32,922 nucleotides of DNA, taken from NCBI GenBank assembly GCA_003152995.1, contig PMBR01000076.1, positions 1 through 32,922 on the forward strand, written 5' to 3'. Of the stretch, positions 1 to 32,922 are shown one piece after another (positions within the stretch are counted from its first letter, which is position 1; every line of letters starts with the position of its first letter). The position numbers were made by a program, and so were the translations under genes. The notes under the pieces are model-generated. The model saw only the letters and a list, made by a program, of their open reading frames with translations, ran no database searches and was not told the origin of the DNA. The DNA is from Chloroflexota bacterium. GTDB taxonomy: Bacteria > Chloroflexota > Limnocylindria > Limnocylindrales > CSP1-4.

Positions 1-37
1 CAAGGGCCCGCGCGCCGTCCAGGTGAGCGCAGCCTAG
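1..37 (+). CDS. Cold-shock domain protein, C-terminal end only
   Basis: The first bases read, in frame from base 2, K-G-P-R-A-V-Q-V-S-A-A and then TAG at 35-37. The K-G-P-(R/Q)-A-x-x-V ending is typical of the last beta-strand of CspA-type cold-shock proteins, small single-stranded RNA/DNA chaperones of about 65-70 residues. Only eleven codons are inside the window, so the call rests on this short motif and on the neighbouring DEAD-box helicase, which is often found with csp genes. The rest of the gene lies upstream of the window. Confidence 0.5.
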   Translation, partial: KGPRAVQVSAA

Positions 38-52
38 TCCTCGAGGTCACTC

Positions 53-82
53 GCGGCCCGGGCGCAACTCGCTCCGGGCCGC
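53..82 (+). terminator. GC-rich hairpin after the cold-shock gene
   Basis: GCGGCCCGG (53-61) and CCGGGCCGC (74-82) form a perfect 9-bp stem with a 12-nt loop, starting 16 nt after the cold-shock stop codon. The following bases (GTCTGG) are not a U-tract, so this is either a weak intrinsic terminator or an RNA 3'-end stabiliser. Confidence 0.45.
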
Positions 83-131
83 GTCTGGCCGCTCGCCTGG
101 CCCCCAAGATCCACTCCGACAGGAGCCCCTC

Positions 132-1301
132 ATCTCGCGAACTGCCTTCGTTTCCACATACGCCCCACGTCGGTGCGGTATTGCGACGTTCACATACGAC
201 CTGGCCACTACGGTCGGCGAGCGCGAGATCGTGGCCCTTCATCCGGCCGACGAGCCCGGCCCTTACCCGGCCGAAGTTCGGCATCGTATCCGTCGCGACG
301 TAGAGACCGACTACCCGTACGTGGCCCGCTCCCTCAACGAGTGCGGAGTGAAGGTCGTCTGCGTTCAGCACGAGTTCGGCATCTGGGGCGGCGAAGACGG
401 CGGATACGTTCTCGACTTTGTCGGAGCGCTGCGAGTCCCAGTCGTGTCCACGCTCCACACCGTGCTGCCGCGACCAACGTCGGCCCAGCGGGACATCGTG
501 AGGGAACTGGTCAGCGTCTCGGAAATGTCTGTGGTCATGTCACGCTCCAACGCGATGCTTCTGTCGAGCGTCTACGGCGTGGATGCCACGCGCATCGCCG
601 TCGTTCCGCACGGCATTCCCCATCTCCCGTTCGTGGCTTCGGACACGGGCAAGCCTCGCCTGGGCCTCAAGGATCGCGCTGTCATCCTCAGCTTCGGACT
701 GATCGGACCCGGCAAGGGCTTCGAGTCTGTGATCGACGCGATGCCTGCCGTGATCAAGTCCGTGCCGTCGGCGTGCTACGTGATACTCGGCGCAACCCAC
801 CCGGCAGTCCTCGCCCGCGAAGGCGAAGCCTACCGCGCCAGTCTTCAGAAGCGGGTTGCGGCGCTGGGTCTGAGCGAGCACGTCCAGTTCGTCGATCGGT
901 TCGTCGGTCGGGTGGAGCTCGGTACCTGGCTCGAGGCGGCGGACATCGTTGCGACGCCTTACCCGAACCTCGACCAGAGCACCTCCGGCACGCTGTCCTA
1001 CGGCATGGCAGCCGGCAAAGCCGTTGTCTCGACCCCATTTGCCTACGCCTCCGAGCTTCTCGCCGAGGGACGCGGCAGGCTGGTCTCGGGGCGCTCGCCC
1101 GAGGCGTTCGCAGAATCTCTAGTGGAGCTACTGAGCGACCACCAGCTGCGAGCCGCCATGGGCCGCCGGGCTTACGAGCACACCAGGGGCATGGTGTGGT
1201 GGGAGGTCGGCGCCGCGTACCGGCGCATATTCGACCGCGCGGCCGGCGCTGTGGCACCGCTACCGTTCCAGCCCACGCCAGCTTTTGCGGCCGTTGTCTG
1301 A
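132..1301 (+). CDS. Family 4 (GT-B) glycosyltransferase, non-canonical start
   Basis: A GT-B retaining glycosyltransferase that would move a sugar from a nucleotide-sugar donor to a cell-surface or carbohydrate acceptor; the substrate is unknown. The frame is open from base 27. The conserved first Rossmann strand, FVSTYAPRRCGIATFT, is encoded from about base 147, followed by HEFGIWGG, HTVLP, VVPHGI, GLIGPGKGF and the donor-site region PYPNLDQSTSGTLSYGMAAG. No ATG, GTG or TTG lies between base 27 and GTG 231, and GTG 231 would delete the glycine-rich strand. An AGGAG box at 121-125 sits 6 nt before ATC 132 (I-S-R-T-A-F-V-S-T-Y), which is why I start there (389 residues). The alternatives are a sequencing error at the start or a truncated protein from 231. 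The family call is strong and the start is uncertain. Confidence 0.8.
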   Translation: MSRTAFVSTYAPRRCGIATFTYDLATTVGEREIVALHPADEPGPYPAEVRHRIRRDVETDYPYVARSLNECGVKVVCVQHEFGIWGGEDGGYVLDFVGALRVPVVSTLHTVLPRPTSAQRDIVRELVSVSEMSVVMSRSNAMLLSSVYGVDATRIAVVPHGIPHLPFVASDTGKPRLGLKDRAVILSFGLIGPGKGFESVIDAMPAVIKSVPSACYVILGATHPAVLAREGEAYRASLQKRVAALGLSEHVQFVDRFVGRVELGTWLEAADIVATPYPNLDQSTSGTLSYGMAAGKAVVSTPFAYASELLAEGRGRLVSGRSPEAFAESLVELLSDHQLRAAMGRRAYEHTRGMVWWEVGAAYRRIFDRAAGAVAPLPFQPTPAFAAVV

Positions 1302-1332
1302 GCCACCCGCCCGGCGGCGTCCGTCAGGGTGG

Positions 1333-1338
1333 TACGAT
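1333..1338 (+). promoter_or_regulatory. Possible -10 element for the helicase leader
   Basis: TACGAT fits a TAnnnT -10 hexamer and lies upstream of three consecutive hairpins and the DEAD-box gene. No convincing -35 is visible 17 nt upstream. If used, the 5' leader would be about 155-160 nt. Confidence 0.35.
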
Positions 1339-1363
1339 GAACCGCGTAATCGCTGTTTCGGAC

Positions 1364-1455
1364 ACGCTGCAGCAGCGTCTGTCGCCGGCATGCCACATGG
1401 GTGCCGGCAACCTATCACCGAGAGCGCCGTCAGCGCGGGACCCAATCCGTCCCGC
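1364..1455 (+). promoter_or_regulatory. Structured leader with three hairpins before the helicase
   Basis: Three separate inverted repeats follow one another: ACGCTG/CAGCGT (1364-1369/1373-1378, 3-nt loop), GCCGGCA/TGCCGGC (1384-1390/1402-1408, 11-nt loop) and GCGGGAC/GTCCCGC (1435-1441/1449-1455, 7-nt loop). None is followed by a T-run, and the ribosome-binding site at 1491 is left free. Cold-shock RNA helicase genes in several bacteria have long structured leaders with autoregulatory roles. Applying that here is an inference, and it matches no riboswitch class I recognise. Confidence 0.4.
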
Positions 1456-1502
1456 CAGGCCCGATCGGACTCGCGTCAGATGACGCAATCAGGAGCAATC
1501 GT

Positions 1503-2762
1503 TTGACTTTCGACAACCTCGGCCTTTCGGCCGACCTTCTCGCCACAGTGGCGCGAGAGGGATACACGGAGCCGACGCCCGTCCAGAGCGCGGCCATCCC
1601 ACTCATCCTCGCCGGACGCGACGTTCTGGCCGCCGCACAGACTGGCACCGGCAAGACGGCCGCCTTCGTGCTGCCGATCCTCGAGATCCTCCGGCACCAC
1701 TCCAACACCGGCTACTCCCCGGCGCGGCACCCTGTCCGCGTCTTGATCCTGACCCCCACCCGCGAGCTCGCGGTCCAGGTCGCCGCCGCCGTCAAGACCT
1801 ACGGCCGCAGCGTCCCGCTGCGATCCGCCGTCGTCTATGGCGGCACTCGGATCGACCCGGAGATCAAGCTCCTCTGGAGCGGCGTCGAGATCCTGGTCGC
1901 CACACCCGGTCGATTGCTCGATCACGTGGGCCAGCGTACGGTCAACCTGAGCCAGGTCGAGATCCTCGTCCTGGACGAGGCGGACCGAATGCTCGACATG
2001 GGCTTCATCCCGGAGGTCCGCAAGATCGTCGGGCACATTCCTGCTAAGCGCCAGACACTTCTCTTCTCGGCCACGTTCTCCGACGATGTACGCCACCTCG
2101 CCGGGGAGTTCCAGACCGATCCGGAGACTGTTGAAGTTGCCGCTCGCAACAGCATTGCGGACAACCTGACTGAGGTCCTATATCCCGTCGACCAGAGCCG
2201 CAAGGCGGATCTGCTGATCCACCTGATCCAGCGCGACTCGATGGAGCAGGTGCTCGTCTTCACCCGGAGCAAGATCGGTGCGAGCCGGCTGGCCGCTTAT
2301 CTGGATCGGCGAGGCGTGAGCACTTCGGCGATCCACGGCGACCGCAGCCAGGCGGAACGGACCCGAGCTCTCGAGGCCTTCAGAGGCCGCTTCGTCAAGG
2401 TCCTCGTCGCCACGGACGTGGCCTCACGAGGCCTCGATATCGAAGACCTGCCGTACGTTGTCAACTTCGAGCTTCCGTACGAGCCCCAGGACTACATCCA
2501 CCGCATCGGCCGAACCGGTCGAGCCGGTGCCAGTGGAACGGCAATCTCTCTGGTCTCACCCGACGAGGTAGATGAGCTGCGCGGCGTCCAGCGCTTGCTG
2601 CGCCGGGCGATTCCCTGCGAAGTGGTCGAGGAATTCCTGCCCGACCCCGATCGCGAACCGGCCCCGGTGGCGCGGTTCGGCGGGCGCCAGGGCGGGCAGT
2701 CGCGATCGAGTCGGAGCGGCTCGCAGCGATCGAGCCAAACGTTCGCGGCCGCGGCGCGGTAG
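1503..2762 (+). CDS. DEAD-box ATP-dependent RNA helicase (RhlE-like)
   Basis: An ATP-dependent RNA helicase that unwinds short RNA duplexes in ribosome assembly, mRNA decay or cold adaptation. The motifs appear in order: YTEPTPVQ (Q motif), AQTGTGKT (Walker A, about residues 44-51), PTRELAVQ, TPGR, DEAD (158-161), SAT (189-191), then in the second RecA domain VFTRSK, HGDRSQAER, VATDVASRGLDI and HRIGRTGRAG. The tail after about residue 385 is rich in R, G, S and Q, as in RNA-binding tails of RhlE-type enzymes. TTG 1503 is chosen because it has AGGAG at 1491-1495 (7-nt spacing) and gives the usual MTFDNLGLS beginning. The predicted 419 residues are normal for the subgroup. A cold-shock gene end lies 1.5 kb upstream. 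Confidence 0.93.
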   Translation: MTFDNLGLSADLLATVAREGYTEPTPVQSAAIPLILAGRDVLAAAQTGTGKTAAFVLPILEILRHHSNTGYSPARHPVRVLILTPTRELAVQVAAAVKTYGRSVPLRSAVVYGGTRIDPEIKLLWSGVEILVATPGRLLDHVGQRTVNLSQVEILVLDEADRMLDMGFIPEVRKIVGHIPAKRQTLLFSATFSDDVRHLAGEFQTDPETVEVAARNSIADNLTEVLYPVDQSRKADLLIHLIQRDSMEQVLVFTRSKIGASRLAAYLDRRGVSTSAIHGDRSQAERTRALEAFRGRFVKVLVATDVASRGLDIEDLPYVVNFELPYEPQDYIHRIGRTGRAGASGTAISLVSPDEVDELRGVQRLLRRAIPCEVVEEFLPDPDREPAPVARFGGRQGGQSRSSRSGSQRSSQTFAAAAR

Positions 2763-2791
2763 AGTCCGCCACATGAGGAGCTGCTGAGCAA

Positions 2792-3106
2792 GTGCGAAAA
2801 CGCAAGGTGACGTATCCGGTGGCCCGCACGGCCACCAAGCCCACCAGAACGACCGGGCTGACGAGCGACCCTAACTACGTGAGGTCGACCGTTGCGAACA
2901 TCAACCTGGCGGCCCTGGACACCCGCGACGACCTGTCGGTCGGCGATAGAGTGAAGATCGGCGGAGGCGGGCTGTATGCCGGCGAACTTGCCGTGGTCGA
3001 AGCTCTCATCGTAGGCGTCATCCCCGCCGCGATGGTTCGCACCGAGGCGGGCAAGACGCGGCGCGTCCGCGCGGTCGACATCGAGCGCCTCCCCGCCCAG
3101 AACTGA
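2792..3106 (+). CDS. Small basic protein with SH3/KOW-like C-terminal part
   Basis: Unrecognised 104-residue protein. The first 40 residues are basic and Thr-rich. The rest contains SVGDRVKIGGGG, a beta-rich stretch, and KTRRVRAVDIERL, which together resemble a KOW or SH3-like barrel that binds nucleic acid. This is a structural impression only. The GTG start at 2792 has AGGAG at 2776-2780, 11 nt away. It follows the helicase by 29 nt on the same strand and may be cotranscribed, so an RNA-linked role is possible but unproven. Confidence 0.6.
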   Translation: MRKRKVTYPVARTATKPTRTTGLTSDPNYVRSTVANINLAALDTRDDLSVGDRVKIGGGGLYAGELAVVEALIVGVIPAAMVRTEAGKTRRVRAVDIERLPAQN

Positions 3107-3135
3107 TACCGCGGCGCTGACTCCCCCGCGCTACG

Positions 3136-3861
3136 TCAGCTGACGGCTCCGCGCCGGCGCAGCTCGACCAGAAGCTCCGTCAGGCTCGCCACGACGACCG
3201 TGGCTCCGGCCGCGCTCAGGCTCTCTGCGTCGACGGCTCCCGTAGTAACTCCGATGGCGACCATGTTCGCCCGAACGCTGGCCACCATGTCCCACGTCGA
3301 GTCGCCCACGTACCAGCATCGTTCGGGCGGCAGTCCGAGCTGAGCCGCGGACTCGAGCAGCAGATCGGGCTCGGGCTTGGCGTTGGCCACGCGGCTGCCG
3401 TCCGTGATCGGCGGAGGCGACGGCAGTCTTAGCGAGCTGACCGAGACCGCCACCTGGCCCGGTCGGCTCGATGTGGCGATAGCGAAGGTCAGGTGACTCT
3501 TCTCGAGCGCGGTCAGGAGTTCCGTCGCACCCGGCAAAGGGACGGGCGACCGGTTCAAATCGTCGAACAGATCCCCGGAGACGCGGTCCAGCTCCTCGGT
3601 TGCGGCATAGTCGAGTTCGACGCCTGCGGCGTGCCCAAGCTCCCTGGCGAGTCTTCGGCCGTCGGACCCGATGTACGCCCCCACCCGGTCGCGATCGACC
3701 ACCACCCCGGCGCCCGCCAGCGCCTCCAGCCAGGCTTCGATCCGGCGCTGCACCGTGTCCACCAGAGTACCGTCCAGGTCGAACAGCAAGGCCGCCGGCT
3801 GCGGCAGGTCGGCGAAGGTCGCCGCGTTGGACGGTCGGCTGGAGGCGGTGTTCGAGTTCAT
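3136..3861 (-). CDS. HAD-superfamily phosphatase (phosphoglycolate phosphatase-like)
   Basis: A cytoplasmic HAD hydrolase that dephosphorylates a small phosphorylated metabolite through an aspartyl-phosphate intermediate. Motif I is DLDGTLVDT with nucleophile Asp28 and acid/base Asp30; motif II is the IATSS strand; motif III is the Lys in AKPEPD; motif IV is GDSTWDM. The helical cap between motifs I and II (about residues 38-100) fits class C1, as in Gph, PGMB and related enzymes. The length of 241 residues is normal. The ATG at 3861 is chosen because the reading frame extends upstream only as low-complexity Arg/His-rich sequence antisense to neighbouring DNA. The substrate cannot be read from sequence. 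Confidence 0.85.
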   Translation of the reverse strand: MNSNTASSRPSNAATFADLPQPAALLFDLDGTLVDTVQRRIEAWLEALAGAGVVVDRDRVGAYIGSDGRRLARELGHAAGVELDYAATEELDRVSGDLFDDLNRSPVPLPGATELLTALEKSHLTFAIATSSRPGQVAVSVSSLRLPSPPPITDGSRVANAKPEPDLLLESAAQLGLPPERCWYVGDSTWDMVASVRANMVAIGVTTGAVDAESLSAAGATVVVASLTELLVELRRRGAVS

Positions 3862-3935
3862 GCGGGCATGGTGACAGAGATCGCGGCGACGCTCTCCGGG
3901 ACCGTGGCCGAGTCGAGCGGTCCTGGTGTTCGCGA

Positions 3936-4625
3936 CTAGGAGAAGCGGTAGGCGACTACGACCGTGACGAGCAGCTGCATGGTGGTCGGGGTCGCGACCG
4001 GCGCCTGAATGCAGATGTCGGGCGAGCCGACGGGCGCGGGTGCGATCGTGATCGTGCCCGAGCCGCTCTCGGCGCTGCCGCCCGCGGCGGGAACGGGGAT
4101 CCCGTTCGGCATCGGGATGGCGCAATTGCTGGTCGGGTAGATGTAGTTATCCGACGAGGAGACGCTGACCGAGTACGTGCCCGTGATCGACACGCCCATC
4201 GCGGACGCCACGGCCTGGGCTTTGGCCCTCGCATCGGCCAGTGCGACGCCGGTCGCCTTCGACATCGCGGTCGCTCGATCCGAGCCGTCTGCCTTCACGT
4301 CGGCCGTTCCCGTCCCGGTGGCCAGGATGGTGTTCTCAGGCGCGACGCCCAGCGACGGATCGATCTGGTACGGATAGATCGCGGCCGAGCCGCTCGAGCC
4401 GGAGGCCACCCCGGACTGGCTCGAAATGCCGTAAGCGGGGACGCCCAGGGGGACACTGCCAGTCGTGGCCTTGCCCGTCGCGGCGGATGGACTCGGCGAC
4501 GAGTGGGGGCCGCTCGCGGCGACTGTCCCGGCCGTCCAGCCGACCGCCAGCGAAGCGACGGATGCGAAAAGGAGCCCCACCACGAGCGAACGCCGGGGCC
4601 TGGAGAGTGTCGGTCGAAGGTTCAT
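3936..4625 (-). CDS. Exported SIMPL-domain (DUF541) protein
   Basis: A 229-residue protein with an N-terminal hydrophobic segment (about residues 13-37) that serves as a signal peptide or membrane anchor, a Ser/Pro/Gly-rich linker to about residue 95, and a SIMPL/DUF541-type domain: ILATGTGTADVKADGS, the helix ALADARAKAQAVASAMGVSI, and the closing strand LLVTVVVAYRF. SIMPL proteins are periplasmic or surface proteins implicated in stress tolerance; their biochemical role is poorly known. The ATG at 4625 has AGGGAG (complement of 4633-4638) just upstream. The domain carries a longer insertion than usual (TSNCAIPMPNG... to ...PDICIQ) with two cysteines that could form a disulfide. Confidence 0.75.
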   Translation of the reverse strand: MNLRPTLSRPRRSLVVGLLFASVASLAVGWTAGTVAASGPHSSPSPSAATGKATTGSVPLGVPAYGISSQSGVASGSSGSAAIYPYQIDPSLGVAPENTILATGTGTADVKADGSDRATAMSKATGVALADARAKAQAVASAMGVSITGTYSVSVSSSDNYIYPTSNCAIPMPNGIPVPAAGGSAESGSGTITIAPAPVGSPDICIQAPVATPTTMQLLVTVVVAYRFS

Positions 4626-5096
4626 GGTCGTGCTCCCTAATGTCGAACTGGGGTTTGGTGCAATCGCGAACGCCTCTTGGACGCCGCCGCGCCGCCGGCG
4701 GTTCCCTGTCGTCGACGGTGCGGCCCGCCTGGTGAGATTTGTGGATCGCCAGCCGAACTCGTTGAATCGCCTGGCGGGTCAATCGCAATTTCAGCGAATC
4801 CACCGCATTCAAACAGAATCTGTCAGGTAGAATGCGGCGAGTACGGAATGTGTCGTAGACAACGGACGCCGTTCCTTCGCCGGAAGGCGCGGGCGCGGCG
4901 GCGTAGTCGAGGCAAATCCGAACGGATCGAGTCGGCGGTGGAGGATCGTCACCCTCCAGATTGGTGCAGACGCCGGATGCTCGGCTCACGTGAGCCGACC
5001 GACTTCCGACGTAGGAGCGGTTGCGAACTCCCTACCATCGGCCCCGGTCGCCAATAGCGATGCTGTTGCCCAACCGCGCACGAGGCTGATCCACGG
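4626..5096. other. 471-nt divergent intergenic region
   Basis: Lies between the SIMPL gene (minus) and the small zinc-ribbon gene (plus). It contains a plus-strand TAGAAT at 4828-4833 that could be a -10 box, without a clear -35, and the perfect 18-bp palindrome at 4981-4998. Open frames here lack ribosome-binding sites and known motifs, and I see no convincing additional gene. Confidence 0.4.
4981..4998. promoter_or_regulatory. Perfect 18-bp palindrome, candidate operator
   Basis: TCGGCTCACGTGAGCCGA reads the same on both strands and is centred on an E-box-like CACGTG. It is about 100 nt upstream of the zinc-ribbon gene and 355 nt upstream of the SIMPL gene. No loop is available, so it is more likely a dimeric regulator site than a terminator. 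The regulator is unknown. Confidence 0.45.
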
Positions 5097-5276
5097 ATGA
5101 CGGATCCAGGTGATCGCATGGACGCGAAGCAAACCCGCTGCTCTGTATGCAAGCACCCGGTGGCCCTCGTGGCCGGCCAGGGCCGCCGCCGAGCCGCCCT
5201 CATCGAAGATGGGCTGACGCTCTGCGACGTGTGTGCGCCTGCCGGGAACCACCAGCCGGTTCGCTTCGAGCGCTGA
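5097..5276 (+). CDS. Small CxxC...CxxC zinc-ribbon protein
   Basis: A 59-residue protein with two knuckles, CSVC (Cys15, Cys18) and CDVC (Cys43, Cys46), typical of a small treble-clef or zinc-ribbon domain that holds one zinc ion. Between them are a basic stretch (GRRRAA) and LIEDGLTL. It is probably cytoplasmic; the partner and function are unknown. Two starts are possible: ATG 5097, used here, and ATG 5118, which has AGGTGAT 4 nt upstream and gives 52 residues. It ends 19 nt before the convergent acetyltransferase stop. Confidence 0.6.
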   Translation: MTDPGDRMDAKQTRCSVCKHPVALVAGQGRRRAALIEDGLTLCDVCAPAGNHQPVRFER

Positions 5277-5295
5277 CCCTCGCGGCTCGCCGCTC

Positions 5296-6528
5296 TCAGA
5301 ATTCCTGAGGGCACCAGGGCGCAAGAGCCGTGCGGAAGAGCGCATCCGCAGCTGCGAGTCCGCCGGGTTGCAGTTGAGCGACTCGGCCGGCGGCCGCCAG
5401 AGCCGTGGCCCCGAACCCTCCCAGGAAGACAGACGCGAGATCGGCCGCGTCCAGCGCCAGATCGGCCGCGCTTTCGGTTCGTGTCACGCGTGCCCGGCCA
5501 CCGGATGCCTCGAGACTCCAGCGGCCCGCGTTCCAGGGGCAGTATTCGTCACGCAGTTCGAACGTGAGCCGGCCGTTGCCGCGGCCGTCCATGCCGTAGA
5601 TCCGGCCCTCGAGAGCCGCGGCTGTGTCCACGATGCGAAGCCAGAGCCCATCGCCCACGGTCGTGCCCAGACGTCGAGGCTCGGCGGCGAGAGCGAAGAG
5701 CGGGTGGTCCGACGGCAGGCGCCAGGTCTTGAGGGTTCGGACCAGATCTACCTCCAGCAAGTAGCGCCAGATCTCACGGGTCCCACGCGGCGTGCAGGCG
5801 ATCGCCTCTTCAACGGTCAGCGTCGCGCCCGGGCCCCGAGTGCTCCACTGCCCCTTGATCTTGTAGACGGCATATGCCTCCGGTCCGTCGGAGGTCTCGT
5901 ACACCACCAGCCGACGGGCCTCGCCGCCCTTGGAGTCCTTCTCGACGAGCGGCAGAATGCCGGCCCACCAATCCGGCGTGCGAGCCAGGAAACCGGCTCT
6001 TCCAGCTCGGGCCGACTCGTAAACCCGGGCCACGAGCTCCTGCCCTTCGCCGGGCGGGAGCATCCGGAACGTGCCCTCTCGCGGCCATTCGCGGGCGAAG
6101 CCGACGGCCATGGTTTCGGCCTCGAGGTTCAGGCTGTACGTGGCCAGCCCGAACCCGAAGCGCTGATATATCGCACCCTCGGCCGCCCAGAGGGCCGCGA
6201 GCGGCTCACCGCGACGATGACAGTCGTCGATCATCATCCGCATCATCCCGCTCATCAGACCCTGGCGGCGGTGCGACGGCAACACCGTGACGAACGTAAT
6301 GCCACCGGTCGGCAGCTCGCCGCCGGGCACGCTGAGGCGCAGCGAGAATACGCCGCTGCTGCCCACGATACGGCCGTCGTCGAACGGCGCGAACCAGCGG
6401 TCCTTGTCTGCGACGCGCTCGACCCTGCCGATGAAGTCATCGGAAAGGTCCTCGCTGAAGCCGATTTCCGATGTCTTGAGCAGCTCGACGAAACGATCCG
6501 GAGGGCAGGGGCGAACTTCGACGCTCAT
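5296..6528 (-). CDS. Eis-like GNAT N-acetyltransferase
   Basis: A 410-residue protein with the layout of the Eis (enhanced intracellular survival) family: an N-terminal GNAT domain, a second GNAT-like region and a C-terminal SCP2-like domain. The acetyl-CoA loop is VTVLPSHRRQG (about 80-90). Tyr121 in AIYQRFGFG matches the general-acid tyrosine of mycobacterial Eis. The protein ends in Phe, as in Eis, whose terminal carboxylate acts as general base. Family members acetylate amines of aminoglycosides, peptides or proteins; the substrate here is unknown. The ATG at 6528 shares ATGA with the stop of the upstream hydrolase gene, so the two are translationally coupled. As last gene behind an exporter, it may inactivate a toxic amine. 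Confidence 0.85.
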   Translation of the reverse strand: MSVEVRPCPPDRFVELLKTSEIGFSEDLSDDFIGRVERVADKDRWFAPFDDGRIVGSSGVFSLRLSVPGGELPTGGITFVTVLPSHRRQGLMSGMMRMMIDDCHRRGEPLAALWAAEGAIYQRFGFGLATYSLNLEAETMAVGFAREWPREGTFRMLPPGEGQELVARVYESARAGRAGFLARTPDWWAGILPLVEKDSKGGEARRLVVYETSDGPEAYAVYKIKGQWSTRGPGATLTVEEAIACTPRGTREIWRYLLEVDLVRTLKTWRLPSDHPLFALAAEPRRLGTTVGDGLWLRIVDTAAALEGRIYGMDGRGNGRLTFELRDEYCPWNAGRWSLEASGGRARVTRTESAADLALDAADLASVFLGGFGATALAAAGRVAQLQPGGLAAADALFRTALAPWCPQEF

Positions 6529-7406
6529 GGCGCCAATCTTGACAGAGGCGCGGGAAGATGGGCTCGGAGCCACTCGACGACCTGCGCGACCACCTGCGGC
6601 CCCTCTGGCTCGTTCAAGGTTTCGTGCCGCAGACCCGCGAGAACACGGCGTTCCACGCCCGGTACGCCAGCCAGCGGCTCGCTTACCTGGGTCGGGACAA
6701 GCGTATCGGCGCCGCCATGTATGACGAGAGTCGGGACGTGGAGGCGGTCGAGGTCCGTCCGACCGCGCTTCATGGCCTTGAACAGCTCGGCGCCCAGGCG
6801 GGTCGTCGAGCGCGGCTGGACCAGCGGGTCGGCGAAGTAGGCCGTGCCCACGGCGGGGTCGTGAGACAGCTGGTCGCCGGCGATCGGGTTGGCCAGGATC
6901 ATGATCGGAGCCAGACGGCTCAGGACGGGGGCGAGGGCGCGCTGCCAGCCGGGGACGCGGGCATCGAGCGGCGGCGCGCTCAGGACGAGCAGATCCGGCG
7001 CGAGGCGGTCCGAGCAGGCATAGGTAAGCGCGATGAGCGCGCCCATCGAATGCCCGAGCAGGACGAGCGGCCGGCCCGGCTCGCGAACCGCGGCCAGCCG
7101 GCTCGCCACATCCTCGAGGAAATCGTCCCATGTTCGGACGTAGACACGCCGGCCCCCGGAGAGCCCGTGGCCGCGAATGTCGAAGGCGTGGACGTCGAGC
7201 CCGGCTTCGGCCAGAAGTCGCCCGGTTCGCTCGTATCGGCCGCTGTGCTCCCCGATGCCGTGAACGATGAGGACCGTCGCCCACGGCTCGCCGGCGGGCG
7301 CCCAGTGGCGCACGTGGAGCGGTGTCCCATCGGCGCCGGGTGCCGTTGAGCCGGACATCGTCTCGGCTGCCGAAGGCTTTGTCGGTCGCCCGGCCGGAGC
7401 CGCCAT
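6525..7406 (-). CDS. Alpha/beta hydrolase (monoacylglycerol lipase/S33-like)
   Basis: A 293-residue serine hydrolase of the Hydrolase_4 / monoglyceride-lipase group. VLIVHGIGEHSGRY gives the oxyanion segment, GHSMG carries nucleophile Ser120, and Asp234 (GGADTLVP) and His261 (LRHETLNE) complete the triad. No signal peptide is present, so a cytoplasmic or membrane-associated esterase or lysophospholipase is likely. The ATG at 7406 is preceded by GGAGG (in complement of 7412-7420). It follows the ABC permease by 62 nt, and that gap has a minus-strand TAAGAT (complement of 7444-7449) that could be an internal promoter. It overlaps the acetyltransferase start by ATGA. Confidence 0.88.
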   Translation of the reverse strand: MAAPAGRPTKPSAAETMSGSTAPGADGTPLHVRHWAPAGEPWATVLIVHGIGEHSGRYERTGRLLAEAGLDVHAFDIRGHGLSGGRRVYVRTWDDFLEDVASRLAAVREPGRPLVLLGHSMGALIALTYACSDRLAPDLLVLSAPPLDARVPGWQRALAPVLSRLAPIMILANPIAGDQLSHDPAVGTAYFADPLVQPRSTTRLGAELFKAMKRGRTDLDRLHVPTLVIHGGADTLVPTQVSEPLAGVPGVERRVLAGLRHETLNEPEGPQVVAQVVEWLRAHLPAPLSRLAP

Positions 7407-7468
7407 TGCGCGCCTCCTTCGCTAGATAACCTCGCTGCGGATCATCTTACCGATTCGATACGGCCCGA

Positions 7469-8230
7469 CTACGCCGCCGCACGGCTGAAGGAGCGCGCGC
7501 CGAGAGCGATCGTCACGGCCGCCAGAACGACCAAAACCACCACGCCGATCACGATCTCGGAGTCGCCGTAGCTGGCGTTGAAGAGCGCCCGGATCGCGGC
7601 GACGGCGTGATACAGCGGGTTCAGTTTGGCGATCGTCTGCAGCCAGTCCGGCGCGAACGACATCGGCAGCATCACGCCCGACAGGAGCAGGAGAGGCAAA
7701 GCTAGGCCGTTGACCACGGGGGCGAGCGAGTCCTCACTCTTGAGGACGAGGGCCAGGGTGTACGAGACGGGCGACATCATCAGCCCGATCAGCGCCAGCA
7801 TCGCGAATGCGACCGTGACGCCCCCGAGGTTGATCTCGAGCCCGAACGGGATCGCCAGCACGACCAGGATCAAGCCCTGGCCGAGCAGCAGGACGACATC
7901 ACGCAAGGATCGGCCGACGAGCATTGCCAAGCGACTCATCGGCGTGACGGTCATCCGTTCGACGACGCCCTCGCGCATCTCGTCGCACAGGCCAAATCCC
8001 ACGAACGCCGAGCTGAAGAGGGCCGTCATGACGAGGATCCCGGGCACGAAGACGTTGAACGCTCCGCCGGGAGGAAAGCCCGGCATCCTGGCTATGTTCG
8101 TCAGAAGCGGGCCGAACAGGAGCAGATAGAGGATCGGCTGTCCGATGCCCATGATCACCCAGACAGGATTTCGAAGGCTCAGCGTGAGCGAGCGATCGAA
8201 GATGAGCCAGGTATCTCGAATGGTTCGCAT
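7469..8230 (-). CDS. ABC-2 type transporter permease (DrrB-like)
   Basis: Membrane half of a drug-type ABC exporter. The 253-residue protein has six hydrophobic segments, including VWVIMGIGQPILYLLLFG, the FVPGILVMTALFSSAF segment and IVIGVVVLVVLAAVTIALG. A charged amphipathic stretch (CDEMREGVVERMTVTPMSR) follows TM2, as in daunorubicin-resistance permeases. The start is set at ATG 8230 (MRTIRDTW), which has GGGAGA 5-6 nt upstream; the frame is open to 8329, so starts at 8269 or 8329 are possible. The gene follows its ATPase by 43 nt. Substrate unknown. Confidence 0.87.
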   Translation of the reverse strand: MRTIRDTWLIFDRSLTLSLRNPVWVIMGIGQPILYLLLFGPLLTNIARMPGFPPGGAFNVFVPGILVMTALFSSAFVGFGLCDEMREGVVERMTVTPMSRLAMLVGRSLRDVVLLLGQGLILVVLAIPFGLEINLGGVTVAFAMLALIGLMMSPVSYTLALVLKSEDSLAPVVNGLALPLLLLSGVMLPMSFAPDWLQTIAKLNPLYHAVAAIRALFNASYGDSEIVIGVVVLVVLAAVTIALGARSFSRAAA

Positions 8231-8273
8231 TGCTTTCTCCCAGGCCGCCGACTCCCAGGGGAGCGGCATCTTG

Positions 8274-9248
8274 TCAGGCCGCCGACTCGCGGAGTGAGCG
8301 GCCGGTCTTCTTGAGGAATACGTCGTCAAGGCTGGGTCGATGCAGGTTCATGGTCGTGGGCGCCAGACCGTGGCTGTCGAGGATTCGCAGCACGCTCGGC
8401 ACCGCCTCATCACCTTTGTCGACGTACAGCCGCACGAGCCCGTCTTCGAGGCCGGCTTCGCGGACGAACGATTGGGCGGCCATCAGCTCGATGACCCGGT
8501 CGCAGTCGCCATCCACGCCTATCGTCAGGACGTCGCCGGCGATCTCGCGCTTCAGCTGGCTCGGAGAGCCCTCGGCGACGATCCGGCCGTGGTCGATGAT
8601 CGCCAGGCGGTCGCATAGCGCATCTGCTTCTTCGAGGTAATGGGTCGTGAGAAAGACCGAAGTACCGCCGTCTCGCAGTTTTCGGATCTCATCCCACATC
8701 CGGGCCCGCGCCTGCGGATCGAGCCCGGTCGTGGGTTCGTCGAGGAAGAGCACCACTGGGCGATGGACCATGCCGATACCGATGTTGAGCCGGCGCCGCA
8801 TCCCGCCGGAGTAGGTCCCGCAGGTCCGGTCGGCGGCATCGGAGAGGTCGAGCGCGTCGAGGATCTCCTGCGCGCGGCGGCCGGCGTCGGCCTTGCTCAT
8901 ACCGAAGAGGCGGCCCTGGATGACCAGCTCCTCGCGACCCGTCGATTCGCGATACGAGCCGCCGGCCTGAGCCACGTAGCCGATGCGCTTGCGGACCTCC
9001 TCGGGCTTGTGGGCCACGTCGAAGCCGGCCACTCTGGCCGTGCCTGCAGTCGGCGGCAGCAGTGTGGCAAGGATGCGCAGGGTGGTGGTCTTGCCGGCGC
9101 CGTTGGGGCCTAGGAAGCCGAAGATGTCGCCCGCCTCCACGCGCAGGTCCACACCCGCGACGGCTTCTACGGCCCCGCGTTGGTCTCGACCGTGACCCTT
9201 GAAGACCCGGCGCAGGCCCGCCGTCTCGATGATGGCTTCGGGGCTCAT
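8274..9248 (-). CDS. ABC transporter ATP-binding protein (DrrA-like)
   Basis: A 324-residue ATPase driving the adjacent DrrB-like permease. Walker A is GPNGAGKTT (47-55), the Q-loop is VAQAGG, the signature is YSGGMRRRL (145-153), Walker B is VVLFLDE (164-170) with PTTGLDP as D-loop, and the switch His is in TTHYLEEAD. The C-terminal extension after about residue 225, ending near RPSLDDVFLKKTG, is characteristic of the DrrA drug-resistance subfamily. The ATG at 9248 overlaps (ATGA) the stop of a 27-codon ORF. First full-length gene of the exporter-hydrolase-acetyltransferase operon. Confidence 0.92.
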   Translation of the reverse strand: MSPEAIIETAGLRRVFKGHGRDQRGAVEAVAGVDLRVEAGDIFGFLGPNGAGKTTTLRILATLLPPTAGTARVAGFDVAHKPEEVRKRIGYVAQAGGSYRESTGREELVIQGRLFGMSKADAGRRAQEILDALDLSDAADRTCGTYSGGMRRRLNIGIGMVHRPVVLFLDEPTTGLDPQARARMWDEIRKLRDGGTSVFLTTHYLEEADALCDRLAIIDHGRIVAEGSPSQLKREIAGDVLTIGVDGDCDRVIELMAAQSFVREAGLEDGLVRLYVDKGDEAVPSVLRILDSHGLAPTTMNLHRPSLDDVFLKKTGRSLRESAA

Positions 9249-9328
9249 GCCAATCCTCGACGGGCCGCCGCCCGCCGGGCACGCAAGCCAGGGATCACAC
9301 TGTCAAACTGCTCTGCTGTGAGGCCCAT
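9245..9328 (-). CDS. 27-residue ORF coupled to the DrrA-like gene
   Basis: ATG at 9328 is preceded by GAGGAAG (spacing about 5 nt). The frame encodes 27 residues (beginning MGLTAEQF, ending in an Arg/Ala-rich helix) and stops in TGA overlapping the drrA ATG as ATGA. No known family. It may be a translated leader that feeds ribosomes to drrA, a regulatory small protein, or a remnant. The good ribosome-binding site and exact overlap are the only support. Confidence 0.35.
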   Translation of the reverse strand: MGLTAEQFDSVIPGLRARRAAARRGLA

Positions 9329-9549
9329 GGATCTTCCTCTCGAACCTGATCGCACACTGTGGCGCCGGACGGCTATCGAACCCTCGGCTCTCGGGTTGTG
9401 TGAGAGTCAAGTGCCAGATGCGTCCGCGCCGAGGTCGGCCGTGGCCGGATTCGCCTCTCCCGGCCGTACCGTTGGAACTGTGGCTTTCTCCACGTTGCTG
9501 CGCTATGATGTCTCTGCGCAGCGCAGAGAATAGCCAGGACAGAGGAACG
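9329..9549. promoter_or_regulatory. Divergent control region between exporter operon and MarR gene
   Basis: Bases between the two divergent units. The plus strand has a good -10, TATGAT (9504-9509), without a clear -35. The palindrome at 9511-9529 lies at its start site. On the minus strand, TTGACT near 9404-9409 could be a -35 for the exporter operon, but I find no matching -10. A stretch at 9360-9390 resembles a tRNA 3' end on the minus strand and is discussed separately. Confidence 0.45.
9511..9529. promoter_or_regulatory. Perfect 19-bp palindrome, probable MarR operator
   Basis: TCTCTGCGCAGCGCAGAGA is a perfect inverted repeat with a single central base. It lies immediately after the -10 TATGAT, over the predicted transcription start, and 21 nt before the MarR start codon. 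Position and symmetry are what is expected for an autorepressor site of a dimeric winged-helix protein. Which protein binds is inferred. Confidence 0.6.
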
Positions 9550-10680
9550 ATGTCAAGCGGCGTTCCGAGACGGGACTTGATGGCCGCGGTCCTGCGAGCC
9601 GTCCGCAAGGAGAGCAGTCAGGCGGCGCTCTTCAGCGCGGCCGTCGCGGAGCGGCTCGGTCTTGCCGGCACCGACGTTGAATGCCTCGAAGTGCTCCAGG
9701 ACGAGGGCCGCCTCACCGTCGGACGGCTGGCCGAACTAACGGGTCTCACGACGGGTTCGGCGACGAGGATGATCGACCGGCTCGAGCAGGCAGGCTACGT
9801 CCGCCGCGTACCCGATCCCACCGACAGACGACGCGTCCTGGTCGAGGCGATCGCCGGGCTCGAAGTCAAGTTCGGGGCATTGCATGACTCCATCTCTCGC
9901 GCTCAGATGGAAGTCATCGAGGCCTATGACGACGGGCAGTTGCGGCTGCTGGCCGACTTCCTGCGACGCAGCGGTGAGGTCGCGCTCGCCGAGACGGTCA
10001 AGATGCGGGCCCCGAGCGAGGAGGCGGATGCGGGCGGCAGCTACGCGGCGCCCGTGGGTGCAGTGACCAGCGGGAGGCTCGTCTTTCTGTCGGGCGCGCC
10101 ACGTATAACGGTCCGGGGCGATGCCACGCTCACGGAGCTGTACCGGGCCAAGTTCGCCGGTCCGGTGCCGCGAATGCGGACCCGCGCCGGGGTCGTCACG
10201 GTGGCCTATCCCCGCCTCGGCTGGGTCGACTGGCGCGCCCAGATTGGCGGCCAGCACATCGAAGCCTCTGCTCACTGGAACAAAGACACCGGCGAGATCT
10301 CGCTGAACAGTGCCATTCCATGGTCCATCGAGTTGCGCGGCGGCGTCTCGGAGTGGAGCGCGGACCTTCGCACGGTGCGGCTCGCTTCGTTCGATCTCAG
10401 GGGCGGGGCCAGCAAATTCGAACTGCTCCTGCCCAGGCCGACGGGCATCGTCCCGATACGAGTCAGTGGCGGGATGAGCCGTGTCTCGATCGAGCGGCCG
10501 GCAGGCACCGCCATGAGCCTGACCATCAGCGGTGGGGTCAGCAAGCTAGTCGTCGACACTGAGCTCTACAAGGGCGAAGGGCACCTGTCTATCCAGACGC
10601 CCGGCGCGGAGTCGGCAGTCGATCGCTACGAGATCGAGATCGGCGGCGGTGCCAGCAAGATGGCTATCGTGGCGCGCTGA
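9550..10680 (+). CDS. MarR-family regulator fused to a repeat-built beta domain
   Basis: A 376-residue protein. Residues 1-150 form a MarR-type winged helix: LTVGRLAELTGLTTGSATRMIDRLEQAGYVRR is the recognition unit and DPTDRRRVLVE the wing. Residues 175-376 form a beta-rich domain with five repeats around Gly-Gly: LRGGVSEWS (262), LRGGASKFE (283), VSGGMSRVS (305), ISGGVSKLV (326) and IGGGASKMA (364). This resembles the toast-rack/LiaF-C/DUF4097-type solenoids of envelope-stress proteins. It has no membrane segment. ATG 9550 has AGAGGA at 9541-9546. It probably represses its own gene and the divergent exporter operon and forms an operon with the LysE-type gene 3 nt downstream. Confidence 0.85.
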   Translation: MSSGVPRRDLMAAVLRAVRKESSQAALFSAAVAERLGLAGTDVECLEVLQDEGRLTVGRLAELTGLTTGSATRMIDRLEQAGYVRRVPDPTDRRRVLVEAIAGLEVKFGALHDSISRAQMEVIEAYDDGQLRLLADFLRRSGEVALAETVKMRAPSEEADAGGSYAAPVGAVTSGRLVFLSGAPRITVRGDATLTELYRAKFAGPVPRMRTRAGVVTVAYPRLGWVDWRAQIGGQHIEASAHWNKDTGEISLNSAIPWSIELRGGVSEWSADLRTVRLASFDLRGGASKFELLLPRPTGIVPIRVSGGMSRVSIERPAGTAMSLTISGGVSKLVVDTELYKGEGHLSIQTPGAESAVDRYEIEIGGGASKMAIVAR

Positions 10681-10683
10681 TCG

Positions 10684-11313
10684 ATGGAGATGTTCCTGAC
10701 GGGGTTTGCTCTGTCTCTGTCGGCGTGCCTGGATCTTGGGATAGTCAACGTGGCCACGATCAAGCGCGGACTGGACAGCGGCTCCCGAGCGGCCTTCGTG
10801 CTCCAGCTCGGCTCGTGCTGCGGCGACATGGTGTACGCGCTACTGAGCATGTTCGGGCTGGCCCTGGTCCTTTCGGAACCGCATGTGCGGGTGATCTTCT
10901 GGCTGGGCGGCACAGCCGTTCTGCTCTATCTGGCCGCCACGATGCTCCGCGAGACGTGGCGCGGCCGCTCTCTGGCGGTCACCGAAGGATCCGCTCCCGA
11001 GATCCGCCCGCACCGCGATTTCATGCGCGGTCTGGCGCTGGCGCTGTCGTCGCCGTCCCTGATCGTCTGGTTCGCCTCGGCGGGCGGCGCGGTGATCGCG
11101 GGGATCTACAGCCGAACGCAGTCACCGCCGTGGCTTTTCCTGGCCGGATTCTTCTGCTGCGGCCTGGTCTGGGCGGCCTTCCTGTCACTGCTCTCCGGCA
11201 AGGGCCGCCACATGGTCGGGCCACGTGCCCTGCGGACCTTCTCGGCCGCCTCAGCCTTGATCTTCGTCGCGCTGGCGGCCAAGGTATTTCTCGATGGCCT
11301 GGCGGTCGGCTGA
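10684..11313 (+). CDS. LysE/RhtB-family exporter
   Basis: A 209-residue inner-membrane protein with about six hydrophobic segments: FLTGFALSLSACLDLGIVNVA at the N-terminus, DMVYALLSMFGLALVL, VIFWLGGTAVLLYLAATML, then after a loop LALALSSPSLIVWFASAGGAVIAG, WLFLAGFFCCGLVWAAFLSLL and AASALIFVALAAKVFLDGL. This is the LysE amino-acid/metabolite exporter pattern, with G-x-x-x-SPSLI-V/I-W replacing the usual NPK region. It starts 3 nt after the MarR stop, so it is cotranscribed and probably under its control. Substrate unknown. Confidence 0.82.
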   Translation: MEMFLTGFALSLSACLDLGIVNVATIKRGLDSGSRAAFVLQLGSCCGDMVYALLSMFGLALVLSEPHVRVIFWLGGTAVLLYLAATMLRETWRGRSLAVTEGSAPEIRPHRDFMRGLALALSSPSLIVWFASAGGAVIAGIYSRTQSPPWLFLAGFFCCGLVWAAFLSLLSGKGRHMVGPRALRTFSAASALIFVALAAKVFLDGLAVG

Positions 11314-11368
11314 AGCTCGGGAGCTCGCGAACGCCGCCGGGGCGCCGTGGATTCCCGCCTCCGAGACG

Positions 11369-11767
11369 CTACTCCCCTGCCCTCTTCTCGAAGTCGAGCG
11401 AGGCGGAGTTGATGCAGTAGCGCAATCCGGTTGGTTTCGGACCGTCGTCGAAGATGTGACCCAGGTGGGCTCCGCAGTTGGCGCACCGGACTTCCGTCCT
11501 CTTCATGCCGAAGGTCGAGTCGGTGTGCGTCGTGACCTTGGACTTGTCCAGCACGTCGAAGAAGCTCGGCCAACCGCAGCGAGAATCGTACTTCTGCGTC
11601 GACTCGAATAGTGTCTGGTGGCATACGACGCAGCGGTAGCTGCCCGCGTCGTGGGTATCCCAGTAGGCACCGGTAAAGGGCCGCTCGGTATCGGCCTCCT
11701 GAGTGACCGCGTATTGGAGCGGCGTGAGACGTCGCCGTAGCTCCGCTTTGTCTATCTGAGCCGTCAT
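11369..11767 (-). CDS. msrB: Peptide-methionine (R)-S-oxide reductase MsrB
   Basis: Reduces the R form of methionine sulfoxide in oxidised proteins, usually with thioredoxin. The 132-residue single-domain protein has the structural zinc cysteines CVVC (46, 49) and CANC (95, 98), the substrate pocket GWPSF, GAHLGHIFDDGP, and catalytic Cys118 in RYCINS. Cys64 (RCGWPSF) is placed to act as resolving cysteine. The length is normal. Its ATG overlaps the stop of the upstream oxidoreductase gene as ATGA, so the two are coupled. A separate MsrA gene lies at 24.5-25.2 kb. Confidence 0.95.
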   Translation of the reverse strand: MTAQIDKAELRRRLTPLQYAVTQEADTERPFTGAYWDTHDAGSYRCVVCHQTLFESTQKYDSRCGWPSFFDVLDKSKVTTHTDSTFGMKRTEVRCANCGAHLGHIFDDGPKPTGLRYCINSASLDFEKRAGE

Positions 11768-12717
11768 GCGGGCACTCCGTCCGAGTTCATCGTCGTTATC
11801 AGCTCGCCGACGAGACCGACGGCCTCCGGCGTCCTGATCGCGACGTTGCGGAACGTGAAGCCGCCGAACCCGGCGTCCAAATAGCGCCGCAGGATCTCGG
11901 CGCCTTCTTCTACGAGGACCGGCCTGAACATCGCCCTCTGCTCCACCGGTATTCGCTCCAGAACTGCGGCCTTGTCCGCTTCTCTTGCCACCGGGACGAT
12001 CGGGACGGCAACGGTGCGCAGGATCTCGGACGGATCGCGCCCGACCGCCTCGCAGTGGCGGTCCAGGATCGCCAGCTTGGCTGCGGCCTCGTCGAGCGAG
12101 CCGAACCAGTTCGTGATGTCCGCGAACCGGGCCGCGATCTTGAGCGTCCGCTTCTCGCCGCCGCCGCCGACCATGATCCTGGGCCCGCCGGGCCGGATCG
12201 GCCTGGGATTGTTGAGCGCGCGATCGATCCTGTAGTGGCGGCCTTCGAAACTCGGGCTCTCCTGCGTGAACATCGCCTTACAGATCGTCAGGGCCTCCTC
12301 GAGCCGATCCTCGCGCTCACCGATCGGTGGGAACTCGACGCCGTAGCCCGCGTGCTCGACGTCGTTCCAGGCCGCGCCGATGCCCAGCATCGCCCGCCCC
12401 TTCGAAACGATATCGAGCGTCGTCACAGTCTTCGCCAGGATTGCGGGGTTCCGATAGGTCACTCCCGTGACCATCGTTCCGAGCATCACCCGTTCCGTCC
12501 GGGCGGCTATTCCGCCCAGGAGCGTGTAGGCCTCGAGCATTGGCTCCTGGGGCCCGCCGACAACTCCGATCTGATAGAAGTGGTCCATGACCGTCACGAG
12601 ATCGAACCCGGCCGTTTCCGCCGACTGAGCCAGCTCGACCACGCGGTCGAACAGCTTCGCGTCCGGCACGCCGGCGAAGGTGAAGCTGGGCATGTGATAG
12701 CCGAAGAAGGGTCGCAT
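11764..12717 (-). CDS. Luciferase-like (LLM) flavin/F420-dependent oxidoreductase
   Basis: A 317-residue TIM-barrel enzyme of the bacterial luciferase-like monooxygenase superfamily. Supporting segments are FFGYHMPSFTF, ETAGFDLVTVMDHFYQ, RVMLGTMVTGVTYRNPAILAK, GRAMLGIGAAWNDVEHAGYG, PRIMVGGGGEKRTLKIAARFAD and the C-terminal GFGGFTFRN. Many relatives use coenzyme F420, others FMN; the sequence alone does not settle this, nor the substrate. ATG 12717 is chosen for its AGGAG with 7-nt spacing; the 42 residues upstream in frame are low-complexity. It is the first gene of a two-gene unit with msrB (4-nt overlap). Confidence 0.87.
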   Translation of the reverse strand: MRPFFGYHMPSFTFAGVPDAKLFDRVVELAQSAETAGFDLVTVMDHFYQIGVVGGPQEPMLEAYTLLGGIAARTERVMLGTMVTGVTYRNPAILAKTVTTLDIVSKGRAMLGIGAAWNDVEHAGYGVEFPPIGEREDRLEEALTICKAMFTQESPSFEGRHYRIDRALNNPRPIRPGGPRIMVGGGGEKRTLKIAARFADITNWFGSLDEAAAKLAILDRHCEAVGRDPSEILRTVAVPIVPVAREADKAAVLERIPVEQRAMFRPVLVEEGAEILRRYLDAGFGGFTFRNVAIRTPEAVGLVGELITTMNSDGVPA

Positions 12718-12893
12718 CGATGGGCTCCTATGCCGGAGGGGCGCTGCCTCGCGTCCTGGCGTTCGGTGCTGCGCCGACCCTGACCGTATCACTGTTGCGT
12801 TGGACACGAACGAACTGGCCGGCGGCCGTTGCGCGACCCGCACACGGACACACGAGTTTGCAAAACGACTGGTGCTCGCGCCGGGGCGGCGGG

Positions 12894-12899
12894 TATGCT
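12894..12899 (+). promoter_or_regulatory. Possible -10 of the proline-rich protein gene
   Basis: TATGCT matches a TAnnnT -10 hexamer 65 nt upstream of the start at 12965. No clear -35. It sits in the 247-nt divergent region upstream of the oxidoreductase gene. Confidence 0.3.
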
Positions 12900-12964
12900 C
12901 CGCTGAGTCACCACGGATGTTTCTTGGGCCGGATCGTCAGGCTCCGCACACAAGAGAGGATCGG

Positions 12965-13831
12965 ATGGACCCCTCCGGATACGGTCAGAAGCCCCCTACT
13001 CCGCCGCCAGACTGGTCTCAGCCCAGCCAGACGCCACCTCCGCCGCCAGACGGGTCACAGCCCGGCCAGACGCCACCTCCGCCGCCAGACTGGTCACAGC
13101 CGGGCCAAACGCCACCTTCGCCGCCAGACTGGTCTCAGCCCGGCCAAACGCCACCTCCGCCGCCGGACTGGTCTCAGCCGGGCCAAACGCCACCTCCGCC
13201 GCCAGACTGGTCTCAGCCGGGCCAGCCGGGTCCATATGGCCAGCCCGGTCCATATGGCCAGCCGGGCCAGCCCGGTCCTTATGGCCAGCCGGGCCAGCCC
13301 GGTCCATACGGCCAGCCGGGTCCATATGGCCAGCCCGGCTTTGGCCAGCCCGCCGGCATGTGGGCCGCCCCGCCACCTGTCCGGCGCTCGCGCCTGCCGC
13401 GGATAATCGCGGTTGTCGTAGTGCTGGCGCTTCTCGCAGGCGCCGCTCTCTTTGTCCTGGGCAACATGCAGGTCCCGGACGCGGGCAAGGTGGTCTTCTC
13501 GACCGACAAGCCGGTTGCCGGTCAGAGCAGCGGCTGCAAGGTCGACCATCAAGTGACATCGGTTTCGGCGGGTACGTCCGTCTACGCCACCTACATCTTC
13601 TCGGCCAAGCAGGGCTCCGACGTGGTCTCGATCACCGTCACCAAGGACGGCAGCCCGTTCCTGCCCGCAACAGCAATGCAGACGAGCGACACGCAGGGAT
13701 ACAACTGCTTCGCCGACACCTCGGACCTGAGCCAGATCCCCTCCCTGCCCTTCGACGCGGGGTCTTACAAGTTCACTCTGACTTCAGGGAACAACACGAT
13801 CTCCGAGGGAACGCTCACCGTCACCCCGTAA
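12965..13831 (+). CDS. Proline-rich repeat, single-pass membrane protein
   Basis: A 288-residue protein in three parts. Residues 1-128 are cytoplasmic and made of repeats: 13-residue units of the TPPPPPDWSQPGQ type, then PGPYGQ units. A basic patch (PPPVRRSRLPR) precedes one transmembrane helix (IIAVVVVLALLAGAALFVLG, about residues 145-164). The outside part of about 125 residues, beginning VPDAGKVVFSTDKPVAGQSSGCKVDH, is beta-rich with a likely disulfide (GCKV/YNCF). ATG 12965 follows AGAGAGGA. Proline-rich cytoplasmic tails of this kind occur in actinobacterial and Chloroflexota signalling or envelope proteins, often as protein-binding or condensate-forming tails. Function unknown. Confidence 0.8.
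   Translation: MDPSGYGQKPPTPPPDWSQPSQTPPPPPDGSQPGQTPPPPPDWSQPGQTPPSPPDWSQPGQTPPPPPDWSQPGQTPPPPPDWSQPGQPGPYGQPGPYGQPGQPGPYGQPGQPGPYGQPGPYGQPGFGQPAGMWAAPPPVRRSRLPRIIAVVVVLALLAGAALFVLGNMQVPDAGKVVFSTDKPVAGQSSGCKVDHQVTSVSAGTSVYATYIFSAKQGSDVVSITVTKDGSPFLPATAMQTSDTQGYNCFADTSDLSQIPSLPFDAGSYKFTLTSGNNTISEGTLTVTP
13031..13225 (+). repeat. Five tandem 39-bp repeats in the coding sequence
   Basis: Five contiguous copies of a 39-bp unit beginning ACGCCACCTCCGCCGCCAGA (13031, 13070, 13109, 13148, 13187), with single-base differences, encode the 13-residue Pro-rich unit. A degenerate copy precedes them (about 12993-13030). Confidence 0.9.
13226..13349 (+). repeat. Tandem 18-bp-based PGPYGQ repeats
   Basis: A second repeat block built from CCGGGTCCATATGGCCAG-type 18-bp units, some with a 9-bp CCGGGCCAG insert. 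It encodes five PGPYGQ units and ends in PGFGQ. Confidence 0.85.
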
Positions 13832-13868
13832 CTTTGGGCGCCGCGCGGGCGTAGTTCACGCACTGTCT

Positions 13869-13910
13869 GGAACACCGCCTCGCGGCAAATCGAGGCGGTG
13901 TTCCTTTCTC
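13869..13910 (+). terminator. Strong rho-independent terminator
   Basis: GGAACACCGCCTCG (13869-13882) and CGAGGCGGTGTTCC (13891-13904) form a perfect 14-bp stem with an 8-nt loop, followed by TTTCTC. It is 37 nt after the stop of the proline-rich protein. There is no T-run in the opposite direction, so it acts on plus-strand transcripts. Confidence 0.88.
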
Positions 13911-13960
13911 GCCCGGCCTCGCGCGGTAGACGCGAGGTGCGATCGGCGGCCTCGGGCCGG

Positions 13961-14800
13961 CTAGGCCCGTTCGCTCGGCGCGTCTACCTCAGCGGCTACG
14001 GGCGCCAGCGCTCCGTCCGGAGCTTCGACCGCCGGCGGGCCGGGCTCAGGCACGGTGTCCGGAGCCCCTGGCGCAGAGGCATTCGAAGCCGCCGCCCCCT
14101 CGCGAATTGGCGCTCGCCTGCGGTGGGCAGCGAGGATGTGGCAGGTGATCCTCTCCTGGTCCGATTCGGCGATCTTGTCGAAGCGGACCGCAACTCGTGT
14201 GAGCACCTCGAGCTCGCCGGTCGACGACTCGGCCGCGGGCGCAACGGGTGCCGGGATCTCGTCGATTCGAACGACCGGTCCAGCGGCGATGACGATGTCG
14301 TGCGAGGTCAGGACGAGAGCCACGCGCAGCTGGTCGCCGAACATCAGCGGCATCTCGGTCGTGAACTGCACGCCACCGGCGCCGACGTTCAACGTGCGCC
14401 CCACGCCGATCCCACTTCCGCCGAGACTCCCGAACGACTTGATGCGGACGACTCGCTCCAGATCCACTCGAACGTGCGCCCGACGCTGGACCTGATCCAC
14501 CGCCTGCGGCCGGCGCACCGCAAAGACTCTCGACTTCTCCGAGCCCGGGCGTGAGTGGCCGCCGAGCCGGCGCAAGAACTCGCTCTCGACAATGAGAGCT
14601 CCGCCGCGGTAGAAGGTGAGATGCAAGCGCTGACCTTCCGAGATGCGCGCCAGCCGCGGGTCGGGCAGGCGCAGAGCCAGCCACAGTTCCTCGTCCACGG
14701 CGTTCATCACGAACGAAGGCAGGCCGATGGGAAGCCCTTCGATCTCGGTCTCGACGAGGACGGCGTCGTGAATGGACAGCTCGTTGGGATTGATGGACAT
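13961..14800 (-). CDS. YcgR-like PilZ-domain protein
   Basis: A 279-residue protein with an N-terminal YcgR-N-like beta-barrel (about residues 1-95: VLVETEIEGLP, LHLTFYRGGALIVESEF) and a PilZ domain (about 100-225). The c-di-GMP motif RxxxR is intact (QRRAHVR, Arg107 and Arg111). The second motif, normally (D/N)xSxxG, reads NVGAGG (138-143), with Gly in place of Ser, so binding may be altered. The tail after 235 is Ala/Pro-rich and disordered. ATG 14800 is used; TTG 14803 is adjacent and equally possible. It is downstream of the EAL phosphodiesterase on the same strand and is likely its effector in c-di-GMP signalling. Confidence 0.82.
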   Translation of the reverse strand: MSINPNELSIHDAVLVETEIEGLPIGLPSFVMNAVDEELWLALRLPDPRLARISEGQRLHLTFYRGGALIVESEFLRRLGGHSRPGSEKSRVFAVRRPQAVDQVQRRAHVRVDLERVVRIKSFGSLGGSGIGVGRTLNVGAGGVQFTTEMPLMFGDQLRVALVLTSHDIVIAAGPVVRIDEIPAPVAPAAESSTGELEVLTRVAVRFDKIAESDQERITCHILAAHRRRAPIREGAAASNASAPGAPDTVPEPGPPAVEAPDGALAPVAAEVDAPSERA

Positions 14801-14891
14801 CAACTCTCGCTCTGCCGCTCCGAGCTACGAGCCAACAGATGTATCTCGCGGACGTGGTTCCGGGAGACGCCCTTCGGCGCGGTCTGGCCGG

Positions 14892-15356
14892 TCACCGGCT
14901 CGAGGCGCGCCAGCCCTGGAAAGTGGGCCAGCCCCACGGAACCGCCGCGGCCGCGATGCCAAGTCCGGTCAGGAACATCACCGGGTGCAGGAACGAGATG
15001 CCCTTGATGATCGCCAGCTCGACGACGATCCAGATCATCTGGCCACATCCGATGGCGAAGGCCAAGAACGGTGCCTGGCGCCAGCGACGCAGGCCCATGA
15101 CCGCCACCGCGAGCGACCCGACGCCGAAGAGCCCGCCGAGGATCAAACCAGGCACGAAGAAGTCGGGGAAGGGACTCCCGGCAACCATGCTCAAAGGCAT
15201 GTGCATGATGCTGCCGTCCGGCGCGGAGGCCAGCGCGACGCCTCCGGCAAGCGCGCCGAGGCCGAGCCAGACCAGTAGCCCCACGGCGACGCGGCCAGAG
15301 CGGTCCAGGGTCGGGGCCGGAATCGTGGACGTTCGGTCGGCTGTCGCGGTCGTCAT
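14892..15356 (-). CDS. Four-helix membrane protein, unknown family
   Basis: A 154-residue protein with four hydrophobic helices: VAVGLLVWLGLGALAGGVALA, FFVPGLILGGLFGVGSLAVAVMG, FLAFAIGCGQMIWIVVELAII and PVMFLTGLGIAAAAVPWGW. Between TM1 and TM2 is the loop SIMHMPLSMVAGSPFPDFF. Not recognised as a named family. ATG 15356 has only a weak upstream purine-rich stretch. It lies between the EAL and PilZ genes on the same strand, so a link with c-di-GMP signalling or the envelope is possible but speculative. Confidence 0.7.
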   Translation of the reverse strand: MTTATADRTSTIPAPTLDRSGRVAVGLLVWLGLGALAGGVALASAPDGSIMHMPLSMVAGSPFPDFFVPGLILGGLFGVGSLAVAVMGLRRWRQAPFLAFAIGCGQMIWIVVELAIIKGISFLHPVMFLTGLGIAAAAVPWGWPTFQGWRASSR

Positions 15357-15504
15357 TGTTCTCACTCGCAGCGGGTCGATGGGCATGGTCTGGTTCGTCG
15401 AAGGCGGCCACGACGATCGTCTGAGCCCGCGGGCCCGAGCGGCAAGGGCCATCCGACCTTTCGGCGCAGGGACGGGTACCGACGGCGGCAGGCCCATGCC
15501 CGGG

Positions 15505-17820
15505 TCAGTACTCCGTCGGCATTGCGAGGTAGAAGCCCTGTCCGAACTGCACCTTCAGCAGCTTCAGGGCCGTCAACTCGTTCGGCGTCTCGATCCCCTC
15601 AGCGATGAGGGCGCAACCGACGCTCTCCGCGAAGTAGGCCATGCCGTTGACCATCGCCTGGCGCGCCGGGTCCGTATCGACGTGTCGAACAAGCGAGATG
15701 TCGAGCTTCACGTACTGAGGTCGCAGCTCGAGGATATGGCGAAGGCCGGCATATCCGGCGCCGGCGTCGTCGACGGCGAGCATCGCGTGAGGGCGCACCT
15801 GATCCAGCGCATCGAGCAGACGCGGGTAGTCCGCGATCTCGACGTGCTCGGTGACCTCGAGAACGACGGGCCGGTCGGCCTCGGCGAGGACGTCGAGCAG
15901 CGGAATCACGGCGGTAGCAAGGGCCGGCGAAACGTTGAGACTCAGGAAAGTGCCTTCCGGCAGCCGGCGCGCCCTGGCCACCTGCTCGCGCAATGCAGCG
16001 GTCTCGAGTTGGACCATCATGCCGACCTTGTCGGCGGCAAGGAAGCGCAGGTCCGGCCTGGTCCCGTCCGAGAAACGGGTCAGAGCTTCGAAGCCCACGT
16101 GCTTCCCGGTCGCCAGATCGACGATCGGCTGAAAGACCGGATGGAAGGCATGATCGGCGATGATCGAACGCACTTCCGCCTGCACCTGCTGGCGCTGCCC
16201 GCGCTCCGCAAGTGCCGGGCCCAGGACTGCGGCCGACATGACGCTGAATTCGGTCAGTGTCGCGAGCCGATCGGCCAGGCGGCGGGCATGGTATGGAGTG
16301 GTCGCGCCCATCGCCAGCAGACCGATCGTGGTGTCGTTCCAGATCAGCGGGGCCAGCGCCTCCGCCCGTAGTCCCGAGAAGACGATCGCCCTCTCGAAAT
16401 CGTCTTGCGGCGTGCGATCCACCCACGACTCGAGCCATAGCCCGAAGTCGGCATGTTCCCGCATCTCCCGAGCCGCGTTCTCGGGGATCGGTTCGCTCAC
16501 CGCCACGGGACGGCACGCGAGACCTCCCAGCGCCAGCGGCACGACGCCGTCCGCGGTGAAGGCGAAGACCGTGACGCTGTCGATACCGCCGATGTGGAGC
16601 GCTTCACCGCAGATCCGGTCGGCGCTCTCCTCGACTGTAGCCGCGGCCTCGAGGCGCGCCAGGGCGACTGTCGTTGCAGCGCGGTCGGTCATCTCGGTCG
16701 TCAATCGCTCCGACGTTACGCGCTCGCGGCCCAGAAGGACGCGGTAGCGCGCCATTGCCAGGAGCACGACGGAGCATGTTCCGACGGCGATCGGATCGAC
16801 CTGCAGGGGCCGGGCGCGCGGCATGACGTCGAGGAAGGCGCAACCGACGATCGCCACCATCGGCAGCCACTCGGCAATGGCCCTGGCGAAGCGTTCGTAA
16901 CGCAGCCCGCCTCCCGGCCGCAGACTCCAAGTGACTCCGCCGTAACCGCACATGAGCACGCCGGCGGGGAAGATGAAGTCCATGGGCTCGATCGAGTCGG
17001 GTGCTCCGGCCAGAAACCGCCCGATCCAGCCCTGCCAGGCGAGAGCCAGCAGAACGATCCCTGCCCCGACCGCCCATACGCCGCGGGCGCCCGGCTCGAC
17101 TCGAAGCGACAGGGCGGCAACCGCGGCCGCTGCGGCGCTCGCGAAGAAGGTCGCCGAGACGAGCGGTACGAGCAGGTTGGCGGCCGGGTCGGCCATGAGA
17201 TCGGCAAGGCCTCGCTCAGTCAGCAAGCTCGGGTGAAGCCAGTTGGCGAAGACGAGAGTCGCGGCCGCGGCCATGATCACGACGCCGTCCAGAAGCACGG
17301 CACGCCGTGCCTGCGGCTCCAGGCGGCGAGCCAGGACGACCATCATTGCCGCCGCCCCGAGGACCGCGCCGACTACGTAGCAGACTTCCGAAGCGGCGCC
17401 GAGCGGACCGAATTGGTGGTGGAAGACGTCCGGTATGTCGGCGATGAGCTGGCCGACCGCTGTCAGCGAAAGCGAGATAGCGAGCGATATCCGAAACTGC
17501 CGGTGCTCGGTCTCGCCCCTCGCGGCAGCGACTGCCACCGCGATTGCTGCTGTCGTCGGCGCGACCGCGCAAGAAATGTCCTCGAAGAGGAGCCAGCAGT
17601 TGGCCGGGTTGAGGAGCTCCAGCACGCCCGAGATCGTGAAGACGACGAGCCCCAAGGTCACGATCGTGAGACCGGGACGCTGATAGGTGAGACCCAGGAG
17701 GATCCTGGAGCGGCCGCGTATCGAATAGCGGAGGCCGTGGCGCGCGCCGACGTGCGCGGCCGGGCACACCTCCGGCCGGCGCCGGCGCACTCCCAACCAG
17801 CCGGCGGCAGGCAGGTTCAT
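15505..17820 (-). CDS. Membrane-bound GAF-EAL cyclic-di-GMP phosphodiesterase
   Basis: Hydrolyses c-di-GMP to pGpG at the inner membrane. The 771-residue protein has about ten N-terminal hydrophobic segments (residues about 50-365) forming a sensory membrane module, a GAF-like region (about 385-530) and an EAL domain (about 550-771). Catalytic and metal-site motifs are present: GFEALTRF (Glu578), LSLNVSP, VLEVTEH, AVDDAGAGY, VKLDISLVR, AEGIETP and FGQGFYL. No GGDEF domain is present, so it should be a dedicated phosphodiesterase. ATG 17820 lacks a good ribosome-binding site, so the start is uncertain. It heads a minus-strand unit with the four-helix protein and the PilZ protein. Confidence 0.9.
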   Translation of the reverse strand: MNLPAAGWLGVRRRRPEVCPAAHVGARHGLRYSIRGRSRILLGLTYQRPGLTIVTLGLVVFTISGVLELLNPANCWLLFEDISCAVAPTTAAIAVAVAAARGETEHRQFRISLAISLSLTAVGQLIADIPDVFHHQFGPLGAASEVCYVVGAVLGAAAMMVVLARRLEPQARRAVLLDGVVIMAAAATLVFANWLHPSLLTERGLADLMADPAANLLVPLVSATFFASAAAAAVAALSLRVEPGARGVWAVGAGIVLLALAWQGWIGRFLAGAPDSIEPMDFIFPAGVLMCGYGGVTWSLRPGGGLRYERFARAIAEWLPMVAIVGCAFLDVMPRARPLQVDPIAVGTCSVVLLAMARYRVLLGRERVTSERLTTEMTDRAATTVALARLEAAATVEESADRICGEALHIGGIDSVTVFAFTADGVVPLALGGLACRPVAVSEPIPENAAREMREHADFGLWLESWVDRTPQDDFERAIVFSGLRAEALAPLIWNDTTIGLLAMGATTPYHARRLADRLATLTEFSVMSAAVLGPALAERGQRQQVQAEVRSIIADHAFHPVFQPIVDLATGKHVGFEALTRFSDGTRPDLRFLAADKVGMMVQLETAALREQVARARRLPEGTFLSLNVSPALATAVIPLLDVLAEADRPVVLEVTEHVEIADYPRLLDALDQVRPHAMLAVDDAGAGYAGLRHILELRPQYVKLDISLVRHVDTDPARQAMVNGMAYFAESVGCALIAEGIETPNELTALKLLKVQFGQGFYLAMPTEY

Positions 17821-18142
17821 GGCGTCGAGACCACTCGCCTGAGCGATAGCCCGGCAGCACGGCGGCTGGTCGGCGGTTCCATGGATCGCAACTCGCTAAA
17901 ACACGACGCCGCCTCGCCGGCTACATTCGCCTGGCGTGCGGACTCGAATGCGCAGCCGACCTTCGACGGTCCGGCCGTCCTGCTCCCTAGGTATCGGTTC
18001 CCGCGGCCCGGCATTCAGTAGCCGCCGCCCAAATCTGCGGCCGATTCGGTACCGTAGGACCATTGGAAATTGCGATCGCGAAGGGCGCGCCATGCTCCGG
18101 CCGAGCGGCGTGCAATCCGGAGGCCGCCCGTCGGAGGACTCG
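17821..18142. other. 322-nt divergent intergenic region
   Basis: Separates the EAL gene (minus) from the aminotransferase (plus). TACCGT at 18050-18055 could be a plus-strand -10. I see no clear -35, palindrome or additional gene. ATG 18092, in frame with the aminotransferase, is an alternative start that would add 17 residues. Confidence 0.35.
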
Positions 18143-19264
18143 ATGCGCCTGCACGATTTCGCACTGGAGCGCTTCTTCGCTCGCTGGGAGTTCAGCGCCG
18201 AGATGCTGCTGTGCGCGTCCGATGTCGAGGGCTGGCCGCTGGCCGAGCTGCTCGACCTGGCCGACGATGACGGCCGGCGACGCTGGGCCGATCTGAGACT
18301 CGGCTACACCGAATCCGCAGGCGATCCGGCTCTCCGGACCGAGATCGCGTCTTTGTACGAACACGTGGCGCCCGATGAGGTGATCGTCTTCTCCGGCGCG
18401 CAAGAGGCGATCTTCGCTCTCCACAACGTCCTGCTCGGGCCCGGGGATCACGCCGTCGTGGTTCGTCCGGCTTACCAGTCGCTGGCCGAGGTGGCACGCG
18501 CCGCCGGCGCAGAGGTCTCGCGCGTCGATCTACTGGAGTCGGACGGCTGGCAGCTTGACGTCTCGGCCGTTCGATCGGCCATTCGACCGAACACACGCGT
18601 CATCCTGGTCAACGAACCGCACAACCCGACCGGCTCGCTGAGCGATCGCGCAACGTTCGATCGATTGGTCGAACTTGCGGCAGAGGCGGGCGCTCGCCTG
18701 ATCGTCGACGAGGTCTATCGCTTCCTCGAATTCGACCCGGCCGATCGGCTGCCTGCCGGTGCCGACGCGGCGGCGACGGGGGTGAGCATCGGCGTCATGT
18801 CGAAGGGCTTCGGCCTGGCGGGGCTGCGTATCGGCTGGATCGCGACGCGGGATCGCGCGTTGCGGGAAAGGATCGCGGCTTTCAAGGACTACACCACGAT
18901 CTGCAACTCGGCGCCTTCGGAGGTTCTGGCCCTGATCGCCCTGCGGGCCCGTGAGCAAGTGCTCGCCCGCAACCGGGCCATCATCGGGGCGAACCTGCCA
19001 CTGCTCGACGGGTTCTTCGGGCGATGGAGCGGCATATTCGAATGGGTGCGGCCGCGCGGCGGGAGCATCGGCTTTCCGCGGCTGCTGTCCGACAAACCGA
19101 TAGACGCGTTCGTCGAGGAGCTCGTCCGTGAGACGGGCGTTCTGCTATTGCCGGGCACGGTCTTCGCCGACACCGGGAACCACTTCCGCCTCGGTTTCGG
19201 CCGAGTCAACATGCCCGCGGCGTTGGAGCGGATGGAGACCTTCGCCGAGCGGACCCTGCGTTAG
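18143..19264 (+). CDS. PLP-dependent aminotransferase, class I/II
   Basis: A fold-type I PLP enzyme of 373 residues, moving an amino group between an amino acid and a 2-oxo acid. NEPHNPTG contains the cofactor-contacting Asn161-Pro162, Asp189 and Tyr192 are in DEVYR, the Schiff-base lysine is Lys221 in SKGFGLAGLRIGW, and the carboxylate-binding Arg is in FRLGFGR. The beginning HDFALERFFARWEF and LGYTESAGDP fit a subgroup related to capreomycidine synthase-like and uncharacterised aminotransferases. ATG 18143 has GGAGG 5-6 nt upstream. It ends 13 nt before the convergent ligase gene. Substrate unknown. Confidence 0.88.
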   Translation: MRLHDFALERFFARWEFSAEMLLCASDVEGWPLAELLDLADDDGRRRWADLRLGYTESAGDPALRTEIASLYEHVAPDEVIVFSGAQEAIFALHNVLLGPGDHAVVVRPAYQSLAEVARAAGAEVSRVDLLESDGWQLDVSAVRSAIRPNTRVILVNEPHNPTGSLSDRATFDRLVELAAEAGARLIVDEVYRFLEFDPADRLPAGADAAATGVSIGVMSKGFGLAGLRIGWIATRDRALRERIAAFKDYTTICNSAPSEVLALIALRAREQVLARNRAIIGANLPLLDGFFGRWSGIFEWVRPRGGSIGFPRLLSDKPIDAFVEELVRETGVLLLPGTVFADTGNHFRLGFGRVNMPAALERMETFAERTLR

Positions 19265-19277
19265 CCGCGGATCCGGG

Positions 19278-20981
19278 TCAGGCCTCGCGGCGAGTGGCTC
19301 GAGCGACGATCCTGCCGTGCCGGCTGGACCATGCCAGCGAGAAGGCAGCGGCCATGAGCACCGTCATCGTCACGATCTCCGATGCCATGCTCCGCGGCGA
19401 CCTGTAGATGTCCGTGCCGAACACGGTTGACACGATCACCCAGGCCACGATGGCGGCGATGAAGGTTGCGGCGAGCAGGCGGGTGGCAGAGTCGGGAGGG
19501 TTGCGGTACACGTGCCAGAGCGCAAGTAGTGCCGCCGTATATAGAAGCGCCACCAGCGCCATCGCAGGGAAGCCGAGCTCGGCGGCCAGTTCGGGCCAGA
19601 TGGAATGGGCATGGTCGATGTGCAGGTCGATCGGCGAAAGTGAGTAGCCGGCCAAGTAGTAGCGCTTGTACTGGTTCAGACCGACGCCGAGCAGAGGGTG
19701 ATCCACGGCCATGTGAAGCCCGGCCTCGGCGGCCCGGAGTCGGAACATCACCGAGCCCTGACCGGCGACGGTGGCCGGATTCCACGAGTCGAACCGGCGC
19801 GCGCCCTCGATGCGGACCATGGCGACGCGATACGTGCTGTTCAGGTTCGGCGCGAGCTGAAGAACGAGTGCCGGCCACGGCACCACGATTGCCGACAGCA
19901 GGCCGGCGGCGGCCACGATCGTCAGGCGACCCGGCCAGCTCCGGACGGCCAACAATGCGAGCAGCGCGGTCGCGAACGAAGCAGCGAGCCAGGCGCTCTT
20001 CGAGAAGGTCAGAAACAGGCCGGCGAGGCAAGCTGCCAGTGCCAGGAGCAGGATCGTCGACGTCGAGGAACGCAGGTGCAGCGGGCGGCGCGCCAGCAGC
20101 ACCCCGACCAGCAGCGGCACCGCCATCGCCAGCAAGTCGCCGAGCAGACCGACATTGTCGTAGGTGACGAGCGAGAAGTAGAGCCGCCGTGCCTGCAGCG
20201 CCGCGAGCGACGGGGCGCCCGGCACCGTCTGGACGATGTTGATCGCGCAGCCAAGTCCGGCCGACACGCCCAGCACGATCGCGACCCGCACGAGATCCAT
20301 CCGGCTGGGCCGGAGAGCCAGCAGGATCAGACCCAGGGCGATCGGCTCGATGATCCCGTGGACCAGCACCACACTGCTCTGGCTGACGCTCGGCGAGAAG
20401 TAGGTCGACAGCAGCGCGAGCGTCAGAAAAGCGATAAGCGCCACGCCCGCGACGCCGGGAGCTATGAGCCCCGACGACGATCTGGGCAGTCCGCCGGTAG
20501 CCACGTGCGACGCCGGATCCCGCGCCGTGGCTTCCGCTTCCGCCGTGCGTATGCGAAGGCGCCACACCAGGCAGCCCACTCCAAGCGCCACGACGAACAC
20601 CGTCTGGATCGTGATCGGGAAGCCGCCGAGGGACCAGTCGATCTGTGCGGCATCCCAGACCGGAGTGAACAGCAGGATCCCGAGGAAGGCGTGCAACGGT
20701 CGGAAGATCGCAAGCGCAGCCAATGCCGCGGCCACGAATGGGACGGCGAAGACCATGGCCCGGACGGCCGCGACTTCGTCGACCCTGGCGGGCGTATGGC
20801 CGTTCGAGGCGGCGATCATGAACGTCACGCCGAATGCCAGTGCGGCCAGCGCGGCAGCCAGAGGCAAGTCTCGCCTGAGGCGGTCGGGACGCGGCGACGG
20901 GGAATGGTCGACTGATCCGGGCCACTCGGTGCCCGGGTTGGGCCACCAGTCGGCCGCCGGCGATCGATCAGTTACGTACAA
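19278..20981 (-). CDS. O-antigen ligase/Wzy-type membrane protein
   Basis: A 567-residue polytopic inner-membrane protein with roughly 12 hydrophobic segments and the Wzy_C/O-antigen ligase hallmark: the periplasmic loop around HPLLGVGLNQYKRYY followed by HIDHAHSIWPELAAELGFP. These enzymes transfer or polymerise polysaccharide carried on a lipid. The organism's envelope type is not known, so the product could be an exopolysaccharide or a cell-wall glycan. The only start available before a stop at about 21015 is TTG 20981, with a poor ribosome-binding site. No other polysaccharide genes are adjacent; the glycosyltransferase at 0.1-1.3 kb is distant. Confidence 0.78.
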   Translation of the reverse strand: MYVTDRSPAADWWPNPGTEWPGSVDHSPSPRPDRLRRDLPLAAALAALAFGVTFMIAASNGHTPARVDEVAAVRAMVFAVPFVAAALAALAIFRPLHAFLGILLFTPVWDAAQIDWSLGGFPITIQTVFVVALGVGCLVWRLRIRTAEAEATARDPASHVATGGLPRSSSGLIAPGVAGVALIAFLTLALLSTYFSPSVSQSSVVLVHGIIEPIALGLILLALRPSRMDLVRVAIVLGVSAGLGCAINIVQTVPGAPSLAALQARRLYFSLVTYDNVGLLGDLLAMAVPLLVGVLLARRPLHLRSSTSTILLLALAACLAGLFLTFSKSAWLAASFATALLALLAVRSWPGRLTIVAAAGLLSAIVVPWPALVLQLAPNLNSTYRVAMVRIEGARRFDSWNPATVAGQGSVMFRLRAAEAGLHMAVDHPLLGVGLNQYKRYYLAGYSLSPIDLHIDHAHSIWPELAAELGFPAMALVALLYTAALLALWHVYRNPPDSATRLLAATFIAAIVAWVIVSTVFGTDIYRSPRSMASEIVTMTVLMAAAFSLAWSSRHGRIVARATRREA

Positions 20982-21144
20982 GCGGAGAGATCCTGTGGCG
21001 CAGCGATCGCCCCGCTACTCCCCACGGGCCGACGGCTCCGAGAGCCGGGTCATCGCATTTCCGACCGGACTGGTCCGCACGGCGAAGACACGCCACCGCA
21101 GACCAACTGAACCAAAGATATCCGAGGTTCCTTCGGCTTGGCTG

Positions 21145-21166
21145 AAAAAGGGACCGGCTCCGGCCC
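21145..21166 (-). terminator. Probable intrinsic terminator after the oxidoreductase gene
   Basis: On the minus strand GGGCCGG and CCGGTCCC form a stem with one bulged T and a very short AG loop, followed by TTTTT (complement of 21145-21149). It is 44 nt beyond the oxidoreductase stop and upstream of the ligase gene. Confidence 0.5.
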
Positions 21167-21209
21167 GACGGCCCCCGACCGCCCCCGACCGCCGCGGGAA
21201 TGACAGGGC

Positions 21210-22586
21210 TCACTTCGGGACCCGCTCTGGCTCGCCGCGCAGCTGCGCAATGGCGTCTGCGTACAAGCCGCCCAGAGCCCGGGACGTCGAGGGGAAGGCG
21301 TGCAGCATGGTCGCCAGCGTGGCGAGCGGAATGCGTGCGTGGATGGCAAGGACGATTTCGTGGATCGCGGCCGACGCGTCCGGTGCCACCATCGACCCAC
21401 CGAGCAGTGTTTCAGTGGCGCGGTCGACCACGATCGCCAGGTGTCCGAAAGCCGCCTCCAGCTCGTATCCGCGAGTGGTCGTGGCAAAGTCCGCCACCAG
21501 CTCGAACGCGTCGGCCCCGGCGGCGCGCGCCTGCTCGAGGTCCATGCCCACCGAAGCGACCTCTGGTTCCAGGTAGACGGCGCGCGGGATCGCTCGATAG
21601 TCCGGCTTGATCTCGTCGCCGAGCGCCATCCGGACCGCCAACTCGCCCTGGTAGTGGCCGACATGAGTGAAGAGTTCCGGCCCCGCCGGGTCGCCGATGA
21701 CGTAGACGCCGTCGGCAACCCGCAGGCGCCCATCCCGAGGAAGCGACTTCGGATCGAGTCCGACGGACTCCAGGCCAAGGCTTTCGAGTCCGAAAGTCCG
21801 GCCGAGAGCCACAAGGATGCGCTCGCCTTCGACCCATCCTCCCCCGTCGAGTTCGACCACGTAGGCGTCGCCATCGCCGGAGTTCGGCCGGACGCGGGTG
21901 GCCCGGGCCCCCAGGCGAAGCTCGACGCCGTCGTCGCGCAGGATCCGCGCCGCCGCCTCGGAGTTACGGGCATGGTCGCGTTCGAGCAGCCGATCGTGAG
22001 AGTGGACCAGGGCGGTCTCGACGCCGTAGCGCGCGAAGACGGAGGCCATTTCGATACCCGTCGCGCCTCCGCCGAGCACGACGAGACTGCGAGGCAACTC
22101 GCGAGTTGACGTGGCCTCGCGGTTCGTCCAGGGGTTTGCGGCCGCGAGACCTTCGATCTCAGGCACCTTCGACTGCGAGCCGGTCGCGACGATGATCGCG
22201 CCCGCGGCCAGCCGTTGGGCGGTGCCATCGGCCGCCGTCACCTCGACCTGATTCGGCCCGACAATTCGAGCCACTCCGCGATAGAGGCGCGCCCCGACGG
22301 CCTCGAGCCCGCGAGCGTGCCCGGAGTCGTCCGGCCAGTCGCGCCCTACGCGGTTGATCATGTAGTCCCGACGGTCCGATGCCCGCTGCCACCGATACCC
22401 CCCGTGACGGTGCTCGGTGGCAGCGTGCAGGAGCGACTTCGATGGGATGCACGCCCAGAATGCGCACGACCCACCGAAGAGTTCGCGGTCGACGATCGCC
22501 ACGCTGGCGCCGCGTTTTCGCGCGGCATTGGCCGCGGCCTCGCCCGCCGCCCCGGCCCCGATGATCACGAACTCGAAACGATCCAT
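21210..22586 (-). CDS. Pyridine nucleotide-disulfide oxidoreductase (class I), atypical
   Basis: A 458-residue FAD/NAD(P) protein with the lipoamide dehydrogenase/mercuric reductase layout: FAD motif VIIGAGAAGEAAA (7-19), redox disulfide GGSCAFWACIPSK (Cys41, Cys46), ATG motif IIVATGS, NAD(P)-binding VVLGGGATGIEMASVF, second FAD motif VYVIGDPAG, and a C-terminal dimerisation domain. The usual catalytic HPTxxE segment reads HAFPSTSRALG, so the His/Glu pair of lipoamide dehydrogenase and glutathione reductase is missing. It is therefore probably not a standard Lpd; a flavoprotein disulfide reductase of unknown substrate is safer. ATG 22586 is preceded by AAGGA and GGTGGG; GTG 22610 is an alternative. 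Confidence 0.85.
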   Translation of the reverse strand: MDRFEFVIIGAGAAGEAAANAARKRGASVAIVDRELFGGSCAFWACIPSKSLLHAATEHRHGGYRWQRASDRRDYMINRVGRDWPDDSGHARGLEAVGARLYRGVARIVGPNQVEVTAADGTAQRLAAGAIIVATGSQSKVPEIEGLAAANPWTNREATSTRELPRSLVVLGGGATGIEMASVFARYGVETALVHSHDRLLERDHARNSEAAARILRDDGVELRLGARATRVRPNSGDGDAYVVELDGGGWVEGERILVALGRTFGLESLGLESVGLDPKSLPRDGRLRVADGVYVIGDPAGPELFTHVGHYQGELAVRMALGDEIKPDYRAIPRAVYLEPEVASVGMDLEQARAAGADAFELVADFATTTRGYELEAAFGHLAIVVDRATETLLGGSMVAPDASAAIHEIVLAIHARIPLATLATMLHAFPSTSRALGGLYADAIAQLRGEPERVPK

Positions 22587-22758
22587 CGCCCACCATCCTT
22601 GCGCGCCCACGGTCGGGCAGATGGAAGGAATGATCTACCTCGCCGGCGCGCGCGGAAGCGATTGCCACCGGCAGATCCGGCGGGCGAGCCGCCTCCCTGA
22701 TGAAGCGGACGAACCGCGGCGCCTCGCAAGACGGTCTTGACAAGTGACCTAGCACTCG

Positions 22759-23070
22759 TTGCGGGCGCCGGCCGGTCAAGAGGTGGCCGTCACCGTCTCG
22801 TGGCCCTCGGCGCCGTCCGGGCAGGGAGCCCGCATCGAGATCCACCGCCGCACGAATTGCCCGAACGGCACCGAAGGGATCATCGCGTCGGCGGCCGTGG
22901 ATCCGGCATCGCTGGCGAGCGGCGCGGCCCAGGCGAACCTGCTGGTGCCACCGGGCTCAGCGCCTTCGTTCGACGGGGCCGGGCTCGAGATCGACTATGT
23001 CATTCGCGTCCTGGTCGACCGCCGGCTCCGGGCCGACGTGGCCATCGAGCGGCCGCTGGCCATCGTCTGA
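22759..23070 (+). CDS. Possible arrestin-like beta protein, perhaps truncated
   Basis: A 103-residue frame with coding-like composition. It begins abruptly inside what looks like a beta-sandwich (APAGQEVAVTVSW) and ends with APSFDGAGLEIDYVIRVLVD...IERPLAI, similar in style to the C-lobe of Spo0M/arrestin-like proteins. The only early start is TTG 22759, with a TAG three codons before it and no ribosome-binding site. The N-terminal strands expected for such a fold are missing. It may be a decayed gene, a domain fragment or a short functional protein. Family assignment is tentative. Confidence 0.4.
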   Translation: MRAPAGQEVAVTVSWPSAPSGQGARIEIHRRTNCPNGTEGIIASAAVDPASLASGAAQANLLVPPGSAPSFDGAGLEIDYVIRVLVDRRLRADVAIERPLAIV

Positions 23071-23143
23071 GCGGCGCCCGGCGCCCCATACGAGCGAAGG
23101 GTTTCCATCCTCGCGCCGGCTCCGGTTCCGGCCTAGCGTCAGC

Positions 23144-23173
23144 TATACGGCGTGTCGGGATACCAGACTGGTA
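23144..23173 (+). promoter_or_regulatory. Candidate promoter with palindrome
   Basis: TATACG at 23144-23149 could be a -10 box. A perfect 13-bp inverted repeat, TACCAGACTGGTA (23161-23173), starts 12 nt later, over or just after the expected start point. It lies 64 nt upstream of the gene at 23237. The -35 is not clear. Confidence 0.4.
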
Positions 23174-23236
23174 CCGCCTCCAGACGTCGCACCCGATGAG
23201 GCAAATTCGGGCCTGAGTCGAACGAGGAGATCCCAT

Positions 23237-23839
23237 ATGTCGACTGAAGCATTTGTCGTCGCCGCGGTCGTGGTCGTCGCCATCTTGATCGTGGCCGCAT
23301 GGTCGCTCGCAATGCGGCAGAGGAGCGGCCAGCGTCGGCGGAGTGAGACGCTCCGGGAGCGGTTCGGCCCCGAGTACGATCGGACCCTGGCCGAGAAAGG
23401 TGACGCCCGTAGCGCGGAAAGCGAGCTGACGGCTCGCCAGAACCGGGTCTCGAAGCTCAACATCAGACCCCTCGCGGTCGAGGAAGCCGTTGAATTCGAC
23501 AACGAGTGGCAGGCGGTGCAAATGGGCTTCGTCGACGATCCAGCAGTCGCCGTTCGAGATGCCGACGCGCTGGTCGGGAAGGTCATGGACGCCCGCGGCT
23601 ACCCGGAAGGCGATTTCGAGCAGCGCTTCGCGGACGTGTCGGTCGACCATCCGGCAGCCCTCGACCCTTACCGCACGGCTCACGAAATCGGACTCCGCCA
23701 CGCTCAGGGTCAGGCCACGACAGAGGATCTACGCCAGGTCATGGTCAACGACCACGCCCTGTTCAGCGCGCTCGTCGACGAGAAGCCGACGGCCGAAACT
23801 GCCCCGGTCGCCGAAGTTCCGGTGGTGGCCGCAGTCTAG
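23237..23839 (+). CDS. N-terminally membrane-anchored hypothetical protein
   Basis: A 200-residue protein with one N-terminal transmembrane helix (about residues 5-26, FVVAAVVVVAILIVAAWSLA) and a soluble cytoplasmic domain: RFGPEYDRTLAEKGDARSAESELTARQNR, LNIRPL, a FVDDPAVAVRDAD segment, ARGYPEGDFEQRFADVSVDHP and TEDLRQVMVNDHALFSALV. I recognise this pattern as a conserved family of unknown function that is common in actinobacteria and soil Chloroflexota. ATG 23237 has GAGGAGA 6 nt upstream. A palindrome in its promoter suggests regulated expression. No catalytic motif is visible. Confidence 0.8.
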   Translation: MSTEAFVVAAVVVVAILIVAAWSLAMRQRSGQRRRSETLRERFGPEYDRTLAEKGDARSAESELTARQNRVSKLNIRPLAVEEAVEFDNEWQAVQMGFVDDPAVAVRDADALVGKVMDARGYPEGDFEQRFADVSVDHPAALDPYRTAHEIGLRHAQGQATTEDLRQVMVNDHALFSALVDEKPTAETAPVAEVPVVAAV

Positions 23840-23846
23840 AGGCAGT

Positions 23847-23900
23847 CGTCGGCAGGTCCGCCGGGGAGGTCACAGACTTCGATCGATCGGCCTGCCGTCG
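23847..23900. terminator. Possible shared terminator stem between convergent genes
   Basis: CGTCGGCAGG (23847-23856) and CCTGCCGTCG (23891-23900) can pair with one mismatch over a 34-nt loop, filling the 61-nt gap between two convergent genes. There is no strong U-tract. Confidence 0.25.
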
Positions 23901-24272
23901 CTATTTGCTTGCCTTGCCGGTGCTCTCTTCGACGCGGAATTCGACGATCCGGCGGATCAGGTCGGTGGGCATCGGCTGGCTGAGCGGAAACTGCACGGAG
24001 CCCCTCCCGGTCTTGTACGACCTCAGGTCCTCCTTGAACGCCTCGAGCCCGCTCGGGATCGGGTAGAACCCGATGTGCTTTGGGTAGCCGGCGAAGTGCA
24101 CGAGATGATGCCCGTTCAGGTCGAACGTCGGCATCGCGTAGCTGATCGTCTCTGTCGCCTCGGGCGCCAACGACTTGATGAGCGCTCGCAACTCTCCCAA
24201 CACCTTCTGGGTCTCGGGTGGGAAGCCGGCGATGTACTCGTCGATGGAGGTGGCCGTCGACCTGGTTGCCAT
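23901..24272 (-). CDS. DUF1801 (YdhG-like) protein
   Basis: A 123-residue single-domain protein: TSIDEYIAGFPPETQKVLGELRALIKSLAPEATETISYAMPTFDLNGHHLVHFAGYPKHIGFYP is the DUF1801/YdhG core, followed by KTGRGSVQFPLSQPMP and a C-terminal helix. The fold is related to frataxin-like/iron chaperone proteins in some annotations, but the function is not established. ATG 24272 is chosen because AGGTGA lies 5 nt upstream; GTG 24281 would add three residues. Probably monocistronic and cytoplasmic. Confidence 0.88.
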   Translation of the reverse strand: MATRSTATSIDEYIAGFPPETQKVLGELRALIKSLAPEATETISYAMPTFDLNGHHLVHFAGYPKHIGFYPIPSGLEAFKEDLRSYKTGRGSVQFPLSQPMPTDLIRRIVEFRVEESTGKASK

Positions 24273-24471
24273 CTCGTTCACCTGCCTGTCAGTCGTCTAT
24301 CGGGCTGGTTGTTGTCGGAAATCCGACGGGACACGACCATCTGAGCGCGCAGCCGACGGGTAGGTCGATTCGCCCGTAGATGATCCGGGCGAGAAGAGCG
24401 GAACCGACCACCTTGAGTCTCCTCGGGTGACATTGGCGAACACTGGCCAACGCTGGCGTGACGTCGCCTGG

Positions 24472-25182
24472 TCAGCGGGCCTTCTGGATCGCCGCGGCCG
24501 CGTCAGCTGCCCTCTGCGCCGCCGTCTCAGACTTGAAGAAGTCGGCGGGCAGGGTCACTCCTGTGGAGTGGTTCGGGCAGTAGCCGTTCGGAACTTTCTT
24601 CAAGTACTGCTGGTGGTAAGCCTCGGCGAAGTAGAACTCAGGAGCGGGGTGGATCTCGGTCGTGATGATGCCGCGGCCGACGGCTTTCAAGCTGGCTTGG
24701 AAGGCTTCGCGCGATGCCTCGGCCTCCCGCTGCTGTGCCTCGCCGTGGGTCAGGATCGCCGAGCGGTACTGCGTGCCGTGGTCGCCGCCCTGGCGCATTC
24801 CCTGCGTCGGATCGTGATCCTCCCAGAAGAGCTTCAGCAATTCGCCATACGAAACCCTCTTGGGATCGAAGATGACACGAACAGTCTCGATGTGGCCGGT
24901 TCGACCGGTGCACACCTCTTCATAGGTCGGATTGGGTGTGTAACCGCCCGAGTAACCGACCGCGGTCGAGACGACACCGGGTGTCTGCCAGAAGAGCTTT
25001 TCGGCGCCCCAGAAGCAGCCCAAGCCGAATTCGGCGATCTCGGTTCCGGCCGGATACGGGGGTCTTAGCGGGGCGCCGTTTACGGCGTGTTGGTCGGGCA
25101 CCGGCATTGCGCCTTCGCGGCCCGGCAATGCTTCGGCAGGGATGGGCATCTTGAGCTTGTGGGAATCGCCGAACCAACTCAT
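24472..25182 (-). CDS. msrA: Peptide-methionine (S)-S-oxide reductase MsrA
   Basis: Repairs the S form of methionine sulfoxide. The 236-residue protein has the catalytic motif GCFWGAE (nucleophile Cys56), [26 protein letters not shown], the [21 protein letters not shown] core, and a C-terminal YCPNHSTG whose Cys may act as resolving residue. An N-terminal extension of about 45 residues precedes the core, as in longer MsrA proteins. The ATG at 25182 has no ribosome-binding site, but minus-strand TAGACT (complement of 25189-25194) ends 6 nt before it, suggesting a leaderless transcript. It is divergent from the uridine-kinase-like gene, with 100 nt between them. Confidence 0.95.
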
Positions 25183-25188
25183 GAGGCG

Positions 25189-25194
25189 AGTCTA
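25189..25194 (-). promoter_or_regulatory. -10 element for leaderless msrA
   Basis: TAGACT on the minus strand, ending 6 nt before the msrA ATG. The distance places transcription initiation at or next to the start codon. Confidence 0.5.
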
Positions 25195-25269
25195 CGCTCG
25201 CAATCGAACGCCGAGGCGCTCCCGGCCGGGTGGCCCGCAGCGCGAACCGCGGCCCGCGGATGCCCCACG

Positions 25270-25275
25270 TACAAT
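25270..25275 (+). promoter_or_regulatory. -10 element for leaderless kinase-like gene
   Basis: TACAAT, one base from the TATAAT consensus, ends 7 nt before ATG 25283. There is no ribosome-binding site in between. Confidence 0.55.
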
Positions 25276-25282
25276 CCGCTCG

Positions 25283-25963
25283 ATGACCCCCGAGCGTTTG
25301 CGCTGCATGGAAACGCTGGCGAGGTTGATCCTTCGGCTGGATCGACCGCATCCGGTGCGTGTCGCGATCGATGGACCCGACGCGGCCGGCAAGACGATCC
25401 TCGCCGACGAACTTGGCGTGACGATCGAGCGGTCGGGGCGGCCGGTCATCCGAGCATCGGTCGACGGATTCCACAGGCCCCGAGCGCAGCGACTCGCGCG
25501 CGGCCCCGAATCGCCCGATGGCTACTACCACGACTCCTTCGACTATCAAGCGCTCCGGGCCGCCCTGCTCGACCCGCTCGGCACCGGCGGCAGCCGGCAG
25601 GTCCGCCGCCGCGTCTTCGACTTCCAAACCGACGAGCCCGTGGAGGCGCCGACCGAAACCGCCCCGGCAAACGCCGTGCTGTTGTTCGACGGCGTGTTCC
25701 TGCTGCGTCGCGATCTGGTGGACGCGTGGGACTTCAGCATCTTCGTCGCCGTGCCATTCACCGAAACGCAGCGACGGGCAGCGATCCGGGACGCGGAACT
25801 CTTCGGCAGCGAGGCCGCGGTGCTGGACCGTTACGCCGTCCGCTACGTGCCGGGTCAGCGGCTCTACTTTCGGCAGGCCCATCCGCAAGCGAGCGCGAAC
25901 GTGGTCGTGGACAACGAGGATCCCGACCACCCGAGTCTCCAACTGAACGTCTCGACCGTGTGA
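25283..25963 (+). CDS. Uridine kinase-like P-loop protein
   Basis: A 226-residue P-loop NTPase of the uridine kinase/phosphoribulokinase group, probably phosphorylating a nucleoside or similar small molecule with ATP. Walker A is GPDAAGKT (31-38). The acceptor-site region is SVDGFHRPRAQR (59-70) with GYYHDSFDY (80-88). VLLFDGVFLLR is the Walker B-like strand and YVPGQRLYF the lid region. The true substrate is uncertain because many such proteins are annotated uridine kinase without proof. ATG 25283 is supported by the -10 element 7 nt upstream (leaderless). Confidence 0.82.
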   Translation: MTPERLRCMETLARLILRLDRPHPVRVAIDGPDAAGKTILADELGVTIERSGRPVIRASVDGFHRPRAQRLARGPESPDGYYHDSFDYQALRAALLDPLGTGGSRQVRRRVFDFQTDEPVEAPTETAPANAVLLFDGVFLLRRDLVDAWDFSIFVAVPFTETQRRAAIRDAELFGSEAAVLDRYAVRYVPGQRLYFRQAHPQASANVVVDNEDPDHPSLQLNVSTV

Positions 25964-26022
25964 TCCGGTCGTTCGGCCGCGAGCGTTGGACAGCCCGGCG
26001 GGTTTGGGGTGACCATGGGCAG

Positions 26023-27270
26023 ATGAAGCGAGCCATCGCTCTCCTCGCCCTGGTTGCCATCGTTGCGGTTGCCGCCACCGGCTGCGGCGGCCAGGCGCCG
26101 GCCGCGTCGAACCCCGAGGCGGCTTCTCCGGGGGCGACATCGGCGACTCCCGCAGGTCCGGACGCGACCCTCGCCGCGTCGCCCTCGGACGTTGGTTCGT
26201 CGACTGCCGACGTGCCCGCCGACACGGTCTGGCTGTGCCGCCCGGGCCTGGCCGGCAACCCCTGCGCCGGCGATCTGAGCGCCACGGCCATCGCGGCCGA
26301 CGGCTCGACCAGCGTGCAGCCGGCCGCGCCGGCCAAGAACCCGCCGGTCGACTGCTTCTACGTCTACCCGACCGTCAGCCGCCAGAAGGGCACCAACGCG
26401 ACCCTCGCGATCGACCCGGAGGAGCGCGCCGTCGCAGTCGCACAGGCCGCCAGGTTCTCGCAGGTCTGCGACGTCTACGCCCCGATGTACCGGCAGCTGA
26501 CGCTGGCCGCCATCGCCGACCCGGCCAAGATCGGCGCCATCAGCGCCATCGTCGCCTACCAGGGCGTCATGTCGGCCTTCCTCGACTACATGGCCAACTA
26601 CAACCACGGCCGAGGCATCGTCTTCATCGGCCACTCCCAGGGCGCGTTCATGCTGGACGGCCTGCTGCAGGCCGAGGTCGACTCCAAGCCCGAAACCCGC
26701 CGGCTGCTGGTCTCGGCGCTCCTGCTGGGCGGCAACGTGACTGTGCCGACCGGCAAGACCGTCGGCGGTGACTTCGCGAACATCCCGGCCTGCGCGTCCA
26801 CGACGCAGGTGGGCTGCGTGGTCGCCTACTCGACTTTCGACACGACTCCGCCTGCGAACGCGCTGTTCGGGCGGACGGATTCGGCCCTGAACCTGTTCGG
26901 CCACGGCGCTTCGGGTTCGCTCCAGGTGCTGTGCGTCAACCCGGCGGCGCCCGGAGGCGGCAGCGGCGCCCTCATCCCGTATTTGCCGAGCCAGGGGCTC
27001 TCGGCAATGCTCGGCGCCGCGGCACCGAAGTCGCTGACCTCCGCGAAGACGCCGTTCGTGACACTTCCAGCCGAGTTCTCCGCCCACTGCCAGACCACGG
27101 GCGGCACGACCTGGCTGCAGGTCGACCGAACGACCGGCGCGACCGACAAACGCCCGAGCCTCTCAAACGTGGGCAGCCCGCGCTGGGGCCTTCATGTCGT
27201 GGACGTCAACATCGCCCTTGGCAACCTGGTCGATCTCGTCCGATCGGAGTCTGCCGCCTTCGGCCGCTAG
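26023..27270 (+). CDS. DUF3089 alpha/beta-hydrolase lipoprotein
   Basis: A 415-residue predicted lipoprotein. Residues 1-20 form a signal peptide ending ATGC (lipid-modified Cys21), followed by an Ala/Ser/Pro linker to about residue 65. The DUF3089 domain then has VWLCRPG, VDCFYVYPT, RFSQVCDVYAPMYRQ, AFLDYMANYNHGRGIVFIGHSQG (nucleophile Ser205) and a late His in GLHVVDVN. DUF3089 proteins resemble extracellular lipases/esterases; the substrate is unknown. There is no ribosome-binding site; GACCAT (26011-26016) ends 6 nt before the ATG and may serve a leaderless transcript. Its stop overlaps that of the convergent VOC gene. Confidence 0.83.
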   Translation: MKRAIALLALVAIVAVAATGCGGQAPAASNPEAASPGATSATPAGPDATLAASPSDVGSSTADVPADTVWLCRPGLAGNPCAGDLSATAIAADGSTSVQPAAPAKNPPVDCFYVYPTVSRQKGTNATLAIDPEERAVAVAQAARFSQVCDVYAPMYRQLTLAAIADPAKIGAISAIVAYQGVMSAFLDYMANYNHGRGIVFIGHSQGAFMLDGLLQAEVDSKPETRRLLVSALLLGGNVTVPTGKTVGGDFANIPACASTTQVGCVVAYSTFDTTPPANALFGRTDSALNLFGHGASGSLQVLCVNPAAPGGGSGALIPYLPSQGLSAMLGAAAPKSLTSAKTPFVTLPAEFSAHCQTTGGTTWLQVDRTTGATDKRPSLSNVGSPRWGLHVVDVNIALGNLVDLVRSESAAFGR

Positions 27271-27668
27271 ACCACGCGGGGCGCGAGGCCGAGGTCCGGG
27301 ACCGTAGCCCGCGGCATGTTCTCCATCAGGCCGAACTCATTGCCTTCGGTGTCGGCGACGTAGACGAACCGGCCGACTTCCGGGATCAGCTGGATCTCGC
27401 CGACGACAGTCCCGCCGGCCAGGCGGACCGCCTCGACGGCTACCTCCAGATTCGGGACCGATACCGTGTTGATCGTGGTCTGGCCGTCGCCCGCCCGATC
27501 TCTGATCGCCCCGTCGATCCCTGTCTCGATGTCGGCGCCGGTGGAGACGAGCCAGTAGGGTGAAGGCCCGCCCCACGGCTCGATCTTCCAACCCAGGGCC
27601 TGCTCGTAGAAACGGACGGCCCGTTCGGGTTTGTCGGCCGTGATCTCGAAATGAACTACACGCGCCAT
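27267..27668 (-). CDS. VOC-family (glyoxalase/bleomycin resistance-like) protein
   Basis: A 133-residue protein with two beta-alpha-beta-beta-beta modules. VVHFEITADKPERAVRFYEQALGWKIE opens the first module, followed by WLVSTGADIETGIDG; NTVSVPNLEVAVEAVRLAGGTVVG and FVYVADTEGNEFGLMEN form the second. The His in VHFEI and the Glu in GNEFGLME are at usual metal-ligand places. Members include dioxygenases, glyoxalase I and drug-binding proteins; the sequence does not decide which. ATG 27668 has AGGAG 8 nt upstream. It is convergent with the DUF3089 gene, with overlapping TAG stops. Confidence 0.88.
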   Translation of the reverse strand: MARVVHFEITADKPERAVRFYEQALGWKIEPWGGPSPYWLVSTGADIETGIDGAIRDRAGDGQTTINTVSVPNLEVAVEAVRLAGGTVVGEIQLIPEVGRFVYVADTEGNEFGLMENMPRATVPDLGLAPRVV

Positions 27669-27803
27669 AGTTGATCTCCTGGTGGTGCCAGACCGCCCGC
27701 GGCCCTGACGTGCCGCGCCCCCGAAGCGGCGAAGATACGGCGCCGCGCGCAGTCGCGGGGATTGGCCCGCTTGGCGCACCGGCGCGGCGGCGACCCTACC
27801 CGA

Positions 27804-29330
27804 TCAGCGCAGCGGAGCCCGCACGGCGGGTAGCCAGCGGTCGCGATACGCGGCGTCGTAGCGGGCACGGACGCCGGGCGAGACGGCGACGCGGACGGAG
27901 GCAGCGGCGTCCGCCAGGGCCGCCGCCACGGAACCGTAGGCGCCGCCCGCGACGCCGGCGACGAGGGCCGCTCCGAGGGCCGCGGCTTCCTGGGTTCGGG
28001 CGACCTCGAACCGGCCCGGACCGAGGGCCGCCTTGGCCGCGAGCCAGCGCTGATTTCGCGCTCCCCCACCGACGATCCGGACACGTCCTGGTTGCGTGGA
28101 CGTGAGACGAGCCAGCTCCTCGAGCATCCAGCGCACGTGGAATGCGGCGCCGTCGATCACGGCCGCGGCGAGCTCGGCCAGGCCGTCGGCCTCGGTCATA
28201 CCCTCGACCTCGAAGGCGGCGGACGGATCGCGATGGGGCGCGGTTCGGCCGCGCAGATAGGGTCGAACCAGCGGGCGGGCGGGCTCGGGGCCGGCGCGGT
28301 CGAGGAGCGCGAGGAAGGCGGCGTAGCGGTCGGCCGGCTCGGGCGACTCGGCCGCCGGCCCGAGGAACCGATCGATGAACCACTCGACAAGGGCGCCCGA
28401 AGCCTGGAGGCCGCCGCCCACGTACCACGCCCCGTCGAGTGCGTGGCAGCCGGACGAGAAGCCACTCCGGCGCAACTCGTCGGCGAGGGCCGGCGCCCGC
28501 GTCACCAGGAGCGTTGCCTCGGCGCTGCCCATCGAGTCCAGGACGTCGCCGGGCTTCGTGACGCCCGCACCCAGCGCGCCTGCCAGGTGGTCGTGGCCGG
28601 CGATCGCGACGGGTGTCCCGGCCGCTAGTCCCAGTCGAGCGGCCGCGGCGGCAGTCAGCCCGCCGACGGGTCGACCGAGCGGCAACACCGCCGGCATCTG
28701 TTCGGGCACCAGCCCCGCGAGCGACAGCAGTTCCGCGTCCCATCTACGCTCGGCGACGGAAAAGGCCGCGGTGCGGCAGGCCAGCGACGCGTTCGTGGCC
28801 AGTTCGCCGGTGAAATGGTGCGCGACCAGTTCCGCCACTCCGGCCCAGCGCCGCAGCCGGGCGAATTCACGCGGCCGCTCCTTGCGGAGCCAGAGCAGCT
28901 TTGGCAGCGTGTACTTCGCCTCCGGCCGAAGGCCCGTCCGGGCAAAGAGCGCCGGGGCGCCGACGCGCCGTTCCAGCCACTCCGCCTGGGACGCCGGTCG
29001 CTGATCGAACCAGGCCACGATCTCGCCGACGGGCCGGCCCTTTGCGTCGAGCGGGACGCCGGCCTCGGCCATGCTGGCGATACCGATAGCGGCGGGCGCG
29101 CCGCCCCGCCCCTCAGCTGCGCCGGGCGCCGTGGCCGCCACGGTCACGCATTCCGTGATGGCCGACTCCACGGCACCGAGCAATTCCTCGGGTCGGTGAG
29201 TGGCCCCGCCGCCGCGAACGGCGTGGGTCACCGTGGCCCGGCGAGCGACGTGGATCACGCCACTCCCCGGCACCACGAGCACGGCCTTGATGTGAGTCGA
29301 CCCGACGTCTACGCCGATCAGCGTCGCCAT
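27804..29330 (-). CDS. FGGY-family carbohydrate kinase
   Basis: Phosphorylates a sugar or polyol with ATP. The 508-residue protein has both FGGY domains: phosphate motif IGVDVGSTHIKAVLV (5-19), AWFDQRP, the catalytic-base region AGHDHLAGALGAG, and in the C-domain GGGLQASGALVEW and the adenosine motif IVGGGARNQRW. Length and layout fit xylulokinase/erythritol kinase relatives, but the substrate is not identified and no sugar transporter or isomerase is adjacent. ATG 29330 has only a weak upstream purine run; minus-strand CATGAT (complement of 29337-29342) ends 6 nt before it, again compatible with a leaderless transcript. Confidence 0.9.
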   Translation of the reverse strand: MATLIGVDVGSTHIKAVLVVPGSGVIHVARRATVTHAVRGGGATHRPEELLGAVESAITECVTVAATAPGAAEGRGGAPAAIGIASMAEAGVPLDAKGRPVGEIVAWFDQRPASQAEWLERRVGAPALFARTGLRPEAKYTLPKLLWLRKERPREFARLRRWAGVAELVAHHFTGELATNASLACRTAAFSVAERRWDAELLSLAGLVPEQMPAVLPLGRPVGGLTAAAAARLGLAAGTPVAIAGHDHLAGALGAGVTKPGDVLDSMGSAEATLLVTRAPALADELRRSGFSSGCHALDGAWYVGGGLQASGALVEWFIDRFLGPAAESPEPADRYAAFLALLDRAGPEPARPLVRPYLRGRTAPHRDPSAAFEVEGMTEADGLAELAAAVIDGAAFHVRWMLEELARLTSTQPGRVRIVGGGARNQRWLAAKAALGPGRFEVARTQEAAALGAALVAGVAGGAYGSVAAALADAAASVRVAVSPGVRARYDAAYRDRWLPAVRAPLR

Positions 29331-29370
29331 GCCTCAATCATGGCGCACGGCGCCATGACGAGCGCGCGGC

Positions 29371-30297
29371 TCAGTTCGCCTTCTTCGACGCCTCACCGCT
29401 GGAAGCCGGGCCGCCGAGGTCTACCTTGACCGTCAGCTCTTCGACTCCCCGAACCAAACCGACATCGAGCATGCCGGAGCCGGCCTTCGCCAGGGCTTCG
29501 TGGAGCGCGTCGGGATCCTCGACCGGGGCGCCGCCGGCGGAGACGATCAGGTCGCCCTCGCGGATACCCGCGTCGTCGGCCGGACTGTCTTCTTCGACGC
29601 CGCGGACCAGGATGCCGTCGCGTTCCGGCAGGCCCACCGCGCGGCGGAGGTGTCGGGCGACGTGGCCGGGCGCCACCGCAATGCCCAGCCGCGGCCGAAC
29701 GGTCGATTCGCCTCGACCGAGCGCGTCGATGCGGGCCCGCAGGCCTTCGTCCGCCGGAAGCGCGAGGTAGAACCCCTCGCCGATCCGCTGCGTATTGATC
29801 CCGAGCAGGCGCCCGTCGCCGTCCAGCACCGGACTACCCGACGAGCCCGACGCCAGCGGCGCAGTGTGCTCGATGCTGCCGCCGATCAGCCGGCCGCCCG
29901 GGCCGCGGAAGGAACGCTCCACTCCGGAGACCATCCCGAACGTCGTTCGGACGCCGCCGGCCGCGGCGCTCGCCACGGCAAAGACGATCGACCCGATCGC
30001 CGGCGCCGACTTCGCGTTCGCCCAGGGAAGAGCCCCCGCACCCGCCGTGTCGACCTCGAGGACGGCGAGATCGCCGTCCATGTCCTCGCCGAGCAGCTTG
30101 CCGCGCGCCTGGCGGCCATCGGCGAAGACGCATGTGGCTTCGTCGCCGTGGACGTTGTGGGCGTTCGTGAGCACCCGGTTCTCGGCCACGATCACGCCGG
30201 ATCCGCGGCGCCAGCGCCCGCCGATCCCAACCACTCCCGGGCCCGCCAGCCCGGCAACCTTTGCCACCGCCGCGGAAAGCTCGTCCAGTGCGCCCAT
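29371..30297 (-). CDS. HtrA/DegP-like serine protease with PDZ domain, no signal peptide
   Basis: A 308-residue trypsin-like protease with one PDZ domain. The catalytic triad is His47 (TNAHNV), Asp76 (DGDLAVLEV) and Ser153 in GSSGSPVL, which replaces the usual GNSGGPL. The PDZ domain covers about 200-295 (RPRLGIAVAP, DGILVRGVEEDSPADDAGIREGDLIVSAGG). Standard HtrA proteins are exported or anchored; here the protein starts directly with MGALDELSAAVAKVAG and no hydrophobic signal, so a cytoplasmic location is predicted. ATG 30297 has GAGGAG upstream. It is divergent from an HxlR-type regulator that may control it. Quality-control or signalling roles are possible. Confidence 0.85.
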   Translation of the reverse strand: MGALDELSAAVAKVAGLAGPGVVGIGGRWRRGSGVIVAENRVLTNAHNVHGDEATCVFADGRQARGKLLGEDMDGDLAVLEVDTAGAGALPWANAKSAPAIGSIVFAVASAAAGGVRTTFGMVSGVERSFRGPGGRLIGGSIEHTAPLASGSSGSPVLDGDGRLLGINTQRIGEGFYLALPADEGLRARIDALGRGESTVRPRLGIAVAPGHVARHLRRAVGLPERDGILVRGVEEDSPADDAGIREGDLIVSAGGAPVEDPDALHEALAKAGSGMLDVGLVRGVEELTVKVDLGGPASSGEASKKAN

Positions 30298-30359
30298 TCG
30301 AAATGCTCCTCGGGCGTTCGCGCCTTTCGACCGTCGCCCACCTGTGTCGTGTCGTCGTA

Positions 30360-30382
30360 GTAACTAGCGAGTTGCAAGTTAC
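30360..30382. promoter_or_regulatory. Inverted repeat GTAACT-N11-AGTTAC, candidate HxlR operator
   Basis: GTAACT (30360-30365) and AGTTAC (30377-30382) are exact inverted repeats. They lie in the 132-nt divergent region, 63 nt from the protease start and 48 nt from the HxlR start. Spacing and AT-rich half-sites in an otherwise GC-rich region suggest a dimer-binding site. Confidence 0.5.
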
Positions 30383-30417
30383 AACGCGGCCGAAGATCGC
30401 GCAAGCCCCGAACTCGC

Positions 30418-30423
30418 TACGAT
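30418..30423 (+). promoter_or_regulatory. -10 element for leaderless HxlR gene
   Basis: TACGAT ends 6 nt before GTG 30430. There is no ribosome-binding site between them. Confidence 0.5.
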
Positions 30424-30429
30424 GGCGCC

Positions 30430-30852
30430 GTGACCGAAGAAGCCGCCCCCTCTCCGCTCCAGGCCGCGCTCGATCGCGTCGGCGACCGCTGGAGTCTGCT
30501 CGTCGTCGAGGCGCTGCTCGGCGGCCCGCGCCGTTTCAACGACCTTCAGGCGGCGCTGTCCGGGATCGCCCCGAACATCCTGTCCGACCGGCTCAAGCGC
30601 CTCGAGCGCGAACGCGTGCTGCTGGCTCGGCCCTATTCGCAACGCCCGGTCCGACTCAGCTACGAACTGACGGCCGACGGCCTCGAACTGGCCGGCGCGC
30701 TCCGCCTCCTGGCCGATTGGGGCTCGCGGGCCGACTCGACCGACGCGCTCCGGCACGAGAGCTGCGGCACCCCGCTCGAAGCACGGTGGTACTGCCCAAC
30801 CTGCGCCCGGAGCGTCGAGACGGGCGAGGCCACCGAACTGCGCCAGCTCTAG
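30430..30852 (+). CDS. HxlR-family regulator with C-terminal zinc-finger-like tail
   Basis: A 140-residue winged-helix transcription regulator. LDRVGDRWSLLVVEALLGGPRRFNDLQAALSGIAPNILSDRLKRLERERVL is the HxlR DNA-binding domain, with the wing VRLSYELTADG. Most HxlR proteins of 100-120 residues end soon after; this one continues with HESCGTPLEARWYCPTCARSV (His109, Cys112, Cys122, Cys125), a likely zinc-binding knuckle that could sense metal or thiol stress. GTG 30430 is chosen because of the -10 element 6 nt upstream and the absence of a ribosome-binding site. It probably regulates itself and perhaps the divergent protease through the nearby inverted repeat. Confidence 0.87.
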   Translation: MTEEAAPSPLQAALDRVGDRWSLLVVEALLGGPRRFNDLQAALSGIAPNILSDRLKRLERERVLLARPYSQRPVRLSYELTADGLELAGALRLLADWGSRADSTDALRHESCGTPLEARWYCPTCARSVETGEATELRQL

Positions 30853-30969
30853 GCCGCCGAACCGGACGCCGGTCGAACGGGGCCCCGTCGTTCCCACCGC
30901 CGCGACCGGCGGGCGCCAGAAGTGGACCGCCGTGCGGAACAGGGTCATAGTCTCGGCAGGGAGGCCCAC

Positions 30970-31731
30970 ATGACCACGCACGAATCCACCGGCGACCACA
31001 GGCGCGAGCTCGCTCAGCTGCGGCTGGAACGCCACCACCATTCGGACGACGACCTCGACGGAGTGATCGCGCACCACGCGGCCGGGACGTCGATCGAACT
31101 CGACGACGAGGTGGCCCGCGCCCGACGAGACGCCATCTCGCCGGAGGACTGGGCCCGCTATGAGACGAACATGGGCGAGATCCTCACGGCAATGGGGTTG
31201 AAGCTCGACACTCCCGGAACGGCCGACACACCGCGCCGGTTCGTCCGGGCGCTGTTCGACTCGACCGAGGGCTACGACGGCGACCCCAAGCTCGTGACCG
31301 TCTTCCCGACCGAATGCTACGGCGGTGCCAGCTGCGAACTGTCCCAGGTGGTCGAAGGCCCGATCCCGTTCACCGCCCTGTGCGAGCATCATGCCCTGCC
31401 GTTCATCGGCCGTGCCTTCGTCGGCTACATCGCCCACGAGCACATCATCGGCATCAGCAAGCTGACCAGGCTGGTTCGCATCGCCACACGCCGTTTCGGC
31501 GTCCAGGAGCGCATGACCCATCAGATCGCCGAAGCGCTGACCGAACTGACGGAACCGCACGGCGTGGCGGTATACATGGAGGCGCATCATCTCTGCACGC
31601 AGATGCGGGGCGTCCGCGAGGTGCATCCGATGACGCGCACCACCGCCTTCCGCGGCGGGTACGAAACGAGCGCCGCGCTCCGCTCGGAGTTCTACGATCT
31701 GGCGGGGCTGCAACGCGGCGTTCGAGACTGA
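30970..31731 (+). CDS. folE: GTP cyclohydrolase I
   Basis: Converts GTP to 7,8-dihydroneopterin triphosphate, the first step of folate and pterin synthesis. The 253-residue protein contains the family core: TPRRFVRALFDSTEGY, FTALCEHHALPFIGRAFVGYI (zinc ligands Cys138 and His141), GISKLTRLVRIATRRFGVQERMTHQIAEAL and HLCTQMRGV (Cys209). An N-terminal extension of about 60 residues, His- and Asp-rich (LERHHHSDDDLDG), precedes the usual core. ATG 30970 has GGCAGGGAGG ending 5 nt upstream. The RibD-type reductase gene follows, and the pair probably forms an operon for pterin or folate reduction. Confidence 0.94.
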   Translation: MTTHESTGDHRRELAQLRLERHHHSDDDLDGVIAHHAAGTSIELDDEVARARRDAISPEDWARYETNMGEILTAMGLKLDTPGTADTPRRFVRALFDSTEGYDGDPKLVTVFPTECYGGASCELSQVVEGPIPFTALCEHHALPFIGRAFVGYIAHEHIIGISKLTRLVRIATRRFGVQERMTHQIAEALTELTEPHGVAVYMEAHHLCTQMRGVREVHPMTRTTAFRGGYETSAALRSEFYDLAGLQRGVRD

Positions 31732-31785
31732 CGAGTGGCTCCGGCGCGGTCGAGTGGCGGCGCGCCGGACCCGAAGGGAGCCAGG

Positions 31786-32664
31786 GTGGCAGGTCGAAGC
31801 GAGGGATTGGCGATAGAGCCGCTCTGGCACGACCCGGAGATCGTGCCCGCCGATGGCGTCGAGGCGCGCGGCGGATTGCTGCCCCCGGTGCTTGCCGCGC
31901 GCTTCCCGGGCGAGCTGGCCGTGAGCCTCGTGCCCGAACGCCCCACCGTGATCGCCAACTTCGTTTCGAGCGTGGACGGCGTAGTCGCGCTCGGCCCGAG
32001 CGAACCGGCCGCCGGCGGTGGCGAGATCAGCGGCTTCTCCGACGCCGACCGATTCATGATGGCGCTGCTGCGGGGCCTGGCGGACGTGGTCATCGTCGGC
32101 GCCGGGACCGTGCGCGTCGGGAGCCGGCACCGCTGGACGGCCCGGTACCTGTATCCGGCTCTTGCCGCCGACTTCGCCGCGTGGCGCGGCGAGCTGTGGC
32201 TCTCTGCCCAGCCAACGCTGATCGTCGTGACCGCGAGCGGCAACGTCGATCCGGCGCATCCGGGCCTCAGCGCCCCGGACGTCCCGGTGATCGTGGCCAC
32301 GACCCCGGCCGGAGCGAAGCACCTCAGCTCGCGGCCGCTCCCCGCGAACATGCGCGTCGAAGCGGTCGGCTCGGAGGATCGAGTCCCGGCCGGGGCGATT
32401 CTGGAGCTCGTCCGAAAGACCGGCGCCCGCCTGGCCCTCTGCGAGGGCGGCCCGCATCTCTTTGGCGAGCTGCTGCGCGCGCGCCTCATCGACGAGCTAT
32501 TCCTCACGCTGGCGCCGCAGGTCATCGGCCGCGACTCGGACGCGCATCGCCTGGCGCTGGTCGAAGGCACGAGCTTCGGCGAAAGCCACGGCCGCTGGTC
32601 GAAACTGCTCGGCGTCCGCCGGGCCGGCGACGACCTTTTCCTCCGGTACCGGTTCGAAAGATAG
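31786..32664 (+). CDS. RibD C-terminal/dihydrofolate reductase-family reductase
   Basis: An NADPH-dependent reductase of the DHFR/RibD_C fold, 292 residues from GTG 31786. Features are VIANFVSSVDGVVAL (substrate/cofactor strand), LLRGLADVVIVGAGTVRVGSRHRW, the PTLIVVTASG and VPVIVATTPAG strands, LALCEGGPHLFGELLRARLIDELFLTLAPQVIG, and the terminal LFLRYRFER. The GG in CEGGPHL is the usual NADPH-binding turn. Known members reduce pyrimidine intermediates of riboflavin synthesis or dihydrofolate. Next to folE, a dihydrofolate- or pterin-reducing role is attractive but inferred. GTG 31786 has AAGGGAG (31774-31780); an in-frame GTG 31735 would begin 3 nt after the folE stop. Confidence 0.83.
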   Translation: MAGRSEGLAIEPLWHDPEIVPADGVEARGGLLPPVLAARFPGELAVSLVPERPTVIANFVSSVDGVVALGPSEPAAGGGEISGFSDADRFMMALLRGLADVVIVGAGTVRVGSRHRWTARYLYPALAADFAAWRGELWLSAQPTLIVVTASGNVDPAHPGLSAPDVPVIVATTPAGAKHLSSRPLPANMRVEAVGSEDRVPAGAILELVRKTGARLALCEGGPHLFGELLRARLIDELFLTLAPQVIGRDSDAHRLALVEGTSFGESHGRWSKLLGVRRAGDDLFLRYRFER

Positions 32665-32775
32665 CGACCGAGGCGTGGGCGGGGCGGAGCGATGGGCGGT
32701 TGCCGCCGTCGGACCGCGCGGCCGCCGCCGCCCGCCGCCCGGCCACCCACCTCGCCCACGACGGCGCCGGTCGCC

Positions 32776-32781
32776 TAAAAT
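32776..32781 (+). promoter_or_regulatory. Possible -10 of the phosphofructokinase gene
   Basis: TAAAAT, a good -10 match, lies about 100 nt upstream of ATG 32879 in a very GC-rich stretch. No clear -35. Confidence 0.4.
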
Positions 32782-32878
32782 GGGCGGGCAAATCGGACGG
32801 GTCCATCGCGGCCGCCATCGGCTGCGCCTGAACGTCGCGACCGCTGCCGGCCGCGCCAGACACCACGGAAGGCACCGA

Positions 32879-32922
32879 ATGAGTCGAACCCCGCGAATCG
32901 GAATCCTCACCGGCGGCGGCGA
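32879..32922 (+). CDS. 6-phosphofructokinase, N-terminus only
   Basis: The last 44 bases encode M-S-R-T-P-R-I-G-I-L-T-G-G-G and run off the window. IGILTGGG(D) is the ATP/PPi-binding beginning of PfkA-type phosphofructokinases, which phosphorylate fructose 6-phosphate in glycolysis. ATG 32879 has GGAAGG at 32867-32872. An in-frame ATG at 32780 would add 33 Arg/His-rich residues and is less likely. Only the first 14 residues are visible, so ATP- versus PPi-dependence cannot be told. Confidence 0.7.
   Translation, partial: MSRTPRIGILTGGG

Follow-up and report, generated by a model that had tools for sequence, protein, structure and literature searches.

The means by which bacterial DEAD-box RNA helicases set their own level are known in few species. 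The Escherichia coli deaD mRNA is reportedly autoregulated through mRNA stability and Rho-dependent termination; there, as in the proposal made below, a DEAD-box helicase controls its own mRNA, although the protein is of the DeaD/CsdA type and not RhlE. In Synechocystis, CrhR autoregulates: expression of crhR depends on the helicase itself (PMC3485376). This case resembles our proposal in that dependence and differs from it in being linked to temperature and redox. For Caulobacter crescentus rhlE, the report describes a 186-nt stem-loop 5′ UTR that is required for full expression and that raised expression, probably via mRNA stabilization, together with rhlE fusions whose expression was higher in an rhlE mutant; it also describes bacterial DEAD-box helicases as often cold induced (PMC5472812). 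Like the locus described here, C. crescentus rhlE has a long leader with several stem-loops ahead of an RhlE helicase. Unlike it, the gene belongs to an alphaproteobacterium and was tested experimentally, and the two are likened by description and not by sequence or structure.

A structured leader upstream of an RhlE-type helicase gene

The window, by which we mean the whole 32,922-nt stretch of Chloroflexota DNA that was analyzed, is contig C120 of a 3.05-Mb MAG that is 73% complete. The features relevant to the leader (leader A) are as follows.

231 to 1301, + strand: glycosyltransferase gene (Pfam PF00534), ending 28 nt upstream of the extended −10
1330 to 1338, + strand: extended −10, TGGTACGAT, with TACGAT at 1333 to 1338
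1348 to 1496, + strand: conserved structured leader, helicase 5′ UTR; covariance model R2 match of 170.6 bits (the window sequence is itself part of the R2 training set)
1364 to 1378, + strand: hairpin 1, ACGCTG-CAG-CAGCGT, 6-bp arms, loop of 3; sequence-conserved
1384 to 1408, + strand: hairpin 2, GCCGGCA...TGCCGGC, 7-bp arms, loop of 11; conserved loop region CCACATGGG
1418 to 1468, + strand: outer helix of hairpin 3 (1418 to 1421 with 1465 to 1468; 1427 to 1428 with 1458 to 1459)
1435 to 1455, + strand: hairpin 3, GCGGGAC-CCAATCC-GTCCCGC, 7-bp arms, loop of 7
1473 to 1486, + strand: hairpin 4, GCGTC-AGAT-GACGC, from consensus folding; adjoins the Shine-Dalgarno sequence
1491 to 1495, + strand: Shine-Dalgarno sequence AGGAG; CAGGAG invariant in 16/16 relatives
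1503 to 2762, + strand: RhlE-type DEAD-box RNA helicase P0001, 419 amino acids, TTG start at 1503 to 1505 (Pfam DEAD and Helicase_C)

The best NCBIfam model for the helicase is RhlE at 518 bits, under the 743-bit equivalog cutoff, and "RhlE-type" is therefore a fair name. Elsewhere in the window, one open reading frame (12800 to 13828) carries a collagen-like triple-helix repeat (PF01391), and a long one (5299 to 7284) combines GNAT domains with an SCP2-like domain, an arrangement found in Eis-type acetyltransferases.

The promoter check found no consensus −35/−10 pair. The extended −10 pattern TGnTAnnnT is kept in 16/16 aligned relatives, and conservation of the leader transcript in their alignment starts about 10 nt past it. 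From these two observations the 5′ end is predicted near 1345 (about 1344 to 1346), which would place all of the hairpins within the 5′ UTR. An earlier note on this DNA had named a transcription start downstream of 1455 as fatal to its reading of the region; the start predicted from the conserved extended −10 lies upstream of the hairpins.

That note had reported three consecutive exact inverted repeats between a −10-like TACGAT and the helicase TTG. A search of positions 1333 to 1502 (arms of at least 6, loops of 3 to 12) returned exactly these three, at 1364 to 1378, 1384 to 1408, and 1435 to 1455. Dinucleotide shuffles of the region gave a mean of 0.52 and reached three in 0/500 cases; across the GC-rich window, at least three occurred in 1.7% of 3,276 stretches of 170 nt. 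RNA folding of 1340 to 1510 was stronger than that of shuffles (z = −2.13; 6/200 equally good), and the single-sequence z-scores of the A leaders were weak (mean, −1.3; range, −2.9 to +0.4). The consensus fold of the alignment reached a z-score of −3.41, with 1/200 column shuffles equally good, and the reverse strand folded less well (−27.0 versus −36.5). Consensus folding recovered the three hairpins and added hairpin 4 as well as an outer helix enclosing hairpin 3, both absent from the earlier note. The observation made in that note was right and understated. The four stem-loops stop 4 nt short of the Shine-Dalgarno sequence.

Covariation and conservation of leader A

The earlier note had looked to compensatory changes in relatives for a verdict on the structured leader, and such changes are present. 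Alignment A3 (MAFFT, not structure fitted) holds 16 genus sequences that span the whole leader with a mean identity of 82%; one further genus leader with undetermined bases (L019, genome G004) was omitted from all A alignments. In A3, 93.4% of the cells paired, compared with 30 to 45% when the 3′ partners were slid. Changes on both sides were seen in 5/35 pairs against a shuffled mean of 1.8 (1/500), the double-change cells numbered 8 against 1.9 (0/500), and the covariation score was 0.125 against 0.102 (0/500). The signal comes from hairpins 2 and 4 together with the helix that encloses hairpin 3. Most compensatory changes fall in the outer helix (C-G/U-G/U-A, U-A/C-G, and C-G/U-A); the second pair of hairpin 2 varies as C-G/U-G/U-A, and hairpin 4 shows a U-A to C-G change in L013 and L014. 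Hairpin 1 has no pair changed on both sides, and its pairing is broken in L010 and L013. When three divergent leaders were added and the resulting 19 sequences were fitted to the model, the percentage paired, the double-change cells, and the covariation score were still significant; both-side-change pairs (5 versus 3.1; 55/500) and further pair types (362/500) were not. The structure of leader A is well supported.

A loop-loop contact noticed by eye, GGGU at 1399 to 1402 with ACCC at 1440 to 1443, is complementary in most of the 16 relatives. It is broken in L015 and absent in L133, shows no compensatory change, and competes with hairpin 2, and it is not claimed here.

The hairpins are GC rich and stable, and they might do no more than guard the 5′ end against nucleases or shield the ribosome-binding site from upstream read-through. 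A passive leader of this kind would agree with a Shine-Dalgarno sequence that is not specially hidden (see below) and with C. crescentus rhlE, whose 5′ UTR raised expression, probably by stabilizing the mRNA (PMC5472812). However, the loops and linkers of leader A (CCACATGGG and ACCCAATCCGTCCCGCC) are conserved equally with the stems, beyond the needs of passive stems, and we regard this explanation as rather unlikely.

Distribution of leader A

Searches at the DNA level, covering 61 genomes and the full set of 21 examined for the genus, showed that the leader is preserved ahead of the orthologous helicase gene. Covariance model R2, built from 16 sequences, was run against 177 genomes of the class and detected the leader in 19/21 genus genomes and in G093 of the sister genus (79.5 bits), with one strong match per genome and always at the helicase; G004, G012, G016, and G093 lie outside the training set. 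The leaders of G012 and G016 retain chiefly hairpins 3 and 4. The R2 search found no leader in the other two genus genomes, G007 and G013. There were thirteen further matches in the 177 genomes (E values of 2.8e-4 to 0.046), one of them a second match in G016; their number is about what chance gives at the threshold.

In most of the family's remaining genera, unrelated leaders precede the orthologue. Those of genera g7 (L134, L135, and L143) and g15 (L138 and L140 to L142) are alike within each genus and unrelated to that of the window; they are possibly further structured leaders. In three g28 genomes (L165, L167, and L169), a TATGCT seen by eye lies 8 to 9 nt before the GTG start of the orthologue, a spacing from which these mRNAs are probably leaderless, unlike those of the window's genus with their long leader. 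Since G007 and G013 lack the leader, other genera have different ones, and g28 looks leaderless, leader A is not essential to the gene. It is a lineage-specific trait.

Alternative readings of the conserved leader

As the earlier note had recognized, leader A matches no known riboswitch family: Rfam 15 gave no match at gathering score in the whole window, and a relaxed search returned only subthreshold microRNA noise (E values up to 10). Conserved loops and the missing Rfam match are what a new metabolite riboswitch would show. Set against this, there is one strong copy per genome, at a single gene that encodes a helicase, and metabolic genes are not attached; we find the idea scarcely credible for the locus.

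An intrinsic attenuator is likewise not supported, since no terminator hairpin with a U-run, and no other terminator-like site, occurs in 1240 to 1560, in keeping with the earlier remark that none of the hairpins has a U-tract. The predicted unpaired fraction of the Shine-Dalgarno sequence is 0.35, compared with 0.30 in shuffled leaders. Among 16 relatives, no conserved upstream reading frame or N-terminal extension was found; the extension is open in 8/16, and the frame and end of the upstream reading frame differ. With no terminator, upstream frame, or extension, and with Shine-Dalgarno pairing like that of shuffles, neither a simple attenuator nor simple masking of the ribosome-binding site is visible.

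The earlier note had also suggested a cold-sensing leader, near a cold-shock gene. The neighborhood does not bear this out: there is no KWFN or GFGF-type match in the window, and Pfam found no cold-shock domain in its 29 open reading frames. Bacterial DEAD-box helicases are often cold induced (PMC5472812), and a leader that opens its ribosome-binding site in the cold would suit such a gene. Yet the predicted openness of the Shine-Dalgarno sequence falls with cooling (50°C, 0.41; 10°C, 0.27), as does that of the start codon, and it is no lower than in shuffled leaders, from which it does not differ. An RNA thermometer of the fourU or ROSE type is not supported, the Shine-Dalgarno sequence being not specifically paired and Rfam thermometer matches being none. 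Temperature sensing is therefore very unlikely.

Conservation might instead act at the level of DNA or protein, with hairpin 1 serving as an operator palindrome downstream of the −10 or with the region coding for a peptide or N-terminal extension. Hairpin 1 forms a nearly perfect palindrome that is conserved without covariation, and a start-like codon, NTG-GGT-GCC, lies in the loop of hairpin 2 (window position 1397 to 1399 onward) in 12/16 relatives, with no conserved peptide. However, with up to 2 mismatches allowed, the palindrome is present at the locus in 15/21 genus genomes and elsewhere only once; being almost confined to the locus, it marks no regulon, and the operator reading is rejected. 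The half-open extension and the varying upstream frame speak against coding, and the other helices covary. We hold these readings to be highly improbable.

The leader could also be the binding site of a trans-acting factor distinct from the helicase, such as a ribosomal protein, a cold-shock protein, or a small RNA. The conserved loops and the single gene target would suit such a factor, and ribosomal-protein leaders, too, have a single gene target. The leaders were compared with 16S and 23S regions from three genomes of the family, for 11-mers present in at least four leaders; a structural mimic could escape this comparison. One 11-mer was common to 4/19 leaders and one of three 23S regions, and rRNA mimicry is unconvincing on this showing. 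With the cold-shock gene also missing from the window, a separate factor appears unlikely.

A second leader precedes the paralogous RhlE gene

The genus carries a paralogous RhlE (group B; 55 to 60% identity), encoded in G000 on contig 48. Its upstream region contains a second structured element (element B).

L173 (contig 48), 161 to 280, − strand: element B, G000 copy; further copies in L174 to L212 and L213 to L236

Forty upstream regions were picked from helicase matches; one is truncated at a contig end, and the element is present in each of the remaining 39. It extends from directly after the −10 to the Shine-Dalgarno sequence. The 5′ part comprises a GGGCGC-UCCGGUCn-GCGCCC hairpin, a CGGU/ACCG hairpin, and CCGAUCCCGAUCCAC; the 3′ part follows as GCCC-UGACCGG-CCCGC...GCGGG-n-GGGC and then CAGGAGC. 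Like leader A, element B is a structured leader that runs from just past the promoter to the Shine-Dalgarno sequence of an RhlE helicase gene; unlike leader A, it is class wide and has another sequence and fold. Homology of the two was considered and rejected: covariance model R1 of element B reached at best 16.1 bits on the A leaders of the genus (E = 0.22 in 118 kb).

R1 found element B in 95/177 class genomes, of which 56 had not been used in training. The 95 comprise 80 of the 107 genomes examined from the window's family and 15 of family f4. A search of 400 phylum genomes found it in 32, all within those two families. A search of the streamlined family f2 gave no credible match. Fourteen further match regions were read; in 2 the contig stops at the element, and the other 12/12, among them second copies from two f4 genomes, are followed by an RhlE-like helicase.

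Fifty-five copies (34.7 to 120 bits) were aligned to R1. In this model-fitted alignment, 97.4% of the cells pair and 11/21 pairs show double changes, against a shuffled mean of 3.2 (0/500). The unfitted MAFFT alignment was weak, with 5 both-side pairs against 3.6 (112/500) and further pair types at 341/500. The consensus folding was matched by 0/200 column shuffles. The loop CCGGUC is complementary to GACCGG in the stem by the ribosome-binding site; both are nearly invariant and hence lack covariation, and they may form a pseudoknot. Predicted Shine-Dalgarno openness resembles that of shuffled leaders (0.22 versus 0.23). Element B is absent from Rfam, as judged from a joint search of nine to eleven loci of types B and A, and the literature searched contained no report of either leader.

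In G000, the paralogous RhlE (L247; contig 48, reverse strand) has a long Arg/Pro/Ala-rich C-terminal tail, which the window's helicase lacks. The two paralogues lie about 8 to 11 kb apart in G126 (contig 2; 23909 to 25078 and 35813 to 37057), G123 (contig 8), and G107 (contig 2), a proximity that suggests an old local duplication.

Discussion

Leader A is a genuine conserved structured leader and is new as a sequence family, although structured helicase leaders are a kind already known in principle. It forms a long structured 5′ UTR, with a predicted 5′ end, in cis to the helicase gene. We favor the reading that it serves feedback control of helicase expression through the helicase's own 5′ UTR, to which we give a probability of about one in two, because each genome carries the leader at one gene, a helicase, and because these leaders span the distance from promoter to ribosome-binding site. 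The systems of C. crescentus rhlE, Synechocystis crhR, and E. coli deaD described above are precedents for such feedback. Transcription would start just past the extended −10, with the first ~150 nt folding into the four stem-loops, which would set the helicase level posttranscriptionally. With little helicase present, the folded leader would persist and the mRNA would be stable, with one rate of translation; with plenty present, the helicase would bind or unwind the leader, or open it to a nuclease or Rho, and mRNA stability or translation would change. Unwinding capacity would thereby control its own supply. As the earlier note suggested, the helicase may remodel its own leader. Since the Shine-Dalgarno sequence is not more hidden than in shuffles, no simple on/off switch at the ribosome-binding site is visible.

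The class-wide leader of the paralogue is a more striking object than leader A. A different structured leader on the paralogous gene suggests that the principle matters for both enzymes and that the RNA solutions differ. We tentatively extend the feedback reading, as a doubtful but possible generalization, to both RhlE paralogues: each may be governed by an RNA sensor of helicase activity, the genus-specific leader A in one case and the ancient, class-wide, putatively pseudoknotted element B in the other, so that unwinding of a substrate-like fold would report capacity and reset synthesis. Two RhlE paralogues in one lineage thus carry distinct conserved leader folds, neither of them in Rfam and one of them class wide with covariation. 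Leaders A and B are defined single-target RNAs that offer a test of whether a helicase senses the activity it exerts.

Follow-up and report, generated by a model that had tools for sequence, protein, structure and literature searches.

Toastrack domains are central to the LiaF and PSP envelope-stress systems, although there is no agreement on what they sense or bind. Proteins of the MarR family, usually about 150 residues long, include efflux repressors in which a winged helix recognises a palindromic operator and the exporter gene is divergent or adjacent. The known Toastrack proteins (the C-terminal domain of LiaF, LiaG, and the DUF2154, DUF4097 and DUF2807 families) usually stand C-terminal to transmembrane, PspC or SHOCT-like domains, with 4QRK given as an example structure (Ravi et al. 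2024, PMC11237479). The direct fusion of a Toastrack to an HTH domain is raised in the same work in general terms, and MarR is not mentioned. A repressor linked to a Toastrack (DUF4097) protein is also found in the PadR/HAAS-Toastrack operons, for example lltR-lmo0600-lmo0601 of Listeria, in which the Toastrack protein is distinct from the DNA-binding one and carries an exoprotein annotation (PMC6624303); the PadR repressors LmrR and LftR are linked to a drug efflux pump.

The regulator described here is encoded in a window of 32,922 nucleotides (the whole stretch of DNA analysed) from a Chloroflexota bacterium. It shares with the MarR efflux repressors the winged helix, a divergent exporter and a palindromic operator, here a predicted one, and like LmrR and LftR it is linked to a drug efflux pump, in this case of the DrrAB-type ABC-2 group: one gene of the pair matches DrrA and the other resembles DrrB. 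In contrast with the MarR efflux repressors, it carries a further domain, about 220 residues long. This domain has the fold of the known Toastrack proteins and a detectable sequence homology to them; unlike the known Toastrack families, it is reached by no Pfam Toastrack model, and it follows a soluble MarR half rather than a membrane-associated domain. Whereas the Listeria operon keeps its DNA-binding and Toastrack proteins apart, here they form one soluble protein. The features of the locus are listed in Table 1.

Table 1. Features of the MarR-Toastrack locus (positions within the window; promoter and operator elements are predictions).
Feature	Position	Strand	Basis
Candidate operator palindrome, 19 bp, TCTCTGCGC-A-GCGCAGAGA	9511..9529		Conserved; single copy in genome
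Likely -10 element of the regulator gene, TATGAT	9504..9509	+	Precedes palindrome; same position in relatives
Likely drrA promoter, TTGACA (9556..9551), 18-nt spacer, TATTCT (9532..9527)	9527..9556	-	Conserved TTGACA-N18-TATTCT
MarR-Toastrack regulator gene, 376 aa	9550..10680	+	Single ORF; MarR Pfam matches; architecture common to 10 congeners
MarR domain with N- and C-terminal dimerisation helices, residues ~1-154	9550..10011	+	Pfam; AF2; MarR chain Z 14.1
Toastrack (beta-helix) domain, residues ~159-376	10024..10677	+	4qrk by profile, Foldseek, VIA-align
DrrA-type ABC ATPase	8274..9248	-	Divergent; NCBIfam TIGR01188 above cut-off; kept beside fusions
DrrB-type ABC-2 permease	7469..8329	-	PF01061; TIGR01247 below cut-off; kept beside fusions
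Leader ORF, 27 aa, upstream of drrA	9245..9328	-	Stop overlaps drrA ATG (ATGA)
LysE-type exporter, just downstream of the regulator	10684..11313	+	PF01810

The regulator ORF opens with ATG and runs for 376 codons. Residues 37-96 match the winged-helix families MarR_2 (PF12802, E 7.5e-15, 55.3 bits against a curated cut-off of 27) and MarR (PF01047, E 1.7e-14, 53.9 bits against 24.6). The C-terminal half carries Gly-Gly-x-Ser (GGxS) motifs at residues 264, 285, 307, 328 and 366; the five in residues 160-376 compare with a shuffled mean of 0.32, and five were reached in 0 of 100,000 shuffles. Across 17 fusions of the class, G264, G265, G285, G286, G328, G329 and G367 are invariant, and G307, G308 and G366 nearly so. 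The regulator has no membrane segment, its best 19-residue hydropathy being 1.04, and it lacks the LiaI-LiaF transmembrane region by which LiaF is recognised: the N-terminus is MarR, with no hydrophobic segment.

Searched singly against Pfam, the C-terminal sequence of the window protein gave no match, LiaF-like_C (PF09922) and Toast_rack_N (PF17115) included. A profile built from eleven congeneric C-terminal domains alone matches PDB 4qrk with E 5.7e-11, and the addition of homologues from the class that are linked to LiaF-TM segments brings this match to E 1e-26. Most of these added homologues carry LiaI-LiaF-like or LiaF-TM segments, and several match Toast_rack_N or LiaF-like_C weakly, one of them (L023) above the PF17115 cut-off. 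An AlphaFold (AF2) monomer model, for which the input was the window protein and ten congeners only, has a mean pLDDT of 74.5, with 80-94 per ten-residue block from residue 251 onward and a low-confidence loop at 222-244. Its top structural match is again 4qrk (Foldseek E 7.8e-12; VIA-align Z 22.5, rmsd 2.5 over 199 residues). MarR chains rank after it at Z of about 12-14, the best being 3e6m (Z 14.1 over 147 residues of the monomer model); the helices of the MarR half run from H7-36 to H128-153, and both they and the wing are intact in the prediction. By profile comparison and in the predicted model, then, the C-terminal domain is a right-handed single-stranded beta-helix of the Toastrack (LiaF_C/DUF2154) type. 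Since it matches 4qrk, and 4QRK is cited as a Toastrack structure by Ravi et al. (PMC11237479), we assign it to the Toastrack superfamily, though it falls below the Pfam thresholds. The first-pass annotation had described a MarR domain with some 200 additional residues bearing five GGxS motifs, free of a membrane anchor and of toast-rack/LiaF type. All five motif positions and the absent anchor were found as described, and profile search, structure prediction, alignment to 4qrk and LiaF-TM homology agree on the fold, which the structure prediction proposed there returns as a solenoid and not as the non-solenoid fold named as its refutation.

The same single-ORF fusion, with its linker conserved, is encoded by ten more species of the genus, with 64-76% identity (59-75% for the Toastrack half), and the Toastrack half keeps strictly invariant residues at 41-51% overall identity. 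Among 177 genomes of the class that were searched, eight further ones carry the fusion (L049, L050, L053, L059, L060, L061, L075 and L103), that in L103 belonging to another family. When 400 genomes sampled from the phylum were searched, MarR fusions again made up many of the top-scoring matches, and elsewhere in the phylum about 20 loci, spread over several families, have it as a single ORF. Every N-terminal part that was scanned matches MarR (27 of 27, of which the phylum sample supplied 19 and the class 8). The relatives found in a single scan of genome contigs are all Chloroflexi, and a plasmid collection gave 12 matches to the MarR part only, with none at 80% coverage; one of these that was checked, from Streptomyces, is annotated as a short stand-alone MarR. 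In a tree of Toastrack domains the MarR-fused, TetR-fused and stand-alone forms cluster with a support of 0.89; as this is modest, and a few TM-labelled sequences fall within the grouping, a single fusion event is not claimed. The close relatives of the host that bear a name are MAGs called 'Chloroflexi bacterium', the majority labelled as fen isolates.

The survey of MarR-solenoid architectures and their neighbours that the annotation had called for finds the fusion recurring across Chloroflexota beside export and detoxification genes. Immediately around the window regulator lie DrrA, DrrB and LysE genes. A divergent DrrA adjoins the fusion in all 17 relatives of the class, the window apart, whose contig covers that side, even where the regulator is only 38% identical, and DrrB stands behind DrrA wherever the contig extends (L028-L037, L126-L129 and L131-L133; in L130 the exporter side is outside the contig). 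TetR-Toastrack fusions occur in two genomes of one family (L020:1315-2589, minus strand; L125:805-2040, plus strand), and both are divergent to a DrrA-type gene (L134, with DrrB, and L135). Two genes for stand-alone soluble Toastracks come immediately after DrrA and DrrB and are read in their direction (L156/L196 and L157/L197). A MalT-like LuxR regulator lies upstream in L197, and in L198 a stand-alone soluble Toastrack stands ahead of a multi-TM gene. In families elsewhere in the phylum, the gene opposite the MarR fusion may be of the DrrA type (for example L192, L200 and L203), an MFS transporter (L188 and L193), a hydrolase of the beta-lactamase family (L190 and L194) or, in L187, an EryCIII-like glycosyltransferase with an MFS gene next in line. 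The neighbours suggest drug export and detoxification more than an envelope-stress operon of the classical kind. In L190 and L201 the MarR-Toastrack gene is followed by a gene for an ABC protein judged UvrA-like from its sequence, Pfam giving only ABC_tran, and is divergent to a serine hydrolase of the Beta-lactamase family (Pfam-tested in L190).

Within the genus there are also exceptions. One congener (G002) has the same drrAB, at 82-85% identity, alongside a plain MarR some 170 residues long, which is not an orthologue and shares 33% identity with the window protein's MarR half. In a second (G018) the regulator is lost and drrA adjoins msrB. In a third (G012) a short DrrB-like remnant (L151:4324-4524) suggests that the exporter was lost. 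Since drrAB exists without a Toastrack in the first two, the exporter is not strictly dependent on the domain, which would refine control rather than be essential to it. In the window, drrB probably starts near 8284. The leader ORF pattern M-x-[FL]-T-x-x-[QK]-F-D is conserved in most loci of the genus, and translational coupling or attenuation of drrA is possible. The LysE gene was rejected as a general regulated partner, being beside the fusion only in the window and L030. Further downstream, an ORF at 12800-13831 (plus strand) encodes long Pro/Gln/Gly-rich repeats (TPPPPPDWSQPGQ, PGPYGQ), followed by a hydrophobic segment and, at the C-terminus, a globular part.

Two divergent predicted promoters have their -10 elements on either side of the candidate operator, which is conserved in 19 loci, in one of them in variant form. 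This palindrome is found at the same place in the genus, as TMTCTGCnCnGnGCAG variants in other loci of the class, and is replaced by TATCTTAGTCACTAAGATA in the most distant of these (L133); in many of the more distant fusions a related palindrome, of the TATCTTnnTnnnnAAGATA type, lies close to a TGTCAA start. A longer form of the palindrome is present in 10 of 11 genomes of the genus with the gene versus none of 10 without it (21 genomes). In the host assembly (3.05 Mb, 73% complete) no second copy occurs at up to 3 mismatches, and a regulon beyond the locus was rejected on this ground. The predicted drrA promoter agrees with the consensus at 10 of 12 bases (shuffled mean 0.0) and is the top-scoring minus-strand promoter in 18 of the 19 loci. 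Its -10 overlaps the palindrome and its -35 lies over the start codon of the regulator, which would account for the invariant GTCAA there. The -35 of the regulator's own promoter is of the TTGC type in most relatives and weak in the window. Because the palindrome lies between both -10 elements, a regulator dimer bound to it should cover both transcription starts.

We consider it probable (about 0.68) that the protein is a one-component local repressor of itself and of the divergent drrAB, with the Toastrack half as its input domain. The MarR half, probably as a dimer, would bind the palindrome between the back-to-back promoters and silence both the regulator gene and the exporter operon. A toxic compound, or membrane stress caused by it, would be the trigger; the Toastrack half would bind the compound or dock to a partner near the membrane, whereupon the regulator would leave the operator and the exporter would be made. 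Local autorepression of drrAB, the first half of this best-supported reading, rests on conserved anatomy: the architecture and predicted fold, the divergent exporter, and the layout of operator and promoters. Repression rather than activation and the dimeric state are inferred. That the Toastrack is the input domain is suggested by its repeated occurrence near export and detoxification genes, whether joined to MarR, joined to TetR or alone, and by the proposal of Ravi et al. (PMC11237479).

According to that proposal, the beta-sheets of Toastracks offer surfaces for protein docking close to the membrane, possibly acting via fused or associated HTH domains. Applied here, the Toastrack would under stress bind the exporter or another membrane-proximal complex and pull the repressor off the DNA, so that the protein would read transporter load or membrane damage and not free ligand. 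The domain accompanies DrrAB fused to MarR, fused to TetR and as a stand-alone protein of the operon, which fits docking; the regulator, however, has no membrane anchor of its own, and several MarR-Toastrack genes face MFS, glycosyltransferase or hydrolase genes with no DrrAB within the stretch read, which makes one fixed docking partner unlikely. On balance we give docking rather less than even odds. MarR regulators adjoining exporters are common in general, so that the neighbourhood alone is weak evidence for a role of the Toastrack; and as the dimer cleft of MarR proteins is itself a common site of ligand sensing, the Toastrack need not be the sensor. The cleft alone might then detect the drug, as in an ordinary MarR, with the Toastrack only stabilising or oligomerising the protein. 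The helices of the usual cleft are predicted to be intact, and the plain MarR of G002 serves the same exporter, but the conservation of the Toastrack half within the genus, its invariant residues among distant fusions and its recurrence with a second HTH family and alone speak against a passive role, and we regard cleft-only sensing as unlikely. An artefact in which a MarR gene was accidentally joined to its neighbour by a frameshift, the refutation anticipated earlier, or by an assembly error would explain the unusual length only and is rejected with near certainty, since the same continuous frame and linker are found in the ten congeners and in many distant genomes from several families of the phylum.

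Toastrack and MarR domains, and HTH-Toastrack coupling in general, are already known, and the idea of such a fusion is not wholly new, having been raised by Ravi et al. (PMC11237479); what seems to be new is the MarR-Toastrack fusion, no description of a MarR fused to DUF4097 or DUF2154 having been found in the open-licence literature. More speculatively, the soluble Toastrack may be a transferable cytosolic sensor of antibiotics or lipophilic toxins, used with MarR, with TetR or alone beside exporters, and its carriers an undescribed, phylum-wide class of resistance regulators, although we hold this to be doubtful. A soluble Toastrack-repressor fusion with a single 19-bp candidate operator offers an easily purified and genetically simple test of what Toastracks do, and the locus points to widespread, uncharacterised regulators of drug efflux and detoxification in Chloroflexota.
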